From positions 1-64,000 of the forward strand of contig JAJEAG010000027.1 in NCBI GenBank assembly GCA_022824265.1: a DNA stretch of 64,000 bases, given 5' to 3'. Positions 1 to 64,000 of this stretch are shown piece after piece. This DNA comes from Candidatus Poribacteria bacterium (GTDB lineage Bacteria; Poribacteria; WGA-4E; WGA-3G). The translations under genes and the position numbers were made by a program. How positions within the stretch are numbered: the first letter of the stretch is position 1; the number at the start of each line of letters is the position of its first letter. The notes under the pieces are model-generated. The model was not told the DNA's origin. It ran no database searches and saw only the letters and a program-made list of their open reading frames with translations.

Positions 1-30
1 TTCAAGCGTATTCCACTTGTGTAATTTTTA

Positions 31-234
31 CTATTCTGGTATAATAATACGCACTGAAGTTCGGACAACAAATCGCTTGCGATATTTTGACTTAGGATAA
101 CCAAAATATGTTCTCAATTCTTCCGTTGTCGGAATACCGAATAAGATACTTTTAACATCCTTCGCAACTTTCGATAAGTTTATTTGATCCGACCTTACGT
201 GATTAATGATGTCAAATTCAAATTCATTAGTCAT
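31..234 (-). CDS. small hypothetical protein (67 aa)
   Basis: The product has a charged N-terminal half and a basic C-terminus rich in R and K, with no membrane segment. The ATG at 234 is preceded on the minus strand by AAGGGAAAG, a plausible ribosome binding site, which is the main reason to believe the ORF. I recognise no family. Against it, a strong rightward terminator hairpin lies just upstream at 272-327 and no rightward gene explains that, so the region could instead encode an RNA. A short conserved hypothetical is possible; confidence is low. Confidence 0.35.
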   Translation of the reverse strand: MTNEFEFDIINHVRSDQINLSKVAKDVKSILFGIPTTEELRTYFGYPKSKYRKRFVVRTSVRIIIPE

Positions 235-271
235 TGTATTCTTTCCCTTGCATTGATTATCAATGCTGTAT

Positions 272-327
272 AGCTGATGAGAAATCTTATCTTGTTGTAA
301 TGTATTTTCTCATCAGCTGTTTTTTTT
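272..327 (+). terminator. Rho-independent terminator, rightward
   Basis: A 13-bp perfect stem (272-284 with 306-318, AGCTGATGAGAAA and its complement) closes a 21-nt loop and is followed by G and eight T on the plus strand. The minus strand has no T-run, so termination is rightward. No rightward gene is visible between the window start and this site; it either ends a transcript entering from outside or a small RNA. Confidence 0.6.
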
Positions 328-496
328 ACTGTGATTACCATTTTACTATGTGGTAATTTTATAACAAAAATATGGGTTTTGTCAATTAAAAATCAAGATA
401 AATCATTGCATTCACTTCCTACGACATGCTATACTCTCCAGCAAGATCGATCCGCAGGAACCCTTCAATAAATAAACCGATAATTTAAATATAACA

Positions 497-670
497 ATAG
501 TTAGATGTCCAAAACTACTCATTGCGTATAATTATACTATTGTTTGGACATTTTTGAAACTGATCGTATAGTATGTTGTGAAAACGCCCCAAATTTAATC
601 AAGTTGGAATTTATACACCTTTCGCTCCGCTGGAGCTAAGGAGATGAGTTGAAACCGATTTCAACTCATA
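497..670. repeat. intergenic palindromic repeats before queF
   Basis: The stretch 235-836 has no gene. It holds an inverted pair ATGTCCAAA (about 502-510) and TTTGGACAT (about 543-551) that resembles the ends of the element at 9435-9702. A palindrome GCTCC-GCT-GGAGC lies at 624-636, and a 10-bp perfect hairpin TGAGTTGAAA/TTTCAACTCA at 645-668. They look like remnants of small mobile or palindromic units. The 670-836 part is AT-rich and contains nothing else I can name. Confidence 0.45.
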
Positions 671-836
671 ATTTATAGTATCATAAAACATTCACATCAT
701 CAAGTACTTGAATTGTTGAACTGTTGCTTTATAGTGAGTGATAAGATATAATATGAAAAAATTACCTCAGAACAGATACCATAATAAAACATTTTTTATG
801 ACAGATAATTATACCCGATGAATTGAAAGGATTAAA

Positions 837-1232
837 ATGAACACATCTTCAAGTTACGACGAATTACAGACTCATGTCCGCGACCTTAAAACTCCTACAA
901 TAGAGACTTGGGAGAATAAATATAACGATAGAAATTATACAATTGAAATTACCAATTTGGAATTTTCTGCTGTCTGTCCAAAAACAGGGTTACCTGATTA
1001 TGCTACAATCTGTATAACTTATATTCCGGATATGCATTGCGTTGAACTCAAGTCTTTAAAGGAGTATTTTGTATTCTTTAGAGATGTTGGGATCTTTCAT
1101 GAACATGTTGTCAATAAAGTCCTTGAGGATTTTGTGAATGCATGTCAACCGAGATCTGCGGAAGTAACCGGTGATTTCAACATTCGCGGTGGAATGAAGA
1201 CGGTCGTCAGTGCAAGTTATAAGAGAGAATAA
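837..1232 (+). CDS. queF: NADPH-dependent preQ0 reductase QueF (type I)
   Basis: Reduces the nitrile of 7-cyano-7-deazaguanine to preQ1 in queuosine synthesis, in the cytoplasm. The 131-aa length fits the short, single-domain YkvM-like type. The catalytic cysteine is in the motif VCPKTGLPDY (residues about 46-55), with the family's Asp just after it. The QueF signature ELKSLKEY lies at about residue 71, and the glutamate and histidine of the FHEH segment follow. The start is supported by GAAAGG upstream. No other queuosine gene is nearby and I see no preQ1 riboswitch upstream. The downstream gene is convergent. Confidence 0.93.
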   Translation: MNTSSSYDELQTHVRDLKTPTIETWENKYNDRNYTIEITNLEFSAVCPKTGLPDYATICITYIPDMHCVELKSLKEYFVFFRDVGIFHEHVVNKVLEDFVNACQPRSAEVTGDFNIRGGMKTVVSASYKRE

Positions 1233-1266
1233 AGCAAGCACAAACTGAATTCTAATCGAATTTAAT

Positions 1267-2295
1267 TTAGAAAATTGGGACTGAACGTCCAATTCGAGCA
1301 GATTCGTAAAGTGCATCAAAAATTTTCGCAACTTTCAACACCTCTTCTGCTGGAACAGGAGAAGGTAAATCCTTTCTTATAGCAGTATGAAACGACTCAA
1401 ACTCACCAGGTAATCCTTTGAGCAATTCTGGCTCATGATTTACCATCTCGTCCTTCTTATCAAGATATATCTGAAGCGGTTCATAAGTTGCCCCTGCTTG
1501 GTCTCCCATGAAAAAAGTTCCACCGATATTTTGAATATGTGATGCCCATGCTGTTTCTAAGGTTACTGTTAATTCACCTTCAAACTTAATAGTTCCCATA
1601 GCAAAATCTTCCACTTCAAAATCCTCTGGGTTCCACTTACCCCAGGGATTGATAACATCAGCTCTATCACCAAATTTCTTGGCAGTCATTCCAAATGCTT
1701 CAATAGGATTAGGACAGCCTATCATCCATAGTAGAACATCAAGAATATGTACACCGATATCAATGAGTGGACCACCACCAGCAATGGCTTTACTTAAAAA
1801 AGAAGGTGATGCTGGGACCCCGCGTCGTCGCATTGCCATAGCACGTGCATAGTATACATCACCAAAAAAACCTTCATCGTGGAGTTTTCTGAGTGTCCGT
1901 GCACCAGCACTGAATCTTGATTGTAACCCGATTTGTAACACTTTCCCACTTGCTTTTTGTGCATCTACCATTGCCTGTCCATCTATGGCGTTTGCTGCAA
2001 TAGGTTTCTCACATATAACATGTTTTCCAGCATTAAGTGCAGCAATAGTCGGTCCAGCATGAAAGTTGTTGGGTGTGCATACACTGACTGCATCCAGTTC
2101 ATCCATCTCAACCATCTTTTCATAATCAGTAAAGACATTCGGTATGTCATGTTTTTTAGCAAAAGCTTTTGCACGCGATTTGTCTATATCACATGCGGCA
2201 ATAATTGAAACATCTTTTACACTATTATGTCCAGGGAGATGTTTTCCTCCTGCGATGCCACCGCAACCAACAATGCCTACTTTTATTTTTTTCAT
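1267..2295 (-). CDS. Gfo/Idh/MocA family oxidoreductase
   Basis: A probable NAD(P)-dependent sugar or polyol dehydrogenase of 342 aa. The N-terminal Rossmann fold starts with KVGIVGCGGIAGGKHLPG, a GxGxxG-type nucleotide site. The family motif CEKPIA (about residue 95) supplies the conserved lysine. The C-terminal half carries the GGGPLIDIGVHILD segment with the substrate-side histidine, as expected for the alpha/beta dimerisation domain. It is followed downstream by nothing co-directional and preceded by a PhyH gene 45 bp away, so the two are probably co-transcribed. The natural substrate cannot be read from sequence. Confidence 0.92.
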   Translation of the reverse strand: MKKIKVGIVGCGGIAGGKHLPGHNSVKDVSIIAACDIDKSRAKAFAKKHDIPNVFTDYEKMVEMDELDAVSVCTPNNFHAGPTIAALNAGKHVICEKPIAANAIDGQAMVDAQKASGKVLQIGLQSRFSAGARTLRKLHDEGFFGDVYYARAMAMRRRGVPASPSFLSKAIAGGGPLIDIGVHILDVLLWMIGCPNPIEAFGMTAKKFGDRADVINPWGKWNPEDFEVEDFAMGTIKFEGELTVTLETAWASHIQNIGGTFFMGDQAGATYEPLQIYLDKKDEMVNHEPELLKGLPGEFESFHTAIRKDLPSPVPAEEVLKVAKIFDALYESARIGRSVPIF

Positions 2296-2340
2296 AATAA
2301 TTCCTTTCGTTAGACATATATGTTTCTATTTCAACAACGA

Positions 2341-3156
2341 CTAAATTGTAACGACTTGTGGTTCTTGTTGTATATTGAGGCTGTGTTCTGCTGCCCATTG
2401 TGCTGCAGCACCACCTCCGCCACCCAGAAATTGTTTGCCAAGGTCATCCACATTTTGAAGCACATCATCGTCAGGTTGCTGTTTGTCATTATAGTATAAT
2501 AGATAACCTTCCGGTTTGAGCCATGCGTAATGATAACCGTAAATAACAAGTTTAGCAGTCTGATCTGTATAATTCTGTCCAGTGGCGTGGTAGATACGGT
2601 TTTCAAAGAAATATGCATCACCTGCACGAAGAAGTGGTTCAGCGTAAGGTTCTATGGGATCAATTTCCCCTTCGGGTATTTCTAATGGTTTTCCCGATAC
2701 ATGACTTTTTGGAACAAATAAAGTTGCCCCTGAGTCTGGTACATGGCAATCGGTTAGACAGTATGCGACCTTAAGTCCGACGCGCGGACAAATTTTGTGT
2801 CCAAGATCTAAATGTAAACCAACGTCTCGGTGCCATCCGCGATTTTCAGGTAACTCTTTTGGCTGTGGGTTTTTGTATAATAGGGCAGTATTCGTAATGT
2901 GTAGATTTGTACCGAGAAGTTGAATGACTAATGGAATTGCTGTTGTCTGTGAAGTCAGTTCTGCAAAGGCAGGTTCCTGCACTAATCCATCTCTAATATG
3001 TACATACTGTGCATCCGTATCCCGTGAATCCACAATACGATCACCTGCTTCTATCAACCGAGTAATCATATCTTCATCAAGTACTGACCGAACAATGAAA
3101 AATCCATTTTCATCAAATTCCTGTCTTTGGGTATCTGTTAACTGGACGAATTCCAT
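2341..3156 (-). CDS. phytanoyl-CoA dioxygenase (PhyH) family protein
   Basis: Fe(II)/2-oxoglutarate-dependent oxygenase family, 271 aa, cytoplasmic. The HxD iron motif is visible in GWHRDVGLH (about residues 107-115). The distal histidine is in YHATGQNY, followed by the basic 2-oxoglutarate region. N-terminal helix DTQRQEFDENGFFIVR is the usual PhyH opening. It lies upstream of an oxidoreductase in the same direction and may act on the same small molecule. A second, diverged PhyH gene is at 54357. The substrate is unknown; these enzymes hydroxylate many different compounds. Confidence 0.88.
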   Translation of the reverse strand: MEFVQLTDTQRQEFDENGFFIVRSVLDEDMITRLIEAGDRIVDSRDTDAQYVHIRDGLVQEPAFAELTSQTTAIPLVIQLLGTNLHITNTALLYKNPQPKELPENRGWHRDVGLHLDLGHKICPRVGLKVAYCLTDCHVPDSGATLFVPKSHVSGKPLEIPEGEIDPIEPYAEPLLRAGDAYFFENRIYHATGQNYTDQTAKLVIYGYHYAWLKPEGYLLYYNDKQQPDDDVLQNVDDLGKQFLGGGGGAAAQWAAEHSLNIQQEPQVVTI

Positions 3157-3385
3157 GAAATATACTCCTTCTCTACTCTAAATGTTATATGATTTGGGTT
3201 GTTTGGATATAGTATCATAAATAGAAATTGATGTCTACAATATAACCATTAACAGAATCAAAAGACTTGCAATAATCAGGTGTGTATAGTATAATCATTT
3301 TAATCTATTTCACAGATTTCATAAGATATTATCCTACAGATTTTCAAATGCTAAGAGGCATTTTACTGCAATCATAATTTAACAG

Positions 3386-4570
3386 ATGAATATACATGAA
3401 TACCAAGCCAAAGAGATATTAGAATCTTTTGGTGTTAAGACATTAATAGGAAATGTCGCAGAAACTCCGGAAGAAGCTGAAACTGTTGCAACTGAAATTA
3501 ATGCTTCAAAATTTGTCGTCAAAGCACAAATTCATGCAGGGGGACGTGGTAAAGGAGGTGGAGTCAAACTTGCAAACTCTGTCTCTGAAGTTAAACAACT
3601 TGCTGAAGATATGATTGGAATGCAGCTTGTGACACCACAGACCGGGGAGGAAGGCAAACTTGTCAGAAAAGTTCTCATTGTAGAAGCAGCGGAAATACAG
3701 AAAGAGTTTTACCTTGCTATTCTACTTGACAGAGAGACTTCACAACTCACGCTAATAGGTAGCGAAGAGGGTGGAATGGATATTGAGGAAGTTGCTGCAA
3801 AAACACCAGAAAAAATTATCAGAACACAGATTCATCCTGCATTTGGTTTAACCGAATTTCAAGCACGCGAATTCGCTTACGAATTAATTACTGATCCTTT
3901 ATACCATCAACTCATACCAAACGCAACTGAGTTAATATTGTCGCTTTACAATGCATTTGTTGAATGTGATTGTTCCTTGATAGAAATAAATCCGCTGACA
4001 ATTATTGGGGAAGGTGACAACTTAGATATAGTTGCACTTGATTCTAAAGTCAACATAGACGACAATTCAATCTGGCGACATTCTGAAATTGCTGAAATGC
4101 GCGACCCTCATGAGGAAGACCCAAGTGAATTAGAGGCAAGTGAATCTGGGTTGAGTTATATCCATCTTGATGGAAATATAGGTTGTATGGTGAATGGTGC
4201 CGGACTTGCAATGGCAACGATGGATATTATTAAGCAAAAAGGAGGAGAACCTGCTAATTTTCTTGATGTTGGTGGTGGAGCATCAGTTGAGGCAGTCGCA
4301 CATGCTTTCCGACTTATTCTTGCTGACGAAAATGTAAAAGCAGTTCTTGTTAATATATTCGGTGGTATCATGAAGTGTGATACGATCGCGACAGGTATCG
4401 TTGAAGCAGCAAAACAGGTCAAACTCAACGTTCCGCTTGTAGTTCGGTTAGAAGGGACAAATGTTGAACTTGGAAAACAGATTATTGCTGAATCTGACTT
4501 GAACCTACAACTTGCAGAAGGACTTTCTGAAGCGGCTGAACTTGCAGTGAAAGCAGCAAACATAGTTTAA
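3386..4570 (+). CDS. sucC: succinyl-CoA ligase beta subunit
   Basis: Beta subunit of the TCA-cycle succinyl-CoA synthetase. The 394-aa length is normal. The N-terminal ATP-grasp domain opens with MNIHEYQAKEILESFGV and has the glycine-rich loop GGRGKGGGVK at about residue 52. The C-terminal CoA-ligase-like domain has GCMVNGAGLAMATMD and NIFGGIMKCD, both highly conserved. Unusually, the alpha subunit gene is not adjacent: sucD lies 7.3 kb downstream at 11868, on the same strand, with unrelated genes between. There is no strong Shine-Dalgarno before the ATG. Confidence 0.96.
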   Translation: MNIHEYQAKEILESFGVKTLIGNVAETPEEAETVATEINASKFVVKAQIHAGGRGKGGGVKLANSVSEVKQLAEDMIGMQLVTPQTGEEGKLVRKVLIVEAAEIQKEFYLAILLDRETSQLTLIGSEEGGMDIEEVAAKTPEKIIRTQIHPAFGLTEFQAREFAYELITDPLYHQLIPNATELILSLYNAFVECDCSLIEINPLTIIGEGDNLDIVALDSKVNIDDNSIWRHSEIAEMRDPHEEDPSELEASESGLSYIHLDGNIGCMVNGAGLAMATMDIIKQKGGEPANFLDVGGGASVEAVAHAFRLILADENVKAVLVNIFGGIMKCDTIATGIVEAAKQVKLNVPLVVRLEGTNVELGKQIIAESDLNLQLAEGLSEAAELAVKAANIV

Positions 4571-4579
4571 AGGACACTC

Positions 4580-5557
4580 TTGAACAAACAAGGCAACACA
4601 CGAACTAGATCTGACCAGATTACTTTACCGCATCAAAGGTTTGACATCGTAGCAAAAGATCCTTTTTATAACTTTCCAGATGATATGCTCAGTTTCCTTA
4701 CGGGTAACAAAGAATTCGAGTTTGTTGAACATGTTGATACCAACTTAACCACTGTTCAAGTTCGTAACATGGACATATTGATTAAGGTGCGACATGATGA
4801 GAAACCTGTATTAGTCCATTGTGAAATCCAGACAGATGATAGTGTCAATCCTAACATGGTTCAGCGTAATGTTGGATATCTCGGTAAATGCTTTGAAAGG
4901 TATGGGTTACCAATTTATTCCTATGTGCTATACCTTAGGTCAACTGCCGGTATAAGAGATCCTGGAGGGTATATCCAAGATATTCCTCGACACCGTTTTA
5001 TTGTTGAGTACCAGGTAATTCGTTTAAATGAAATTGATGGAGAAAGATTTCTTCAGGATAGACAACCAGGTATGATGCCATTTACTCCATTGATGAAATC
5101 CCCTGTGGGTATGTCAAGTATTGAATGGACTACACAATGTGTTGATGTGACGAGGACATTGGCAGTTGACACTTCAACCCGAAATAATCTACTGGTTGAG
5201 TTATGGGTCATGAGTGATTTGAGACATGAACGTCAAGACTTACTACAAACTCTATCGGAGGATATTGTGAATAATTCAACAGTATATGAAATGATTATAG
5301 AACGCGGTGTGGAACGCGGTATGGAACAAGGAATTGAACAAGGTATTGAACAAGGAACAAAAGGTGGAATAATTGAATCTATTTTGGTGCTTCTTGATAA
5401 ACGTTTTGAGATGAATACTACTCCTGTTTTAACACCATTACTTGAAACTATAGACGATTTACAACAAGTCAAACAACTTTTCGAAGAAGCATTAGATGTT
5501 GAACACTTAGAAGATTTCATTCGTTCGGTTCAGAATAAACAAAATGGTGCGAAATAA
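4580..5557 (+). CDS. Rpn/PD-(D/E)XK transposase-like nuclease
   Basis: A 325-aa member of the Rpn (recombination-promoting nuclease) / PD-(D/E)XK family. The nuclease core is seen as MDILIKV followed by VLVHCEIQTDD (about residues 55-75), giving the Asp and E-x-Q residues. A glycine-rich run of EQGIEQGIEQG-type repeats near residue 250 is typical of these proteins. The start is a TTG with AAAGGA five bases upstream, only 9 bp after the sucC stop. The gene sits between sucC and pgk as if inserted; such families are often mobile-element relatives, though no ends are visible here. Confidence 0.8.
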   Translation: MNKQGNTRTRSDQITLPHQRFDIVAKDPFYNFPDDMLSFLTGNKEFEFVEHVDTNLTTVQVRNMDILIKVRHDEKPVLVHCEIQTDDSVNPNMVQRNVGYLGKCFERYGLPIYSYVLYLRSTAGIRDPGGYIQDIPRHRFIVEYQVIRLNEIDGERFLQDRQPGMMPFTPLMKSPVGMSSIEWTTQCVDVTRTLAVDTSTRNNLLVELWVMSDLRHERQDLLQTLSEDIVNNSTVYEMIIERGVERGMEQGIEQGIEQGTKGGIIESILVLLDKRFEMNTTPVLTPLLETIDDLQQVKQLFEEALDVEHLEDFIRSVQNKQNGAK

Positions 5558-5619
5558 TATTGTGTGAAGAATTTTCGACTACACAACAAAATTATAAATA
5601 AGTTTTAACAAATATTAAA

Positions 5620-6810
5620 ATGGAAAAGCTTGAATTAGCAGATATAGAAGTATCGGGAAAACGGGTTCTCGTCCGTGTGGATTTTAATGTCCCATTACAG
5701 GACGGTAAGATTACGGATGAAACCCGCATTACTGCTGCTTTGCCCACTATATTAGACCTTATACACCGAAATGCCAAGATTATCTTAATCACTCACTTAG
5801 GTAGACCAACAGTAGGTTCCGCTGCTGATCGTGAGAAACTTTCAACTGCACCAATTGCTATAGCTTTAAGTCAAAAACTTGGAACACGCGTCTCGCATAT
5901 TAATGATTGTATTGGTGATGATGTCCAAAGTGCTGTGGAATCGTTGGAGAATGGTGAAATACTCCTTTTAGAAAACGTTAGGTTCTATACTGAGGAAACA
6001 AACAACGATCCAGAATTTGCAAAGCAACTTGCCTCAATTGCAGATGTTTATGTCAATGATGCTTTCGGTACAGCACACCGTGCACATGCCTCTACAGAAG
6101 GAATAACACATCACTTGACGACTTGTGTTGCTGGTTCACTCATGGCACGTGAGATACACTATCTTCGCATGACACTTGAAAATCCTTCCCGTCCATACAT
6201 AGCAATCCTCGGTGGTGCAAAGATTTCAGACAAAATTACATTGATTGAGAACCTATTAGGGAAGGTTGACAATCTACTCATCGGTGGAGGCATGGCTTAC
6301 ACGTTCCTTTCTGCGATGGGTGTTTCAATAGGTAATTCACTCGTTGAAACAGAGAAACTTGATGTGGCTTCATCTCTTATTAAGAAAAAAGGATTTTCTG
6401 ATACCGTTCTCCTACCGGCGGATCATGTTGTTGGAGAGTCGTTTGATCCTGAAACAGAATCACAAATAATTGATAGTGTATCTGTTCCTGACGGTTCGCA
6501 AGGATTAGACATTGGTCCCAAAACCGTCGCAGCATTTGGTGAACGAATCGCTTCAGCGAAAACGGTGGTGTGGAACGGACCATTAGGTGTCTATGAGTTT
6601 GAAAAGTTTGCGAAAGGGACAATTGCAGTTGCACAACAGATCGCTGCCTCCGATGCGGTAAGTATCATCGGTGGTGGTGATTGCGTTGCAGCGATACAAC
6701 AAGCAGGTGTCGCGGATAGGATAACACATGTCTCTACTGGCGGCGGTGCATCATTGGAGTTTTTAGAAGGCAAACCTTTACCAGGTATCACAGCATTAAC
6801 TGATAAATAA
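5620..6810 (+). CDS. pgk: phosphoglycerate kinase
   Basis: Transfers phosphate between 1,3-bisphosphoglycerate and ADP in glycolysis. At 396 aa it has the normal length. The N-lobe shows VLVRVDFNVPLQDG and ITHLGRP (3-phosphoglycerate binding). The linker region carries FGTAHRAHAS, and the C-lobe carries AILGGAKISDKI, VWNGPLGVYE and the nucleotide-binding SIIGGGDCVAA and STGGGASLEFLEG. All catalytic landmarks are intact. It is followed by proS after 14 bp, so the two are probably co-transcribed. Confidence 0.97.
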   Translation: MEKLELADIEVSGKRVLVRVDFNVPLQDGKITDETRITAALPTILDLIHRNAKIILITHLGRPTVGSAADREKLSTAPIAIALSQKLGTRVSHINDCIGDDVQSAVESLENGEILLLENVRFYTEETNNDPEFAKQLASIADVYVNDAFGTAHRAHASTEGITHHLTTCVAGSLMAREIHYLRMTLENPSRPYIAILGGAKISDKITLIENLLGKVDNLLIGGGMAYTFLSAMGVSIGNSLVETEKLDVASSLIKKKGFSDTVLLPADHVVGESFDPETESQIIDSVSVPDGSQGLDIGPKTVAAFGERIASAKTVVWNGPLGVYEFEKFAKGTIAVAQQIAASDAVSIIGGGDCVAAIQQAGVADRITHVSTGGGASLEFLEGKPLPGITALTDK

Positions 6811-6824
6811 ATGAAAGCAAAATT

Positions 6825-8261
6825 ATGTTTGATAAAATAACACCTCGTAGTGAAGATTACTCAAAATGGTATACACAGGTCATCCGTCAAGCAGAGATGG
6901 CAGACTATGCACCCGTTCGTGGATGTATGGTGGTACGTCCTTACGGCTACGCACTCTGGGAAAACGTGAAGGAACAACTGGATATCCGCTTCAAAGCAAC
7001 AGGACACCAAAACGCTGCCTTTCCGCTTTTCATTCCGATGAGTTTCATTGAAAAAGAAGCGGAACATGTTGAAGGTTTCAAACCCGAACTCGCAGTCGTA
7101 ACACATGGTGGTGGTAAAAAATTGGAAGAACCGCTTGTTGTGCGTCCGACATCCGAAACAATCATCGGTTATATGTATAGTCAATGGATACAATCCTATC
7201 GTGATCTCCCTGTGCTTATCAATCAATGGGCAAATGTGGTTCGTTGGGAGTTGCGTCCTCGTCTTTTCCTTAGAACAATGGAGTTTTTCTGGCAAGAAGG
7301 ACATACTGCACATGCAACACATGAAGAAGCAGTGGAAGAAACACTCCGCATCCTTGACATCTACACCGATTTTGCAGTCAACGAAGCAGCAATACCGGTT
7401 ATCCCTGGTCGTAAGAGCGATAGTGAAAAGTTTCCCGGTGCCTTAACCTCATACACAATTGAGGCGATGATGGGTGATAAACGCGCGCTTCAAGCAGGCA
7501 CATCACACGACCTTGGACAAAACTTTGCGAAGGTCTTTGATATACAATATCTTGATGCTAACCAGAAACAACAGCACTGTTGGACAACCAGTTGGGGGGT
7601 TAGCACTCGTATGATAGGTGCAATTATCATGACACATGGGGACGACCAAGGATTAGTTCTCCCGCCAAGACTTGCCCCCACACAGCTTGTTATAGTGCCG
7701 ATTATTCCAAAAAATAACGATGAAGCAAGGCAGGTCGTGACGCAAAATGTTGCCGATATCTGTGAAACATTAGGCGATATCAGATACCATGTTGATGACC
7801 GATATGAGTATTCACCCGGATGGCGATTCAATGAATGGGAACTCAAAGGTGTGCCATTGAGAATAGAAATTGGTCCCCGCGATATTGAAAATGAGCAAGT
7901 CGTCTTTGCAAGAAGAGATATTCCGGGTAAGGAAGGTAAATCTTTTATTCCAATTGCCAATGTAGCAGATACAGCAACACAGATGCTTGACACGATTCAG
8001 TCGGATATGCTCAAACGTGCCACAGAATTCCGAGATGCAAACACCTTTGAACCAACAGATTATGATGAATTTAAGGAAATTGTTGAAATCGGGTTTGCAC
8101 GTGCATGGTGGTGCGGAAACGAGGCGTGTGAAGATAAGATCAAAGAAGAGACACAAGCAACTATCCGATGTATACCTATGGAACAACCTGATGGGGATGG
8201 GAAGTGTATTGTCTGCGGCGCACAAGCGGAAGAGATAACTATATTTGCGCGGGCATACTAA
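6825..8261 (+). CDS. proS: prolyl-tRNA synthetase, archaeal/eukaryotic-like short type
   Basis: Charges tRNA-Pro with proline. The 478-aa length, absence of the bacterial editing insertion, and the terminal sequence ending in ARAY mark the type found in archaea, eukaryotes and some bacteria. Class II motif 2 is seen as VVRWELRPRLFLRTMEFFWQEGHTAH split over residues 136-163, and motif 3 around GVSTRMIGAII. The C-terminal domain has four cysteines (WWCGNEAC and GKCIVCG), a likely zinc site. It follows pgk by 14 bp. Confidence 0.95.
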   Translation: MFDKITPRSEDYSKWYTQVIRQAEMADYAPVRGCMVVRPYGYALWENVKEQLDIRFKATGHQNAAFPLFIPMSFIEKEAEHVEGFKPELAVVTHGGGKKLEEPLVVRPTSETIIGYMYSQWIQSYRDLPVLINQWANVVRWELRPRLFLRTMEFFWQEGHTAHATHEEAVEETLRILDIYTDFAVNEAAIPVIPGRKSDSEKFPGALTSYTIEAMMGDKRALQAGTSHDLGQNFAKVFDIQYLDANQKQQHCWTTSWGVSTRMIGAIIMTHGDDQGLVLPPRLAPTQLVIVPIIPKNNDEARQVVTQNVADICETLGDIRYHVDDRYEYSPGWRFNEWELKGVPLRIEIGPRDIENEQVVFARRDIPGKEGKSFIPIANVADTATQMLDTIQSDMLKRATEFRDANTFEPTDYDEFKEIVEIGFARAWWCGNEACEDKIKEETQATIRCIPMEQPDGDGKCIVCGAQAEEITIFARAY

Positions 8262-8352
8262 CATATCACAAGTTACATCCCGAAGAATGACACAATCGTA
8301 TTCTACCTTTTCTGCTGATTTTATGTTAACCCTAAAGAATTTAGGATGTTTC

Positions 8353-8541
8353 ATGAATAATATAAAGTGTTTAGGCAAAGTGGTACTGATTATATTGAGT
8401 GTTGTTTGGGTCGGATGTTCTTTTAGTGGGTGCTCGCATAATACACCATTACTGTTCGCAATGTTGATACTTTTGTGTATTAATACAGTGCTTCTGGCAG
8501 CTTGTTTTACAATTTTACTCATCAATATTTTGAAAAAGTAA
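8353..8541 (+). CDS. small two-helix membrane protein (62 aa)
   Basis: Starts with MNNIKCLGKVVLIILS and has two hydrophobic stretches (about residues 9-24 and 32-58). The ATG at 8353 has TAGGA six bases upstream. An upstream in-frame ATG at 8245 would overlap the end of proS and adds a non-hydrophobic extension, so I prefer 8353. A VGCSFSGC segment after the first helix could resemble a lipobox. No family recognised. Confidence 0.45.
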   Translation: MNNIKCLGKVVLIILSVVWVGCSFSGCSHNTPLLFAMLILLCINTVLLAACFTILLINILKK

Positions 8542-8649
8542 TTTACCGCATAAGTGAATCCTCTGAATTATGGATGGATACTCACCGAAGAGACATAAAA
8601 CTTGAAATGTTCCTTTACCATTTAAAAGTTAGTGTAAGGAGATGAACCC

Positions 8650-9423
8650 ATGTTATACCGTTTGTTTTTGGGATGCTGTATTTTGACACTGGTTATGAGG
8701 GTAATAACTGTAGAAGCCTCTGGTATTATCGTTGTTGATTTTGCTGACCAATGGACAAAGGTTGATGCATTGCGTCAGACATTGGATGAATTCAAAGTTG
8801 AGTATGATGATCTTACAAATGACCTTGAAGGAGGACAGTTACAATTCAAAACAGATGATAAAATCTTCTTAATCGGCAGTATGACTACTAACAATGCTGT
8901 GCTTCACCAAAACCTTGACAAAAATGCACAAGCCATTCAAGATTTCGTTGAAAATGGAGGTATTGTATGGGAACCGACCCAAGCCGATCAGAACGAAGCG
9001 AATGTTGATTGGTTGCCACCTGAATTGAGTTGTGTCCGAAGTGACCGTGATAGCAAAGACTTCAAAATACTTGCTGAAGACCATCCGCTCTTTAACCAAC
9101 CACACCGTATGGATGACAATACGTTCAAAGACTGGGGGTTTCAAAACTGGCCAACAGTTTGGGAAGTCATCGCTTCTCAAAACGGGTTTGATGTGTTAAT
9201 GGAAAGTTTGAACCAACCTGTCATCATGGAAGCAGAATACGGTAAAGGTAAGTTCTTAATGATGGCAATTGCACCTGATAAATACCATATTGCTGGAAAT
9301 GATGACAATACGAAAGATATGGCAGCACTATTCATGGAGAATCTGCTGAACTATGTTGAGGAATTTGCCGATGTCAAAGCACATGGTAAGCTAACTACAA
9401 GTTGGGCATATTTAAAGATGTGA
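8650..9423 (+). CDS. exported ThuA/glutamine-amidotransferase-like protein with W-tail
   Basis: A 257-aa protein with a signal peptide (MLYRLFLGCCILTLVMRV..., cleavage near residue 24). The next part alternates short strands and helices, with SGIIVVDFADQWTK and DFVENGGIVWEP, like the Rossmann-type fold of ThuA or DUF4350 proteins; this fold call is tentative. The last residues are KLTTSWAYLKM, a member of the C-terminal tail shared by several exported proteins in this window. AAGGAG precedes the ATG by seven bases. It stands alone, with an inverted-repeat element downstream. Confidence 0.7.
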   Translation: MLYRLFLGCCILTLVMRVITVEASGIIVVDFADQWTKVDALRQTLDEFKVEYDDLTNDLEGGQLQFKTDDKIFLIGSMTTNNAVLHQNLDKNAQAIQDFVENGGIVWEPTQADQNEANVDWLPPELSCVRSDRDSKDFKILAEDHPLFNQPHRMDDNTFKDWGFQNWPTVWEVIASQNGFDVLMESLNQPVIMEAEYGKGKFLMMAIAPDKYHIAGNDDNTKDMAALFMENLLNYVEEFADVKAHGKLTTSWAYLKM

Positions 9424-9434
9424 TACTAATTGAA

Positions 9435-9702
9435 CTATAGTTTGGACAGTTATATTATGATTTATGTTGGCTGTTCAAGGATTCTCTACTATTTGCGAGT
9501 TATCTTAGGGATCGTAACTCGTAGAAAAGGATGTCTTATACATATCTGAACAGCCCCAGCGGGGCGGAATGTGTATAGAACATGAAACTCCCAGACACAA
9601 AGCCCCAGAGGGGCGACAGGTAAAAAAAAACAAAACTGGTTAGTATGCACAGTATTTCATTAGACAAATTTCAGATAACTATTAAAATTGTCCAAACTAT
9701 AG
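9435..9702. mobile_element. MITE-like element with 17-bp inverted ends
   Basis: The ends CTATAGTTTGGACAGTT (9435-9451) and AATTGTCCAAACTATAG (9686-9702) are inverted repeats matching at 16 of 17 positions. The 268 bp between carry no ORF of note but contain two copies of a GCCCC-AG-GGGGC palindrome (9552-9566 and 9601-9615), in direct orientation. The rest of the 9424-9821 gap is AT-rich and featureless. Related TGTCCAAA ends occur at about 503-551. No transposase is present, so the element would be non-autonomous. Confidence 0.55.
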
Positions 9703-9821
9703 TAATTGAAGACTAATGTAAAGGAATCCTGTGAGTCTATTTCTTTGCAGCTGATTATATTGATGATGAATAATTAGATTATGACTGTATGCAGACATCA
9801 ATAATATAAGAAGAACTATAC

Positions 9822-11861
9822 ATGCACAACACATCACAAAAAAATGATTGGTTAGTCCAACCCTACACGCAACCCGCTACAGTCCAAGAAACAGATATTG
9901 GACTTATTCTCTCTAATGGACTAATACAGCGAAGATTCGTTACTACACCAAATTTCGCAACAGTTGATTATTCCAATTTGATTTCCGAGACAAGTATTCT
10001 CCGCGGTATCAAACCAGAAGCTATTCTCACGATTGAGGGAAAGGAATTTGAAGTAGGTGGCTTAAAGGGACAACCCGACTACGCATATCTTGACGATGCG
10101 TGGATTGCAGACTTGACCAGTGACGAGAATGCATTTCAATTTCACGAATATCATATCAGTAAACCTGAGAGTCCGTATCCCTGGGAACATAGACGTTCCA
10201 ATGCATCCCCATATCCACCAGAAGGCGTGACGCTGACTGTTGAATTCACACCGCCATCATCTATTGACTCCCTTCAGGTGTGTGTACATTATGAACTCTA
10301 CCAAGGTATTCCAGTCCTTTCCAAGTGGATTACTATTAGTAATGAGGGACAAAAACTGATTCAACTGGATTCATTAAGCTGTGAAATCCTTGCTGTCAAC
10401 GAACAGGAAAAATATCGATTACAGGTTGAGAGCGACTATGCATTCAGTGGAATGCAAACAACACAATGGGGACCAGATGAGGAATACCTAACGCAAATTG
10501 ATTACCGTTATCAGATGCCGCTGTTGATGACAAGTCATTATCCACTGGGTCCAGGTGTACTTCTAAAACCGGGGGATACTTTCACAAGTTTTCGCACTTT
10601 TGAGATACTACATGACAGCGATGAACGTGAGAGAAAAGGACTTGCTCGACGTAAGATGTATCGCACGGTCGCGCCGCAGGTCACGGAAAATCCTATCTTT
10701 ATGCATGTTCGGAGTGCTGAACCGGATGCTGTCCGTTTGGCGATTGATCAATGCTCGGAAGTCGGATTTGAGATGGTGATTATGACCTTCGGAAGTGGCT
10801 TCAATATAGAGAGTGAAGACCCAGAGTACATCTCCAGAATGAAAAGATTAGCAGATTACGCACACAGTAAAGGGATACGAATCGGTGGCTATACGTTGAT
10901 GTGTGCCTCACGAGGTGTGGGTGAAGAGTTTAATTGTATAGACCCAGAAACAGATGAGCCCGGAAGTAAGTTCGGACAAAGTGCTTGTCTTGCAAGCAGT
11001 TGGGGAGATGGTTATGTCAAACGTGTGCTGAATTTCATGGATGCAACGGGTATGGATATTATAGAGACTGATGGACCCTATCACGGTGATGTTTGTGCTT
11101 CAACGAAACATGAACACCATAACGGATTGGAAGATTCTCAGTTGCGACAGTGGGAAGTGTGCGTGAATTTCTACCACGAATGTAGAAAACGCGGAATTCA
11201 TATCAATTCACCTGATTGGTATTATCTCAATGGATCAAATAAATGCGGTATGGGTTATCGAGAAACAAATTTCAGCTTACCTCGTGAACGGCAAATACTT
11301 ATTGCCCGACAAAATATCTACGATGCTACCTACGAAAAGACACCGAGTATGGGGTGGATGTTCGTTCCCTTAGTGGAGTATCACGGTGGTGGACAAGCAG
11401 CAACATTTGAACCATTGTGTGAACATCTTGAGGATTACGAATCTCACCTTGCACAGAACTTTGGTAGTGGTGTAATTGCATGCTATCGCGGTCCCAGACT
11501 TTATGATACTGATGAAACAAAAACTGTAGTCAAGAAATGGGTTGACTTCTTCACAAAGTATCGTGAAATATTGGAGTCTGACATAATACATGTGCGACGA
11601 CCTGATGGACGTTCCATCGATTGTATACTTCACGTTAACCCACAACTCAACCCTTGTGGACTTGTGATGCTCTATAATCCTACGTTTAGAGAGCAAGAGA
11701 TCACTTTGAAATTACCTCTATATTATACAGGATTGTCTGAATCAGCAAACATTCGTGAAAAAGAAGGAGAACCAAAAAGGTACAATATTGACCGATACTA
11801 CAACATTGAGATTCCAATTAAAATGGAAGCAAAAAGTGTTAGTTATCTCGTTATTGAATAA
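9822..11861 (+). CDS. alpha-galactosidase-like (clan GH-D) glycoside hydrolase
   Basis: A 679-aa protein with an N-terminal beta-sandwich region (1-300), a TIM-barrel middle (about 300-560) and a C-terminal all-beta part ending in SVSYLVIE, the layout of GH36-like enzymes. The barrel shows AIDQCSEVGFEMVIMTFGSG, then the candidate nucleophile strand GMDIIETDGPYHGD (about residues 412-425). There is no signal peptide, so it is probably cytoplasmic. Its stop is 6 bp before sucD, which suggests co-transcription without an obvious metabolic link. Exact substrate and family number are not certain. Confidence 0.65.
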   Translation: MHNTSQKNDWLVQPYTQPATVQETDIGLILSNGLIQRRFVTTPNFATVDYSNLISETSILRGIKPEAILTIEGKEFEVGGLKGQPDYAYLDDAWIADLTSDENAFQFHEYHISKPESPYPWEHRRSNASPYPPEGVTLTVEFTPPSSIDSLQVCVHYELYQGIPVLSKWITISNEGQKLIQLDSLSCEILAVNEQEKYRLQVESDYAFSGMQTTQWGPDEEYLTQIDYRYQMPLLMTSHYPLGPGVLLKPGDTFTSFRTFEILHDSDERERKGLARRKMYRTVAPQVTENPIFMHVRSAEPDAVRLAIDQCSEVGFEMVIMTFGSGFNIESEDPEYISRMKRLADYAHSKGIRIGGYTLMCASRGVGEEFNCIDPETDEPGSKFGQSACLASSWGDGYVKRVLNFMDATGMDIIETDGPYHGDVCASTKHEHHNGLEDSQLRQWEVCVNFYHECRKRGIHINSPDWYYLNGSNKCGMGYRETNFSLPRERQILIARQNIYDATYEKTPSMGWMFVPLVEYHGGGQAATFEPLCEHLEDYESHLAQNFGSGVIACYRGPRLYDTDETKTVVKKWVDFFTKYREILESDIIHVRRPDGRSIDCILHVNPQLNPCGLVMLYNPTFREQEITLKLPLYYTGLSESANIREKEGEPKRYNIDRYYNIEIPIKMEAKSVSYLVIE

Positions 11862-11867
11862 GGAAAA

Positions 11868-12740
11868 ATGAGTATACTTGTAAACAAAGACACAAAAGTA
11901 ATAGTTCAAGGAATCACTGGAAGGTCCGGACGTTTTCACACAGAACAGTGTGTTGATTACGGCACGCAGGTTGTTGCTGGTGCTGTCCCAGGTAAAGGTG
12001 GAACTGATGTCAACGGTATCCCGGTATTTGACACCGTATCAGAAGGAGTAACAGAGACCGGGGCAGATACTTCTCTAATATTCGTTCCTGCGCGTTTCAA
12101 CGCTGCAGACTCAATAATGGAAGCTGCAGATGCTGGAATAGAACTCATAATATGCATTTCCGAACATATTCCTGTGCTTGATATGGTAAAAGCAAAAGCC
12201 TATGTAAAAGAAAAACAGACTCGGTTAATCGGACCGAACTGTCCGGGAATCATCACACCCGGTGAATGTAAAATCGGTGTGATGCCAGCGTTTGCCTATT
12301 CTCCTGGGAATGTCGGCATAGTCTCACGAAGTGGTACATTAACCTATGAAGCAGCCTATCAACTCAAGCAACTCAATATTGGTCAATCCACCTGTGTTGG
12401 TATCGGTGGTGACCCTGTAATTGGGACAAACTTTGTTGATGTTCTCAAACTATTTGAGGAAGACGATGACACACATGCTGTTGTTTTAATTGGGGAAATT
12501 GGGGGTACAGCAGAAGAAACAGCAGCTCAATTTGTCAAAAACGAAATGACGAAACCTGTGGTCGGTTTTATTGCTGGACAAACTGCCCCACCAGGTAAAC
12601 GGATGGGACATGCAGGTGCAATCATATCTGGCGGAAAAGGTACAGCTGCAGATAAAATAGCATCACTCAAAGATGCAGGAATTGCTGTTGCAGACGATCT
12701 CACCACAATCGGGGAAACCGTAGCAGAAGTATTGGCTTAA
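11868..12740 (+). CDS. sucD: succinyl-CoA ligase alpha subunit
   Basis: Alpha subunit carrying the phosphohistidine. Length of 290 aa is normal. The N-terminal CoA-binding Rossmann domain has [17 protein letters not shown], and the middle has [13 protein letters not shown]. The active-site histidine is in [15 protein letters not shown] (about residue 245). It begins 6 bp after a glycoside hydrolase gene rather than after sucC, which is 7.3 kb upstream. Ends just before an omegaRNA-like element. Confidence 0.96.
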
Positions 12741-12756
12741 ACAATGAAGGGAATTA

Positions 12757-13036
12757 GCTGACAATCCCACTGCTTTAGCTGTGGGTCCAATAACGGTTGG
12801 TATTTAGAGGTATTTGTCGTATAATTATAAAACTGATTCAGTGGTGGTCAGGTTCTTATCAGGGATGTCAACGCTGCAATAAACCTTAGACACCTCGCTG
12901 TCGGATAGACAGAGAGATTAAACGCCTGTGGAGTCCAAGTAAGACCTCAAGTAGTTCAGGAAGGAGGCACGAGAGACGGAAGCAGGAATCACACAGGAGA
13001 GTTGTGTGCTAAAAGAAGCACACGGCTTTAGCCGTT
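12757..13036 (+). mobile_element. ORF-less IS605/IsrB (HEARO-like) omegaRNA element
   Basis: This 280-bp gap between sucD and panB is full of hairpins. At the left, CCCACTGCTTTAGCTGTGGG (12766-12785); then CTGTC-GGATA-GACAG (12898-12912); CACACA/TGTGTG (12990-13008); and at the right a stem CACACGGC/GCCGTTGTG around TTTA (13019-13039). The left and right hairpins share the loop region GCTTTAGC, as subterminal hairpins of IS200/IS605 elements do. The right end contains GGAAGCAGGAA, which I associate with 3' parts of such transposon RNAs. The right boundary abuts GTGA (13037-13040), and HEARO RNAs are known to sit just 5' of ATGA or GTGA. There is no TnpA, TnpB or HNH ORF. Family call is inference. 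Confidence 0.55.
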
Positions 13037-13885
13037 GTGAGTATCACAAAAGACATCACCTATCTCTATAATAAAAAACATAAGCAGCAACCTATCACGG
13101 TGTTAACCTGCTATGATTATCCTACCGCTTGTATGCAGGACGAGGCAGGGATAGACATTGTGTTTGTAGGTGATAGTGTCGGAACGAATATCCTCGGATA
13201 CAAAAGCGAGATGGATGTGACGATGGCAGATATGCTACATCACCTCAAAGCAGTCCGACGTGGTGTGACGAATGCTTATCTCCTCATTGACATGCCTTAT
13301 GCATCTGACCGTAATGAAAAGCAAGCAGTTGCCAATGCCAATCTCTTCTTAGACAACGGTGCTGATGGGGTAAAACTGGAGGGTGGCACTGAAAAAGCAC
13401 CGATTATTACTGCCCTCACAAAGCAAGATATAGAAGTTTGTGCACACATTGGACACAACCCACAGATACACGGCACTAAAGCAGCAACTCACGGTAAAAC
13501 GGTGTCTAAAGCCAAGGAACTCATTCAAACCGCATCGGCACTCGCAGATGCAGGTGCGAAATTTATCGTGCTTGAAAAAATCACTGAGGAGATTAGTCAA
13601 ATCATTACGGATACGATTGACATTCCAACCATCGGTATTGGTGCTGGTAGATTTTGTGATGGACAAGTACTCGTTATCAACGATATTTTAGGGTTAGGGA
13701 TCCCGTTCAAACATGCTAAACGTTACCAAGATTACAACCAACTCACCTTTGAGGCAATTTGTGAATACAAACAAGAAGTAGAAAACGGAGACTTTCCAAC
13801 GGATGCTAACGTTGCACACATTGCTACTGATAAATTAGCACGTATTCAAAAGTGGTTGGAATCAGAAAGGTTACAAGATTCATAA
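13037..13885 (+). CDS. panB: 3-methyl-2-oxobutanoate hydroxymethyltransferase
   Basis: Makes ketopantoate from alpha-ketoisovalerate and methylene-tetrahydrofolate in pantothenate synthesis. The 282-aa protein has TCYDYPTACMQDEAGIDIVF, VGDSVGTNILGY (Mg ligand Asp), MPYASD, GADGVKLEGG and CAHIGHNPQ, then IPTIGIGAG. The GTG start is the only start that gives the normal N-terminus, about 28 residues before CYDY. That GTG is the 3' end of the right hairpin of the upstream element, and no good Shine-Dalgarno precedes it, so translation could be affected by the insertion. Confidence 0.94.
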   Translation: MSITKDITYLYNKKHKQQPITVLTCYDYPTACMQDEAGIDIVFVGDSVGTNILGYKSEMDVTMADMLHHLKAVRRGVTNAYLLIDMPYASDRNEKQAVANANLFLDNGADGVKLEGGTEKAPIITALTKQDIEVCAHIGHNPQIHGTKAATHGKTVSKAKELIQTASALADAGAKFIVLEKITEEISQIITDTIDIPTIGIGAGRFCDGQVLVINDILGLGIPFKHAKRYQDYNQLTFEAICEYKQEVENGDFPTDANVAHIATDKLARIQKWLESERLQDS

Positions 13886-16873
13886 TCCCTTTTTGTCAGT
13901 TCCCTTGAGAACTTCATCCCAATCCCATATAAGGATTGTGCCATCTTGTCCCGTGCTGACAAGTGTTTTACCATCGGGAGAGAAAATCAGCGTTCCAACT
14001 GGTTCTGAATGTCCATCAAGTGTGGTGAGTTTGTCCCCAGATTCAACATCCCATATTTCAATTCCGCCGTTCCTTATTCCAGTAGCAAGGACGGTACTAT
14101 TTGGCGCAAAAACTAATGATTCAACACTACTGCTAAATTCTCTCAGGAGAGTCAATTTACTACCTCCCATCACTCGTATTCCTTTATTACTTCCTATGGC
14201 AAGAAGAAGTCCATTTGAAGAGAAAGACAATGCTGCAATAGATTCCCGCTGAGTCTGATCTGATAACGTAGTTATCACAGTGCCAGTTTCCACTGACCAC
14301 ATCTCAACATGTCCTTGGTCAGATCCACTAACGAGTTTCTTCCCATCTGGTGAGAACACCAAAGCACGTATCATACGGAGTGGAAGTATGTCGTCGAGGA
14401 TAACTCCAGGTGGAAATATCAAAGCACCGTTTTTATCTAACTGAACTTTATCTGATAGTGGGTTATTGATAACTGCTCCTGTTTCCGTATTCCAAACACT
14501 AACTTTTCCGAAACTGCCGAAGGCTACAGTTTTACCATCAGGTGAAAAAGCAGTTGCATCAAGCATACCTCCTGTCACCAAGCTTGCCAACTCACGTCTT
14601 GTCTGAACATCAGTCAAACGTAACAACCCATCTGGTCTGGTATTGCCAAAATAGGTTGCAACACTTTTATTAAAAAATATATCTCCATCTGCACTTAAAC
14701 TTATAAGCTTAGTTCCATCAGATGAAAAAGCTAATCCAGATAAAAAGTCCTGATTTCTTTTCGTTTGGATATCAGATTTTAACATTGTTTTCAGATTCCA
14801 TAAGGAAATAATACCATTTACCGACGCAGAAACAAGTGTGTTGTTATCTTCAATAAATGCTATTGCTTTCATCCATTCTGTATGTCCTGTAAGATGAGTT
14901 GGTAATACATGACCAGTTTCTACATTCCAAAATCTGATCGTACCGTCTGCACTTCCGCTGGCAAGCGTTGTGCCATCTGGTGAAAAAGTTAATGCACTAA
15001 TACTTTTGTTGTGCCCTGTGAAAGTTCTGATATACTCACCTGTGGTAGTATCCCATAACTGTATAGTCTTATCAGTACTCCCGCTTGCAAGCATTTGTCC
15101 ATCTTGCGAAAATGCTAATGCGTTAATCCAACCTGTATGCTTACGGAGTGTGATTGGTTCATCATTGCTGTTGGTATTCCATAATAATGCAATTGTATCA
15201 TTACTCCCAATAGCAAGTTGTCCACCATCGGGTGAAAATTCCAAAGCTAATATGTGTTCTTCCTCCCTCAAATGCCTGGGTTCTTGTTTATCACCAAACA
15301 GTCGTTTTGAGAGTCTTCTGAAGGTGGAAAGCTTATATATCTGTCCGTTGAGGGTGGATAAGTTTTCACCGGTAGACGTGTCCCATAACTCAATCTTTCC
15401 TCCTTTTAGACCGACTGCAAATTTATCGTATGTCAGCGCATAGGGTTCAGGGAGACTTCTTCTCTTTATCTTTTCCCAAGATCGTTCTTCGATCATCTTC
15501 ATATTTCCATTTTTGGTCTCAATATCCAACTGGTTAATTGAGTCACCCCAATTTCCTAAACTGATAAGGGTTTTACCATCTTTAGAAAACAGCAATTCAG
15601 ATGCGGGTAGATGGTCGCCAGTGAGAGACACTCTCTGACCAGTAGCTACTTCCCAAAGTGTAAGTTCTTTTCCTCTAAATCTACCACCAGACCCATACCT
15701 ACCACCACCATTAACAAGGAATCGTCCATCATGAGAAAATGCTATGGATTGACACATACCAGGGAACATTGTCACTTCTTTTCCTGTTTTCACATCGTAA
15801 ATCCATATACCTATATTACTCCCTACTGCAAGTTTGGAACCGTCGGGTGAATATTGTAGTACATTAATTCCCCCTTTTCCAAGACGTGCTTTCGCTGCTT
15901 TAGGCAATTCCCATTGTGTATAATCTTTTGTTATTTCTTCAGATTGCACCTCTCCAACTTTTGCATCTGAATCATTAGGTAAATGTTTAGGTTTATTGAT
16001 TACATCCTGAGCATTTGCACTTCCAACTTGAGTTCGTATATCTGGTTTAGATTCAAAGTTGACAACTATGGGTGCATCTATAATATCAACCGTCATCTCT
16101 GCATTTGCATCCAAATTATAAGGTTCTTGAAAACGGGTCAAATATCTGCTATTTCCAAATCCAAGTATCAGTAAAACGACTACCAACGTAGAAGCAGCAA
16201 CTGCCCATGGAACTACTGGCTTCCCGCTGGACGGTGCAACAGGTTTCAGACGCGAAATATCGCGCATGATGTCATCTGTCAGATACGGTGAAATTTTGAA
16301 GTTGTCTAACGCCTCTCTTATTATGACTTCTTCCTTTTGAAGACGTTGCTTTGCGCGGTGAAGTCGACTTTTTACAGTATTGGAAGATACACCTAAGAAC
16401 GCACCTATTTCTGGACACGACATCTCTCCAAAGTAATGCAATGTTATGACAGTGCGTTCACTTTCCTCAAGTTTCTCAAGTAATTTTCTTACGACATCTC
16501 GTTGGGTTTCTGCAGTAATACGTTCGTTTTCTGAATGCACATACTCAGAATAAGTTGCTTTTTCATGTTGTGTGACATCTTTGTCCTCAAACAATTGTTT
16601 CCGTAAATACTTATTACGCATCCACGTATTGCAACGGTTTGCAGCTATTACATAAAGCCAACTTGCAAAACGTTGTGGTTGCTTTAACGTACCGAGTTTG
16701 TGGTAAGCCTTAAGAAAGGTATCTTGTGTAATCTCTTCAGCTATATGGAAATCACCAATTTTCCGCCACACAAGGGCATGAACCTGTTTCTGATATTTCT
16801 TCACAAGTTCCTCAAAAGCCGCATCATTGCCGTCAAGTATACTGTGAATTAATTGCGTGTCACTGTTCTTCAT
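13880..16873 (-). CDS. ECF sigma factor fused to a membrane helix and 14 WD40 repeats
   Basis: A 997-aa fusion. Residues 1-185 are a complete ECF sigma factor: region 2 includes AEEITQDTFLKAYHKL and region 4 ends with the helix-turn-helix SSNTVKSRLHRAKQRLQ. Residues 222-242 form one transmembrane helix. From about 330 to the end I count 14 WD-type repeats (FSPDG...LASGS...LWD), enough for two seven-bladed propellers outside the cytoplasm. The segment YTQWELPKAAKARLGKGG links it to the secreted protein at 20995, which begins with nearly the same sequence. GGAGGTG precedes the ATG inside a hairpin (16883-16924). The 3' end overlaps panB by 6 bp, convergently. Confidence 0.9.
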   Translation of the reverse strand: MKNSDTQLIHSILDGNDAAFEELVKKYQKQVHALVWRKIGDFHIAEEITQDTFLKAYHKLGTLKQPQRFASWLYVIAANRCNTWMRNKYLRKQLFEDKDVTQHEKATYSEYVHSENERITAETQRDVVRKLLEKLEESERTVITLHYFGEMSCPEIGAFLGVSSNTVKSRLHRAKQRLQKEEVIIREALDNFKISPYLTDDIMRDISRLKPVAPSSGKPVVPWAVAASTLVVVLLILGFGNSRYLTRFQEPYNLDANAEMTVDIIDAPIVVNFESKPDIRTQVGSANAQDVINKPKHLPNDSDAKVGEVQSEEITKDYTQWELPKAAKARLGKGGINVLQYSPDGSKLAVGSNIGIWIYDVKTGKEVTMFPGMCQSIAFSHDGRFLVNGGGRYGSGGRFRGKELTLWEVATGQRVSLTGDHLPASELLFSKDGKTLISLGNWGDSINQLDIETKNGNMKMIEERSWEKIKRRSLPEPYALTYDKFAVGLKGGKIELWDTSTGENLSTLNGQIYKLSTFRRLSKRLFGDKQEPRHLREEEHILALEFSPDGGQLAIGSNDTIALLWNTNSNDEPITLRKHTGWINALAFSQDGQMLASGSTDKTIQLWDTTTGEYIRTFTGHNKSISALTFSPDGTTLASGSADGTIRFWNVETGHVLPTHLTGHTEWMKAIAFIEDNNTLVSASVNGIISLWNLKTMLKSDIQTKRNQDFLSGLAFSSDGTKLISLSADGDIFFNKSVATYFGNTRPDGLLRLTDVQTRRELASLVTGGMLDATAFSPDGKTVAFGSFGKVSVWNTETGAVINNPLSDKVQLDKNGALIFPPGVILDDILPLRMIRALVFSPDGKKLVSGSDQGHVEMWSVETGTVITTLSDQTQRESIAALSFSSNGLLLAIGSNKGIRVMGGSKLTLLREFSSSVESLVFAPNSTVLATGIRNGGIEIWDVESGDKLTTLDGHSEPVGTLIFSPDGKTLVSTGQDGTILIWDWDEVLKGTDKKGL

Positions 16874-16882
16874 AGTTCACCT

Positions 16883-16924
16883 CCGATTTTACACTATAAG
16901 TGACAACTTGAAGGTGTAAATCGG
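16883..16924 (-). promoter_or_regulatory. hairpin overlapping the sigma-WD40 ribosome binding site
   Basis: CCGATTTTACAC (16883-16894) and GTGTAAATCGG (16914-16924) are complementary with one extra base. On the minus strand the 3' arm runs into the GGAGGTG Shine-Dalgarno of the sigma-WD40 gene. This could fold in the mRNA and limit translation, or mark a protein-binding palindrome. The remaining gap to 17290 contains one more inverted repeat (see 17085) and nothing else. Confidence 0.4.
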
Positions 16925-17084
16925 GTGCAAAATTATGCAAAATGTATACTTACTGATAAGAAAATAGTCTTTCAAACACGTATCGTAGTATTATTTAACG
17001 TGAAATTGGGATAAGTAATTTTGGGAATCGGTTGAATCCACATCCTAAATTCCGTTGTTATTGTCTTTGGTAGAATAATCCGAA

Positions 17085-17195
17085 TTTTCAGAGTCATTCT
17101 TAACTAAATAGGTCATAATAGCCCTATAAAGCCTTACTAAATATAGATTTGTGGCACATGAAAAATATGTTCAAATTTCCCTCTGACTCTGAAAA
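17085..17195. repeat. 12-bp inverted repeat flanking about 90 bp
   Basis: TTTTCAGAGTCA (17085-17096) and TGACTCTGAAAA (17184-17195) are perfect inverted repeats. The interior is AT-rich without an ORF. It may be a small non-autonomous element or a terminator region for the leftward gene that ends at 17291; there is no T-run to support termination. Confidence 0.35.
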
Positions 17196-17290
17196 CTCTG
17201 AATCCATAGAACGTCAGTAATGTAAATATGATAAAATAAAAGGGCTCTCATTCTGTTACGGAATACTATTCATCAATCGAACTCACGTTA

Positions 17291-18049
17291 TTATATAGGC
17301 ACAACGTCAGCATACACATAAGTCGGAGGAACGGTATTTCTGCTGTGTATTTTATCATCATCGTCTTTTGATGCAGAAACGATTTCTCTATGAACGACTT
17401 TACCCGGCTTCGCTGCAACAGGAGAACTAAACATTGGACCATCAATTACACAGGTATGGAATTCACCGTTTTCACCGAGTGGGTCAACATCTTCAGGTAG
17501 GTCTGCAAGGAGTTCTGCATCAAACCAACGTCCTGCAAAGTCCGCGGGAACTTTTGTAGGGTTGAGAGCTGTGATAATCGCACGCAGACCAGAAGCAACC
17601 ATCTTGTCTGCAAGTTGTGTCGTATCCTCTCCCCAGACAGGAAAAATCGGTGTGAAGCCTGTTCCGTTAAGTTTTTCTTCTCGATAAGCACGAATATCCT
17701 CCAAGAACAGATCTCCAAACGCAAAATGCGAAGCGGTCAAATGCTGTGGTAATGCTTCTACTTCTGCAAGAAACTTACGCATAGCATCCTCATATATTTC
17801 GTTTGAGCATGGATAAGGAATAGGAATCTGATATAACGGTACACCAAGTTTTACCGCTTGCTGTTCCAAAACCCAAGCAGGTGTGGAGTGAATAGAGACA
17901 CGTTCAAATGTCTTCGTGACGGTGGTAAAAATCCCACGTACATCGTATTTTTCTGGCTGTTGACGTAAGGTATGAAGTGCCCACGCCGAATCTTTTCCTG
18001 ATGACCAGGATACCATAACCGGTGTGGGCATTTGATTTTTTATATGCAT
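17291..18049 (-). CDS. Dph6-related ATP pyrophosphatase (adenine nucleotide alpha hydrolase)
   Basis: A 252-aa PP-loop ATPase. The P-loop SWSSGKDSAWALHTL is at residues 14-28. The family signature near the C-terminus is GENGEFHTCVIDGP, as in diphthine-ammonia ligase relatives. Bacteria lack diphthamide, so the true substrate is unknown; the family is often annotated as diphthine synthase-like. It is the last gene after trpE-trpG, 19 bp downstream of trpG, so probably shares their transcript. Confidence 0.83.
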   Translation of the reverse strand: MHIKNQMPTPVMVSWSSGKDSAWALHTLRQQPEKYDVRGIFTTVTKTFERVSIHSTPAWVLEQQAVKLGVPLYQIPIPYPCSNEIYEDAMRKFLAEVEALPQHLTASHFAFGDLFLEDIRAYREEKLNGTGFTPIFPVWGEDTTQLADKMVASGLRAIITALNPTKVPADFAGRWFDAELLADLPEDVDPLGENGEFHTCVIDGPMFSSPVAAKPGKVVHREIVSASKDDDDKIHSRNTVPPTYVYADVVPI

Positions 18050-18068
18050 TCTTATATAGTCTTCCTTA

Positions 18069-18632
18069 CTACAATGCCAAGAAATTTGACAATAAACTTT
18101 TTCCAGCTGATGTCAAAATAGACTCTGGATGGAATTGTACACCCCATACGGGTAAGGTTTTATGTCGAATCCCCATAATTTCATCCTGATCTGTCCATGC
18201 TGTAATTTCAAGGCAGTCCGGTAGTGTTTCTTTTTTTACAATTAGTGAATGATATCGAGTCGCTTCAAAAGGATTATCCAAGCCAACAAATAGATCTTCA
18301 TTATTATGTTGAATCATAGATGTTTTTCCGTGCATCAACCGATCCGCACGTACCACTTCACCACCAAACACATCACCGACACACTGATGTCCAAGACAAA
18401 CCCCTAAAATCGGTACTTTTCCAGCAAAGGATTTTATGACATCGTTGGATATACCTGCTTCACGAGGTGTGCATGGACCGGGTGAAATCACAATACGTTC
18501 AGGATTCAATCTATCCAATTCATCTAACCCTATCTTTCGACTGCGATGTACCTCTAATTCCGCACCAAGTTCACCAAGATATTGAACTAAATTGTATGTA
18601 AATGAATCGTAATTGTCAATCATCAAAACCAT
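18069..18632 (-). CDS. trpG: anthranilate synthase glutamine amidotransferase subunit
   Basis: Supplies ammonia to TrpE from glutamine. The 187-aa type 1 amidotransferase has [29 protein letters not shown], the nucleophile in [12 protein letters not shown], and the catalytic His-Glu in [10 protein letters not shown]. The start at 18632 has a perfect GGAGGT seven bases upstream and lies 10 bp after the trpE stop; a longer frame would extend into trpE without an RBS. It may also serve as PabA. It is controlled with trpE by the upstream attenuator if the operon reads through. Confidence 0.94.
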
Positions 18633-18642
18633 CTTACACCTC

Positions 18643-20145
18643 CTATAATAACAGACCTTGTTGTGCCATCTCAATAGCCGTCAGCATCGCCCATGCCTTA
18701 CTGACAGTTTCATAATACTCATTTTCTGGAACAGAATCAGCAACAACACCACCACCTGCTTGTACATAAGCAATTCCGTCTTTGATGACCGCAGTACGTA
18801 TAGTGATCGCAGTATCAGCACTACCAGAGAAACTGAAATACCCGACTGTTCCTCCATAAGTGCCACGTCGTGTCGGTTCAAGTTCCTCAATTATCTCCAT
18901 TGCACGTATTTTGGGAGCACCAGAGAGTGTTCCTGCAGGTAAACATGCACGGATGACATCAAATGCTGTAAGGTCTTCACGCAACTTTCCTATAACGTGT
19001 GAAACTATATGCATCACATGAGAAAACCTTTCTACAATCATCAGATCAGTAACCTCAACGGAATGATATTCACACACACGTCCAAGATCGTTTCTCCCTA
19101 AATCAACAAGCATGACGTGTTCTGCACGTTCCTTTGGGTCAGTAAGAAGTTCCTGTTCTAATGCCTTATCTTCTTCAATTGTCTTGCCACGCGGACGTGT
19201 TCCAGCAATAGGAACAGTCTGAACAATTCCATTCTCTACCCGTACCATCATTTCCGGAGAGGCACCAACAATGTCAAAAGCATTGCATTTGAGAAAATAC
19301 ATATATGGGGACGGGTTGACAACACGTAATGATCTATATATATCAAACGAGTCTACGGATATTGGACGGCTGAATCGTTGTGAAGGCACAACTTGTATGA
19401 TGTCTCCTGCAGCAATGTATTCTTTGGCACGTTTTACTGCGTTTTCATATTCAGATTTGGTGAAATTTGATGGTGGATCTGGTACCGTTTCCGGTGGATT
19501 ACCTGATCCATTACCTTTCTGAATTAATTTGGTAGTTTCAATACTTGATGTCAATTGTTCTACCAACGCATCGATTTGTTGAATAGCATCAGCATAAGCA
19601 GCATCAACATCTCCATCAATATGAGCATTAGCAACAACTTTAATTTGATGATTTACATGATCAAAAATCAAAATTGTTTCCGCAATCATGAAAAAGCAAT
19701 CGGGTAGTTGCAGTTCATCTTCGGTATCGTCAGGTAATTCTTCTACAAAACGCACCATATCATAACTCATAAAACCAACAGCACCACCGTGGAATTCTGG
19801 TAACCCTTCAATACTGGCAGGTTGGTATTTATTCATTATTTCTTCTAAGGCTGTCAATGGATCTTCATATTCCATAAACACCTTTTCATTCTTTGCCATA
19901 TACTCAATGGTAACTTTGTGTCCTTTACTCTGAAAAAGAACAGATGGTTGACTACCTATAAATGAGTATCGTGCAACCTTTTCACCACCCTCAACACTCT
20001 CTAACAGGAACGCATAATCATTTGGTAACAACTTATAGAAAGCAGATACAGGTGTTTCCATATCTGCCAGAATCGGTCGATATACAGGAATTGTGTTCCC
20101 TATTTTCGCTTTTTCCCGAAATTCTTCCAACGTTGGATAATACAT
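18643..20145 (-). CDS. trpE: anthranilate synthase component I
   Basis: Converts chorismate to anthranilate, the first step of tryptophan synthesis. At 500 aa it has the N-terminal feedback domain with [18 protein letters not shown] (the LLES Trp-binding element) and the C-terminal chorismate-binding domain with [41 protein letters not shown] and [23 protein letters not shown] is just before the ATG. It lies 149 bp downstream of hisI and 10 bp upstream of trpG. The hisI-trpE gap shows no clear second attenuator. Confidence 0.96.
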
Positions 20146-20294
20146 TGTAACTCCTATTCATATTTTTAGTATCAAATCACTTTCATTAGTTCACATTTTG
20201 GAAAAAACAATCATTCTGTAGTTATATAATGAGAAATGTGAAATGGCAATTCAATGACTGATACATTGATATGATAGTCGTATTATAAACAATC

Positions 20295-20675
20295 CTAATA
20301 TACTGTATCAGCATCAAATATTTTTTCACCAATCTCTCGTGTTGACTCACCGTCGGAGGAAACTTCGCGAAAAAAGCAGGAACGGAAACCTTTATGGCAC
20401 GCTGCTACCTTCTGCTCAACTTTAATGAGCAAGGCATCTCCATCACAATCTACTGCTACTGATTCGACTGTCTGTGTGTGCCCTGAAGTTTCCCCCTTTA
20501 TCCACAACTCTTGACGGGAACGGCTCCAGAAGCAGACACGACCCGTTGATATAGTGTGCTTAACCGCTTCAGCGTTCATATAACCGACCATAAGCACTTC
20601 ATCATTCGTACGATCCTGAATAACTGCTGTTACTAAACCATCACGGTCATATTTCAGTTCTGATAAAATCTTCAT
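20295..20675 (-). CDS. hisI: phosphoribosyl-AMP cyclohydrolase
   Basis: Hydrolyses phosphoribosyl-AMP in histidine synthesis. The 126-aa single-domain protein has QDRTNDEVLMVGYMN, VCFWSRSRQELW, the Mg site DCDGDALL, and the zinc cysteines in ACHKGFRSCFF. There is no HisE fusion and no other his gene in the window. AAGGAG lies upstream of the ATG. It directly follows a Trp/His-rich leader peptide and terminator and is followed by trpE, so its control appears tied to tryptophan genes. Confidence 0.95.
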   Translation of the reverse strand: MKILSELKYDRDGLVTAVIQDRTNDEVLMVGYMNAEAVKHTISTGRVCFWSRSRQELWIKGETSGHTQTVESVAVDCDGDALLIKVEQKVAACHKGFRSCFFREVSSDGESTREIGEKIFDADTVY

Positions 20676-20707
20676 GGTATCTCCTTAATCAAATTAAAAA
20701 CAAAAAA

Positions 20708-20739
20708 CCTTATGCCACTGGTCTTGAGTGTGCATAAGG
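20708..20739 (-). terminator. attenuator terminator before hisI
   Basis: On the minus strand, CCTTATGC pairs with GCATAAGG and the stem continues with CACT/AGTG around a 7-nt loop; it is followed by TTTTTTGTTTTT. It lies about 32 bases upstream of hisI. Its 5' arm contains GCACACTC (20726-20733), which can alternatively pair with GAGTGTGC at 20784-20791, forming an antiterminator. Confidence 0.85.
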
Positions 20740-20774
20740 CTTACAAATGAAAATCAACTATAATATAAAAATTC

Positions 20775-20870
20775 TTAGTGCGCGCACACTCCTATGTTGG
20801 AATCGGAACGCCACCAATGCCAATGGTTTGAAATGCTATATAGAGTGGAGTGTGAACGGTGAAGTTTCAT
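20775..20870 (-). CDS. Trp/His-rich attenuation leader peptide (31 aa)
   Basis: Starts MKLHRSHSTLY and contains NHWHWWRSDS, ending in AH and TAA. It has three Trp and five His codons in 31; the consecutive codons CAT TGG CAT TGG TGG occupy 20811-20825. GAAGGAAATT precedes the ATG. The WWR-S core recalls enterobacterial TrpL. RNA arms fit classical attenuation: CACACTCC (20847-20854) with GGAGTGTG (20785-20792) as the 1:2 pair, GAGTGTGC (20784-20791) with GCACACTC (20726-20733) as the 2:3 antiterminator, and the terminator at 20708-20739 as 3:4. It controls hisI and probably trpEG. Confidence 0.85.
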   Translation of the reverse strand: MKLHRSHSTLYSISNHWHWWRSDSNIGVCAH

Positions 20871-20994
20871 AATTTCCTTCATCAGAAATGTCTTTCTTAT
20901 GTCTTTATGAATTTTATAATATCATAATATGAGTGTAATTGCAAATATTTTTATTATGTGTTTTCAATTTAATTTCAGATAAGCATATTTACTA

Positions 20995-22950
20995 TTACCT
21001 ATTTCCAATTCCCATTTTCTCTAAATCCCAGATAAGAGACGTGCCATCACTACTTCCACTGACAAGTGTTTTGGAATTAGGAGAAAAGACAAATTTTATT
21101 ATACTATTGTTATGTGCCCTATATATTTCCTTAATCTTCGTCTTGGTTTCCACATCCCATAGACGGATCAAACCGTATAACCCATTGGCAAGTATTTTTC
21201 CATCCGGTGAGAATTCTAATGAGTCAACAGTACCAGCCGCGTTAATATAATCCCCAAGGTGTTGAAAAGTTACCGTATCCCAATTCTGAATAGGTCCGTC
21301 CCAGCGACCACTAACAAGTGTTTTACTGTCAGGGGAAAATGCCAATGCTCTGACACCTCTATTTGGTTCTGTCTGCAGTACTTTCTTTTTACCCGTCTGA
21401 ATCTGCCACAATTGAACTGTACCATCCTCACTTGCACTTGCAAACAGTGTTCCGTCAGGAGAGAAAAGTATAACATTGACCCTATTTGTATGTTTATCAA
21501 GGGTCATAAAATGTTTACGGTTAACAATATCCCACATTTCCAATGATCCATCTCGACTTCCACTCGCAAGGAATTTGCTGTCAGGGGATAATGCTAATTT
21601 TGAAAATGTCTTCTGTTTTTCATTCCTGATTGTAAAAAGACGTTGATCTGTTTCAATGTCCCATATCTGTAGTTCATTATTTCTTCCTCTGTTAGCAGCT
21701 GTTTTTCCATCATGCGAGAAGACAATAGGGTATGTATTCCAGTTTGGTTTTATTAATTGCGAAGTCATAGAATCTTTATCCCATACCCACACTGATTCGT
21801 TAGCAGATCCACTGAATAGTTTCTGTCCAATTTCATCATAACGCAAAATCGTCATTGGACCTGTATGTCCGTGTATAGTAAATCGCTTCTGCATGGTTGC
21901 AACATCCCATACTATAATTGTCCCGCCCTTGCTTCCACTTGCAAGCGTATTCCCATTACTGCTATATATTATTGTATTAACAACACTTGTATGTCCAGGA
22001 AAGGTTTTATGCTCTTTATTTGAAGATTCTTTGTTGGTGATTTTATTTAATAATGATGAAAGTGAGGTCTTTTGCTCCTTATGTTTTTCAAGTATTTGAT
22101 TAATATCCCACAACATTATACTTCCATCACTTCCTCCTCCAGCAAGGATTTTACCGTTAGGAGAAAAGGTCATCTCACTGGCTTTATATTCATTATCATA
22201 CAACTTTAATATTTTACTGCCAGTTTCTGTATCCCAAATTGTGGAACTTCTCCCACTACTTACAAGCATTTTATTATCAGGAGAAAATGCAAATCCTGAG
22301 ACAAAACCAATCGGAAAATCAATAGCATGTCGAAGTTTTCCTTCAAATGTATCCCATATCAAAATTTGTCTTTCTCCATCAGTTGCAATTAGACTGGAAT
22401 CTTGTGAAACCTGAAAATTGCTATATCCGTTTTGTTCTCCAGTAAAAAAGGCTATCTCACGTCCCGTATCAACTTCCCATACATGAAATTGGACACTTCT
22501 ATTCCAACTTCCGCAGGATAATATCCTTCCATCATGTGAAAATCTTAAATGATATACTCTACCGATTTTTTCTCTTAACGTACGGATTTTTTCTCCCGAT
22601 TTCACATCCCACAATTCAATATCTCCACCTAAAACCCAATTACCTGTAGCCAGTATTTTGCTATCTGGAGAAAAGGCTACTCTGTGGATAGTTAACGGAC
22701 TACGAAAGTTAACTTTAATGAGTGATATTTCCTCTCCAGTCTGTGCATCATATATCCACACACCAATCGTGGTTGCTACTGCAAAGCGTGTATCATCAGA
22801 TGAAAACTTAATGTCTTGTATACTCCCTTTCCCAAGACGCGCAGTCGCATCCTCTGGTAGATGCCATTGAGTATATTCCTGAGCAATGCTGTCTGACATA
22901 AATATGCTGATTAACAAGATAGTAACTATTATTATTGATTTTTTATACAT
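20995..22950 (-). CDS. secreted 14-repeat WD40 double-propeller protein
   Basis: A 651-aa protein with a signal peptide (MYKKSIIIVTILLISIFMSD..., about 1-23) and then 14 WD repeats, enough for two seven-bladed propellers. It begins YTQWHLPEDATARLGKGS, paralogous to the propeller part of the sigma fusion at 13880, as though the same extracytoplasmic domain exists with and without the sigma/TM part. AGGAG is six bases before the ATG. The following gap contains the hisI leader and its regulatory hairpins. No enzymatic domain is visible; a protein-interaction role is likely. Confidence 0.85.
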   Translation of the reverse strand: MYKKSIIIVTILLISIFMSDSIAQEYTQWHLPEDATARLGKGSIQDIKFSSDDTRFAVATTIGVWIYDAQTGEEISLIKVNFRSPLTIHRVAFSPDSKILATGNWVLGGDIELWDVKSGEKIRTLREKIGRVYHLRFSHDGRILSCGSWNRSVQFHVWEVDTGREIAFFTGEQNGYSNFQVSQDSSLIATDGERQILIWDTFEGKLRHAIDFPIGFVSGFAFSPDNKMLVSSGRSSTIWDTETGSKILKLYDNEYKASEMTFSPNGKILAGGGSDGSIMLWDINQILEKHKEQKTSLSSLLNKITNKESSNKEHKTFPGHTSVVNTIIYSSNGNTLASGSKGGTIIVWDVATMQKRFTIHGHTGPMTILRYDEIGQKLFSGSANESVWVWDKDSMTSQLIKPNWNTYPIVFSHDGKTAANRGRNNELQIWDIETDQRLFTIRNEKQKTFSKLALSPDSKFLASGSRDGSLEMWDIVNRKHFMTLDKHTNRVNVILFSPDGTLFASASEDGTVQLWQIQTGKKKVLQTEPNRGVRALAFSPDSKTLVSGRWDGPIQNWDTVTFQHLGDYINAAGTVDSLEFSPDGKILANGLYGLIRLWDVETKTKIKEIYRAHNNSIIKFVFSPNSKTLVSGSSDGTSLIWDLEKMGIGNR

Positions 22951-23148
22951 CTCTGACTCCTGAAGTTCTACAGTTATTGGGACTATTTTATAATGTGCCT
23001 GATTAACCTACAAATCTATATTATGGATCTATAATGAATATCCTATTTTCATTATATTATGACATAGAATCAGACAATATGGTTGCATTAAAAGCAAATG
23101 CTGGAATTAATTGGAGCACAATAGACCGTTATCCTGTAAATTCCGAAC

Positions 23149-23173
23149 AAAAAAGCGGGTCGCAGAGACCCGC
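23149..23173 (-). terminator. terminator of the ECF sigma gene
   Basis: On the minus strand AAGCGGGTC and GACCCGCTT form a 9-bp stem with a TCTGC loop, followed by TTTTTG. It lies about 35 bp after the stop of the sigma gene at 23207. The rest of 22951-23206 is AT-rich with nothing further recognised. Confidence 0.8.
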
Positions 23174-23206
23174 TTGTTCTGATAAATTAGTTGCCTAACA
23201 GATCAT

Positions 23207-23848
23207 TTAGATTTCATCATCCCAATCTAACGGACGATTTTCTAAATATGGACGTAACAATCCACGTAAACGACGATGTGCATGATGCAAATGTGTTTTT
23301 ACAGTTCCCTCTGACCGATTGATGAGAACTGCAACCTCTTTAATTTGTAGTTTCTTTTCATAACGAAGTCTGAATACTTGTTGTTGCTTTGGTGGAAGTT
23401 GATTCACCGCTTTATCAATTATGTCGCCAAGCTCCTCCATCTCAATCAGGTGAGATGGAGATGGCTGCTTGCTAATTAGTAAAAACTCCTCGGTGCCTCC
23501 CTCCAAATCATCTAATCCGATTGTTTTTCTTCTATTCTGTTGACGAACATAGTCAATACATGAATTCATTGCAATCCTGTATAACCAACTATAAAAGGCA
23601 GAATTTCCTTTAAATTTTGATAAAGATTTGTAGACTTTCAAGAAAACTTCTTGGCATAGATCTTTTGTGGTTTCTGCGTCATGTATATGTCTGTAAATTA
23701 GTTTCGCGATACGGTTCTGATATTTTAGTACGAGGGTATTAAACGCTTCTGTATCACCATTTTGAAAACTTCTTACCAATTCATAGTCATCAATTAATTC
23801 TAATTCATCGGCAGATATTAACTCCAAATTCTTATTTGTTGCTGGCAT
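23207..23848 (-). CDS. RNA polymerase ECF-type sigma factor
   Basis: A 213-aa sigma-70 family protein of the RpoE type. Region 2 shows TTKDLCQEVFLKVYKSLSKF and the -10 recognition part SAFYSWLYRIAMNSCIDYVR. Region 4 shows LPPKQQQVFRLRYEKKLQI and the helix-turn-helix SEGTVKTHLHHAHRRLR. It has an N-terminal acidic extension of about 20 residues. There is no adjacent anti-sigma gene with a recognisable zinc motif. It is followed by a good terminator and then the WD40 gene; whether it controls that gene is unknown. Confidence 0.92.
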   Translation of the reverse strand: MPATNKNLELISADELELIDDYELVRSFQNGDTEAFNTLVLKYQNRIAKLIYRHIHDAETTKDLCQEVFLKVYKSLSKFKGNSAFYSWLYRIAMNSCIDYVRQQNRRKTIGLDDLEGGTEEFLLISKQPSPSHLIEMEELGDIIDKAVNQLPPKQQQVFRLRYEKKLQIKEVAVLINRSEGTVKTHLHHAHRRLRGLLRPYLENRPLDWDDEI

Positions 23849-24187
23849 TCTTAGTCTCCATATTGAGGTAAATGTGGTGTTAACTTTGGGTTGGTTTACA
23901 TTATTTTCACGAGGATAGCATTTATATATACACTATATGTCCTAAAATGTTCCATAATTCCACACGATTAGACTATTCTATAGGTAATTAGTTCGGTTAA
24001 AAGATAGTACTATATGCTTTTTTCATCTACAAGAAACTATTCTGAAGATATAGGATGAACGCTGATTATTGAAATGGAGGTATCAGATCTTGTTGCCTAT
24101 ACTGAAAACCTTTCACACTGTTGGTACTGAATTGTACATACATGAAAATTTGTGCTACGAAGAGGGGTGCTGTGTTGTCAGAATCAT

Positions 24188-24212
24188 GGATTACGCGGAT
24201 TACACAGATTAC
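24188..24212. repeat. GGATTAC short direct repeat
   Basis: Three 7-mers GGATTAC, GGATTAC and AGATTAC are spaced by two bases. Similar GGATTACAGGATTTACAGGAT runs occur at 56520-56543. The surrounding gap 23849-24306 is otherwise AT-rich and has no gene I can support. Confidence 0.4.
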
Positions 24213-24306
24213 TAAGCAACAATTGAATGCCTCTACGTCCTTTAACTTGACATGAACGTTAATCTAAGGTAAAGTGATATTATCCCTTCCTATACAAGGA
24301 TTACCT

Positions 24307-25692
24307 ATGCGTCGCTACAGCATACAAACCAAAATCGTACTCCCATTTTTGCTTCTTTTTGCCCTCGTATCTATTTTTGTCCCGCTAATCACAGTTGAAC
24401 TTTTTGCGTGGAAATATAGTGAACAATTTACTCGTGAAACACATGGATGGCTCAACGTTATCATGCAAACAGGAAATATTCATGAAGAAATTGAAAAATT
24501 AAAGGAGGCTTACAGTGTTGAAATAATGGTTTTTGGTAAGGATTACACCCTAAACGCAAGTACATTAACTACACTTTCTCAGACAGAACATAATCGGACC
24601 TATTTAGCCGAAAAATTACATCTGGATTATGTAAAACAAAAACTTGATTCTACCGGTGAAACTCCCATTACAAAAGATGTTACACTTGGTGGAAAGCCTT
24701 ACAAAGTGTTTTATCGCATGATACCACTTGGACGACTGTACTGTTTATTACGACCAATGGATGAAATTGCAGAAGCAAGACGAACTCTTACATTATATAT
24801 GTTAGGATTAGCAACACTTGTCATTGCCCTGGTAGCACTCATAAGCCATCGGATAGGTAAAAACCTTACTGATCCGATAAAGGATTTAGTTATTTTCACT
24901 GAACAAGTTGCTGAGGGTAACCTTGACAATTTATGTGAAATAAGGGCACAGGATGAAATAGGTGATTTAACTATCGCCTTCAATCAGATGACACAGGAAC
25001 TCAAGCAATCAAGAGACAAATTAATTCAAGCTGAGCGACTTGCAACTGCTGGAAAAATGTCTGCATCTTTCGCACATGAGATTCGTAACCCGTTATCATC
25101 TATGCGGATGTTATCACAAATGTTACTTCAGAAACCTGAATTATCTGCTGAACAACAAAAATCAATCCAATATATTCTTGATGAAATCGAAAGAATTGAC
25201 ACAATTGTCAAAGGTCTGATGGATTTCGCGCGACCTGTAACCCTAAACCTTGAGAAACAACCGTTAGCACCAACATTGGAATCAGTTTTAGCACTCATGG
25301 AAGCAAACTTAACACATCATCAGATTGAGTTAGTATTAGATTTTTCACCTGATCTGCCAGATTTTCAATTTGATTCAGACAAGTTGAAACAAGCGTTTAT
25401 GAACCTCGTATTAAATTCAATGGAAGCAATGCCTAATGGAGGCACTTTAACAATATCTACTTTTCTACATGAACACAAGGCTGGCATTAGACTTACAGAC
25501 ACAGGTATTGGTATATCTGAAGAAGATATTGAACATATATTTGAACCTTTCTTTACCCGAAAAAATAAGGGCACAGGACTTGGTTTAGCTAATGTCCAGC
25601 GAGTAATAGAGGAACACGGTGGTACAGTTAAGATTGAAAGCACTCTGGACGAAGGCACTACTGTTTCAATGTTGTTACCACTGAGAGTCTAA
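24307..25692 (+). CDS. orphan sensor histidine kinase (HAMP)
   Basis: A 461-aa membrane kinase. Helix 1 at about residues 10-32, a periplasmic sensor region of about 130 residues with no named domain, helix 2 at about 168-188, then HAMP (TDPIKDLVIFTEQVAEGNLD). The phosphoacceptor H-box is SFAHEIRNPLSSMRMLSQML. The ATPase domain has the N-box LVLNSMEAMPNGG, G1 DTGIGISEEDIEHIFEPFF and G2 GTGLGLANVQ. The ATG at 24307 has AAGG upstream and gives a normal N-terminus; a GTG at 24274 is less likely. No response regulator is adjacent. Confidence 0.93.
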   Translation: MRRYSIQTKIVLPFLLLFALVSIFVPLITVELFAWKYSEQFTRETHGWLNVIMQTGNIHEEIEKLKEAYSVEIMVFGKDYTLNASTLTTLSQTEHNRTYLAEKLHLDYVKQKLDSTGETPITKDVTLGGKPYKVFYRMIPLGRLYCLLRPMDEIAEARRTLTLYMLGLATLVIALVALISHRIGKNLTDPIKDLVIFTEQVAEGNLDNLCEIRAQDEIGDLTIAFNQMTQELKQSRDKLIQAERLATAGKMSASFAHEIRNPLSSMRMLSQMLLQKPELSAEQQKSIQYILDEIERIDTIVKGLMDFARPVTLNLEKQPLAPTLESVLALMEANLTHHQIELVLDFSPDLPDFQFDSDKLKQAFMNLVLNSMEAMPNGGTLTISTFLHEHKAGIRLTDTGIGISEEDIEHIFEPFFTRKNKGTGLGLANVQRVIEEHGGTVKIESTLDEGTTVSMLLPLRV

Positions 25693-25707
25693 ACCCCGCC
25701 AAATCCA

Positions 25708-25896
25708 GGGTTACTTAGTTTTATAAATTTCTATTTCACGGGTTTTACTAATAGTTAGGATTGCATCCTTGCAAAGCAGTATGCACACTCCCCGAAGTGT
25801 GCATACTACCATGTTGAGTTCTTAAGTATTACCTTACCTACATTACATTAACGTTTGTGATAAAATGCCTCAGAAACACCTAAAACTAAATAACCC
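25708..25896. mobile_element. MITE-like element, copy A (189 bp)
   Basis: Ends are GGGTTACTTAGTTTTA (25708-25723) and TAAAACTAAATAACCC (25881-25896), inverted repeats with one mismatch. The interior has an AGTATGCACACT hairpin (about 25779-25808) and a roughly 80-bp core that recurs in reverse orientation at 38011-38174. It has no ORF. A lone end of the same type is at 56754-56770. Confidence 0.7.
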
Positions 25897-25956
25897 AGTC
25901 ACAATTACAGAATACTTGACTCCTGTAATGGTAAACAGTATAATGTAGGATAAGGA

Positions 25957-26691
25957 ATGAAAATGCAAACAAAACGAATCTGTCTCTGGTCGGGACCTCG
26001 GAACATATCGACTGCATTAATGTATGCCTTTGGTCAACGAAGCGATACCGAAATCATTGATGAACCACTATACGCACACTACCTACATGTCACTGGAGCG
26101 GTGCATCCTGGTCGTGAAGAGGTGATGGCATCAATGCAGACTGATGGTGCTGATGTGATACGCGATGTTATCCTCGGTCCTTGTACATTGCCAGTGCTAT
26201 TTATGAAGCAGATGGCACATCATCTCGTTAATATTGACAGATCATTCATGCAGAAAACAGTTAATATTTTGCTAATCCGAGACCCGAAAGAGATGTTACC
26301 TTCATTAACGAAGGTCATTGGGATTCCTACCTTGTCAGATACCGGTTTACAAATCCAAGCCGAATTATATACAGAATTACAAGGAATGGGTCAATCACCG
26401 TCTATAATAGATTCACGTGAACTGTTGTTATCACCGAAGATTGTATTGACAAAGTTGTGTGTTAAATTAGGACTTCAGTTTGAGGAGTCTATGCTGTCTT
26501 GGGAAAAGGGTGGACATGCATCGGATGGTGTTTGGGCACCGTACTGGTATCAGAATGTGCATCGGAGTGAAGGTTTTGTGCCATATCAACCTAAACAAGA
26601 ACCGTTTCCAAATGAGTTAGATGGTATCTTATCTGAATGTTTGCCATATTATGAGTTATTACGTGATGATGCGATATGTAGCGATTCGTAG
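25957..26691 (+). CDS. sulfotransferase-like P-loop protein
   Basis: A 244-aa soluble protein. It opens with RICLWSGPRNISTALMYAF, a P-loop-like 5'-phosphosulfate site as found in sulfotransferase-like proteins. Then VNILLIRDPKEMLPSL resembles the 3'-phosphate site with Arg and Ser. Length and motif order fit the sulfotransferase-like family, but the substrate and even the donor are unproven. It is convergent with the MauE-like gene. Confidence 0.65.
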   Translation: MKMQTKRICLWSGPRNISTALMYAFGQRSDTEIIDEPLYAHYLHVTGAVHPGREEVMASMQTDGADVIRDVILGPCTLPVLFMKQMAHHLVNIDRSFMQKTVNILLIRDPKEMLPSLTKVIGIPTLSDTGLQIQAELYTELQGMGQSPSIIDSRELLLSPKIVLTKLCVKLGLQFEESMLSWEKGGHASDGVWAPYWYQNVHRSEGFVPYQPKQEPFPNELDGILSECLPYYELLRDDAICSDS

Positions 26692-26733
26692 GATTAGTTA
26701 TGTAGACATACATTTTGCCAAACGTTTAGCATT

Positions 26734-27234
26734 TTATATCGTTGTTTTCTTACCCAACAAATGTTGGATCAGAGAATCCATCCCATATCCTTGTTGTGAA
26801 GAATATACAACTCCTACACTTGCTAACACCAACATTAAATCTATAATAACGATATTCCAATTTGGTGTTGTCGCAACTGAAAAACCTATTTTATCTAATA
26901 GACTAAATAGTATATTGCCACAACCACAATCTACAATCGGTTGTTCTCGCAACAATACAATTACCAATGCCACTGAAAATATCAAAAAAATTAACGCTGA
27001 TAGGACACCTGCCCCGCGTGAAATATATCCAATAATCAATGTCATACCCAACGTTATTTCTGATGAAACTATTAGATAGCTCGTCGGTTTAACAAGTCCT
27101 AAAGGTAGGATTTGGTATGCAGCTACATCAGCAATGAATACACTAAAACTCGTCAGTTTAGCAATTCCCGCAAAGAACAGAATTACACCGAGAAATACTC
27201 TTAGAACCGTTATCAACAGACTTTGAATGGTCAT
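26734..27234 (-). CDS. MauE/DoxX-like membrane protein
   Basis: A 166-aa protein with four predicted hydrophobic helices. The family motif EQPIVDCGCG (about residues 95-104) carries the paired cysteines typical of MauE-like proteins, which in methylamine utilisation are linked to disulfide or electron handling. The ATG at 27234 overlaps the rhodanese stop as ATGA; a longer frame has no RBS and would overlap the rhodanese gene. It is the last gene of the leftward operon of exported proteins. Confidence 0.82.
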   Translation of the reverse strand: MTIQSLLITVLRVFLGVILFFAGIAKLTSFSVFIADVAAYQILPLGLVKPTSYLIVSSEITLGMTLIIGYISRGAGVLSALIFLIFSVALVIVLLREQPIVDCGCGNILFSLLDKIGFSVATTPNWNIVIIDLMLVLASVGVVYSSQQGYGMDSLIQHLLGKKTTI

Positions 27235-27737
27235 TCGGTTTTCAATGGATATCCTAATGCCTGCCAACCTTTGATTCCACGTGGAAAAAATCGGACGTTT
27301 TTGTATCCTCGTCCCAATAACACTTCCATCAACTGATGTGCATTGGGACAATATATATTTCCGCAATATGTGATTAAAGGTATTTCTTTGTTTGTAGGTA
27401 GCATTTTTAAATGTGGTATAATACGGTTAATTGGTAAATTAATTGCTCCTGGAATGTGTCCCCGTCTATAGCTTGCTTCAGAACGCGCATCGACGAAAAT
27501 CGTCTTTTTACTTTTCCATATTTCATAGACTTCAGGGAATTCAACCTGAAGCGTTGGATTCCCTAAGGACTTGAATGTTGATGAAAGAAGTCCAAATCCA
27601 TCAATCCCCCAAAGTGTTAATGCACCAAACACAATCCAAACACAGACGATCAGTATTTCTTTTAATATGTGTTGCAAAACATTGTAGTCAGAAATGTTTT
27701 GTAATTTGACTTTAGTTTTATTTGAATTGTTAAGCAT
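27231..27737 (-). CDS. membrane-anchored rhodanese-like protein
   Basis: A 168-aa protein with one N-terminal transmembrane helix (about 27-47) and a rhodanese domain. DARSEASYRRGHIPGAINLP is the typical first half. The active-site loop reads YCGNIYCPNA, with Cys at the sulfur-transfer position and a second Cys five residues on, unlike the usual CxxxxR loop. The start overlaps the upstream stop by one base (TAATG), so translation is probably coupled. With MauE it may handle thiols outside the cytoplasm; this role is inferred. Confidence 0.85.
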   Translation of the reverse strand: MLNNSNKTKVKLQNISDYNVLQHILKEILIVCVWIVFGALTLWGIDGFGLLSSTFKSLGNPTLQVEFPEVYEIWKSKKTIFVDARSEASYRRGHIPGAINLPINRIIPHLKMLPTNKEIPLITYCGNIYCPNAHQLMEVLLGRGYKNVRFFPRGIKGWQALGYPLKTE

Positions 27738-28453
27738 TAGTTTCTTTTAAGCTGTGCCCAAGACGATGTTACTTTTACCTTAGGTGTTACGTTTAACCCA
27801 GAAATAGTAAATGAATCAACCCAACCTTTGCCAATCCACTGATTTGCTATATTAATGCCTTCAACTACAAATCCAAGGATGTCAACTTTATTGAAGTTTC
27901 GGTCTTGGAATTTTGCACGAAATTCACCATCTGCAAAGAGAAGAAACAGTCCAGAGTTAAAGTGTACCTCCATCTCTGACAATTCATCTGTATTCCAACG
28001 GGTACGGGGTTCACGTGACAATCTACTATGAAAGGGATGACTACTTCCCTTACCGTCAAAGCGACGAGGCGTAATTTCATCTGTAAAGAAGACATAAAAG
28101 AACGGATCTTCCGCTTGTGTATCTGGAAAACGTCGACCTACGCAGAAACCAAGACGTATCTTATCCCCTCCAATGTTCTTTATTTTAATACTAAAATCAC
28201 GGTAAGGCGTAGGAAATGCCGTAAGTTGATATAAATCGTATTGAACTGCCCAATCTCTATTCACATCAATTCGTAAGAAACCATCTGCGACTTTCCAGAC
28301 ATCATCGTGTCCAACAATTTTCCATGCATCTGGATTTTCAGCATCAAAATCATCATGCCAAGTTTCCGCAGATACAAGAGAAATAGAACCAATTGAAGTA
28401 ATAATAAGAATCAAATTTACTAATAAAGTGATACTGAAACTTCTATTCTGCAT
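27737..28453 (-). CDS. exported beta-sandwich protein with W-tail
   Basis: A 238-aa protein with a signal peptide ending at LVSAETW. The mature start WHDDFDAENPDAWKIVGHDD and the VWKVADGFLRI segment recur in the paralogues at 29218 and 32076 and suggest a LamG/concanavalin-like sandwich. The C-terminus is KVTSSWAQLKRN, a member of the shared tail. I take the ATG at 28453; an upstream TTG at 28477 would overlap the preceding gene. The function is unknown. Confidence 0.75.
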   Translation of the reverse strand: MQNRSFSITLLVNLILIITSIGSISLVSAETWHDDFDAENPDAWKIVGHDDVWKVADGFLRIDVNRDWAVQYDLYQLTAFPTPYRDFSIKIKNIGGDKIRLGFCVGRRFPDTQAEDPFFYVFFTDEITPRRFDGKGSSHPFHSRLSREPRTRWNTDELSEMEVHFNSGLFLLFADGEFRAKFQDRNFNKVDILGFVVEGINIANQWIGKGWVDSFTISGLNVTPKVKVTSSWAQLKRN

Positions 28454-28458
28454 TGTTT

Positions 28459-29205
28459 TCAATTTAGTTTGATACAATCAAACCAACGGTTTGTTCGCCT
28501 ACCTTTACGACTAATCACACCCGGTTTTCGTTCAACGGGAGTACCAAAATCACCATATCTCTGTGCTAAGACATTCCAGTCAGGAGGAAACCATGTTCGG
28601 AGAGTTTTACAATGGACTTCAAGACTTTCACCATGCCAACCACCGATTTTGTAATACATTGGACAAATCCACCGTTCACCTCTGCGAGAATACTGCCGCC
28701 ACCCCATCACTGAAGCTTGTGCTCGTATAATATTACCATCACGCCAATGTCTTTCAATGCCACTCCAAGGATAACCTGTCGTGCCTCCTCTTCCTGTGTG
28801 AATTTCACTCCATCCGAGGTCATCACGTAACGTTATATAGAAGTAGTCTGTTCCCCAAGGCGTATCGTCGTTGGCAAATTGCCACTGTTGTCGTCGATAC
28901 CAATGTAAAGCACCATCAATTCTTGATTTTGACACAACCGCATTCTCAATCGTCTCTACAATGTCAAAAAACCCTCTATTGTTATATGGATTATGCACAC
29001 CCTTACAAAGTGTTAAGGAGTTGATCTCAGGACCGAACCACCTTCCATTTTTCCCTGGGGTTCTATAATATGCCCCCGATTCACCAGGTTCAGCAGTCTC
29101 ACTTGGATTCAATTTAGCTTTCGCGTAAGTGCTCCAAAACGCAATACCTAACACCGTAATTAATAAGAATGCATCAATAATCAGATCAATATTTCTTCTT
29201 AACAT
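28459..29205 (-). CDS. hypothetical exported protein
   Basis: A 248-aa protein with an N-terminal hydrophobic anchor or signal (about 8-26). The rest is rich in Trp, Arg and Gly (for example RTPGKNGRWFGPEINS and GYPWSGIERHWRDG). It has several cysteines but no motif I recognise. It lacks the W-tail. Lies 12 bp downstream of one W-tail gene and 5 bp upstream of the next, so it belongs to the same operon. Confidence 0.7.
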   Translation of the reverse strand: MLRRNIDLIIDAFLLITVLGIAFWSTYAKAKLNPSETAEPGESGAYYRTPGKNGRWFGPEINSLTLCKGVHNPYNNRGFFDIVETIENAVVSKSRIDGALHWYRRQQWQFANDDTPWGTDYFYITLRDDLGWSEIHTGRGGTTGYPWSGIERHWRDGNIIRAQASVMGWRQYSRRGERWICPMYYKIGGWHGESLEVHCKTLRTWFPPDWNVLAQRYGDFGTPVERKPGVISRKGRRTNRWFDCIKLN

Positions 29206-29217
29206 TATGTATTTGTT

Positions 29218-29904
29218 TTACAGTTGTTTCTGTTTTAGTTGTCCCCAAATAGTGGTTACTTTCCGTTTTGGGGAAACAGGAAGTCCTGAAATCGTTATCT
29301 TTTCTGCCCATGCACTGCCATTGTTTGCAATATTTGTAACATACCCAACCAGAACAAAGCCGATGATATCAATTTTCGTCATATTCGCATCCAAAAAATC
29401 CAAACGAGCTTCAGTATCTCCAAACAATTGAAACCTTCCATTGTCAAATTGCAACACCATCTCATTTAGAGCATCTGTATGCCAACGTTTGCCAGGGCTT
29501 AGAAACACTTTGCCATTCCTTGACGCTTGCATATCATTTGTAAAAAATAGATAATAACCGATCTCCTCAACTTCTCCATCATCGTTTAGGAAACGTTTAC
29601 CAAGTGCAATGCCGAATCGGACATCATTCCCACCAATATTTTCAATTTTGACCGTAATGTTATTATAAGGTCCAGAGATTGCTGTGAATTGATATAGTTC
29701 AAATATGGTTTGCCACTGTTTTTGAGTCTGTATATTTGTTCTTAAAAACCCGTGTTCAATGTACCATACCGAATCGTTACCTTGAACTTGCCAGTTATCT
29801 TCTGTTTCCTGATTAAAGTCGTCCTGCCATGTAACAGCATCCGCGAATTCTTGTAAGATGAGTAAGGTTATAGACGTAATGAGTATTCTCAAATAGTATT
29901 TCAT
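29218..29904 (-). CDS. exported beta-sandwich protein with W-tail
   Basis: A 228-aa protein with a signal peptide (about 1-22, ending near FADAVTW). The mature part starts WQDDFNQETEDNWQVQGNDS and VWYIEHGFLRT, like its paralogues at 27737 and 32076. The end reads KVTTIWGQLKQKQL. The central beta-strand pattern suggests a lectin-like sandwich without evident catalytic residues. It is 39 bp after the regulatory-repeat gene. Confidence 0.75.
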   Translation of the reverse strand: MKYYLRILITSITLLILQEFADAVTWQDDFNQETEDNWQVQGNDSVWYIEHGFLRTNIQTQKQWQTIFELYQFTAISGPYNNITVKIENIGGNDVRFGIALGKRFLNDDGEVEEIGYYLFFTNDMQASRNGKVFLSPGKRWHTDALNEMVLQFDNGRFQLFGDTEARLDFLDANMTKIDIIGFVLVGYVTNIANNGSAWAEKITISGLPVSPKRKVTTIWGQLKQKQL

Positions 29905-29943
29905 GTTTATATATGATATTGAAAACGCTTTATTGAAAGCAAA

Positions 29944-32079
29944 CTACTTTGTAAATGGTGTGCCATCTGCCCTTCCAAGATAGATAGGAATAACTTCATC
30001 GCTACAGAACGGAATAGTAATCTGCTTTTGAATGTGAAAACGTTGATAGGTTTGGGTTTCACTTTCAAACAACGATTGAACAGTATGAACGTTTAACAGA
30101 TAACGTTCCTGAGTTAAATTTGAAAACGAAAATCTTCCTTGCGCGTCTGTTACAATTTCAAAACGATCTAAAGTTAACGTCATATCGTATTGACTCAATT
30201 CCCACGGATACCAAGAGCGCGACACCACAGCATTTTGAACAGGTTTGCCCGTATCTGACCAAAGCACTTGCCCACTTAACGTTACCGTTGGTTGATCTGC
30301 AACAATTAACCCTTCCTCACCATTCATTGATGCTTTTACAATAATAGGAGTTGCAGCGATGCCGTCACCTACGATATATAGTGTATAGGTCTCATCAAAC
30401 AGACCGTCCAATACAAATGTCGTTTCTGAAACAGGAAACCTTTTTAATATAAGTGGTTTGTTCAACAATAAGGGATTCAACGTTGGAGCCATTTCAGCAT
30501 TTTCGGCAAACACTTTTACTTCATAGAATCCATCAGAAGGAATGTCTTGTGGTAGAATTACATGTCCCTTAATATCATAGCCTTCTTTAAGGGTAACAAC
30601 CAATGGTTTATTACCGATCTCTATATTCGGATATACATTTGAGAGGTAACCTCTTTTTGACACTTCAACAGACAGCAGATTTGGCTTTGTATCAACAAGT
30701 TGCAGTCGGAATATACCATTCACATCGGTATGTGTCATGGATAGGATTACACCGTGTCCGTGTGGATTTTCACTACGTCGCGTTGCCAAAACATCAACAT
30801 CTACAACAGGACGTTGCTGTGTGTCAACGACCTTACCCTGTAGTATTTTCAACTTCGGTAAAGGGATTTTAAGTGGATTTTTGTTTAGTGGGTTGATCGA
30901 ATCTATAAGTGCTATGATAACATTATTTTGGGATATTGTCAAACTGTATTCAATCGGATGGAGTTCGGTAAAGAGGAAATTACCTTCAACGTCAGTTTGC
31001 ACAGTGTGTTCAGGTTGTGCTGCAGCGTGGAAGAAGTCACTTGGTTTGTTGTGCATCTTTAAATGCACTTTGAGTCCATTAACTGCATAGCCTGATTTTG
31101 ATTTAGAAACCCTTCCTTGTAACGATAGAAAAGGTTGCAGTACAAGTTTACCTAAAGCATACACATTTTTGTCAGGAGACATTTCCCATCGCCACATGTT
31201 CGTTTGATACCGTAAATGTGATACTATTAAGGTGAAGGCGTAATATGTATCAGGATCATTTGGTATTGTTAGATGGAATTCTCCATTTGTGTTTGTCTCT
31301 GTTGGATGAGTATATTTATTGTCAGGATAAACTGTATTCTTAACCTCAGATGTCACATTAACGGTGACTCCAGAAATAGGAGATCCATTTTCAGCATCAA
31401 CGAAAACACCAGAGACATTTGCCCCTGGTTTCAAAAACACTTCGACACCGGGAACATAGCTTCTCGGATAAACCATTGCCACTGGGGAATCGACCATATC
31501 AAATACATAACCATCAAAAACATCATTTATGATATAGCGTCCCGACAACAGATTTTTTACCTCAAAATATCCGTTAGTTACCTTGCCTTGGTAAGTTTTT
31601 TCTATCTGCTCACCATCAAGGGTAAGTAGACCAATCTGAATCTCACCTGTAATAGATAAAGGAAACTTATTGACAGAATCAAGCAAAAATCCTGAAATAA
31701 CACCTGTGCCTTCAATTACAAAATCTGCTGTTACTTCGTTGTTTTTAGTAATGGAAACTTCACGTTGTGCAAGTAATGTGCTGAAGTGTCTGACATCTAA
31801 CTGGTAAGTTCCAATAGGAAGGTTTGTAAGAGTATATTGACCACCAGAATTCGTCTTTACTGCGTATGTTACGTTGTCTGTTTGTGAAATTGCCGAGATA
31901 ATGTAGTTTGGAAGAGGGTTTTTCTGTTCATCTGTGATTTGTCCATGTATTGTGGCGGATACCGATTGTGGATGGCAGAAACCTATCGAGACCCCGAAAC
32001 ATAGCAACAACAGCGTTATAAATGCAATTTGACTACCTTGTTGCAAAGTAAAGTTAATTACTCGGACTGTAAGATTCAT
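29944..32079 (-). CDS. exported carboxypeptidase-regulatory-like repeat protein
   Basis: A 711-aa protein with a signal peptide or anchor (about 17-37) and at least six beta-sandwich repeats of the CarboxypepD_reg type, each with a pattern like GQITDEQKNPLPNYIISAIS or GKVVDTQQRPVVDVDVLATR followed by GxFxLxxL. Such domains often lie in outer-surface or binding proteins. There is no catalytic motif and no W-tail; the end is GRADGTPFTK. ATG overlaps the upstream stop as ATGA, so it is translationally coupled. Confidence 0.85.
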   Translation of the reverse strand: MNLTVRVINFTLQQGSQIAFITLLLLCFGVSIGFCHPQSVSATIHGQITDEQKNPLPNYIISAISQTDNVTYAVKTNSGGQYTLTNLPIGTYQLDVRHFSTLLAQREVSITKNNEVTADFVIEGTGVISGFLLDSVNKFPLSITGEIQIGLLTLDGEQIEKTYQGKVTNGYFEVKNLLSGRYIINDVFDGYVFDMVDSPVAMVYPRSYVPGVEVFLKPGANVSGVFVDAENGSPISGVTVNVTSEVKNTVYPDNKYTHPTETNTNGEFHLTIPNDPDTYYAFTLIVSHLRYQTNMWRWEMSPDKNVYALGKLVLQPFLSLQGRVSKSKSGYAVNGLKVHLKMHNKPSDFFHAAAQPEHTVQTDVEGNFLFTELHPIEYSLTISQNNVIIALIDSINPLNKNPLKIPLPKLKILQGKVVDTQQRPVVDVDVLATRRSENPHGHGVILSMTHTDVNGIFRLQLVDTKPNLLSVEVSKRGYLSNVYPNIEIGNKPLVVTLKEGYDIKGHVILPQDIPSDGFYEVKVFAENAEMAPTLNPLLLNKPLILKRFPVSETTFVLDGLFDETYTLYIVGDGIAATPIIVKASMNGEEGLIVADQPTVTLSGQVLWSDTGKPVQNAVVSRSWYPWELSQYDMTLTLDRFEIVTDAQGRFSFSNLTQERYLLNVHTVQSLFESETQTYQRFHIQKQITIPFCSDEVIPIYLGRADGTPFTK

Positions 32080-32873
32080 TGTTGTTGCTTTAGTTGTCCC
32101 CAGGTTGTTGCTAACTTTGCTCGTGGAGAAACAGATAACCCTGGACCGGAAATCTTGAAAGAATCAACCCATGCATGTCCAACATGAAGGTCGCTCCCGA
32201 TCACGACAAACCCAAGTATTTCTATGGGAGAATAATTAGGATCTACAAAATCAGCGCGTTTTTCACCATTCGCGAACCACTGAATATGTCCACTGTTAAA
32301 ACGAATTTCCATAGTTTCTAATTCACTTGAATTATCCCAATATTTGTCGAGATCTTTATCCAATTCCAGCAATCGTTTATTGCTAATTGAAACACCACCC
32401 CACCCATTAAAACTCGCAGTTGTTATATAACTCGTCAAAAACAGATAATAAAACGGTGTTGTACGTGACTCACCCATCCATCCCAATGCTATTCCAAAAT
32501 TTACGCGCTTTGCTACCATGTCTTCTACGGTAATTTTCAAGTTTTCATAGCCAGGATTTTTAATTTGTCTTTGAATTACCTCGTCCTCGCTTACTCTAAT
32601 GTCTATGTTTTCGTAGGGACCATGTAAACCCTTGAATTGAAGCAGTTCAGGTGTGGCTCGAGGTCCTGGAATTAATGCAGGTACACCCTGAATCCAGTTT
32701 TTTAAGTATCCGTTTTCAACTTTCCATATAGAATAGTCACCCCAACGAACCCAATCTTTTTCATTGAGAACATTAAAATCATCTTTATAACTTTGTGAGA
32801 AAGCAGATGGAAAAAAGGTAATGCACACAGATAATAAGACAATATATACATAGGTATTACGGACCTGTTTCAT
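32076..32873 (-). CDS. exported beta-sandwich protein with W-tail
   Basis: A 265-aa protein. I use ATG 32873, which has AAGGAG seven bases upstream and begins the signal peptide; an upstream in-frame start adds a charged stretch. The mature start SYKDDFNVLNEKDWVRWGDYS resembles the other paralogues with a small change in spacing. The end is KLATTWGQLKQQ. It overlaps the next gene (ATGA). Lectin-like fold is inferred from the DDF...W...W pattern. Confidence 0.77.
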   Translation of the reverse strand: MKQVRNTYVYIVLLSVCITFFPSAFSQSYKDDFNVLNEKDWVRWGDYSIWKVENGYLKNWIQGVPALIPGPRATPELLQFKGLHGPYENIDIRVSEDEVIQRQIKNPGYENLKITVEDMVAKRVNFGIALGWMGESRTTPFYYLFLTSYITTASFNGWGGVSISNKRLLELDKDLDKYWDNSSELETMEIRFNSGHIQWFANGEKRADFVDPNYSPIEILGFVVIGSDLHVGHAWVDSFKISGPGLSVSPRAKLATTWGQLKQQQ

Positions 32874-32922
32874 GATCAACTCCTTAGCTAATAATACAGT
32901 CTCTATCAATTCTCTTGATTGT

Positions 32923-33762
32923 CTATTCAAACTGCTTTAAGTGTCCCCATGTTGTCGTGAGTTGTTTTTCACGTAAATGTACATCAAGACTAAGATTGTG
33001 ATTTGGAATACCTCCTCCAGAAATGGCAAAACCTGAGATGCTACCACCAAACCAATCTCCATCCAAACTACATGTAATGAGTACTCCAACGACATCAATT
33101 TCTGTGATAGTATTATCTACAAATTCCTTTAATAGCTCCGTGCCTGTCCACACTCGGAATTTCCCTGAATTAAAAGTGACTTTCATTTGTTTTGTGGTGG
33201 ATTGAAAATGTTTATCATAAACAGATATCGTCTGACCTTTACTATAACCCTCTTTTTCACTTAACTTCGCAGCACTTGTTTTTTCTGGACTAAAGTAATA
33301 CCCTTTTGCAGCAAAGTCCGCTTCAGGTTGTTGTTTCCCAAGGAACAATGCAAGGTCACCCCATCCACCTCGCCCCGGTGGTGGATAAAATATTTCTGAA
33401 CCGATAACTGTCAAACTGTCAAGCCGAAATTCGTGTGCGGTCCAGTGCATAAAATCCGCTGATTTCTCATCACAATTCCAACGGAATTCACCTCTTCTAA
33501 TTCGTGAGAACAGAATACCCTCAACTACTTCCCACCTTACACGCCATTTTTCAACCCCCATTATACGTGTCCAACCTTTGAGCTCTACATCATCGAATGT
33601 TTCATTCCATGTTCCCGCTTGACTGTGACCAATTGGAAGAAGATTCAAAAGCATAACACTAATAACTATTTTTACAAGAAAAGCATATTGTTTCCATTTG
33701 AAATCAATGGTTACAGCAGATCTAAAAAACCACCAGATGCAACCGATTATTTTGGTTTTCAT
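32923..33762 (-). CDS. exported protein with W-tail
   Basis: A 279-aa protein with an N-terminal cytoplasmic lead and a hydrophobic signal (about 28-46, ending near GHSQAG), followed by TWNETFDDVELKGWTRI. Less similar to the other sandwich proteins but with the same opening pattern. The end is KQLTTTWGHLKQFE. AGGGGA precedes the ATG. Second gene of the operon whose first gene is probably the lipoprotein at 33855. Confidence 0.73.
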   Translation of the reverse strand: MKTKIIGCIWWFFRSAVTIDFKWKQYAFLVKIVISVMLLNLLPIGHSQAGTWNETFDDVELKGWTRIMGVEKWRVRWEVVEGILFSRIRRGEFRWNCDEKSADFMHWTAHEFRLDSLTVIGSEIFYPPPGRGGWGDLALFLGKQQPEADFAAKGYYFSPEKTSAAKLSEKEGYSKGQTISVYDKHFQSTTKQMKVTFNSGKFRVWTGTELLKEFVDNTITEIDVVGVLITCSLDGDWFGGSISGFAISGGGIPNHNLSLDVHLREKQLTTTWGHLKQFE

Positions 33763-33854
33763 TAGATTCCCCTAAAGATAGTGTGTTAAGAACAGAACAT
33801 AACAATTAGGCAATAGAATTTATAACAGTTGTAGCAAAATTAATTCTTAACATT

Positions 33855-34481
33855 TCATCTTGTTTGTTTTAATGTTGACCAGATTATGGGTAGCAATTCA
33901 TCATTCTCAATTTGAATATTTTCCTCGCTGAATGCTTCATCATACCATTCGGTGATACGCCATTCTGCATCTCTTTTTTCTAAGATAAATAAGTTATTCC
34001 CTTCTGCAAACCAACCCGTGAATTCACCCTGAAATGATTCACCCGCTGGTACGTAACCTTGAATACGGTAATGATTTCGCACTTCTGCGCGAGTCAGATC
34101 CATATCAATGTACACTTCGGGAGGCGTAGAAAGGACTATATCAATATCTTGAAATTGCCTAAAAACATGTGTCGCTGCATCGCGTTCTTGTCTGATATCA
34201 TCAAACTCAAAATCATCAGTTTTATCACCCTCAGTTCCCATATCACCAACATATCGGAAACCCTGAGACCAGAACACACTCATAAAGGTATCAACATCTT
34301 CATTTTCATAACCTTCTTGCCACCGATTCAGAACGTCATTTATGGCAGACATGACCTCAGCAGGAGGAGATGATATACCACGCATATCCGAATCATCTAA
34401 CTTTTCAAGATCATCCCCACATGCAATAAAACACATAAATATAGCGAGAACTCCTGTAATAATGAAAATTCGTTTGAACAT
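33855..34481 (-). CDS. lipoprotein with NTF2/SnoaL-like domain and divergent tail
   Basis: A 208-aa lipoprotein: the signal ends in the lipobox FIACGDD. From about residue 42, the helix EVMSAINDVLNRWQEGYENE and DVDTFMSVFW, then strands ending in WRITEWYDEAF, fit the NTF2-like cone fold. The C-terminus is LLPIIWSTLKQTR, a weak match to the W-tail. It lies divergent from the ECF sigma gene at 34641 and 92 bp before the next gene of the leftward operon. No catalytic residues can be assigned. Confidence 0.75.
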   Translation of the reverse strand: MFKRIFIITGVLAIFMCFIACGDDLEKLDDSDMRGISSPPAEVMSAINDVLNRWQEGYENEDVDTFMSVFWSQGFRYVGDMGTEGDKTDDFEFDDIRQERDAATHVFRQFQDIDIVLSTPPEVYIDMDLTRAEVRNHYRIQGYVPAGESFQGEFTGWFAEGNNLFILEKRDAEWRITEWYDEAFSEENIQIENDELLPIIWSTLKQTR

Positions 34482-34500
34482 AAAATTATATCTCCATATT

Positions 34501-34540
34501 TATATGTAACCTTTTTTTCTGAAATACATTCTTACATAAG
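34501..34540 (+). promoter_or_regulatory. putative ECF-type promoter, copy 1
   Basis: TATATGTAACCTTTT, 11 bases, then CATTCTTACAT. The identical two blocks with the same spacing occur at 35271-35310. A TGTAAC -35-like block and the CATTCTTACA block about 17-18 bp away fit an ECF promoter. Lies about 100 bp before the sigma gene at 34641. Confidence 0.6.
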
Positions 34541-34640
34541 AATAGTATATCAACTTTACAACATCAAGTGTATTTTTATTATATGCTCTACAAAAACTGA
34601 GTCTCAATACAGGTCTGATAGGAATAGAGGATGTAGTGAT

Positions 34641-35258
34641 ATGGAAGAGTTGCACGACGAAGAATTGGAACATCAAAATATAGACGTAAGTGATGACGGA
34701 ACTTTTGAAATCCTCTATCACCGTTACGAAGGTCCTCTCCTCAGTTTTTTCTATCGACGGGTAGGGAATTGGGAAACCGCGCAAGACCTTGTACAAGAGA
34801 CATTTATCAAGGTTCATCAGAATCTCAGTACACTACGTAATCCGAAAAGTTTTTCCAGTTGGTTGTATAGCATTGCACATCAACTCATTGCAGCACACTT
34901 CCGTAAAGAGAATAGAAAGCTTGAAATTGGATCACTTGAAGGGAATCCTGAAGCATATTTGGTAGACCTTGAACATCGTTCTCCTATATTTCGTATCATT
35001 GCAAAAGAACAGATGGAGATCGTTTATGCTTTGGCACAACGTCTGCCCATCTCCGAACAGGAAGTATTCGAAATGAAACTTGTAAATCCCAAAATGATGT
35101 TGGAGGAAATATCCGATAAATTGCAAATTTCGGTATCAGCAACAAAAGTTCGCTATCATCGTGCTAAGAAAAAAGTCGTCGCGTGGATAAAGTCTGAATA
35201 TCCCGGTGAATTTGACAACATATTTGGCAAACAAGAAGATACAAAACAGATTAAATAA
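34641..35258 (+). CDS. RNA polymerase ECF-type sigma factor
   Basis: A 205-aa sigma factor. Region 2 has ILYHRYEGPLLSFFYRRVG, ETAQDLVQETFIKVHQNLSTL and SWLYSIAHQLIAAHFRKENR. Region 4 has LPISEQEVFEMKLVNPKMML and a helix-turn-helix QISVSATKVRYHRAKKKV. A 20-residue acidic lead precedes region 2. It is preceded by one copy of the duplicated promoter motif and followed by the second, which heads the next gene, so positive autoregulation of this locus is likely. There is no adjacent anti-sigma gene. Confidence 0.9.
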   Translation: MEELHDEELEHQNIDVSDDGTFEILYHRYEGPLLSFFYRRVGNWETAQDLVQETFIKVHQNLSTLRNPKSFSSWLYSIAHQLIAAHFRKENRKLEIGSLEGNPEAYLVDLEHRSPIFRIIAKEQMEIVYALAQRLPISEQEVFEMKLVNPKMMLEEISDKLQISVSATKVRYHRAKKKVVAWIKSEYPGEFDNIFGKQEDTKQIK

Positions 35259-35270
35259 ACAAAGCAATTT

Positions 35271-35310
35271 TATATGTAACCTTTTAAACCGATTTGCATT
35301 CTTACATTAC
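35271..35310 (+). promoter_or_regulatory. putative ECF-type promoter, copy 2
   Basis: Same two blocks as at 34501-34540 (15 and 11 identical bases, 11-base spacer with five identical positions or fewer). It lies directly before the repeat-protein gene at 35324, with the -10-like block ending about 15 bp before its ATG. Confidence 0.6.
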
Positions 35311-35323
35311 AAAGGAGGAACAC

Positions 35324-36034
35324 ATGACACCGAATGATGTCAAGGAATTGCTAAAATCCTTAATTTCAGAAGAAGGACTTCCAATAGACCTTATTGATAT
35401 AGCACCTTCACAAGACTTTCGTTCATTGGATTCCACAATGGAATCACGTATCAAAGATGTTATTCATCAGTGGAATACGGAAGGTAAAATCCACAATCGC
35501 CAACCTGGAAGAACTGAAATCATGGAATTCTATAGCAAAACCGATTCTGACTCTGCTGCGATTGAATTGTTGGAATCTTTAGACGTTGAAGTACTCCTTG
35601 AAACTATCATTACTGAAGAGAACTTACCGTTCTGTTTTACTAATCAAGGTTTTCGACTGATTACATTAGCAGAGGATGACACAACGAATTACCCAGTAAA
35701 AATTCTTCACGGCGGAATTAATTTAGAGAAAAAGTCTAAAGATAGGATTCAGTCATTACAACTTAAAGGAGTAGTAAAACGGTTTGAGAAGATGCTTGAT
35801 GAGAATCGCGTAAAGGCAAAATTGTTTCATAGAGGTTTTAGTTTAGAAAAGATTTCGGAAGAAGACATGCTTATCTCACAAGTTAAATCAATTGCAAAAA
35901 AGATAGATGACACTTTTGGTATAAACTATGTGCTAAATTCATACAATTACTTACATTCCGATGCAGAAGAAAGGGATTCTACCTTAAAAAGTGCAAGTAT
36001 CTGTATCTCTCTGTGGCGTTTTCCACGACGGTAA
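35324..36034 (+). CDS. repeat protein of unknown function, paralogue 1
   Basis: A 236-aa soluble, acidic protein of no family I know. It contains a repeated unit of the form LLxxLIxExxLPxxxxxxGFxL, for example LLKSLISEEGLPIDL and LLETIITEENLPFCF followed by NQGFRL, and more weakly LFHRGFSLEK. The ATG at 35324 has AAAGGAGG upstream; an ATG at 35294 is not preceded by one. Predicted target of the ECF sigma factor next door. A paralogue follows at 36091. The last 20 residues (KSASICISLWRFPRR) differ from the paralogue. Confidence 0.72.
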   Translation: MTPNDVKELLKSLISEEGLPIDLIDIAPSQDFRSLDSTMESRIKDVIHQWNTEGKIHNRQPGRTEIMEFYSKTDSDSAAIELLESLDVEVLLETIITEENLPFCFTNQGFRLITLAEDDTTNYPVKILHGGINLEKKSKDRIQSLQLKGVVKRFEKMLDENRVKAKLFHRGFSLEKISEEDMLISQVKSIAKKIDDTFGINYVLNSYNYLHSDAEERDSTLKSASICISLWRFPRR

Positions 36035-36090
36035 CTTTGAGAAAAATAACAGACTTAGTATCGGTTTCTGAATCAGAAGGAGGATGAACC

Positions 36091-36834
36091 ATGACCCCGA
36101 ATGAAGTCAATGAAATGCTTGATAAATTAATCGATAAACTGAATCTTCCAATTTACGCCTCAAACAAGGGACCACAGTTGGTTAGTGATAACTCATTCAG
36201 TGAAACAAGAGAAGGTATGGATAAGGTAATTAAGCAATGGATAAACGGATGTGGTAGGAGCCATTCTATTTCTGTTGGAAGAACGGTTCCTGTTTTAGAG
36301 AAGGCGATTTCCAGTCTGGCGTTAGAGACACATCGCACACCAGAAATTGAGGAAATTCTGAAATCATTAATCACTGAACGCTCATTACCCGTAGAAGTTG
36401 TTAATCGTGGGTATGAATTGGCAGTAATTGCTAATGATGGAATCTTCTATCATGATGAAGATATGACTAAACTTCAAGCACTGTTAAAAAAAGAAGGTTT
36501 AGATGTTGCAGTGCGGCATAGTGGTTTTGATTTACGGGACAAAGAAAACAATCCTAAACTTCAGTTTTCTGAAGCCGAAACTCTAACAGAACACCTTGCA
36601 TCTTCATTAGAAGAACATGGTTTACAGGTGAAATTAATCCATCAGGGGTTCGATCTTAAGAAAAATCAAGACGACGAAATTGATATTGCAGAGATAAAGG
36701 AAATATCTTATCGATTGGAGATAATGGTCGGTATCAGTTATGTTCAAGGCGGTTATTCGTATTCAAATAACGTTGAAAACAAAAATATTCACTGGTATTC
36801 TGCTCAGGTAAATACAGCCTCGCCAATGATTTGA
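36091..36834 (+). CDS. repeat protein of unknown function, paralogue 2
   Basis: A 247-aa protein aligning along its length with that at 35324 (NEMLDKLIDKLNLPIY against KELLKSLISEEGLPID). At least four units can be read: NLPIY..NKGPQL, SLPVEVVNRGYEL, GLDVAVRHSGFDL and GLQVKLIHQGFDL. The strongest units are the last three, spaced by 40-60 residues. AGGAGGATG lies just before the ATG. It is 57 bp after paralogue 1 and 84 bp before the first ferredoxin. A redox or iron-related binding role is possible from context only. Confidence 0.72.
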   Translation: MTPNEVNEMLDKLIDKLNLPIYASNKGPQLVSDNSFSETREGMDKVIKQWINGCGRSHSISVGRTVPVLEKAISSLALETHRTPEIEEILKSLITERSLPVEVVNRGYELAVIANDGIFYHDEDMTKLQALLKKEGLDVAVRHSGFDLRDKENNPKLQFSEAETLTEHLASSLEEHGLQVKLIHQGFDLKKNQDDEIDIAEIKEISYRLEIMVGISYVQGGYSYSNNVENKNIHWYSAQVNTASPMI

Positions 36835-36918
36835 GAGAACAAGGTAGAATAGTCGGACGTACTAATATCTGCAATTTATAATGAGAGATTAATCAGAATA
36901 AAAACATATACAGGAAGA

Positions 36919-37185
36919 TTGAAAATGACCTATGTAATTTGCGAACCATGCATTGATGTAAAAGACAACGCTTGTACCATCGTTTGTCCCGTTGAATGTA
37001 TTTACCCAATGCAAGACGAAGACCCAGACGAATTTGAAGAAGTAAATCAACTCTATATTGACCCAGAAGAATGTATTGATTGTGCAATATGTGTAGATGA
37101 GTGTCCAGTTGAAGCAATCTTTGCTGATATAGATGTCCCAGAAGAATGGGAACACTATATTGAAATAAACGCTGATTATTTTTAA
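36919..37185 (+). CDS. ferredoxin (3Fe-4S/4Fe-4S type), copy 1
   Basis: An 88-aa ferredoxin, related to the Thermus/Azotobacter FdI family. Cysteines at 6, 9, 17, 21, 25, 50, 53, 56 and 60; by homology C6, C17 and C60 bind a 3Fe-4S cluster and C21, C50, C53 and C56 a 4Fe-4S cluster. An acidic insert (QDEDPDEFEEV) lies between the halves. The tail WEHYIEINADYF is near-identical in all three copies. First of three tandem paralogues; soluble electron carrier. Confidence 0.92.
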   Translation: MKMTYVICEPCIDVKDNACTIVCPVECIYPMQDEDPDEFEEVNQLYIDPEECIDCAICVDECPVEAIFADIDVPEEWEHYIEINADYF

Positions 37186-37240
37186 CAGTAAACATTTATT
37201 GACAATTTAGAAAAAATGAATATAATATAAGGTAAGGAAT

Positions 37241-37522
37241 ATGACTTATGTAATATGTGAACCTTGTGTTGATGTAAAGGATAGTGCCTGTGCTGATATT
37301 TGTCCTTGTGATGCCATACGACCAAATCCATCGGATGAATCAGATGAGTATGAAGGGGTTAATCAACTTTTCATTGATCCAGAAACCTGTATTGAATGCG
37401 GAGTGTGTGAACCAGAATGTCCTGTGGAGGCTATTTATTTTAAAGAAGATGTTCCCGATGAATGGGAGCAATACATACAGATAAACGCTGATTATTTCAT
37501 AGATCAAAATATCAGTGTTTAA
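37241..37522 (+). CDS. ferredoxin, copy 2, with a shifted cysteine
   Basis: A 93-aa paralogue. The cluster ligands C6, C17, C21, C50, C53, C56 and C60 are kept, but CPVEC in copies 1 and 3 has become CPCDA, so the cysteine at 25 is absent and one at 23 has appeared. The former is the free cysteine beside the cluster in relatives. It also has a seven-residue C-terminal extension (IDQNISV). GGTAAGGAAT precedes the ATG. It may tune redox potential differently. Confidence 0.88.
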   Translation: MTYVICEPCVDVKDSACADICPCDAIRPNPSDESDEYEGVNQLFIDPETCIECGVCEPECPVEAIYFKEDVPDEWEQYIQINADYFIDQNISV

Positions 37523-37565
37523 ACTAACAACTTGTACGTTATAATATAATAGAAAGGAGATTATA

Positions 37566-37829
37566 ATGACGTATGTTATATGCGAACCTTGCATAGACGA
37601 AAAAGACGCTTCTTGTGTTGATGTGTGTCCGGTGGATTGCATTCACCCACACCCAACTGATGCAGAGGAAGAATTTGAAGAAGTAGAAATGCTTTACATC
37701 GATCCCGAAGAATGCATCGATTGTGGTGTGTGTGAACCAGAATGTCCTGTGGAGGCTATCTTCATGGAAGAGGATGTTCCAGAAGAGTGGGAACATTTCA
37801 TAGAAATAAACGCTGATTATTTTGAGTAA
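37566..37829 (+). CDS. ferredoxin (3Fe-4S/4Fe-4S type), copy 3
   Basis: An 87-aa paralogue with the same cysteine layout as copy 1 (including C25). It starts TYVICEPCIDEKDASCVDVC. AGAAAGGAG lies upstream of the ATG. The acidic linker reads HPTDAEEEFEEVEM. Third gene of the tandem array; its 3' side is followed by a long inverted repeat (37866-37947). Confidence 0.92.
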   Translation: MTYVICEPCIDEKDASCVDVCPVDCIHPHPTDAEEEFEEVEMLYIDPEECIDCGVCEPECPVEAIFMEEDVPEEWEHFIEINADYFE

Positions 37830-37865
37830 TATAGCACCAAATTGACTACTTGTAAGTCGAAAATT

Positions 37866-37947
37866 AAGGTGTTGTCTAATAATAATTGATATAGGTTTAA
37901 GTTGTAATCATTAGAACTGTGCCATATCATACATTAGACAACACCTT
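37866..37947. repeat. 15-bp perfect inverted repeat after the ferredoxins
   Basis: AAGGTGTTGTCTAAT (37866-37880) and ATTAGACAACACCTT (37933-37947) are perfect inverted repeats around a 52-base loop. On the plus strand TGTCTTTTC follows, a poor terminator tail. It could end the ferredoxin transcripts or be a tiny mobile element. Just downstream lies MITE-like copy B. Confidence 0.5.
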
Positions 37948-38010
37948 TGTCTTTTCAATAGATATACATTCACACAGATCAAAAAATTACAAGAATATAT
38001 AATTTGAGCA

Positions 38011-38174
38011 GGATTATTTAGTTTTCGGTTTTTCTGATGCATTTCATCACAAACGTTAATGTAATGTAGGTAAGGTAATACTTAGGAACTCAATATGGTA
38101 GTATGCACCGATGCAATTCAAATCTAACTATTAGTCCAACTCGTCAACTATAAATTTATAAAACTAAATAACCC
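38011..38174. mobile_element. MITE-like element, copy B (164 bp)
   Basis: Ends are GGATTATTTAGTTTTC (38011-38026) and TAAAACTAAATAACCC (38159-38174). The core matches the reverse complement of copy A at 25708-25896 over its whole length, including TAATGTAATGTAGGTAAGG, except that about 25 bp of hairpin in A are missing. The gap 37830-38249 holds nothing else I can name. Confidence 0.7.
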
Positions 38175-38249
38175 TGTAATTTGAGGAATGAAAAGGTATA
38201 TTGATTGGATTTCTGTCAAAATATATCCTGTTATGTTTTCAAACTAATG

Positions 38250-41200
38250 CTAACGTCTTATAACCATTTTCCGAGTTTGGGAGTAATCCCCTGCAGTAAG
38301 TGTATAATAATAAACACCACTGGCGACAGGTTCACCATGCATGTTCCGTCCATTCCAATAAGCAGTGTGCTTTCCAGTTCTTTGAAAACCCAATGTATGA
38401 TGAAACACAAGACGACCCTGTGAATTATATATCGACAGCGATGTATAACTATTGTTTGCAAGTGAGTAAGGAATCCATGTTTCGGGATTGAACGGATTTG
38501 GATGGTTTTGGAAGAGTTGATTTGTAGGTAATGAAATCAACGGTTTAGTTTGTGAAAGAGAGTCAATTGATATTTCTTCAACTGCAAGTTTGGATGAGTC
38601 TGTATTAATGCGGAATGTTTTAAGTTGAAATCTATCTGTAATATATACAGTACTATCGTTAATAACAAGGTCAGTAGGGGATTGCAATTGCGTATAACGT
38701 GATTGACGATGCATTGAGCGAGTATCTATAATTTGTAGTGAATCAATATCAAGTAGATAAAGAAAATGTCCAATCACTTCAGCTGCAATTGGTAATCGTG
38801 TATCTGTATACTCTTGGGTAAGTACAGGTTGAATAGGATTTTGTATATTTAATTGTAGTACACCGTTCAGGTTGTCTAATACAAATAGGTGGTTATCATC
38901 AAGAGTGACATTTGTCGTATTACCTATCGTATTATATTGAGAAATTGGACGTGGTCGTGCTGGGTCTTCAATATCTAAAATCTGAACTCCACCATCCAAC
39001 GAAGCAACATATATATGTGATGCATTATAAGTCATTTTGTATGCTGACCCAGGTAAATTTCGTTGTGATACTATTTGACTACGAGCAAGGTCTTTTATAT
39101 CAACTACAATAAGATCCTTTGCGCATAAATATGCGTAGTCTTGAATCAAGGTAATATCCCAGACTGGATGGGTTGTTGGAATATGTACAAGTTTTTCACC
39201 TGTTCGCACATTTATGACATCCATACCATTTTCAAATCCAACATAAACGTGTGGATTTTGAAGATGAACACTTAGTACTCCCTGTTCTCCATAGAAAGAA
39301 CGAATGACCTGCGAAATCTCACCATTATATGGATCAGTCAATTCGGCAGTCTTCAATCCACCTATTCCGTTTGCGATTGCAATTGTAGTATTAACCCCGT
39401 TATCTTCCACATCAAGCGAATAGGCATTACCTCCAGCATGATAGTGATTAACCCATATTGGCACATCAGGATGTGTAACATTTATGGTTTGAATTCCCCC
39501 TTTACCATCTGCAACATAAGCATAGGTTTCCTTATCTTTATCAGAATACCATAACGCGACATCTTCAGCATTTCCAAATGTTGGAATTGAAGAAATAACA
39601 CGCGGTGAATTCGTATTATTGACATTAACGATTTGAAGTCCTGATTGACGGTCAGTCAGATATAATAATTCTTGGAAGAAATTAATTGATGAGACATTTC
39701 CTGGAGTGTTTGCCTGAGATACGATTCTTGGTGCAATCAGATTAACAAAATTCATAATACGAAGATCGCCAGATGCAACAAGTACAAAATTTCCCAATAT
39801 ATCAAAATCAGTTGCAAGAATAGAGACTATCCCATTAACCGTAAAACCACCAAGTTGGTTTGGAGTCAATATGTATAATCCCTGAGCATTATCACTTAAA
39901 TAAATTGTTCCATCATCGTTTGTAGATACATTTAACGGTGTACCAGCTGTCTGAAATGTACGTCTTGGTTGCGGTTTATCGTGATTATGTATATCCTGTT
40001 GATTATATATCAACAAACCCCGCACTGCATCAAGTGCATATAAATTTCCATCTGATATATATACATCAAGGGCATCTTGTAACCCTGAGAGTGTTTTTAC
40101 CAATAGTGGTGAAGTGGGTTGATGAACATCAATAACATGTATTCCCGATTCCCCATCCGCGATATAGACATTATCTCCATCAATGGCGATAGCTTGCGCA
40201 ATTCCCGGTGTCTCAATTTCACCAATATGTATTGGTGATGGGTTTAAAGTAAATATCTCAACACCCCAATTACTTGCAGCAAAGACTTTATCATCCTGTA
40301 TAACAATCTTGTTATAGTTGCTTGATAGATGAATTTGTGTCATCGGTTCAAGTTTTGGATAGTTATCTGATGGAACTAAAGATATTCCTACATTTCGTAT
40401 TGTGTTAATCATTTCAGTATTGCTTTTTGAAGGAAATGTGACTGTGTTAGGTATCCACTGTCCATTCAATGGATCTATATTTCTCTGAGGTGTATTTTGT
40501 AATATATTTATTGCTGCATTTCCCTCTCCTTGAATAGCAAGATAACGGAACGACTGTGGATATTCGGAGGTAACAATTAAAAGGATCTCTCCTTCACGTT
40601 TTAAATGCGATAGCTCCATCTTATTAATACTTTGATTATTAGGATTGTTTGGTTCAGGGACTGCTGGAACAGGAGTGATTATCGGTCTATTTCTATTGGG
40701 TTCAAAATATGCTATATTTGCATATAACCCTGATTGATTGTTTGATATCAAGGATAATTCAAGATTTTCTGGTAAATTCTGAAAGAGAATATATTCTACA
40801 CCCCAACTGTCTATAGGTATATCATCTGACATATATGGAAAACGAGCGATACGGGATGTGCGTTTTGTCACTTTCCGATTGGGTAGGTTTTGATAACTAA
40901 GTTGCCTACCGTTAGCAGGATTGTTTAACCAATTCGCAATACTCCAATATAGAAAGACATCAACAATATTTTTATTTTTACCTAATGAAGTATCTATCGC
41001 TGGAAGTCCAAGTGAATCTTCTGCTGCAAGTCTACGTATGAAGTCAATACCGCCATGGTTTTCATAAAGGTATAGAAGAAACATAAATGCTGCGCCATAA
41101 TAAGATTCAAAATTGTTAGCTGTCGTCAATGATATACTTGGTTCTGCAAGGTAACCATCCACAAATAATGTATGAACAGTACCATATACTCCCCACTCTG

Positions 41201-41918
41201 TCAGCGAAGCAATACCTTCCTCTAACCAACGTTGATCGGTCGTTCCTCCATTCTGATACCAATTCACAAGATGTGCAAATTCGTGGGCAAGACTACTATA
41301 GAAGGTATGCCGTGAACGTTGCTTGAATTGAAAAATGTCCAAATACAACATATCTCTTCGGTTACTTGTTGGATATGTTGGGTGCTGGTCAATTGGTGAA
41401 AAATACCCTCCGTAATCTCTGGCAGACATATTCATGCCAACATCGTGAAATAAGATAGTGATTTTATTGTCCCGATCTAAACCGGGTTGAAATTCTGATC
41501 CAATCCAGTGATGTACTTCAGAATATATCTTTGTATCAAAGGTATCCGCAACTGCTTCTGCTTCATTATCTGTAAGCATATCTTGGAAAGTTTCGTCAAT
41601 ATAGATATAACAATGTACACCTACTGCAACACATTTTGCTTTGATTGATGCTGTGGGTATGTGAATAAAAAATCGGTCAATTTGTCCTTTTTTGGCAGGA
41701 GCTGCAGGTGCTGCTAATATGTTATTAATGCCTGTCCTGTTCTGCAGGTTAGTCGGTGGTATATGTTGACATAACAGCGGTGTACCACACTTCCATGGTT
41801 CTGCATGTAGTGTTATATAGTTTCCACCTAACCATCCAATTACAAGGATAGTACAGATGCCAAACAGTTTTCGTGAGATATGAGTTGAATTCTTGATAAT
41901 ATGTATAGAATTAGACAT
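38250..41918 (-). CDS. secreted M30-like metalloprotease with beta-propeller and FlgD-type C-terminal domain
   Basis: A 1222-aa protein. An N-terminal signal/TM segment (about 18-38) is followed by a protease-like domain with the zinc motif LAHEFAHLVNW (HExxH) and a downstream WLEEGIAS glutamate, as in hyicolysin-like gluzincins. Residues about 540-1090 contain many repeats like GIHVIDVHQPTSPLLVKTL and GLQIVNVNNTNSPRVIS (LVIVD type, propeller). The final 90 residues, from NHPNPFNPETWIPYSL to GVYYYTLTAG and MVIRR, match a FlgD-like domain used as a T9SS sorting signal. It is therefore a different C-terminal type from the W-tail proteins. Substrate unknown. Confidence 0.85.
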   Translation of the reverse strand: MSNSIHIIKNSTHISRKLFGICTILVIGWLGGNYITLHAEPWKCGTPLLCQHIPPTNLQNRTGINNILAAPAAPAKKGQIDRFFIHIPTASIKAKCVAVGVHCYIYIDETFQDMLTDNEAEAVADTFDTKIYSEVHHWIGSEFQPGLDRDNKITILFHDVGMNMSARDYGGYFSPIDQHPTYPTSNRRDMLYLDIFQFKQRSRHTFYSSLAHEFAHLVNWYQNGGTTDQRWLEEGIASLTEWGVYGTVHTLFVDGYLAEPSISLTTANNFESYYGAAFMFLLYLYENHGGIDFIRRLAAEDSLGLPAIDTSLGKNKNIVDVFLYWSIANWLNNPANGRQLSYQNLPNRKVTKRTSRIARFPYMSDDIPIDSWGVEYILFQNLPENLELSLISNNQSGLYANIAYFEPNRNRPIITPVPAVPEPNNPNNQSINKMELSHLKREGEILLIVTSEYPQSFRYLAIQGEGNAAINILQNTPQRNIDPLNGQWIPNTVTFPSKSNTEMINTIRNVGISLVPSDNYPKLEPMTQIHLSSNYNKIVIQDDKVFAASNWGVEIFTLNPSPIHIGEIETPGIAQAIAIDGDNVYIADGESGIHVIDVHQPTSPLLVKTLSGLQDALDVYISDGNLYALDAVRGLLIYNQQDIHNHDKPQPRRTFQTAGTPLNVSTNDDGTIYLSDNAQGLYILTPNQLGGFTVNGIVSILATDFDILGNFVLVASGDLRIMNFVNLIAPRIVSQANTPGNVSSINFFQELLYLTDRQSGLQIVNVNNTNSPRVISSIPTFGNAEDVALWYSDKDKETYAYVADGKGGIQTINVTHPDVPIWVNHYHAGGNAYSLDVEDNGVNTTIAIANGIGGLKTAELTDPYNGEISQVIRSFYGEQGVLSVHLQNPHVYVGFENGMDVINVRTGEKLVHIPTTHPVWDITLIQDYAYLCAKDLIVVDIKDLARSQIVSQRNLPGSAYKMTYNASHIYVASLDGGVQILDIEDPARPRPISQYNTIGNTTNVTLDDNHLFVLDNLNGVLQLNIQNPIQPVLTQEYTDTRLPIAAEVIGHFLYLLDIDSLQIIDTRSMHRQSRYTQLQSPTDLVINDSTVYITDRFQLKTFRINTDSSKLAVEEISIDSLSQTKPLISLPTNQLFQNHPNPFNPETWIPYSLANNSYTSLSIYNSQGRLVFHHTLGFQRTGKHTAYWNGRNMHGEPVASGVYYYTLTAGDYSQTRKMVIRR

Positions 41919-42099
41919 TAGATCAATAATGGATGACTCTTTATCACTTTTTGAATATAATAGTGTGAGTCTATAAAAAAGGATAGATAATCTAAAAACA
42001 TCATAGTCATTGTGTATTCTGTTAGTTTACTGAAACTGATCGAGTCCTACACTTTGAGACTAAATAATGTATTCAGATCTTTGATTAAATAGTAATAAA

Positions 42100-42525
42100 A
42101 TGGTAATGAAACCTTTTGAATTCATAGAACATACTGCCGATGCAGGTTTGCTTGTTCGGGGAGATTCGCTTATATCCCTTTTCACGAATGCAGCACACGG
42201 TCTATTTGAAATGATCGCAGTTGTTAATTCAATTGATGAAGTCTCTGAAATAGACATTCACGTTCAAGCTGATACGATTGAAGCGTTAATTGTTGCTTGG
42301 TTGGATGAATTAAATTATAGACATGAAACGGAAGAAATGTTTTTTAAACGTGTAGAGATTCTAAATCTCAATTCAACAGAGCTAAATGCTAAAGTCTATG
42401 GTGAACCAACAAATTTTGATAAACATGTTGTATATACTGAGATCAAGGCGGTTACATACCATCAACTATATGTGAAACAAAATCCTAATGGTGATTGGGA
42501 GGCACAGGTCATATTTGATTTATAG
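42100..42525 (+). CDS. archease
   Basis: A 141-aa archease, the activator of the RNA ligase RtcB. It has FEFIEHTADAGLLVRG near the start, with the conserved His-Thr-Ala-Asp, then ALIVAWLDELNYRHE and KAVTYHQLYVK near the C-terminus, and the terminal VIFDL. Acts in tRNA splicing or RNA repair in other organisms. RtcB is not present in the window. The start could be 42100 or the ATG two codons later; neither has a strong RBS. Confidence 0.9.
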   Translation: MVMKPFEFIEHTADAGLLVRGDSLISLFTNAAHGLFEMIAVVNSIDEVSEIDIHVQADTIEALIVAWLDELNYRHETEEMFFKRVEILNLNSTELNAKVYGEPTNFDKHVVYTEIKAVTYHQLYVKQNPNGDWEAQVIFDL

Positions 42526-42562
42526 CCAATATCAAATTATAGTTATTCAATGTTTATATCTC

Positions 42563-44302
42563 TCACTGTCCCTCTTTTATAGATATTTTCTGATTAGGTT
42601 GGACATTGGACAACTCAGAAACTTCTCCGCTTAACCAAAACACTTCAATTGATTCAATTACGGTATCACCATTTATGCCGAAAGTTGCGGTTAATTCACT
42701 CTGTGAACAGTAACTTGATCCGCTTTTCACTGTTTTTGTTTGAGTGCCAATAGACGATTTTAGTCGGATACGTGTACCAATACCGTTTCGGTTGCTTTTA
42801 GTTCCAACCAGTTGGATTTTAATCCAATTATTATTGTTTCCGCCATCATTACGATATAGATGAGCAGGTCCATTTGATGTTGTAACAAGTAAATCCTGAT
42901 CTCCATCATTATCTATGTCACCGTATGCAGCCCCTCTTCCAACTATAGGTTTTGCTAAATCCTGACCAACCTTATGTAGGACATCTTTAAATATACCTTC
43001 CGACATGTTTCGAAAAAGATGTGGCTGTTGTGCGTAGGTCACCTCACTTTGGACTTTGTTAATGTCTGTTTCCACATGACCATTTGAAGTGAAAATGTCA
43101 ATATTTCCATCAAGGTCAAAATCAAAGAAAAAGCAGCCGAAGGTGAGTGTCAATAAACTTGTTCTACCAAGTTGTGCTATAGGGGCATCGTCATGAAAGA
43201 AATCACCTTCATTTCGGTATAGGTTCAGCATTTCATTTGAAAAATTGCCAATAATGAGACTTTCTCGTCCGCTCTTATCATAGTCTGCAGCATCCACACC
43301 CATTGCTCCTGTAGCAACACCTCTCTCATCATAAGCAACTGCTGTCAGCATACCTACTTCAATAAAAGTACCATCACCGTTATTCTGATATAATTTGTTT
43401 GGCTGTGTATCGTTTGCCTCAAAGATATCAGAAAGTCCATCTTGATTAAAATCAAGGATACACACACCTAATGATTTACTATCCGGATCAATTATTCCAG
43501 CATTTTGGGAAGCATCAACGAATGTTCCGTTACCGCGATTACGAAAGAGTTTACTCGCTTGTCCTTTATACGATTCAGGTGTACAGTATGCTTTGTTTTT
43601 ACCATCAAGAGTACAGAAAATATCTGTCTCAATTGACCATTCAACATAATTCGCCACGTAGATATCCAGATAACCATCCAGATTGTAATCCAACCAAGCA
43701 CAACTTGTGCCAAAACCTGGGTTACTTATTCCAGCTTTTTCTGTAACATCAACAAAAGTGCCATCACCACCGTTTTGGAAAAGTCTGTCATCTTCAAGAC
43801 AACTGATATATATATCGTCGTCCCCATCATTGTCATAATCACCAATGGCAACACCCATTCCATATACCGGCAAATTCAAACCAGCAGGTATTGTTACATC
43901 CGTGAACGTGCCATCCATATTATTTCGGTACAGTGCTAATGTCTGACGTTTTCCCGTTGGGTGTCCTACCCAATCCATTCCATTTACGAGTAGTATGTCT
44001 TGCCATTCATCTGCATTGTAATCGAAAATTGCACATCCTGACCCCATTGTTTCGGGTAAATACTTTTCACCGAAGGCACCATTATTATGCACAAAATCGA
44101 TTCCTGCTTCCTTAGTGATTTCTGTAAATTGTGGGAGTCTTTCTGCAAAAAGGTTCACAGTAGTCATAAAGGATGCAATTACAACGATACAAGACACCAA
44201 AGTCAACATTGTTGACTCAAAAAAAGTCTTATTGGACAATTTTTCGGGTATTAGTAGCAAGGTACACCTTTCATTATTTCTAAACAAAGAACTAATTACC
44301 AT
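42563..44302 (-). CDS. exported ASPIC/UnbV VCBS-repeat protein
   Basis: A 579-aa protein like CRTAC1. A hydrophobic signal starts at about residue 32-54. It opens FTEITKEAGIDFVHNNGAFG and has many FG-GAP/VCBS units with the calcium motif DYDNDGDDD, DYNLDGYLD or DIDNDGDQD. The C-terminus is the ASPIC domain (KSSIGTQTKTVKSGSSYCSQ and the end QKISIKEGQ). Paralogous to the protein at 58097. Possible starts at 44302 or 44209; no RBS decides between them. Confidence 0.87.
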   Translation of the reverse strand: MVISSLFRNNERCTLLLIPEKLSNKTFFESTMLTLVSCIVVIASFMTTVNLFAERLPQFTEITKEAGIDFVHNNGAFGEKYLPETMGSGCAIFDYNADEWQDILLVNGMDWVGHPTGKRQTLALYRNNMDGTFTDVTIPAGLNLPVYGMGVAIGDYDNDGDDDIYISCLEDDRLFQNGGDGTFVDVTEKAGISNPGFGTSCAWLDYNLDGYLDIYVANYVEWSIETDIFCTLDGKNKAYCTPESYKGQASKLFRNRGNGTFVDASQNAGIIDPDSKSLGVCILDFNQDGLSDIFEANDTQPNKLYQNNGDGTFIEVGMLTAVAYDERGVATGAMGVDAADYDKSGRESLIIGNFSNEMLNLYRNEGDFFHDDAPIAQLGRTSLLTLTFGCFFFDFDLDGNIDIFTSNGHVETDINKVQSEVTYAQQPHLFRNMSEGIFKDVLHKVGQDLAKPIVGRGAAYGDIDNDGDQDLLVTTSNGPAHLYRNDGGNNNNWIKIQLVGTKSNRNGIGTRIRLKSSIGTQTKTVKSGSSYCSQSELTATFGINGDTVIESIEVFWLSGEVSELSNVQPNQKISIKEGQ

Positions 44303-44339
44303 AACAGAATGACACGATCAAACAAATCAGATCTTAATA

Positions 44340-45038
44340 TCACCTGATTTTCAGTTTTCCCCAAGTCGTTGCGAGTTTCGCTCGAGGTTCAACATCACGC
44401 GGTTTACCTGGACCACCATTTGGAATGTTATCACCTGTTATTTCTACATCATCAAATCTTGCGCGAGCATCGCCAACGACCAGACCAGCCTTTCCACCCT
44501 TTAATGGTGCAGGATCAGTCGCAGTAAATTCCAAATCGTTTATTCTAAATGTTAATGTTCCATCTTCAGATACTGAAGCACTTAGGTCGTACCAAACCTC
44601 TTTTTCTAAAGTAAATGGACGGTTTACCATTCCACCACCTGGAACACCTTTTATTATACTAACAGTATCAGAAACAAAATAAAGGAAAAATAGATAACGA
44701 CTATCTTCATGTCCTCTATCCTGAAGTGTTAGACCAATATAGGGAGGATCATTTTTTTCTTCTTCTAACATAATTCGACAGGATACAGTATAGAATCTCC
44801 AATCCATTTCTCCTGTAAGCCAAAGACTCATGAAATCGGGTAGAAATATTTCTCCAACCGCTTCACCATCGTTTATCCACCATTTTTCGACTTGACGGTC
44901 GAGGTTAAATATTTCCCATTCTTTTGTGTTATTGTCTTCAAAATCATCTCTCCATGTTCCTGCAAATGCGGACAAAACTGCACACATTGAGAAACATAGG
45001 ATAAAGAGACAATAAACATAGACATTTCTGATTTTCAC
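44340..45038 (-). CDS. exported LamG/DUF1080-like protein with W-tail
   Basis: A 232-aa protein starting with GTG at 45038 (AAGGAG upstream). The signal peptide ends at SAFAG; the mature part starts TWRDDFEDNNTKEWEIFNLD. Later GRFTLEKEVWYDLSASVSED-like text and RARFDDVEITG suggest a concanavalin-type 3-keto-disaccharide-hydrolase-like sandwich. The end is KLATTWGKLKIR, the clearest example of the tail. It is 14 bp after the helicase gene. Confidence 0.78.
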   Translation of the reverse strand: MKIRNVYVYCLFILCFSMCAVLSAFAGTWRDDFEDNNTKEWEIFNLDRQVEKWWINDGEAVGEIFLPDFMSLWLTGEMDWRFYTVSCRIMLEEEKNDPPYIGLTLQDRGHEDSRYLFFLYFVSDTVSIIKGVPGGGMVNRPFTLEKEVWYDLSASVSEDGTLTFRINDLEFTATDPAPLKGGKAGLVVGDARARFDDVEITGDNIPNGGPGKPRDVEPRAKLATTWGKLKIR

Positions 45039-45052
45039 TGTTTTCTCCTTTG

Positions 45053-48000
45053 TTAGTTGAGTGTATACTGTTCTTCTGAATCAGCATATTGACAAGAACT
45101 ACTATGTGTAAACTCATTAGTATAGGTTATCATTTGAAGTGAAGTAATGTTATTTATCCAGCGGTCTATAATGTCCTGAAATTCGGTAGATCTGAAACTT
45201 TTACTTAGACATTGATTTAGTTTAGGTAAGTAATAACTAATCGTTACATTATGCTGTGATGGATAGGATTTATGCAAAAGAAGTCCAAGTAATTCCATTT
45301 CTGGCATATAGTAATCTAATTCATCTTTTTCACATGATGTATAGTTCAACCCTTGCCATAGTCCAGTCTGATCTTTATATAGTCTATCAATTGACCCTGA
45401 GATAATATGTCCATTTATCTCCGCGTCAATATGATGGTTTATATTACTATCAGAAGCCTGAAGTGCAGTTCGTCCAATTTGGGAATTCAGAATATTATTC
45501 ACATGTTCCCTTATTTTAGGTAGATTTTCTGATATAGACGAGTCATCTGTTAAATTTGATATACTATCTAACACTTGTAGAATAAAAGTATCTACGTGAT
45601 GTGAATTTGAAACGTGTTTAACTTTAGCAAGAACATTGCGGATAATTTCGTCAATGTCCATTTCTTGTAATTGGGTTTGCCTGCCTTCCAGTTGTGGTAA
45701 CTTTAGAAGGTGTTTAAGTTGGTAACAGAGCGGACACCGGGAATAGTCGGCAAGTTCTTCTATAGAAATGGATGAGTCTACGGTAGATGGATTAAGTTTG
45801 ACAATTGGAAGTTCAGGAAATTCAACTGTCTCTAAATTCTCAGTTAACATATCTGCATCTTCAGTGGAAGCTATTTGTTTTATGATAGGAATATGTAGGT
45901 CAATAATCCTATTAGTTGACTCATCATTCCGATATATATTAATACTTACTTGTGTGTTATACGAATCTGCATCTATATCAATACCAAGATAGTCATAGAA
46001 CCATTTCTGCATGTTATCAAGTTTGTTATATTGATTAAGGGAACCTGAAAGGATTAATCTATCTGTTGCGCGGGTTGCACCAACATAAAAAATTCGTTTC
46101 TTTTCTGCTTCGTCTTTTTCAGCAGCGCGTTCTTTCATCTGGTTTATTATCTCAGGTTCGGTTTTAGCATATTCGTCCTCTGGTTTATATGGATTAAAAC
46201 CGATACCAAGTTTCTCATCAATAAATGGAGGATTATTAGATTTACTTCCACGATTAAGAAATGGTAGTATTACAACTGGAAATTGTTTGCCTTTAGCAGA
46301 ATGGATAGTCATTATCTCAACAGATCCACTTGTGTTTTCTATTGGTGCTTGCCCTTCACGAGGTTCTTCATTAATTAAAATGTCTAAAAACTCAATAAAA
46401 TCAGATAATGTCTGTTTGTTTTCATCGCTATCATAATTTCTTGCGAGGTCTAATAACTTTTGGTAGTTCGCCCATCTTTGCTGTCCCTGTTTTCCTATAT
46501 TCAATGTTCCTACCAATCCTGTTTCATTGACAATGGTGTGTATCAATTGATTTACAGGCATCCGATTTGCATACTGCAGGTGGTGTTTTATTGTTATAAT
46601 TGCTTGGTTTAGTTGGTCTGAAGGTGATGAATATTTACTCAATTTATTCCATAGACTTGTGCCTTTTTGTCTTGATATTTCATATAACTCAGTATCAGAA
46701 ATACCGTATGTTGGACCACGGAGGATTCCTATGAGTGATGAATCGTGTTTTTCTGGTGTGTCAAGAAAATTGAGATAGTTCCAAATATCGTAGATTTCTT
46801 GTCTTTGATAAAAGCCCACACCTCCTGTAATGAGATGTGGTATATTTGCATTGAGTAACGCTTTTTCTAAATCTGGTAGATGGTTTCTATTTCGAATCAG
46901 GATAGCAATGTCACCATATTTTATAGGTCGAGAAGTTTCGTTACCACTTTCATTCTTTTCCCAAATCTGTACATTGTTAGCAATCATACTGTTGATGTGG
47001 TGTGCAATAATTAATGCTTCGTTACTTTCTTCATTATTTCTGTGTCCAAGTATGATTTCAACTGCTCCATCACCATTTGTATCTCTTGCTTGTGTCAGAG
47101 ATTCAAACGCAACTTCATATTCGTTCTGTGAACCATCACCCATCAATTCTTGAAAGAAGTGATTGACGACCCCCACATTATCGCATAATGAACGAAAATT
47201 CTCTGTGAGTTTGATATCCAAACCACCATTATCAATTATTTGCTGTTTCGTTCTATCAAAGACACGCACATCTGCACCACGAAATCCGTAAATGCTCTGT
47301 TTCGGATCACCAACGATAAACAGATTAGCATTCTGTAACTTATTAGTAAGCAGCATGACTAAGTCATATTGAACTTCGTTTGTATCTTGGTATTCATCAA
47401 TCATATAGTATTTGTAACGTTCTAACAGAGTTTCTCGTATTTCATTGCTGTCTTTAAGTAGATCACGTGTTTTTAACTGGAGATCATTGTAATCAAGTAG
47501 ACCTTGTAAGAGTTTGGCAGAATTGTATTGATCAAGAAGATATTCATAAAGCGTCAGAAGATGGTGTGTCGTACTTACGAGATAGTGATCATCCGTTTCT
47601 GTGTCCTCTGTATCAGGTATACGTGCATCTTTTATTTTTTTTGACACAGAAACAAGCATTTTGATTTTATCCTCATAATTGGATGTATCAACACGAAGTC
47701 CGACAAAATCACGCTTGGCAATATCTCCATCCTGTTTCGTTATTAATTTTCCTATATCTTTCAGTATAGTCAATACACCCGGTGAGACTGGGTTACAATC
47801 TGGAAGCAAATCTAATTTTGAGATTAAGATTCTTACCTCGGTGACATTCTTACCGCGTGCTACTTCCAGAACAGAGTCAATACAATTGATATATTCAGTA
47901 ACCTCAGTTTCAGAAGGTAAGTTAGCGAGATAAAATGAAATCCAAGGTTCAGGTATAGATCCGTTTTGGTTTGAATACACATTTTGAATTACTTGTTCAA

Positions 48001-48535
48001 TAACATCCCGTTTGTCTATCATTATTGTCAACAGATCCACTATACCTTTGCGGTTTCCGTACCGTTGAAGGCTAATCCGCAAATCATCGTAAAGCCTATG
48101 TGTGGGATCGGTTGCTATCTCTCTAAGGGAATTATGAAGCGTTTGCTTCATCAATAGTTTTTGGTCAATTCCTTGTATGATACTAAAATTTGCTGGAACA
48201 CCTGCTTGGAATGGGAATTCTCTTAAAATACGTAAACAGAAGGCATGAATTGTAGATATTGGAGCGACATTCATCTCTTCAAGAAACATATCACGTCCAT
48301 CTATATCCGCCGCATCAGTTAGTTGTTCAATAATGCGTCCCTTCATTTCAGCAGCTGCTTTATCTGTAAATGTTATTGCCACAATATCTCGAGGTGCAAT
48401 ACATCCACGACCTTTTTTCAAAATATTGAGGTATCGGTCAACTAATACCGTGGTTTTTCCTGATCCTGCACCTGCTGTTACACAGATATGTTCGTCAATA
48501 TTGAGAGCTTTACTCTGATTCAGTGTTAGATTCAT
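45053..48535 (-). CDS. AddA/UvrD-type helicase with degenerate nuclease domain
   Basis: A 1160-aa superfamily 1 helicase. Walker A is TAGAGSGKTTVLVDRY, then ITFTDKAAAEMKGRI (Ia), MIDEYQDTNEVQYDL (II), GDPKQSIYGFRGADVRVFD (III), VEIMTIHSAKGKQFPVVIL (V) and FYVGATRATDRLI (VI). The last 250 residues resemble an AddA/RecB nuclease domain, with YSRCPLCYQLKHLL and GSIDRLYKDQTGLWQGLNYT. The usual DYK is NYT, so the nuclease is probably inactive. Start at 48535 chosen because the helicase core begins right after it and the upstream gene ends at 48543. Role in double-strand break processing is inferred; AddB is not seen. Confidence 0.88.
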   Translation of the reverse strand: MNLTLNQSKALNIDEHICVTAGAGSGKTTVLVDRYLNILKKGRGCIAPRDIVAITFTDKAAAEMKGRIIEQLTDAADIDGRDMFLEEMNVAPISTIHAFCLRILREFPFQAGVPANFSIIQGIDQKLLMKQTLHNSLREIATDPTHRLYDDLRISLQRYGNRKGIVDLLTIMIDKRDVIEQVIQNVYSNQNGSIPEPWISFYLANLPSETEVTEYINCIDSVLEVARGKNVTEVRILISKLDLLPDCNPVSPGVLTILKDIGKLITKQDGDIAKRDFVGLRVDTSNYEDKIKMLVSVSKKIKDARIPDTEDTETDDHYLVSTTHHLLTLYEYLLDQYNSAKLLQGLLDYNDLQLKTRDLLKDSNEIRETLLERYKYYMIDEYQDTNEVQYDLVMLLTNKLQNANLFIVGDPKQSIYGFRGADVRVFDRTKQQIIDNGGLDIKLTENFRSLCDNVGVVNHFFQELMGDGSQNEYEVAFESLTQARDTNGDGAVEIILGHRNNEESNEALIIAHHINSMIANNVQIWEKNESGNETSRPIKYGDIAILIRNRNHLPDLEKALLNANIPHLITGGVGFYQRQEIYDIWNYLNFLDTPEKHDSSLIGILRGPTYGISDTELYEISRQKGTSLWNKLSKYSSPSDQLNQAIITIKHHLQYANRMPVNQLIHTIVNETGLVGTLNIGKQGQQRWANYQKLLDLARNYDSDENKQTLSDFIEFLDILINEEPREGQAPIENTSGSVEIMTIHSAKGKQFPVVILPFLNRGSKSNNPPFIDEKLGIGFNPYKPEDEYAKTEPEIINQMKERAAEKDEAEKKRIFYVGATRATDRLILSGSLNQYNKLDNMQKWFYDYLGIDIDADSYNTQVSINIYRNDESTNRIIDLHIPIIKQIASTEDADMLTENLETVEFPELPIVKLNPSTVDSSISIEELADYSRCPLCYQLKHLLKLPQLEGRQTQLQEMDIDEIIRNVLAKVKHVSNSHHVDTFILQVLDSISNLTDDSSISENLPKIREHVNNILNSQIGRTALQASDSNINHHIDAEINGHIISGSIDRLYKDQTGLWQGLNYTSCEKDELDYYMPEMELLGLLLHKSYPSQHNVTISYYLPKLNQCLSKSFRSTEFQDIIDRWINNITSLQMITYTNEFTHSSSCQYADSEEQYTLN

Positions 48536-48542
48536 TTGGTTG

Positions 48543-49616
48543 CTAATTATTGATTGGAAGTGGAACAATAGCATCCGGAGATATTGAGACATTAACAGTA
48601 TCTCCAGGTTTCTTTGTTTCAGTACCAGGATTATGAATGATTGCTTTCAGCTTTAGTGTGTCTGATATAATGAGTGCGTACTCTTCTACCCTACCAAGAT
48701 ATGTGACAGCATCAACTTTAGCAGTCAATTTGTTTGATGATATATTACCATTCAGTTGAATCGTCTCCGGACGTATAGAACAACATACTTCTTCCCCGAG
48801 AGTAAAATCGTGGAATACGCTTTCCGTATGAAGGACACCAAATGGTGTTTCAATTGTAGCTTTACCATCAGCATTCTCCTTGATGTTACCAGAGATAAAA
48901 TTGGTTTCACCGACAAAACTTGCGACGAAAGGATCCGCTGGATGTTGATATATTTCACGCGGTGTACCGACTTGAACAAAAACACCATCATTCATAATAG
49001 CCATTCGGTCTGCCATAGAAATAGCCTCAACTTGGTCATGGGTTACATAGATAGTTGTAATCTTCGTACGTCTATGGATGTTTTTGATTTCGTCGCGTAG
49101 ATTCTGTCGTAGTGCAGCATCCAAATTACTAAGCGGTTCGTCAAGAAGCAATACACTGGGTTCAATCACTAAAGCGCGTGCTAAAGCAATTCGTTGCTGT
49201 TGTCCACCTGATAAAGTGTTTACAGGTCTATCCCTGTATTCACTCATCTCCACCATTTCAAGGACTGAAGTAATCTTTTCATTTCGTGTTGAATTACTGA
49301 GTTTTCGTAGTCTCAGACCGTATTCTATATTTTCTCCAACAGTCATGTGGGGCCACAAGGCATAGTTTTGGAATACCATACCCGTATTACGTTGGTGAGG
49401 TGGAACTTTGTTCATTTCCTTATCGTCAAACAGGAGTTTACCCGTGTCAGGTTTGTAAAAACCCGCTATAACTCGGAGCAACGTTGATTTTCCACAACCA
49501 GACGGACCGAGTAGAAAGAAAAGTTCTCCTGACTCAATAGTCAATGAAATATCATTGACAGCCAATGTGGTACCAAAAGCTTTCGTAATATGGTTTAGTT
49601 GTACACTAACAGACAT
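48543..49616 (-). CDS. ABC transporter ATP-binding protein, MalK/UgpC type
   Basis: A 357-aa ATPase of the CUT1/PotA-like class. Walker A is LGPSGCGKSTLLRVIAG, the signature is TLSGGQQQRIALARAL, and Walker B is SVLLLDEPLSNLDAALR. The C-terminal TOBE-like part (about 240-357) is present. Permease and binding-protein genes are not in the window, so the substrate cannot be read. It is followed 7 bp later by the helicase gene and probably co-transcribed. Confidence 0.93.
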   Translation of the reverse strand: MSVSVQLNHITKAFGTTLAVNDISLTIESGELFFLLGPSGCGKSTLLRVIAGFYKPDTGKLLFDDKEMNKVPPHQRNTGMVFQNYALWPHMTVGENIEYGLRLRKLSNSTRNEKITSVLEMVEMSEYRDRPVNTLSGGQQQRIALARALVIEPSVLLLDEPLSNLDAALRQNLRDEIKNIHRRTKITTIYVTHDQVEAISMADRMAIMNDGVFVQVGTPREIYQHPADPFVASFVGETNFISGNIKENADGKATIETPFGVLHTESVFHDFTLGEEVCCSIRPETIQLNGNISSNKLTAKVDAVTYLGRVEEYALIISDTLKLKAIIHNPGTETKKPGDTVNVSISPDAIVPLPINN

Positions 49617-49691
49617 AAAATAGTCACCTTAGAAATAATCTTAAGAGGATACAGTTTTACTTTGCGATACGTAGATTTTACTTCAAATATT

Positions 49692-50507
49692 TTATTTTTG
49701 TATATCCTTGACACACCTGAATCCAATCGTACTTCCTGTTGTAAGATGATACCATCGATCAGACACGCGTAGGTCAGTACTGCTACCACTCCAACCTCCG
49801 CCCCGCAATATACGAAAATTTTCGTCATCAGGTGCAGTTTCTCTACCGTAACGTGGATTTAGTTTAGGTGATGTTGCATACATTTCCGCGTTATACTCAT
49901 CAAAACACCATTCCCAAACATTACCTGCCATATCGTATAAACCAAAACCGTTTGGAATAAAACTACCAACAGGGGCACTCCATCTCCAAATATCATTACC
50001 CTCTTCACCACCGAAATTGGCATCATTGCGTGTAATTATATCACCCGATGGATACATTTTTCCAACAAGATTGCCGCGTGCCGCATATTCCCATTCCGCT
50101 TCAGTAGGTAACCTCTTGTTTGCCCAACTTGCATATACAACGGCATCCTGCCATGTAACGTTTACTACCGGAGCATCGGGTTTATTAAATTTACTGTCGT
50201 GCCATAAAGGTGGTAGTGGATAACCCGTGGCAATAACAAACTGTTGGTATCGTGCATTTGTAACCTCATGAATGTCCATGTAGAAGGCATCAATAAATAC
50301 TTCATGAACAGGCAATTCGTCTTCGTCACCTATATTTTCTTTGTGGTTACCCATCAGGAATGATCCAGATGGAATTAACTGCATTTCTGCGTCATCAATG
50401 TGAGATACAATTTGTTCAGGTAACGCAGTTGAGTCATAGGTATTCTGAGGTGTCTCTGTGCATCCACATAACAGGCAAAGTAAAATGATAAATATACCCA
50501 ACACCAT
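49692..50507 (-). CDS. FGE-sulfatase-domain lipoprotein lacking catalytic cysteines
   Basis: A 271-aa lipoprotein (lipobox LLCGC near residue 16) with a formylglycine-generating-enzyme-type domain. It has IPSGSFLMGN, VHEVFIDAFYMDIHEVTNAR, RLPTEAEWEYAARG and MAGNVWEWCFDE. The C-terminal part reads RILRGGGWSGSSTDLRVSDR, where true FGEs carry the two cysteines that make formylglycine. It is therefore probably not a sulfatase activator. The ATG is 4 bp after selA. Confidence 0.88.
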   Translation of the reverse strand: MVLGIFIILLCLLCGCTETPQNTYDSTALPEQIVSHIDDAEMQLIPSGSFLMGNHKENIGDEDELPVHEVFIDAFYMDIHEVTNARYQQFVIATGYPLPPLWHDSKFNKPDAPVVNVTWQDAVVYASWANKRLPTEAEWEYAARGNLVGKMYPSGDIITRNDANFGGEEGNDIWRWSAPVGSFIPNGFGLYDMAGNVWEWCFDEYNAEMYATSPKLNPRYGRETAPDDENFRILRGGGWSGSSTDLRVSDRWYHLTTGSTIGFRCVKDIQK

Positions 50508-50511
50508 GATG

Positions 50512-51966
50512 TTACTTTGAATTTTCTAACTTTGATGTAATCTCTTCTGCTGTCTGAATCAATAATTCCTGCTCTTCTTCATATAACGTTCGCACATCAA
50601 ACCACAGTTGATCAGTTTCTATCCGACCAATAACTGACGTGTTGCCGTGTCTAAAGTACTCTGAAAGTGTTTCAGCAGAAACTGTTTGTGGTTGAAGCAC
50701 AACTGCCATACTCGGTAAAGTTTCTACGGGTAGTGATCCGCTACCAATTTCCGATTGCGTTTCTGATATTTCAACTGTGACAATGTCCTCAAATATCACT
50801 TGCAGTCTGTCCGCAATATGTTCAGCAGTTATACGTAAATCGTCAATAGATCGAGTATACCGTTGAATCATAGGGAAATATTCTGATAATGTGTCATGAT
50901 TCTGGTATGCTTGTAGCGTAGAAGAAAGGGCGGCGATAGTCAGCTTATCTATCCGCAGTGCACGCATCAGAGGATTCTTACGGATTTGATGAATCCAGTT
51001 TGCTTTCCCTACGATTATTCCTGCTTGGGGACCACCAAGTAACTTGTCACCACTAAATGTCACAATGTCTACACCACTGGAAATTCTTTCTGCAACAACT
51101 GGTTCGTAAGGTAGACCGTATTGTGTCAAATCAATCAACGCACCACTACCTAAATCTTCCATAGTTGTGATACCACGTTCTTTACCAAGTTCTGTCAATT
51201 CATGCATTTCAGGTGTAGTGGTAAATCCAATAATCTTATAATTACTCGGATGCACCTTCAAAATGAGGGCTGTATTCTCATTAATTGCTTCAGCATAATC
51301 GCGAATATGTGTGCGATTAGTAGTACCTACCTCTCTAAGAATCGCACCACTTGCTGTCATTACATCTGGAATTCGGAACGAACCACCAATTTCTATTAGC
51401 TCTCCTCGTGAAACGATTACCTCTTTATCCTTCGCAACGGTTTGCAATGCAATTAATACTGCTGCTGCATTGTTATTAACGATAGTTGATGCTTCGCAAC
51501 CGGTTAATTGTTGTAGAAGTGGTTCGGTTATCCTGTCACGGTGTCCGCGTTTACCTGTTTCAAGATCAAATTCAAGATTGACATAATTCTTTGCAGCATT
51601 TACCAGGCTATCACATGCAGCTGGTGATAACAAAGATCGACCAAGGTTAGTATGTGTTACAGTACCAGTAGCATTGATGACTTTTCGGAGTGGTGGACTT
51701 GTTATTTCTTGAATTCGTTGTAATGCTAATTCTGCATATTCTGATAACTCAGGGAGTATCAGGTCAGCATCTCCTTTCAAGATTTCCGTCCGTAAATCAG
51801 AGACAATAGACCTTAAAACCTGTCTTACAAGAGTTCGTGAGTAAGATGACAGTAGATTTTGTATTTCTGGTAAAGATAACAAATTATCAATCTTAGGAAT
51901 TTGTCGTAGAGGATTATTATCAGTATTTTTTTGTGATATATCTGATGCCATTTTTTTATAGTGCAA
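50512..51966 (-). CDS. selA: L-seryl-tRNA(Sec) selenium transferase
   Basis: Converts seryl-tRNA(Sec) to selenocysteyl-tRNA using selenophosphate; PLP-dependent. The 484-aa length is near normal (slightly long). The N-terminal region has LPEIQNLLSSYSRTLVRQVL, the PLP core VINATGTVTHTNLGRSLLSP, and the PLP lysine in FSGDKLLGGPQAG. The start could be 51966 or five codons later. No selB, selD, tRNA-Sec or TGA-containing gene is visible in the window. Confidence 0.95.
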   Translation of the reverse strand: MHYKKMASDISQKNTDNNPLRQIPKIDNLLSLPEIQNLLSSYSRTLVRQVLRSIVSDLRTEILKGDADLILPELSEYAELALQRIQEITSPPLRKVINATGTVTHTNLGRSLLSPAACDSLVNAAKNYVNLEFDLETGKRGHRDRITEPLLQQLTGCEASTIVNNNAAAVLIALQTVAKDKEVIVSRGELIEIGGSFRIPDVMTASGAILREVGTTNRTHIRDYAEAINENTALILKVHPSNYKIIGFTTTPEMHELTELGKERGITTMEDLGSGALIDLTQYGLPYEPVVAERISSGVDIVTFSGDKLLGGPQAGIIVGKANWIHQIRKNPLMRALRIDKLTIAALSSTLQAYQNHDTLSEYFPMIQRYTRSIDDLRITAEHIADRLQVIFEDIVTVEISETQSEIGSGSLPVETLPSMAVVLQPQTVSAETLSEYFRHGNTSVIGRIETDQLWFDVRTLYEEEQELLIQTAEEITSKLENSK

Positions 51967-52058
51967 GATGAAGTGGTTTATGTTTCAAGCTAATGGTTTG
52001 CAGTAATGAATTTGCATCACGAATTTTATCAGATTAGACATCAAAAGTCAATTGAAGT

Positions 52059-53288
52059 TCAAATTGAAATAGCATCTAACGCTTGACCAAGGTCAGCAAT
52101 GATATCCTCAGTATCCTCTAAACCTATGGAGAACCTGACTAAACCGTCCGTGATTCCAGTCTGCTGTCGGACTTCAGCAGGCACATGCGAATGTGTCGTT
52201 GAGGCAGGATGACAGACTAAAGTTCGCGCATCCCCTAAACTCACTGCTAATGAACAGATTTGTAGTTGGTTTACCAATGTTTCGCCTGCAGCATGTCCAC
52301 CTTTGAGTTCCATCGTTATTATACCACCAAAACCGTTCATCTGACGTTTCGCAAGTTCATGCTGTGGATGGCTATCTAACCCAGGATAACGCACCCAAGC
52401 AACTGCAGGATGCTGCTCAAGGAACGTTGCAATACAGATAGCATTCTCACAGTGCCGTGTCCACCGAAGCGGCAATGTGGGTATACCAAGTAAGGTCAAC
52501 CAAGCATTGAACGGACTGATGACTGCCCCGAAGTTTCGCAATGCCCCTTTTTTGGCACGTACAATGAAATCCTTATCTCCTATTATTGCACCCGCGATGA
52601 CTGCACCGTTACCACTCAAGTACTTCGTCATACTATGCAGGACAACATCTATACCGCAGGCAATCGGTTGTTGACCACAAGGAGTTGCAAAAGTGTTATC
52701 TATGATTGAGGTTATATTATGCTTCTTTGCAATTTCTGCACAAGCAGCGAGGTCAACCAATTTGAGTAACGGATTCGTTGGACTTTCGATGTATATAACC
52801 TTTGTGTCAGGACGAATCGCATACTCTACTTTGTTTGGGTCTGTAGCATCTACGAATGTTGTTTCAATTCCCATCCGTGGTAGGTCTTCACTTAGCAGAT
52901 TATATGTGGCGGAATATAAGGTCTCCATAGCAACAACGTGACCACCTTCGGCTAAGGCTGTGAGTAATGCAATACTAACTGCACCCATTCCAGATGCAGT
53001 AACCAATGCGGATTCACCTGCCTCCAGTACTGCAAGTTTCTCTTCTAACACCTGTTGCGTAGGGTTACCCCAACGGGTATAAACATAACCGCTCTCCTCG
53101 TCAATGAATGCTGAAGCACATTCATCTGCTGAACTAAAACGAAAAGTACTATTTTGATAAATAGGTGGGAGTAACGGAATCCCAGATTTTTCAGATTGGT
53201 CTTCTTGTGCATCTGATGGGTGAGTAGTTAACGATTCCCCTGCGTGTATAGCCTCAGTTGACTTACCTTTATATATCTTATTTTTCAC
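52059..53288 (-). CDS. Cys/Met metabolism PLP-dependent enzyme
   Basis: A 409-aa trans-sulfuration enzyme, such as cystathionine gamma-synthase, gamma-lyase or methionine gamma-lyase. The PLP lysine is in HSMTKYLSGNGAVIAG, the phosphate loop is GESALVTASGMGAVSIAL, and GYVYTRWGNPTQQVLEEKL and IPTLPLRWTRHCENA are typical. The GTG start at 53288 has GAGGTG before it and lies inside the end of ogt, overlapping by 11 bp. The exact reaction cannot be chosen from sequence. Confidence 0.9.
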   Translation of the reverse strand: MKNKIYKGKSTEAIHAGESLTTHPSDAQEDQSEKSGIPLLPPIYQNSTFRFSSADECASAFIDEESGYVYTRWGNPTQQVLEEKLAVLEAGESALVTASGMGAVSIALLTALAEGGHVVAMETLYSATYNLLSEDLPRMGIETTFVDATDPNKVEYAIRPDTKVIYIESPTNPLLKLVDLAACAEIAKKHNITSIIDNTFATPCGQQPIACGIDVVLHSMTKYLSGNGAVIAGAIIGDKDFIVRAKKGALRNFGAVISPFNAWLTLLGIPTLPLRWTRHCENAICIATFLEQHPAVAWVRYPGLDSHPQHELAKRQMNGFGGIITMELKGGHAAGETLVNQLQICSLAVSLGDARTLVCHPASTTHSHVPAEVRQQTGITDGLVRFSIGLEDTEDIIADLGQALDAISI

Positions 53289-53871
53289 GTAACACCTCAA
53301 CAGGATATCCTTCAAGTGTTAGGAAATGACGTTTGCGGTCAAGACCACCACCATATCCACCCAATTTGCCATTGCTCCTAACTACACGATGGCACGGAAT
53401 AATAATTGTAATCGGATTGTTGCCAGTGGCATTACCGACAGCCCGTACAGCCTTCGGTCTACCAATCTGTTCTGCTATCCATTTGTAACTACGTACCTCA
53501 CCATACGGAATCTGATGAATCATATCCCAAACCTGATTTTGAAAGTCTGTTCCGTTCTCAATTTTAACAGGAATCTCTTGAAAATTCACTGACTCCCCAA
53601 TAAAATACCGATCCAACATTTCCTTTGTACGACTTAACAACTCTGTCTGAGGGATAGATGGTGGTTCATAATATACTGGATTGTCATTAAAGAAAATATG
53701 TGAAATATGATGTTCTGTTTGAATTATGTCTATATGACCAATAGGAATCTTATATCTAAGATTCTGATTACCATAAAAATCTTGAAATTCTTTCGCAACT
53801 TGTTCATTACCATTGGGATCAAGATTCTTTTCAAAGTTATCACGAAAAATGTGAAATGGGTTCTTAATCAT
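53278..53871 (-). CDS. ogt: methylated-DNA--protein-cysteine methyltransferase
   Basis: Repairs O6-alkylguanine by a suicide transfer to a cysteine. The 197-aa protein has the acceptor motif IPCHRVVRSNGKLGGYGGG and, before it, PYGEVRSYKWIAEQIGRPKAVRAVG, the DNA-binding helix-turn-helix. It lies upstream of the Cys/Met enzyme with a short overlap, so they are probably co-transcribed. It is divergent from the SCP2 gene. Confidence 0.95.
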   Translation of the reverse strand: MIKNPFHIFRDNFEKNLDPNGNEQVAKEFQDFYGNQNLRYKIPIGHIDIIQTEHHISHIFFNDNPVYYEPPSIPQTELLSRTKEMLDRYFIGESVNFQEIPVKIENGTDFQNQVWDMIHQIPYGEVRSYKWIAEQIGRPKAVRAVGNATGNNPITIIIPCHRVVRSNGKLGGYGGGLDRKRHFLTLEGYPVEVLREK

Positions 53872-53919
53872 TTTTTATTTGACCTTCTATGTGTTATATT
53901 GTATGCTATATCGCAAACT

Positions 53920-54315
53920 ATGGCTATATTTGAAACATCAGAACAACTTCATAGTTACATTAGTGAACTATTTGAAGAAATTGCTACATTACCTGAAGCG
54001 CAAGAGGCACTTGAATCCCTAACGTTATGTGTTAGATTTAACTATTCCATGCCCGATTGTGTGATGACCTTAACTGCAGCGAATGGTGAATATACCCTTT
54101 CTTGTGATGAATGCGGTAATGTTACGCCAGATGCTGAACTCACCATGACGGGAGATGTCGCATACAAATTTTGGACAGGTGAACTCAATGTTATGCGTGC
54201 GATCACGACACGTGAGATCGGTATCAACGGCTCACTGGGTAAAATCATGCGACTAACTCCACTGATTAAAGTTGCAATTCGACATAACAAAGAACGTAAC
54301 TGTATTTTAGTATAA
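53920..54315 (+). CDS. SCP2 sterol-transfer domain protein
   Basis: A 131-aa single-domain SCP-2-like protein. Its pattern, FNYSMPDCVMTLTAANGEY, then DAELTMTGDVAYKFWTGELN and IGINGSLGKIMRLTPLI, is that of SCP-2. A longer frame to 53707 overlaps ogt and has a hydrophobic N-terminal stretch that does not fit; I prefer ATG 53920. First of a three-gene rightward cluster with PhyH and VOC proteins. Lipid binding is inferred from the family. Confidence 0.72.
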   Translation: MAIFETSEQLHSYISELFEEIATLPEAQEALESLTLCVRFNYSMPDCVMTLTAANGEYTLSCDECGNVTPDAELTMTGDVAYKFWTGELNVMRAITTREIGINGSLGKIMRLTPLIKVAIRHNKERNCILV

Positions 54316-54356
54316 TAGATCATTACTTACAATTAAGTCTTCCAAAGGAGAACCAC

Positions 54357-55148
54357 ATGACTGCTGATAATTTATCAGAAACTACCAATCCTTATGTGAC
54401 GCAGCTACATGAAGAAGGTTGGTGTGTGCTTGAGAATGTTATCCCCGCAGACGTTGTCGATTCTGTCCGTGTTGAGGTAGAAACCTCAGAAGCAGACTAT
54501 AGTCAATTTAGTAAAGACAATGGCAGATGGGAGCGTAATGTCATAAGTTTTATGCCGAACTTTGCTGAACATCTGGCAAACGAACGACTCCTTACAATCC
54601 TTCGTGAATTATTAGGACCGCAGGTACGTATTTCACAAACTGAGTATAAGATACGACCACCACATTATAAATTGGTCCGTGCATATCACTCCGATTTTCC
54701 GTATGACTTAAACCAGAAATGGCATATAACACAGCCGTTCCCATCTGCTGTTATTGGTATCACAACACTCTGGATGCTTACCGATTTTACGACTGAAAAC
54801 GGTGGCACTTGGATTGTACCGAAATCCCATGTTGACCTCAGAAATCCGAGAGGTAAAGAGGATGGTATCGGAGACCGCAATCCACTTACGGGTGAAATGC
54901 AAGCAACCGGTAGCGCGGGTAGTGTGCTTATCATGGATAGTCGTATATGGCATTCTAATGCAGAAAATCCAAGTGATGGTCGTCGAACCGCTGTTGTCGT
55001 GAGATATGCTCCGTGGTGGTTGAATTTGGAACTCTTCGGTGTCAATACTGCTACGATTCCCGGTGAAACATTCGATCAGTTCCCTGATGATGTGAAATTG
55101 CTTTTTGAACACCGCGCAGAAGATAGAGAACCAACTGTATGGGTCTAA
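54357..55148 (+). CDS. phytanoyl-CoA dioxygenase (PhyH) family protein
   Basis: A 263-aa Fe(II)/2-oxoglutarate oxygenase. The opening EEGWCVLENVIPADVVDSVR is typical. The iron site is seen as AYHSDFPYDL and the distal histidine as SRIWHSNAENPSDGRRTAVVVRY. AAAGGAG precedes the ATG. It is downstream of the SCP2 gene (41 bp) and upstream of a VOC gene (44 bp), so probably one operon for a lipid-like or other small substrate. A second PhyH protein is at 2341 with little shared detail. Confidence 0.9.
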   Translation: MTADNLSETTNPYVTQLHEEGWCVLENVIPADVVDSVRVEVETSEADYSQFSKDNGRWERNVISFMPNFAEHLANERLLTILRELLGPQVRISQTEYKIRPPHYKLVRAYHSDFPYDLNQKWHITQPFPSAVIGITTLWMLTDFTTENGGTWIVPKSHVDLRNPRGKEDGIGDRNPLTGEMQATGSAGSVLIMDSRIWHSNAENPSDGRRTAVVVRYAPWWLNLELFGVNTATIPGETFDQFPDDVKLLFEHRAEDREPTVWV

Positions 55149-55192
55149 ATGTAGTAGACACACAAAGCGTGTCGTAAAAAGGAGAATCTATT

Positions 55193-55621
55193 ATGTCAAC
55201 AACACTTGTACACATCGGTGTCCGTACAACAAATTTAGAAAAAAGTATCCGTTTCTGGAGAGATGCACTCGGTTTAAGTGTTGCCTCAACAATGAACGGA
55301 TGTTATGACCTAACAGATGGTTATCACAATTTTCGCGTGTTTCAGCATAATGGTCCTGACCGTCCCCAACATGTCAGCGGAATGTTAGATTACCTTCACA
55401 TAGGAGTCCGAGTTCCAGACCTACGCGAAGCAGCGCAACGTTGTGAGGAACTCGGTTTTGAAATTACATGGGAAGGATTGGACGGCACTAAACCTTACGA
55501 TCCGAATTCTAACGAGTTACCATCAGAAGCTTTTAAAGTTGAAGACCCAGATGGGATTACCGTTGATATTACTGAACGAAACGATCAGTGGCCCGGTGTA
55601 GAAATTGAAAGCAAAGGGTAA
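55193..55621 (+). CDS. VOC-family (glyoxalase-like) protein
   Basis: A 142-aa metal-binding-type beta-alpha-beta protein. It has LVHIGVRTTNLEKSIRFWRD in the first half and YLHIGVRVPDLREAAQRCEE in the second, each with a candidate metal histidine, and EDPDGITVDITE near the end with the glutamate. AAAGGAG lies before the ATG. It may be a lyase, isomerase or dioxygenase; the substrate is unknown. Last of the SCP2-PhyH-VOC cluster. Confidence 0.88.
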   Translation: MSTTLVHIGVRTTNLEKSIRFWRDALGLSVASTMNGCYDLTDGYHNFRVFQHNGPDRPQHVSGMLDYLHIGVRVPDLREAAQRCEELGFEITWEGLDGTKPYDPNSNELPSEAFKVEDPDGITVDITERNDQWPGVEIESKG

Positions 55622-55641
55622 TTTGCTAACACCTTAAATGT

Positions 55642-55660
55642 GCGCGGTACAATACCGCGC
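55642..55660. terminator. hairpin between convergent genes
   Basis: GCGCGGTA-CAA-TACCGCGC makes an 8-bp perfect stem with a 3-base loop, between the convergent VOC and peptidase genes. T-rich runs follow only weakly on the plus strand, so it is a possible bidirectional terminator. Confidence 0.55.
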
Positions 55661-55673
55661 CATCTATATCATT

Positions 55674-56387
55674 TTATTCATCCCCACCCAAAAGTCCTAA
55701 TCGGAACAGATAGTAGAGAAGCATTAATAAACTTGTTATTGCTGCAGCCAGATAGGTTAAAAATGCTGCGTTAAGCACTTTGCTCGCATGACGGTTTTCA
55801 TCGGGCGAAAGCATACCCACTTCTGCCATCGCAACTTTAGCACGACGACTCGCATCCCATTCCACCGGAAGTGTTACCAATGAAAACACCACACCTACAG
55901 AAAATAGGATTACACCTAACAATATTAGGCTCTTCAACTGGAGAAGGAATCCCGCTATCATCACAATATACGAGAAGATCGAACTAAAGTTAGTCGCTGG
56001 TACAAGCGCACTACGAAGACTAAGCATTGAATAGCCGTGCGCATCCTGCATAGCATGTCCTGCTTCATGACATGCAACACCTATTGCTGACAGAGAGTGA
56101 CTTGAATATACATCATTGGACAACCTTAGCACTTTTTTGCGTGGATCGTAGTGATCACTTAACCATCCTCCTGTATGTTCAATTTTGACACCGTCAATTC
56201 CATTTCTTTGCAGCATGAGTGCTGCTGCTTGTGCCCCTGTCATCCGCTTTTGCGATCCGACTTTTGAATATTTTGCGAATGTTGCTTTTGTCTTCCATGT
56301 TGCATACAGAGACAAGGCAAGTCCAGGTGCAAGAAATACGAGATACATCGGGTCAAACAAACCAAAAAACATGTTGGATACCCCCAA
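55674..56387 (-). CDS. membrane zinc peptidase (YugP-type)
   Basis: A 237-aa neutral zinc metallopeptidase of the Zn_peptidase_2 family. The active site is GVACHEAGHAMQDAHGYS (HExxH), with a central pair of hydrophobic helices (about 140-185) and a C-terminal membrane helix. N-terminal helix at about 9-25. The RMTGAQAAALMLQRNGIDGV segment is conserved in the family. It stands alone. Substrate unknown. Confidence 0.9.
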   Translation of the reverse strand: MGVSNMFFGLFDPMYLVFLAPGLALSLYATWKTKATFAKYSKVGSQKRMTGAQAAALMLQRNGIDGVKIEHTGGWLSDHYDPRKKVLRLSNDVYSSHSLSAIGVACHEAGHAMQDAHGYSMLSLRSALVPATNFSSIFSYIVMIAGFLLQLKSLILLGVILFSVGVVFSLVTLPVEWDASRRAKVAMAEVGMLSPDENRHASKVLNAAFLTYLAAAITSLLMLLYYLFRLGLLGGDE

Positions 56388-56503
56388 GTTCTATGTTTAT
56401 ATCTGTTTGTGAAAGAATTGATATGTATTAAATGCATAAATATTATACAAGATTTTGACTGGGAATTCAAATGAATATAATGGATGTAGAAGTGTTGTTA
56501 ATC

Positions 56504-56701
56504 GTCTGAACCAAGAATTTCAGGATTACAGGATTTACAGGATAAAAGATTGTATTCCAATGTTCCTTCACAAAAGGTGCCTCTTCACCCTTTACAACGG
56601 AATGTATATTCACCAACTCCCAATCCAGAGAATCCTGTAATCTTGGAAATCCAAGTTCAGACAAAAAGAATTACTCTTATCCTGTAAATCTTGGTTCAGA
56701 C
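56504..56701. repeat. GTCTGAAC-type inverted repeat unit
   Basis: GTCTGAACCAAGAATTTCAG (from 56504) continuing into GGATTACAGGATTTACAGGAT is matched by inverted copies at 56632-56662 and 56679-56701, both ending TTCAGAC. This is a widely dispersed bacterial repeat type as I recall. The rest of the gap 56388-56890 has the lone MITE end (56754-56770) and AT-rich sequence. Confidence 0.6.
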
Positions 56702-56753
56702 AATAAACAAATACCATTATTTACATACTTTAACAAAACCTGTGCGAAAAACC

Positions 56754-56770
56754 TAAAACTAAATAACCCT
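56754..56770. repeat. solo end of the MITE-like family
   Basis: TAAAACTAAATAACCCT matches the right ends of copies A (25881-25896) and B (38159-38174). No second end or core sequence is recognisable, so it is a remnant or a related subfamily. Confidence 0.5.
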
Positions 56771-56890
56771 ATGTCTTCATAAGGTTTCACTTGACAAGCC
56801 ATGTTCAGTTTGGTAAATTTTTGTATTAGGAAATTACAATACCACTGAATACATAGACTTCACATACCAGATAATAGGAGAACTGCTACT

Positions 56891-58084
56891 TTGAAAATAA
56901 CAGATGTCAAAACTATCCTGACTGCCCCCAATGGGATTCGGCTTGTTGTTGTTAAGGTTGAAACGAGTGAACCCGGTCTATACGGAATCGGTTGTGCTAC
57001 CTTTACGCAACGTCCATTGGCAGTTGCAACTGCTGTTGATGAATATCTAAAACCCTTTCTAATTGGGAAAGATCCTTCCAACATAGAGGATATCTTCCAG
57101 ACAAGTTTTGTTAGTTCTTACTGGCGAAATGGACCAGTACTGAACAACGCGCTCAGCGGTGTAGACATAGCATTGTGGGACATCATGGGTAAACGCGCAA
57201 ACATGCCTGTATATCAATTACTCGGTGGTAAGTGCCGTGAGGCAGCAACACTTTATGCACACGCAGGTGGAGGAAGTTTTGAGGATGTAGAAAACAGCGT
57301 CCGAAGGTATATGGAACAAGGGTATCGTTATGTTCGGGCACAAGTCGCAATTCCCGGATATACAACCTATGGCGCAGGCGGGGGAAAGCGGAGCTCTCCA
57401 GCATTTGAACCGACACCTTATGTCAACACAGTCATCAAACTTTTTGATCACCTACGGACAGAGTTAGGAGACGAGGTTGAACTTCTGCATGATGTGCATG
57501 AACGAATTCCCCCTATCCAAGCGATTAATTTAGCAAAAGGATTGGAACCGTACAACCTGTTTTTCCTTGAAGACCCATTTGCACCAGAGGACGTTGACTA
57601 TTTCCAACTGATGCGTCAACAGACGAGTATCCCGATTGCAATGGGAGAGTTGTTTAACAATCCCAATGAATATGTCAATCTAATCAAAGATCGTCTAATT
57701 GATTTCATACGAGTACATATTTCACAGATTGGTGGTATCAGTCCGGCTCGTAAACTCGCTGCGTTTTGTGAATTCTTTGGTGTCCGCACTGCATGGCATG
57801 GTCCTGGTGATGTTTCACCTGTTGGACATGCGGCAAACGTTGCTTTAGATTTAGCATGTTATAACTTCGGAATTCAGGAACAGCATGTATTTGGAGAAAA
57901 CACGAAAGAGGTGTTCCCAGGATGTCCAGAAATAAGAGACGGTTGTTTTTGGGCAAATGAGGAACCAGGACTTGGCATTGATGTCAACGAGGAACTCGCA
58001 GCACGATTCCCATTCCCAGAACATCCTCTGAACGGTGGTTGGGCACCAGTCAGACGAATGGATGGTACAGTTATACGACCATAG
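56891..58084 (+). CDS. mandelate racemase/enolase-superfamily dehydratase (ManD/RspA-like)
   Basis: A 397-aa enolase-superfamily enzyme. The metal ligands are seen as LLHDVHERI (Asp), FFLEDPFAPED (Glu) and IAMGELFNNP (Glu), with a catalytic His in TAWHGPGDVSPVGH, as in D-mannonate dehydratase. KITDVKTILTAPNGIRLVVV is the typical N-terminal capping strand. The start is a TTG at 56891 with TAGGAG upstream, because an in-frame ATG would remove the first strand. It may dehydrate a sugar acid; the exact one is open. Confidence 0.88.
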   Translation: MKITDVKTILTAPNGIRLVVVKVETSEPGLYGIGCATFTQRPLAVATAVDEYLKPFLIGKDPSNIEDIFQTSFVSSYWRNGPVLNNALSGVDIALWDIMGKRANMPVYQLLGGKCREAATLYAHAGGGSFEDVENSVRRYMEQGYRYVRAQVAIPGYTTYGAGGGKRSSPAFEPTPYVNTVIKLFDHLRTELGDEVELLHDVHERIPPIQAINLAKGLEPYNLFFLEDPFAPEDVDYFQLMRQQTSIPIAMGELFNNPNEYVNLIKDRLIDFIRVHISQIGGISPARKLAAFCEFFGVRTAWHGPGDVSPVGHAANVALDLACYNFGIQEQHVFGENTKEVFPGCPEIRDGCFWANEEPGLGIDVNEELAARFPFPEHPLNGGWAPVRRMDGTVIRP

Positions 58085-58096
58085 GTTTTTCACAAT

Positions 58097-59746
58097 ATGA
58101 AGTGGTTCACAATTATTGTAGCGACAATTTGGATTAATCTCACACACGCTGACATACAATTTACACGGATCACTGATGAAGCAGGTATCCAATTTCGGCA
58201 TTTTAATGGTGCTACCGGTGAAAAACATCTTGTGGAAACGATGGGAGGTAGTGCCGCTTTCTTTGATTACAATAATGACGACTACTTGGATATATATCTG
58301 GTGAACGGTGCACCACTCACACGGAAAACACCTGATGTGCAACCTACTAATCATCTCTATCGTAATAACGGAGACGGCACTTTCACCGATGTGACACAAC
58401 ACGCAGGTGTTGGGGATACAGGTTATGGAATCGGGTGTTGTGTCGCAGATTACGATAATGATGGCTATCGAGATCTTTTTATTACTAACTTCGGCAAAAA
58501 TATCCTTTATCGCAATAACGGTGACGGCACATTTTCTGATATATCCAAGCAAGTAGGAATAACAGATGAATCGCTTTTTTCTGCGGGGTGTGCCTTCGCG
58601 GATTATGACAATGATGGGTGGCTTGATTTAGTTGTTGTAAACTATGTGTTGCTTAATTTGGAAAACGTCCCAGATTGTTCACAAGAGGGTATTCCTGCTT
58701 ATTGCCGACCTGAAGAATTTTCACCTGCACCTGATCGGCTTTACCGCAATAATGGTAATGGCACTTTCACCAACATCACACAGGATGCAGGAATTACCTT
58801 ACTCGGTAGAGGTCTCGGAGTAGTCTGGACAGATATTGACAACAACGGTTGGCTTGATCTTTACATCGCGAATGACAGAGAAGCAAACTTTCTCTACAAA
58901 AATAACGGTGATGGCACATTCACAGAGATAGCTGAATTACACGGAATTGCCCGAAACGAACACGGCGATGCTGAAAGCAGCATGGGAATTGACACTGCGG
59001 ACTATGATAATGATGGTGACCTTGATATGATTCTCACACATTACCAAGCTGAAACCAACACACTGTATCAGAATGATGGATATGGGGTCTTTTGGGATGT
59101 TACCGCGCAAAGTCATATAGGTGAACCGACCCATTTGCCGTTGGCATGGGGTACAGGTTTTGTGGATTTTGACAATGATGGATGGCTTGATCTCTTTTTT
59201 GCAAATGGACACCTGCACGACAACGTTGAGCTATTACAAGAAGTAGGAGTCTACAAACAACAAAATCAACTCTTCCACAATAGTGGAAATGGAATATATA
59301 CCGACATTACGGATCAATGTGGAAACGGATTACAAATAAAAAAATCCAGTCGTGGTTCCATCTTTGGGGATTATGATAATGATGGTGATATGGACATTCT
59401 GGTCACGAATATAGGTGATACACCAGATCTTCTACGGAACGATACACCCACAAATAACAACTGGATAAGCATTAAGTTGATCGGTAAGAAAACAAACCGA
59501 GATGCTATTGGTTCAAAGGTGACATTACAGTATGGTGAAACATCAAAAATCATAGAGATAAAAAGCGGTGGAAGTTATCTCTCACACAATCAGTTTCAAC
59601 TCCAAACTGGGTTAGGCACAGCAAAAATGGTTGACCAAATAATTATAAATTGGCAAAATGGTGTTCAAGATGTGATAAAAGATGTTCAATCTAATCAGCG
59701 TTTGACTATCAAAGAAGGAAATGGTATCATTTCGCCAAAACATTAA
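58097..59746 (+). CDS. exported ASPIC/UnbV VCBS-repeat protein
   Basis: A 549-aa paralogue of the protein at 42563. The signal peptide is about residues 1-19. FTRITDEAGIQFRHFNGATG opens the mature part; FG-GAP/VCBS units with DYDNDGYRD, DYDNDGWLD and DIDNNGWLD follow. The ASPIC region is KLIGKKTNRDAIGSKVTLQY and the end is VQSNQRLTIKEGN. It begins 12 bp after the dehydratase and is followed by the LamG protein with partial overlap of frames only. Confidence 0.87.
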   Translation: MKWFTIIVATIWINLTHADIQFTRITDEAGIQFRHFNGATGEKHLVETMGGSAAFFDYNNDDYLDIYLVNGAPLTRKTPDVQPTNHLYRNNGDGTFTDVTQHAGVGDTGYGIGCCVADYDNDGYRDLFITNFGKNILYRNNGDGTFSDISKQVGITDESLFSAGCAFADYDNDGWLDLVVVNYVLLNLENVPDCSQEGIPAYCRPEEFSPAPDRLYRNNGNGTFTNITQDAGITLLGRGLGVVWTDIDNNGWLDLYIANDREANFLYKNNGDGTFTEIAELHGIARNEHGDAESSMGIDTADYDNDGDLDMILTHYQAETNTLYQNDGYGVFWDVTAQSHIGEPTHLPLAWGTGFVDFDNDGWLDLFFANGHLHDNVELLQEVGVYKQQNQLFHNSGNGIYTDITDQCGNGLQIKKSSRGSIFGDYDNDGDMDILVTNIGDTPDLLRNDTPTNNNWISIKLIGKKTNRDAIGSKVTLQYGETSKIIEIKSGGSYLSHNQFQLQTGLGTAKMVDQIIINWQNGVQDVIKDVQSNQRLTIKEGNGIISPKH

Positions 59747-59771
59747 TTGTTTGAAACAGGAGGAAAATCAA

Positions 59772-60563
59772 GTGAATATGAGATTATGTTTATTTAGTAT
59801 CGTAGCTCTTCTCATCCTCGTTACGTGTCCTTATGCAATCGGGAAAATAGACCAAGACTCCGTTGCTGGTCTATGGCTTTTTGAGGAAGGTGGCGGAGAT
59901 GTTGCAAAGGATAGTTCCGATGCTGGAAACGATGGCACTATTGTCGGTCCCAAAAAATGGCAAGACGGAAAATTTGGTAGAGCACTGGAATTCAACGGCA
60001 ATGATGTATATGTTGAGGTGGCAGCAAATGACAGCATCATTCTTGAGGAACTAACCATAGTCGCATGGGCAAACCTGAAATCCTCACAAGGAGCGCGTTG
60101 GCAGTCTATCATGATGCGTGGACAGAATCCTCGCAACTATCTTTTGGCTGTGGATAAAGACACACAAACGCTTCAATTGAGTGTTACTAAAGGAGCAGCA
60201 GGTGCATGGGGAGGTACAAGCGGTGGTCCCGTTATTACAGATGGTGACTGGCATCATCTTGCTGGTGTTTTTGGGGAGGATGGTTTTGTCATATATACTG
60301 ATGGTGTAGAGGCAGGTAGACAAGCTTATGCCAAACCAAGTCTTGATGCTGACCCCTCACGTATGCGGATAGGTGATGGGTCTAATGGTGGACACCAATG
60401 TGAAGGTTTGCTGGACGAAGTTGCATTATTTAACGTGCCACTTCCACAGGAAGACATTGAGAGCATTATGAACGATGGACTTGAAAGAGCAACTGGGTTC
60501 CTTGCTGTTGAACCTGAAAGTAAGTTGACAACAATTTGGGGTAAACTCAAAACAGGATTATAG
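59772..60563 (+). CDS. exported LamG-domain protein with W-tail
   Basis: A 263-aa protein. I take GTG 59772, with AGGAGG eight bases before it; ATG 59778 is an alternative. The signal peptide ends at PYAIGKI. The LamG sandwich runs from SVAGLWLFEEGGGDVAKDSS through FGRALEFNGNDVYVEV, DGDWHHLAGVFGEDGFVIYT and GLLDEVALFNVPL. The end is KLTTIWGKLKTGL. It lies 25 bp after the VCBS gene. A polysaccharide or glycan binding role is inferred. Confidence 0.85.
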   Translation: MNMRLCLFSIVALLILVTCPYAIGKIDQDSVAGLWLFEEGGGDVAKDSSDAGNDGTIVGPKKWQDGKFGRALEFNGNDVYVEVAANDSIILEELTIVAWANLKSSQGARWQSIMMRGQNPRNYLLAVDKDTQTLQLSVTKGAAGAWGGTSGGPVITDGDWHHLAGVFGEDGFVIYTDGVEAGRQAYAKPSLDADPSRMRIGDGSNGGHQCEGLLDEVALFNVPLPQEDIESIMNDGLERATGFLAVEPESKLTTIWGKLKTGL

Positions 60564-60564
60564 A

Positions 60565-61992
60565 CTACTTCCGATGATTACGGATCTCTTTTAATCCTTC
60601 GTGATAAACTGGATTGTCAGGATCAAGTTCAATCGCTTTCAAAACTGCAGCTTCTGCCGCATCATATTTCCCATGCTTATAACACAACCATGAAAGTGTA
60701 TTGTAGTACGGTGCTGACGAAGGTGATAATTCTATTGCTTTACGGGCAAAATCTATTGCTTTATTCAAATCTCTATTGTGTTGTCCGTATAGATATGCAA
60801 GTCCGTGGTGTGCACCTGCCATCTCTGGCTTCAGTTCGATAGCATGTCTATAATGTTTATCTGCGGAATCAAATCTTCCATCTGTTGTATAGAGTGTGCC
60901 TAACATCAGATGTGATTCTGGATAGTCCGAATTATAGGTTAAGGCACGTTTAAATTGCCTTATTGCCTGCTTTGCATCTCGTTTCTGCATATAGGCAATA
61001 CCGAGATAGTGGTATATATCATCTGTCTTCAAACCGAGTTGAATAGCACGGTTATAATGTGTGATTGCTTCTGAATTGTTTCCCAGTTCCAAAGAAATTC
61101 TACCCAAACCAGAAGATATATGTGCAATATCAACCTCTGATGTGCTGTATTTACTGATACGTTGAAATTCGCGTTTTGCATCCGCATACATTTCATATTT
61201 TAGGTAGGTATTCGCGAGTTTGACTAAAGTCTCTAATTTGTTGTCAGCATCCGCAGCGAAGACGGCTTCAAGATGTTTCTGAATGTCCGTGTCTACTTTC
61301 TTGAGAGTATGGAACTGTTCCATTGCATTTTCTGCTTTTTGCACATCTCCAATCTGTCGGTAGCATCGAGCAAGTTGATAGTGCGCGTTTGACATCGTTG
61401 GGGATATTGCCAATGTTTTCTGTAATGCTGAGATTGCTGCCTGCCAATCTTGTGTGCGGATATATAACACGCCAAGGTGAAAATATGCATCAGCAAAATT
61501 TGGATCACGAGAAATTGCTTGCTGGTGTGCAGCAATCGCTTTCTCTATCTCTCCACGTCCAGCATAGATTTTACCGAGGTTATGTTGAGCCTTGGAAACA
61601 CCTACTGTGTCTTGCTCCACTACATTTGCATAGAATTGAATTGCATTATCAAACTCTCCCTGTTGATATGCAATGTACCCTAATCCAATGAAAGCTTGCG
61701 CTTTTACAACATGGTTTTGCTGACCAAATTCTCCGTGCCTAACTAAACGAAGCACCTCCTGATATACGCGCGTCGCTTCAGTATAGCGACCAAGTTGCGA
61801 ATAAGCATATCCTATACGGATAAGTGACTTTCCAGTTGGGGGAGCGTTCTCAAAATACCTGACTGCTTGTTCATAATTGCCATATTGTAATGCCTCTTCT
61901 CCCAATTCATAAGCATTTTGAGAATAGACAAACTGCACACTGCCAAAATAGAGACATACTGCAATGACTTTCCAAAAGTGTTTTCTCTTCAT
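60565..61992 (-). CDS. secreted TPR-repeat protein
   Basis: A 475-aa protein with a signal peptide (about 1-25, ending VYSQN) and about ten tetratricopeptide repeats, for example SLIRIGYAYSQLGRYTEATR, AIAAHQQAISRDPNFADAYF and DAAEAAVLKAIELDPDNPVY. It is a protein-interaction scaffold in the periplasm or on the surface. Convergent with the LamG gene, 1 bp between stops. It has no tail motif. Confidence 0.88.
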   Translation of the reverse strand: MKRKHFWKVIAVCLYFGSVQFVYSQNAYELGEEALQYGNYEQAVRYFENAPPTGKSLIRIGYAYSQLGRYTEATRVYQEVLRLVRHGEFGQQNHVVKAQAFIGLGYIAYQQGEFDNAIQFYANVVEQDTVGVSKAQHNLGKIYAGRGEIEKAIAAHQQAISRDPNFADAYFHLGVLYIRTQDWQAAISALQKTLAISPTMSNAHYQLARCYRQIGDVQKAENAMEQFHTLKKVDTDIQKHLEAVFAADADNKLETLVKLANTYLKYEMYADAKREFQRISKYSTSEVDIAHISSGLGRISLELGNNSEAITHYNRAIQLGLKTDDIYHYLGIAYMQKRDAKQAIRQFKRALTYNSDYPESHLMLGTLYTTDGRFDSADKHYRHAIELKPEMAGAHHGLAYLYGQHNRDLNKAIDFARKAIELSPSSAPYYNTLSWLCYKHGKYDAAEAAVLKAIELDPDNPVYHEGLKEIRNHRK

Positions 61993-62035
61993 ATTCTGTA
62001 TAGACGTTGGATTATGGTTAATTTATACGAATTAT

Positions 62036-62947
62036 CTAATCAAAACCCAAACGTTTTACTTCTGTCTGTAGAGATATTCCTGTTTTTTCTTTCACATCGT
62101 TCTGAATATATGCGACTAAGTCTAATACATCCGATGCCGTTGCGTTATCAAGATTGAGAATAAAATTACCGTGAACTGTAGAAACTTCTGCCCCTCCGAT
62201 ACGATGTCCTTTCAAACCGCAAATATCTATCAACCGTCCAGCAGAATCACCAGGAGGATTTTTAAACATACATCCTGCATTCTCTTCAACAAAAGGTTGT
62301 GTTGTAGTTTTCTGTTTGAATAAGCCATTCATCAATGTGGTAATTGTATCAACATCCCCAGGTTGAAGCGTGAGGGTTGCACCAACAATGCAGAAATATG
62401 CATTCAGTCCACTATTTCGATATTCAAAGTTTGCTTCGTCATGGGTTAATTTTACGAGTTCACCTGTTTCGTCCATAACTGTAACATCTGTGACGACATC
62501 TCCGAAACTACTTCCCCATGCCCCTGCGTTCATAATAAGCGCACCACCAACAGCACCGGGGATTCCGAGTGCAAATTCGACACCGCTTAAACCGCTTTTA
62601 GACATCAATTTAGATAGACTCGGTAATGGATGTCCTGCACCTACAGTGATAACATTTCCATCTACCTCAAGTTCTGCCAATTCTCCGATTAACTTAACAC
62701 AGATTCCCTTGAAACCTTTATCACTTACCAACAGATTTGAGCCTCTGCCTATGACCGCAACGGGAACATCCCATTTACTATGAAAATGTGCTAACGCTGT
62801 TAATTCGTCTATTGTGCTGACTTCTATATATGCTTCTGCTTCTCCACCGATGCCAAAGTGTGTATGTTTTGAAAGAGGTTCTCCAAATCTGAGTCGTGCG
62901 TTAGGGTCGGTAACAATTGTCGAGAGTGCGTCTTTCCAGTCCATCAT
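62036..62947 (-). CDS. murB: UDP-N-acetylenolpyruvoylglucosamine reductase
   Basis: Reduces UDP-GlcNAc-enolpyruvate to UDP-MurNAc in peptidoglycan synthesis, with FAD. The FAD site has FGIGGEAEAYIEV and VIGRGSNLLVSDKGFKG, then GVEFALGIPGAVGGALIMNAG. The proton-donor serine lies in GDSAGRLIDICGLKG. The end FILNLDNATASDVLDLVAYI is typical. I choose ATG 62947 because AAAAAGGA is well placed; an ATG at 62944 or 62953 is possible. It stands next to a TPR gene. Confidence 0.94.
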   Translation of the reverse strand: MMDWKDALSTIVTDPNARLRFGEPLSKHTHFGIGGEAEAYIEVSTIDELTALAHFHSKWDVPVAVIGRGSNLLVSDKGFKGICVKLIGELAELEVDGNVITVGAGHPLPSLSKLMSKSGLSGVEFALGIPGAVGGALIMNAGAWGSSFGDVVTDVTVMDETGELVKLTHDEANFEYRNSGLNAYFCIVGATLTLQPGDVDTITTLMNGLFKQKTTTQPFVEENAGCMFKNPPGDSAGRLIDICGLKGHRIGGAEVSTVHGNFILNLDNATASDVLDLVAYIQNDVKEKTGISLQTEVKRLGFD

Positions 62948-63219
62948 GTCCATCCTTTTTCTCAATTATAACATGATATGTTAGCATGTATCAATGGCTG
63001 ATTAGTCCTCGTATTCAGGCAGAAACAAAATGCGCTTTTTGCAGAAAAAGAATTAATACGAACCTTTTTAAAACAGACTTGACTAACAATTGAAACGATA
63101 TTGAAACACTCTTTCAGCAACGACATTTTGCTATTCAGTAGAGAGTTAACACAATCATTATATTTGGAACGACAGTCTTGACATTTATCAAGGTTTCAGG
63201 TTCCGCATAGGAGAAACAG

Positions 63220-63873
63220 ATGAAACGTAAAATTGTAGCACTCAGCGCAATTGCACTTATGATAGTATCCGGTCTTTTTGTATTTGAACATGTAACGTCA
63301 GCACAACGTCCCGATAGGGATACACAACCTGGACAGGGACAACGCGGTCAACGTCAAGGCGGTGACAGAGGAGACAGAGGCAATAGAGGTGGTATGATGG
63401 ATGTAAATAATCTGATATCTATCAATCCAGTATCTATAGTTGAAAATTCTTGGACAGATTTAACATTTAATGTTGGCGTAGATGATGAAACGCTCATGAA
63501 GGCACGTCCTATCTATGAAGCTACTCGCAAGAATTTTCAGGCAAAGATGAAAGAAATAGTTGGAAAATATTCTCCAAAGGTGACAGAGGCGTTTGCATCT
63601 GGTGACCAGCGTGCTGCATTCCAGACGTTACAGCAGATTCGGGAAGAGATCAATCAGGACTTAGGTGCTTTGCTCAAAACCAGCGGTACAGAATTTCAAG
63701 GTAGTCTCAAAAATGTTATGAGTAAAGAGCACATGACAAAACTCAACGAATTGACAAGAGAACGGCAAGCAGCAATGCAGCAGCAACAACAGCAACGAAC
63801 AAACAGATTCCGTGGCGGGGAAGGTGGACAACGCGGACAAGGTGGACAACGGGGTCAACGTCCTTCTCAATAA
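63220..63873 (+). CDS. secreted Gln/Gly/Arg-rich Spy/CpxP-like protein
   Basis: A 217-aa protein with a signal peptide (about 1-28). A low-complexity region of Q, G, R and D (about 30-60) precedes a helical middle with ATRKNFQAKMKEIVGKYSPK and MSKEHMTKLNEL (LTxxQ-like, as in Spy/CpxP), then QQQQQQ and a Gly-Arg-Gln tail. AGGAGAAACAG lies before the ATG, and a strong terminator follows. Periplasmic, possibly chaperone-like or metal-related; the family call is tentative. Confidence 0.72.
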   Translation: MKRKIVALSAIALMIVSGLFVFEHVTSAQRPDRDTQPGQGQRGQRQGGDRGDRGNRGGMMDVNNLISINPVSIVENSWTDLTFNVGVDDETLMKARPIYEATRKNFQAKMKEIVGKYSPKVTEAFASGDQRAAFQTLQQIREEINQDLGALLKTSGTEFQGSLKNVMSKEHMTKLNELTRERQAAMQQQQQQRTNRFRGGEGGQRGQGGQRGQRPSQ

Positions 63874-63892
63874 GGTTTAGATTCAAAAATTG

Positions 63893-63919
63893 GGTCGGGT
63901 ATTTTACCCGACCTTTTTT
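63893..63919 (+). terminator. Rho-independent terminator
   Basis: GGTCGGGTA-TTT-TACCCGACC gives a 9-bp perfect stem, followed by six T. It ends the gene at 63220. The last 80 bases of the window hold nothing else. Confidence 0.92.
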
Positions 63920-64000
63920 ATTGCAATGAGTGAAATTTCAATCTCCCATAATTATTTTCTAACGGTCGTCAAGCACCTTGTTGGGGTTGTAGTTTAGTTC

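Follow-up and report, generated by a model that had tools for sequence, protein, structure and literature searches.

At 19 genes of Candidatus Poribacteria, elements of one TnpB family have replaced the native start codon exactly and in frame; the identity of the elements, their boundaries and the empty sites in relatives are shown as well. One of these genes is panB, a vitamin-synthesis gene of a sponge-associated bacterium, and sister copies of the element have supplied the start of at least 18 others. In the window, by which we mean the whole 64-kb stretch of DNA analysed, a structured stretch of about 300 bp separates sucD (end 12740) from panB. Judged from its sequence, this stretch is a non-autonomous, internally deleted TnpB element of the IS200/IS605 group, seated in the panB start codon. 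A deleted TnpB element at an NTGAA start, whose right end gives back an in-frame start codon, is very probably the correct explanation of the locus as a whole. The first-pass annotation of this DNA, made from the sequence alone, missed that start replacement is systematic in this element family.

The element at panB and its boundaries

Alignment of the right flanks shows GTGAGTATCAC in all copies and divergent sequence beyond, so the right boundary lies at 13047. On the left, all copies carry [A/T]TGAAG and are alike from there on (GGGAATTA in most), and the sequences before it differ. The uninterrupted panB of a sister species (G009) reads ...GGCATAAACA ATG AAA AAA GAC ATC ACC TAT, and the interrupted gene in the window reads ...GGCTTAAACA ATGAA, followed by the element (GGGAATTAG ... 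GTGAGTATCAC) and then by AAAAGACATCACC TAT. Because of this uninterrupted site, the left boundary is placed at 12749, directly after ATGAA. Two of the six A residues of the empty site are found to the left of the element and four to the right, which gives an element of 12749-13047, a target of ATGAA and no duplication. A 4-nt target (ATGA) was ruled out, both by the six A after ATG in the empty panB site and because every fused gene would then fall out of frame. The features of the locus, with the evidence for each in brackets, are as follows.

12744-12748, plus strand: target site ATGAA, the original panB ATG and the first two bases of codon 2 (empty site in sister species G009; left flanks of other copies)
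12749-13047, plus strand: ORF-less TnpB element of 299 bp without target duplication (homology start and stop of many copies; empty site)
12766-12785, plus strand: left-end hairpin CCCACTGCTTTAGCTGTGGG (sequence; the fold alone is no better than shuffles)
12797-12825, plus strand: sigma-70-like promoter TTGGTA-17-TATAAT in the left end (consensus match; conserved in left ends; function not implied)
12860-12866, plus strand: deletion junction CAGGGAT, joining the left end to the tnpB 3' end (same junction in the G000:C73 copy; full copy L020 for comparison)
12861-12908, plus strand: tnpB remnant, the last 15 codons RDVNAAINLRHLAVG and the stop at 12906-12908 (identical to the TnpB C-terminus, L020:403-1479)
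12898-13047, plus strand: putative omegaRNA (reRNA) scaffold, about 150 nt up to the right end (extent set by analogy with ISDra2; covarying consensus structure)
12995-12999, plus strand: RBS-like AGGAG on the 5' side of the terminal hairpin (conserved in most of 58 copies; function presumed)
13004-13012, plus strand: possible two-codon minicistron GTG TGC TAA after AGGAG (sequence; function presumed)
13019-13039, plus strand: right-end hairpin CAC-ACGGC-TTTA-GCCGT-(T)-GTG with one bulged base, GTG being its foot (compensatory changes at the central pair)
13037-13047, plus strand: GTG AGT ATC AC, the replacement start and codons 2 to 4 (M-S-I-T), within the right end (right-end alignment; frame reading)
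13037-13885, plus strand: panB, ketopantoate hydroxymethyltransferase, with its start now inside the element (TIGR00222 and PF02548 over cut-off)
13048-13063, plus strand: predicted 16-nt guide, panB from the third base of codon 4 onward (position by analogy with the ISDra2 reRNA, PMC8612924; matches uninterrupted G009 panB beside ATGAA)

An element at this place had been proposed in the first-pass annotation, with an extent of 12757-13040; the element is real, and its limits are those given above. The two hairpins with GCTTTAGC that had been described there are present at 12766-12785 and 13019-13039, subterminal at the left and right ends respectively, and it is also correct that no nuclease or transposase ORF is left, only the last 15 tnpB codons and the stop persisting. 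The GTGA said to abut the right end exists but lies inside the element, whose boundary is 13047. A HEARO-type ATGA/GTGA site had been placed 3' of the element; the relevant ATGA is instead on the left flank, where it is the old panB start.

The panB-site copy has lost about 1.03 kb at the 7-nt microhomology CAGGGAT, a junction seen in one further copy only (G000:C73). A search for sigma-70-like consensus sequences gave four matches against a shuffle mean of 1.0, and the promoter-like TTGGTA-17-TATAAT sits upstream of tnpB in full copies.

In the panB frame a stop is found at 13010-13012, and no start codon follows until the GTG at 13037-13039. With a stop upstream and no other start, GTG 13037 is the sole way into the frame by a standard start ahead of the conserved part of the protein; the earlier assignment of this codon as the panB start is upheld as a prediction, and translation of panB would proceed from it. 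Since ATG AA falls to the target and is replaced by GTG AGT ATC AC from the right end, codon 2 keeps its third base and the reading frame is preserved. The change predicted at the N-terminus of host proteins is from Met-Lys/Asn to Met-Ser-Ile-Thr, and the predicted new peptides are MSITKDITYLYNK in PanB and (M)SITTYHK in MnmG.

The absence of an ordinary ribosome-binding site, also remarked on earlier, holds for the immediate surroundings of the GTG, but the RBS-like AGGAG (12995-12999) is found 37 nt upstream, behind the hairpin. It stands at the opposite foot of an overlapping hairpin and is partly paired in the predicted fold, and one suggestion from the fold is that formation of the hairpin would bring AGGAG near the GTG. 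In several copies a start codon is found 4-6 nt past AGGAG, in frame with the downstream gene; in some copies without the TAA, this upstream in-frame GTG or TTG could possibly give a protein 10-12 residues longer. In many copies a GTG or ATG placed 4-5 nt past AGGAG, and in frame with the gene downstream, is followed by a single codon and TAA (13004-13012 in the window). Such a minicistron possibly feeds ribosomes to the GTG.

Start replacement at other genes

We collected 58 right ends from 13 genomes of the genus. Thirty-three of the 58 are in frame with an ORF of at least 60 codons; this is an upper count of fusions, since for some of them (G000:C79b ruvX, G004:C21) the gene's own start probably lies farther downstream. 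The proteins that begin right at the element GTG, named by reading their sequences, include MnmG, TsaD, argininosuccinate synthase, GcvT, PyrR and UbiX. Among the other frames, frame 2 reaches 60 codons in 7 right ends and frame 1 in none, being always closed by TGA. Twenty-five right ends (43%) are not in frame with a gene.

Uninterrupted orthologues were readable in 19 cases, and in all of them (19/19) the native start is exactly the codon predicted, as NTG AAN in 18 and as ATG AGT in 1. These cases comprise panB, a first set of 10 testable genes (mnmG, tsaD, argG, gcvT, pyrR, ubiX and genes for a GTPase, an amidohydrolase, an NAD synthetase and an oxidoreductase) and a second set. In the first set, orthologues from sister species have an NTG AAN start at the predicted codon in 10/10, for example TTG AA[A/G] in ubiX and ATG, GTG or TTG AAA in tsaD; the exceptions are individual orthologues, among them an NAD synthetase that has ATG AGA. 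In the second set, an alcohol dehydrogenase, a PotC-like permease, an anti-sigma factor, a TVP38-like protein, a glycosyltransferase and two unknowns make up 7 genes with NTG AAN, apart from a few individual orthologues that differ at codon 2. A sulfatase has ATG AGT at the same codon. PorV, BamA and one unknown offered no orthologue start to read and were left out of the start test.

The left flanks agree with this picture. A left end was detected for 27 right-end copies, and 23 of them have NTGAA, mostly ATGAA or TTGAA, as left flank. Among insertions known on both sides, an amidohydrolase and a 249-aa gene of G005 share their upstream sequence with an empty relative, and the left flanks of the ubiX and oxidoreductase insertions, found on other contigs (L030, L028), match empty sites. 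Contigs of the panB genome break inside repeats (G000:C41/C6, G000:C79/C55), separating the halves of these two single insertions, and element copies are undercounted for this reason.

In one tsaD copy (G007:C35:2605-2700, L125) the right-end GTG is replaced by ATG. A change to ATG would be favoured if the codon serves as a start, and it has the appearance of an improvement made after insertion. The same insertions are common to two species at tsaD (G004:C28/G005:C91) and pyrR (G004:C31/G005:C104), so these fusions either persisted through speciation or were exchanged. In a second genus (L246-L265) the right-end motif is found in many genomes, and long in-frame ORFs are found at only 3/20 sampled loci; the element may be older and decaying there.

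The chance rate of in-frame placement, with the 64-kb window alone as the null for NTGAA sites, is 25 of 125 non-coding or start WTGAA sites (20%), compared with the 33/58 observed (57%; binomial P ~7e-10, related copies being not fully independent). Counting copies of shared descent once gives 31/56 in frame (P ~6e-9). A sibling TnpB family from the same genomes, with the same scaffold core and a right end of ...GTATGTCA, is in frame at 2/18 sites (Fisher P 0.0008). Chance in-frame ORFs are ruled out by the 19/19 native starts together with the 2/18 of the sibling family. The sibling loci (L150-L169, e.g. L151:416-560) have the core GGCACGAGAGACGGAAGCAGGA in common and a right end of ...CTTTAGC..GGGAGTATGTCA, and do not occupy gene starts in this manner; a third TnpB family in the genus ends in ...TTTTAAACAACGG. 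On the reading of these loci given here, the element family is able to land on gene starts without breaking the reading frame.

This ability could have arisen as a by-product. NTGAA may be simply the transposase's own target, with selection purging intragenic insertions, in-frame insertions at starts surviving, and the GTG a by-product of the hairpin. The GTG does pair with the invariant CAC, and 43% of copies are away from gene starts; of the 622 WTGAA sites in the window, most are intragenic and about 125 are at gene starts or non-coding, which calls for strong purging. However, an enrichment at starts of about 2.8-fold stays even with intragenic sites left out, and the right end is in exactly the phase required. 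We judge tolerance of this kind, without further adaptation, to be evenly poised between right and wrong. It bears on the origin of start replacement rather than on its mechanism and is compatible with it. Because the GTG is the foot of the last hairpin, its conservation is explicable by pairing alone; it may serve the transposase or the guide RNA, and its use as a start codon may be an exaptation. That the right end is a dedicated adaptation is a substantial possibility, though short of probable. It would combine a start-codon target with a start codon and ribosome-binding module in one matching frame, landing at starts, those of essential housekeeping genes included, would be nearly harmless, and the guide would recognise the 5' end of the host gene and hold the site.

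Parent element, guide RNA and proposed mechanism

A search of the panB genome with the panB-site element gave 15 matches in two halves (query 4-127 left, 121-306 right). In a full copy (G000:C85:118973-120307) the left and right halves flank a 358-codon tnpB. The encoded protein is TnpB, with PF01385, PF07282, PF12323 and NF040570 over cut-off (OrfB_IS605 and the zinc-finger, Cas12f1-like TNB). Its sequence also shows the motifs GIDVGIN, GIETL and RDVNAA, which we take to be those with the RuvC acidic residues. This genome has 8 exact matches to the right-end motif (reversed control 0), and besides the panB copy there are at least 7 further right-end copies as well as full tnpB copies. The same motif is found in two genera of one family of the phylum (reversed control 0 in 85 genomes), and the genome records with matching right ends are those of Candidatus Poribacteria. 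Y1 transposase is represented by one weak match in the panB genome; Y1 proteins are found in 16/18 genomes of the genus, and none of 12 checked loci bears the ends of this element, nor were matching ends found at the Y1 loci of sister species.

The right end is structured beyond chance, with a fold of -25.4 kcal/mol (z = -5.2) for 12986-13055. In the consensus fold of 26 diverse right ends, 7 pairs are changed on both sides, 97.8% of cells are paired, and the covariation score is reached by 0/500 shuffles. The covarying structure spans the tnpB 3' end and the right end, as for an omegaRNA, whose transcription is predicted; the scaffold core GCACGAGAGACGGAAGCAGGA is also kept in sibling families. 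The last hairpin, CAC-ACGNC-TTTA-GN'CGT-n-GTG, shows compensatory G-C/A-T/C-G changes at its central pair and has one bulged base. A bulged terminal hairpin is the form expected of a Y1-transposase recognition hairpin.

The family inserts directly 3' of NTGAA, very often a start codon and the AA of a Lys or Asn codon, without duplication, and the right end turns the host NTG AA-N into GTG AGT ATC AC-N. In the mechanism we propose, the element would thereby provide the gene with a start codon and an RBS-like sequence, and probably with a promoter too. A Y1 transposase acting in trans presumably mobilises it. The left-end promoter (12797-12825) or host read-through could place scaffold and gene on one RNA, and ribosomes would start at the GTG. 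TnpB from full genomic copies may bind part of this RNA, with the first panB bases past the element as guide and with NTGAA as the TAM predicted from insertion sites. The locus that bears the element would escape cleavage, since the guide match there is preceded by GTATCAC instead of NTGAA. An emptied site, NTGAA followed by panB, would be cut and then repaired from the element-holding sister copy, as has been proposed for ISDra2 (PMC8612924).

It is conceivable, but unlikely, that the host has domesticated the ORF-less copy to regulate panB at the RNA level, with TnpB on the omegaRNA leader controlling translation or processing of the mRNA. Pairing of both AGGAG and GTGA in the predicted fold would suit such a role, as would TnpB homologues encoded in trans and the position of scaffold, start codon and gene on one strand in full copies. 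However, the panB insertion is not conserved between species, and the same deletion is found in only one other copy.

An IS605-group element without an ORF and with a guide-RNA-like right end had been recognised in the first-pass annotation, and this much stands. Its assignment to the HEARO/IsrB-type omegaRNA elements does not: it is refuted by the TnpB protein of the parent element, and we regard it as highly improbable. NTGA-type flanks and an ORF-less, RNA-like element are what had suggested it, IsrB TAMs being NTGA (PMC9581776), but full copies encode TnpB, the tnpB C-terminus remains in the element, and the guide side is the right end, as for TnpB. The further copies and matching nuclease sought under that assignment are present in the genome, the nuclease being TnpB. 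The covariance-model search proposed with it gave no support, with no Rfam match, HEARO included, in the whole window at gathering score; for the element, all families at E <= 10 yielded no HEARO and one chance-level match only (Alpha_RBS, E 1.7, minus strand), and the parent locus yielded nothing credible. Finally, an ancestral structured (riboswitch-like) panB leader, to which structured RNA directly upstream of panB could point, has next to no chance of being correct, as it is refuted by the comparison with relatives that had been suggested earlier, in which the element is absent in 29/29 and NTG AA[A/G] stands at that codon in 29/29 (21 ATG, 8 GTG), and as the same sequence precedes unrelated genes, flanks tnpB and has no credible Rfam match.

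Implications and known systems

A transposon would be expected to disrupt any gene that it enters, and here the start codon is swapped in the right frame at mnmG, tsaD, argG, panB and others. TnpB guides in these genomes would be aimed at the first codons of host genes; guides at gene starts bear on how nucleases keep an element in place and could become regulators such as TldR. For annotators the loci provide a rule, NTG AAN becoming GTG AGT ATC ACN. IS200/IS605 elements are already known, as are ORF-less derivatives of them and TnpB guides. In the literature searched, outside which lay subscription papers and most bioRxiv preprints, nothing was found that describes start codons donated by an IS605/TnpB right end. 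Also absent from that literature is the pairing of a target that reads as a start codon with a right end that puts the start back in frame, which may be either a dedicated adaptation or a selection-filtered by-product.

IStrons and self-splicing introns are mobile elements that spare the entered gene by splicing at the RNA level. The panB element likewise spares the gene, but the frame is restarted by a replacement start codon, so that start replacement would be a form of host sparing at the DNA level beside the RNA splicing of introns and IStrons. Bacterial group I introns are the subject of a review (PMC3984707).

Like MITE-like or ORF-less IS200/IS605 derivatives, the panB element keeps both ends and has lost its coding region; unlike them, it sits in a gene start codon and supplies a new one, and it keeps a putative guide-RNA scaffold and a promoter-like sequence. 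With HEARO RNA and IsrB it has in common an IS605-group guide RNA, whereas the nuclease (theirs IscB/IsrB) and the RNA are different, without a covariance-model match here. It resembles ISDra2 and IS608 in its subterminal hairpins, in insertion without duplication 3' of a fixed target of 4-5 nt (TTGAT for ISDra2, TTAC for IS608) and in a putative omegaRNA made of the tnpB 3' end and the right end, with its guide from the right flank (PMC8612924). Unlike these two, the panB copy is without tnpB, and the search for a tnpA bearing its ends found none; its target NTGAA spells start codons, and its right end includes a start codon in the frame that matches.

Follow-up and report, generated by a model that had tools for sequence, protein, structure and literature searches.

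The window, a stretch of 64,000 nucleotides from the draft genome of a Candidatus Poribacteria bacterium, which we take to be a sponge symbiont, carries a gene encoding an ECF sigma factor, followed by the genes of two repeat proteins, REP1 and REP2, and by three ferredoxin genes (Table 1). The sigma factor is composed of a sigma2 domain (residues 25–92) and a sigma4_2 domain (residues 126–178) only, separated by 33 residues, and it therefore has the two-domain architecture with a linker of less than 50 residues that defines ECF factors. Its conserved tail, EYPxEFDxxF, could be a contact site. None of the anti-sigma families in Pfam and NCBIfam was matched among the neighbours scanned. The draft genome, 4.45 Mb in 100 contigs and 96.66% complete, contains 36 ECF-like matches (E ≤ 1e-10), many of them in long open frames of 500–1000 aa or more; in one relative, an ECF-like match is fused to WD40-like repeats.

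Table 1. Genes and sequence elements of the sigma locus, with positions in the window.
Feature	Position	Strand	Evidence or remark
Divergent lipoprotein-like gene	33855–34481		weak match of SnoaL-like type, under the cut-off
P1, predicted ECF promoter before sigma	34501–34537	+	exact match; upstream site in 35/35 loci (≤3 mismatches)
P1 -35 box, TGTAACC	34505–34511	+	
P1 -10 box, CATTCT	34527–34532	+	
Sigma-70-like match downstream of P1	34555–34582		10/12
ECF sigma factor	34641–35258	+	Pfam Sigma70_r2 3.6e-18, Sigma70_r4_2 1.1e-06
P2, predicted ECF promoter before REP1	35271–35307	+	exact match; 34/35 loci
P2 -35 box, TGTAACC	35275–35281	+	
P2 -10 box, CATTCT	35297–35302	+	
Shine-Dalgarno sequence of REP1, AAAGGAGG	35311–35318	+	sequence; 6–9 nt past the motif
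REP1, 236-aa soluble repeat protein	35324–36034	+	no Pfam family; co-inherited with sigma
REP2, 247-aa REP1 paralogue	36091–36834	+	REP1 profile match 1.2e-27
Ferredoxin 1 (FdxA-like)	36925–37185	+	Fer4 5e-08
Sigma-70-type promoter of ferredoxin 2, TTGACA-N16-TATAAT	37199–37226	+	12/12 consensus bases
Ferredoxin 2	37241–37522	+	Fer4 9e-09
Ferredoxin 3	37566–37829	+	Fer4 3.1e-09

The duplicated block

An earlier note on this DNA had described a duplicated block, with 26 identical bases arranged around an N11 spacer, in front of the ECF gene and of the adjacent repeat-protein gene. A renewed search agreed on the positions, the bases and the spacing, and the placement of the ECF gene, the REP1 start codon and its Shine-Dalgarno sequence was confirmed. 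The two 37-bp copies, both exact matches to the pattern, are identical at 30 of 37 bases, comprising all 26 named bases and 4 of the 11 in the spacer. The 60-bp flanks on either side match at only 23/60 and 19/60, and none of 100 dinucleotide shuffles gave a block match. The genome scan proposed in the same note returned two matches only, preceding sigma and REP1: TGTAACCTTTT-N10..12-CATTCTTACAT occurs in the whole draft genome solely as the two window copies, and no third copy with N11 was found there at up to three mismatches.

P2 begins 13 bp past the sigma stop codon. In the window, 65 bp separate this stop codon from the REP1 ATG, and a scan of this interval found no terminator-like element, so that read-through from P1 is possible too. 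The sigma-70-like match downstream of P1 could provide basal sigma expression. Genes resembling the divergent lipoprotein-like gene are found close to sigma only in part of the own-genus loci.

Conservation of the sites across the family

The sigma protein was found in 35 of 58 family genomes (E ≤ 1e-40), providing 35 loci for comparison (the window, L076–L099 and L129–L138). Within 3.2 kb upstream to 7 kb downstream of sigma, sense-strand counts gave 35 sites upstream of the gene and 35 downstream, the latter in 34 loci; antisense sites numbered zero. A P2-type site lies between sigma and REP1 in 34 of the 35 loci, and the remaining locus (G065) is cut by a contig end. The core can be written as ATGTAACCTTTT-N11-CATTCTTA or, in terms of boxes, as TGTAACC-N15-CATTCT, and no alternative box spacing was found in the 35 loci. 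Across the 70 sites, every base of the two boxes has a frequency of 1.00, except the T of TGTAACC (0.99), and the flanking bases drift, mostly at 0.3–0.6, apart from a T run immediately upstream. The AAC typical of ECF -35 boxes is thus constant (70/70), and the -10 box is CATTCT in all 70 sites, without the CGT regarded as an ECF hallmark.

The position of the sites is equally regular. At 34 of the 35 P2 sites, the Shine-Dalgarno sequence of REP1 begins 6–9 nt past the motif (the pattern search gave no start codon at two sites and no Shine-Dalgarno sequence at one). The motif therefore fills the -35/-10 position, and the remaining gap is too short to hold another promoter. P1 stands at the operon head even when one or two TPR-thioredoxin genes, with matches to Pfam Redoxin, AhpC-TSA and TPR, precede sigma.

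On the larger scale, the core with at most one mismatch is present in 34/35 sigma-bearing genomes versus 3/23 others (Fisher p 2e-11), and the reversed pattern gave no match at this threshold in 58 genomes. At up to two mismatches chance matches appear: the reversed control then gives 10 matches in 59 genomes (manual count), and G040 and G052 have isolated core matches of this kind. The sole sigma-bearing genome without a core at one mismatch, G012, keeps both sites at three mismatches and is thus a diverged case rather than a broken one; a sigma pseudogene was considered there and rejected, as the TGA inside the match marks the regular end of a protein that is slightly shorter. Three genomes have a site and no full sigma match: in G061 the contig ends about 110 bp past P1, in G063 the site lies antisense within a gene, and in G071 the locus (L127) is decaying, with an intact P1, a split thioredoxin gene, a sigma fragment of about 130 aa, a REP1 remnant and a retained ferredoxin. 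The co-occurrence of sigma and motif is partly circular, because 69 of the 79 sites with at most one mismatch sit inside the sigma locus itself (10/79 are distal; manual count) and losing the locus removes most sites; related genomes, moreover, are not independent. Taken by themselves, the distal sites are not numerous enough to establish the link with sigma, and the positional evidence is stronger than the co-occurrence evidence.

Neighbouring genes and distal sites

REP1 is found, at more than 370 bits, in 34 of the 35 sigma-bearing genomes (manual count), the exception being G065, whose contig ends just past sigma. Among 84 genomes of the phylum, its profile matched nothing outside the family. 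Alignments were built with 25 rows each (A1, 25 REP1 copies from 24 genomes; A2, 25 genomes); none of the 25 REP1 members has a Pfam match, and an invariant cysteine is absent. The AlphaFold model of REP1 (pLDDT 76.8) had no match in the PDB by Foldseek at E ≤ 0.001, and VIA-align gave a best Z of 4.0, with no clear match. Since there is no confident structural match, we do not claim a fold. In L078, L082, L084 and L086, REP2-type genes are tandemly expanded to up to five or more copies, which sit between REP1 and the ferredoxins.

The earlier note had placed the repeat proteins, and perhaps the ferredoxins, in the regulon of the sigma factor. For REP1 this is supported by P2, and for REP2 the operon layout points the same way. 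For the ferredoxins the prediction holds in part only, because ferredoxin 2 has a conserved sigma-70-type promoter of its own. This element (TTGACA-N16/17-TATAAT) is present in 15 of 17 own-genus loci, the two loci without it showing no ferredoxin 2, and in none of 18 sister-genus loci. Ferredoxin 2 is thus probably transcribed from its own promoter, and full membership of the ferredoxins in the regulon is not supported for this gene. TGTAAC is absent from the 110 bp before each ferredoxin start examined. Ferredoxin 1, whose best NCBIfam match is FdxA_Actino (5.7e-22, below cut-off), may possibly be read through from P2.

P1 and P2 are the only sites in the genome of the window. The distal sites examined in relatives include some with two mismatches (G008:C43:27457 was left out). 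They precede a close group of genes for 811-aa TPR-thioredoxin proteins in four genomes, zinc-ribbon genes, whose weak DnaG-type matches fall short of the Pfam cut-off, in three, WD40 genes in two (G001 and G030), and an Mrp-like gene, named by eye, in G008 (two mismatches); the site in G059 has no sense-strand gene behind it. For the zinc-ribbon genes of loci L101 and L106 (G006 and G015), the promoter and gene start resemble P1 and the start of sigma: downstream of the site, 89 of 127 aligned columns are alike between the zinc-ribbon and sigma genes, compared with 75 of 138 in the P1–P2 control. This suggests that the zinc-ribbon genes captured their promoter by duplication. A general link between the motif and thioredoxin-like genes was rejected, as only 4 of 30 loci examined have a site.

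A predicted autoregulatory sigma circuit

Taken from sequence comparison, the explanation we consider clearly the most probable is that P1 and P2 are an autoregulated promoter pair of the encoded ECF sigma factor, with ATGTAACCTTTT-N11-CATTCTTA as its recognition sequence. The ECF promoter pair and autoregulation predicted by the earlier note are well supported by the conservation, strand, spacing and position of the sites. RNA polymerase carrying this sigma factor would start at both sites; from P1, sigma would yield more sigma, in a positive autoregulation, and P2 would act as an internal sigma-dependent promoter for REP1–REP2 and then, by read-through, for ferredoxin 1. Since dozens of related genomes retain the pair, it is very probable that the sigma factor activates its own gene and those next to it. 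That the sites are read by the encoded sigma, and not by another factor, is our inference, as are the transcription starts, the activating nature of the feedback and the trigger of sigma activity. The -10 element CATTCT, which does not contain the usual CGT, argues against this reading. Typical ECF boxes are described as AAC (-35) and CGT (-10) in PMC8103513, according to which the CGT was an early hallmark of the group and is no longer defining.

Control of the encoded sigma, through P1 and P2, by another of the ECF factors in this genome would be an improbable alternative: any of the 36 ECF-like matches is a possible reader in principle, but the motif always flanks the encoded sigma and is missing from nearly all sigma-less genomes despite their many other ECF-like matches, and autoregulation is common, occurring in around 55% of ECFs according to PMC8103513. 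Marginally less probable still is an operator for another transcription factor, suggested by the dyad ATGTAA...TTACAT formed by the block ends in the window. A dyad operator was rejected because just 10 of the 70 sites retain the arm TTACAT; moreover, the sites lie without exception on the sense strand, in the -35/-10 position just before the Shine-Dalgarno sequence. A chance repeat or a recent functionless duplication, compatible with there being only two copies in the genome, has next to no probability in view of the shuffles and the unduplicated flanks, and is refuted by a core conserved in 35 loci while the flanks drift.

For the autoregulated promoter pair, the best reading of the regulon is a small one, predicted to consist of sigma, REP1/REP2 and, by read-through, ferredoxin 1, together with TlpA-like TPR-thioredoxin proteins in relatives. 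Judging by the thioredoxin-like and ferredoxin genes, the circuit may have a role in redox or iron-sulfur homeostasis. REP1 could be an anti-sigma factor of an unrecognised type. More speculatively, and with rather low confidence, REP1 may represent a new class of sigma regulator, either a feedback anti-sigma or a sensor, made from P2 within a small redox circuit with the ferredoxins and the TPR-thioredoxin proteins.

As an ECF factor (group IV sigma-70) with predicted autoregulation, the poribacterial protein resembles known examples in having sigma2 and sigma4 only, a short linker and a promoter copy before its own gene, but it differs in its unusual -10 element, in having no recognised anti-sigma and in the additional promoter copy that lies between the sigma gene and the next one. 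Like the Streptomyces SigR/RsrA thiol-stress system, the sigma is linked to thioredoxin-type genes, and thioredoxin-like and iron-sulfur proteins are encoded in or near the locus; unlike in that system, no zinc anti-sigma was found at the poribacterial locus. The SigR promoter, GGAAT/GTT, also differs from the poribacterial motif. ECF group 16, represented by Bradyrhizobium EcfF/OsrA, has the promoter tGTAACc-N16-CGAA according to PMC3420878, and shares with the present locus the -35 element, the 16-nt spacing and an autoregulated sigma gene, the latter being predicted here. However, the poribacterial -10 reads ATTC instead of CGAA, which places the motif outside the ECF16 promoter definition as given there. 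In contrast to EcfF/OsrA, the scan of the neighbours revealed no OsrA-like anti-sigma, and REP1 shows no relationship to any Pfam family.

Our search of the open-licence literature found no papers on poribacterial ECF promoters. The present work thus describes a strongly conserved, predicted sigma–promoter pair for an uncultured phylum, which is directly testable, and as predicted it adds an unusual -10 element, CATTCT, to the known ECF promoters. Moreover, it singles out the uncharacterised REP1 family as the likely partner of a sigma factor for which no anti-sigma is apparent.
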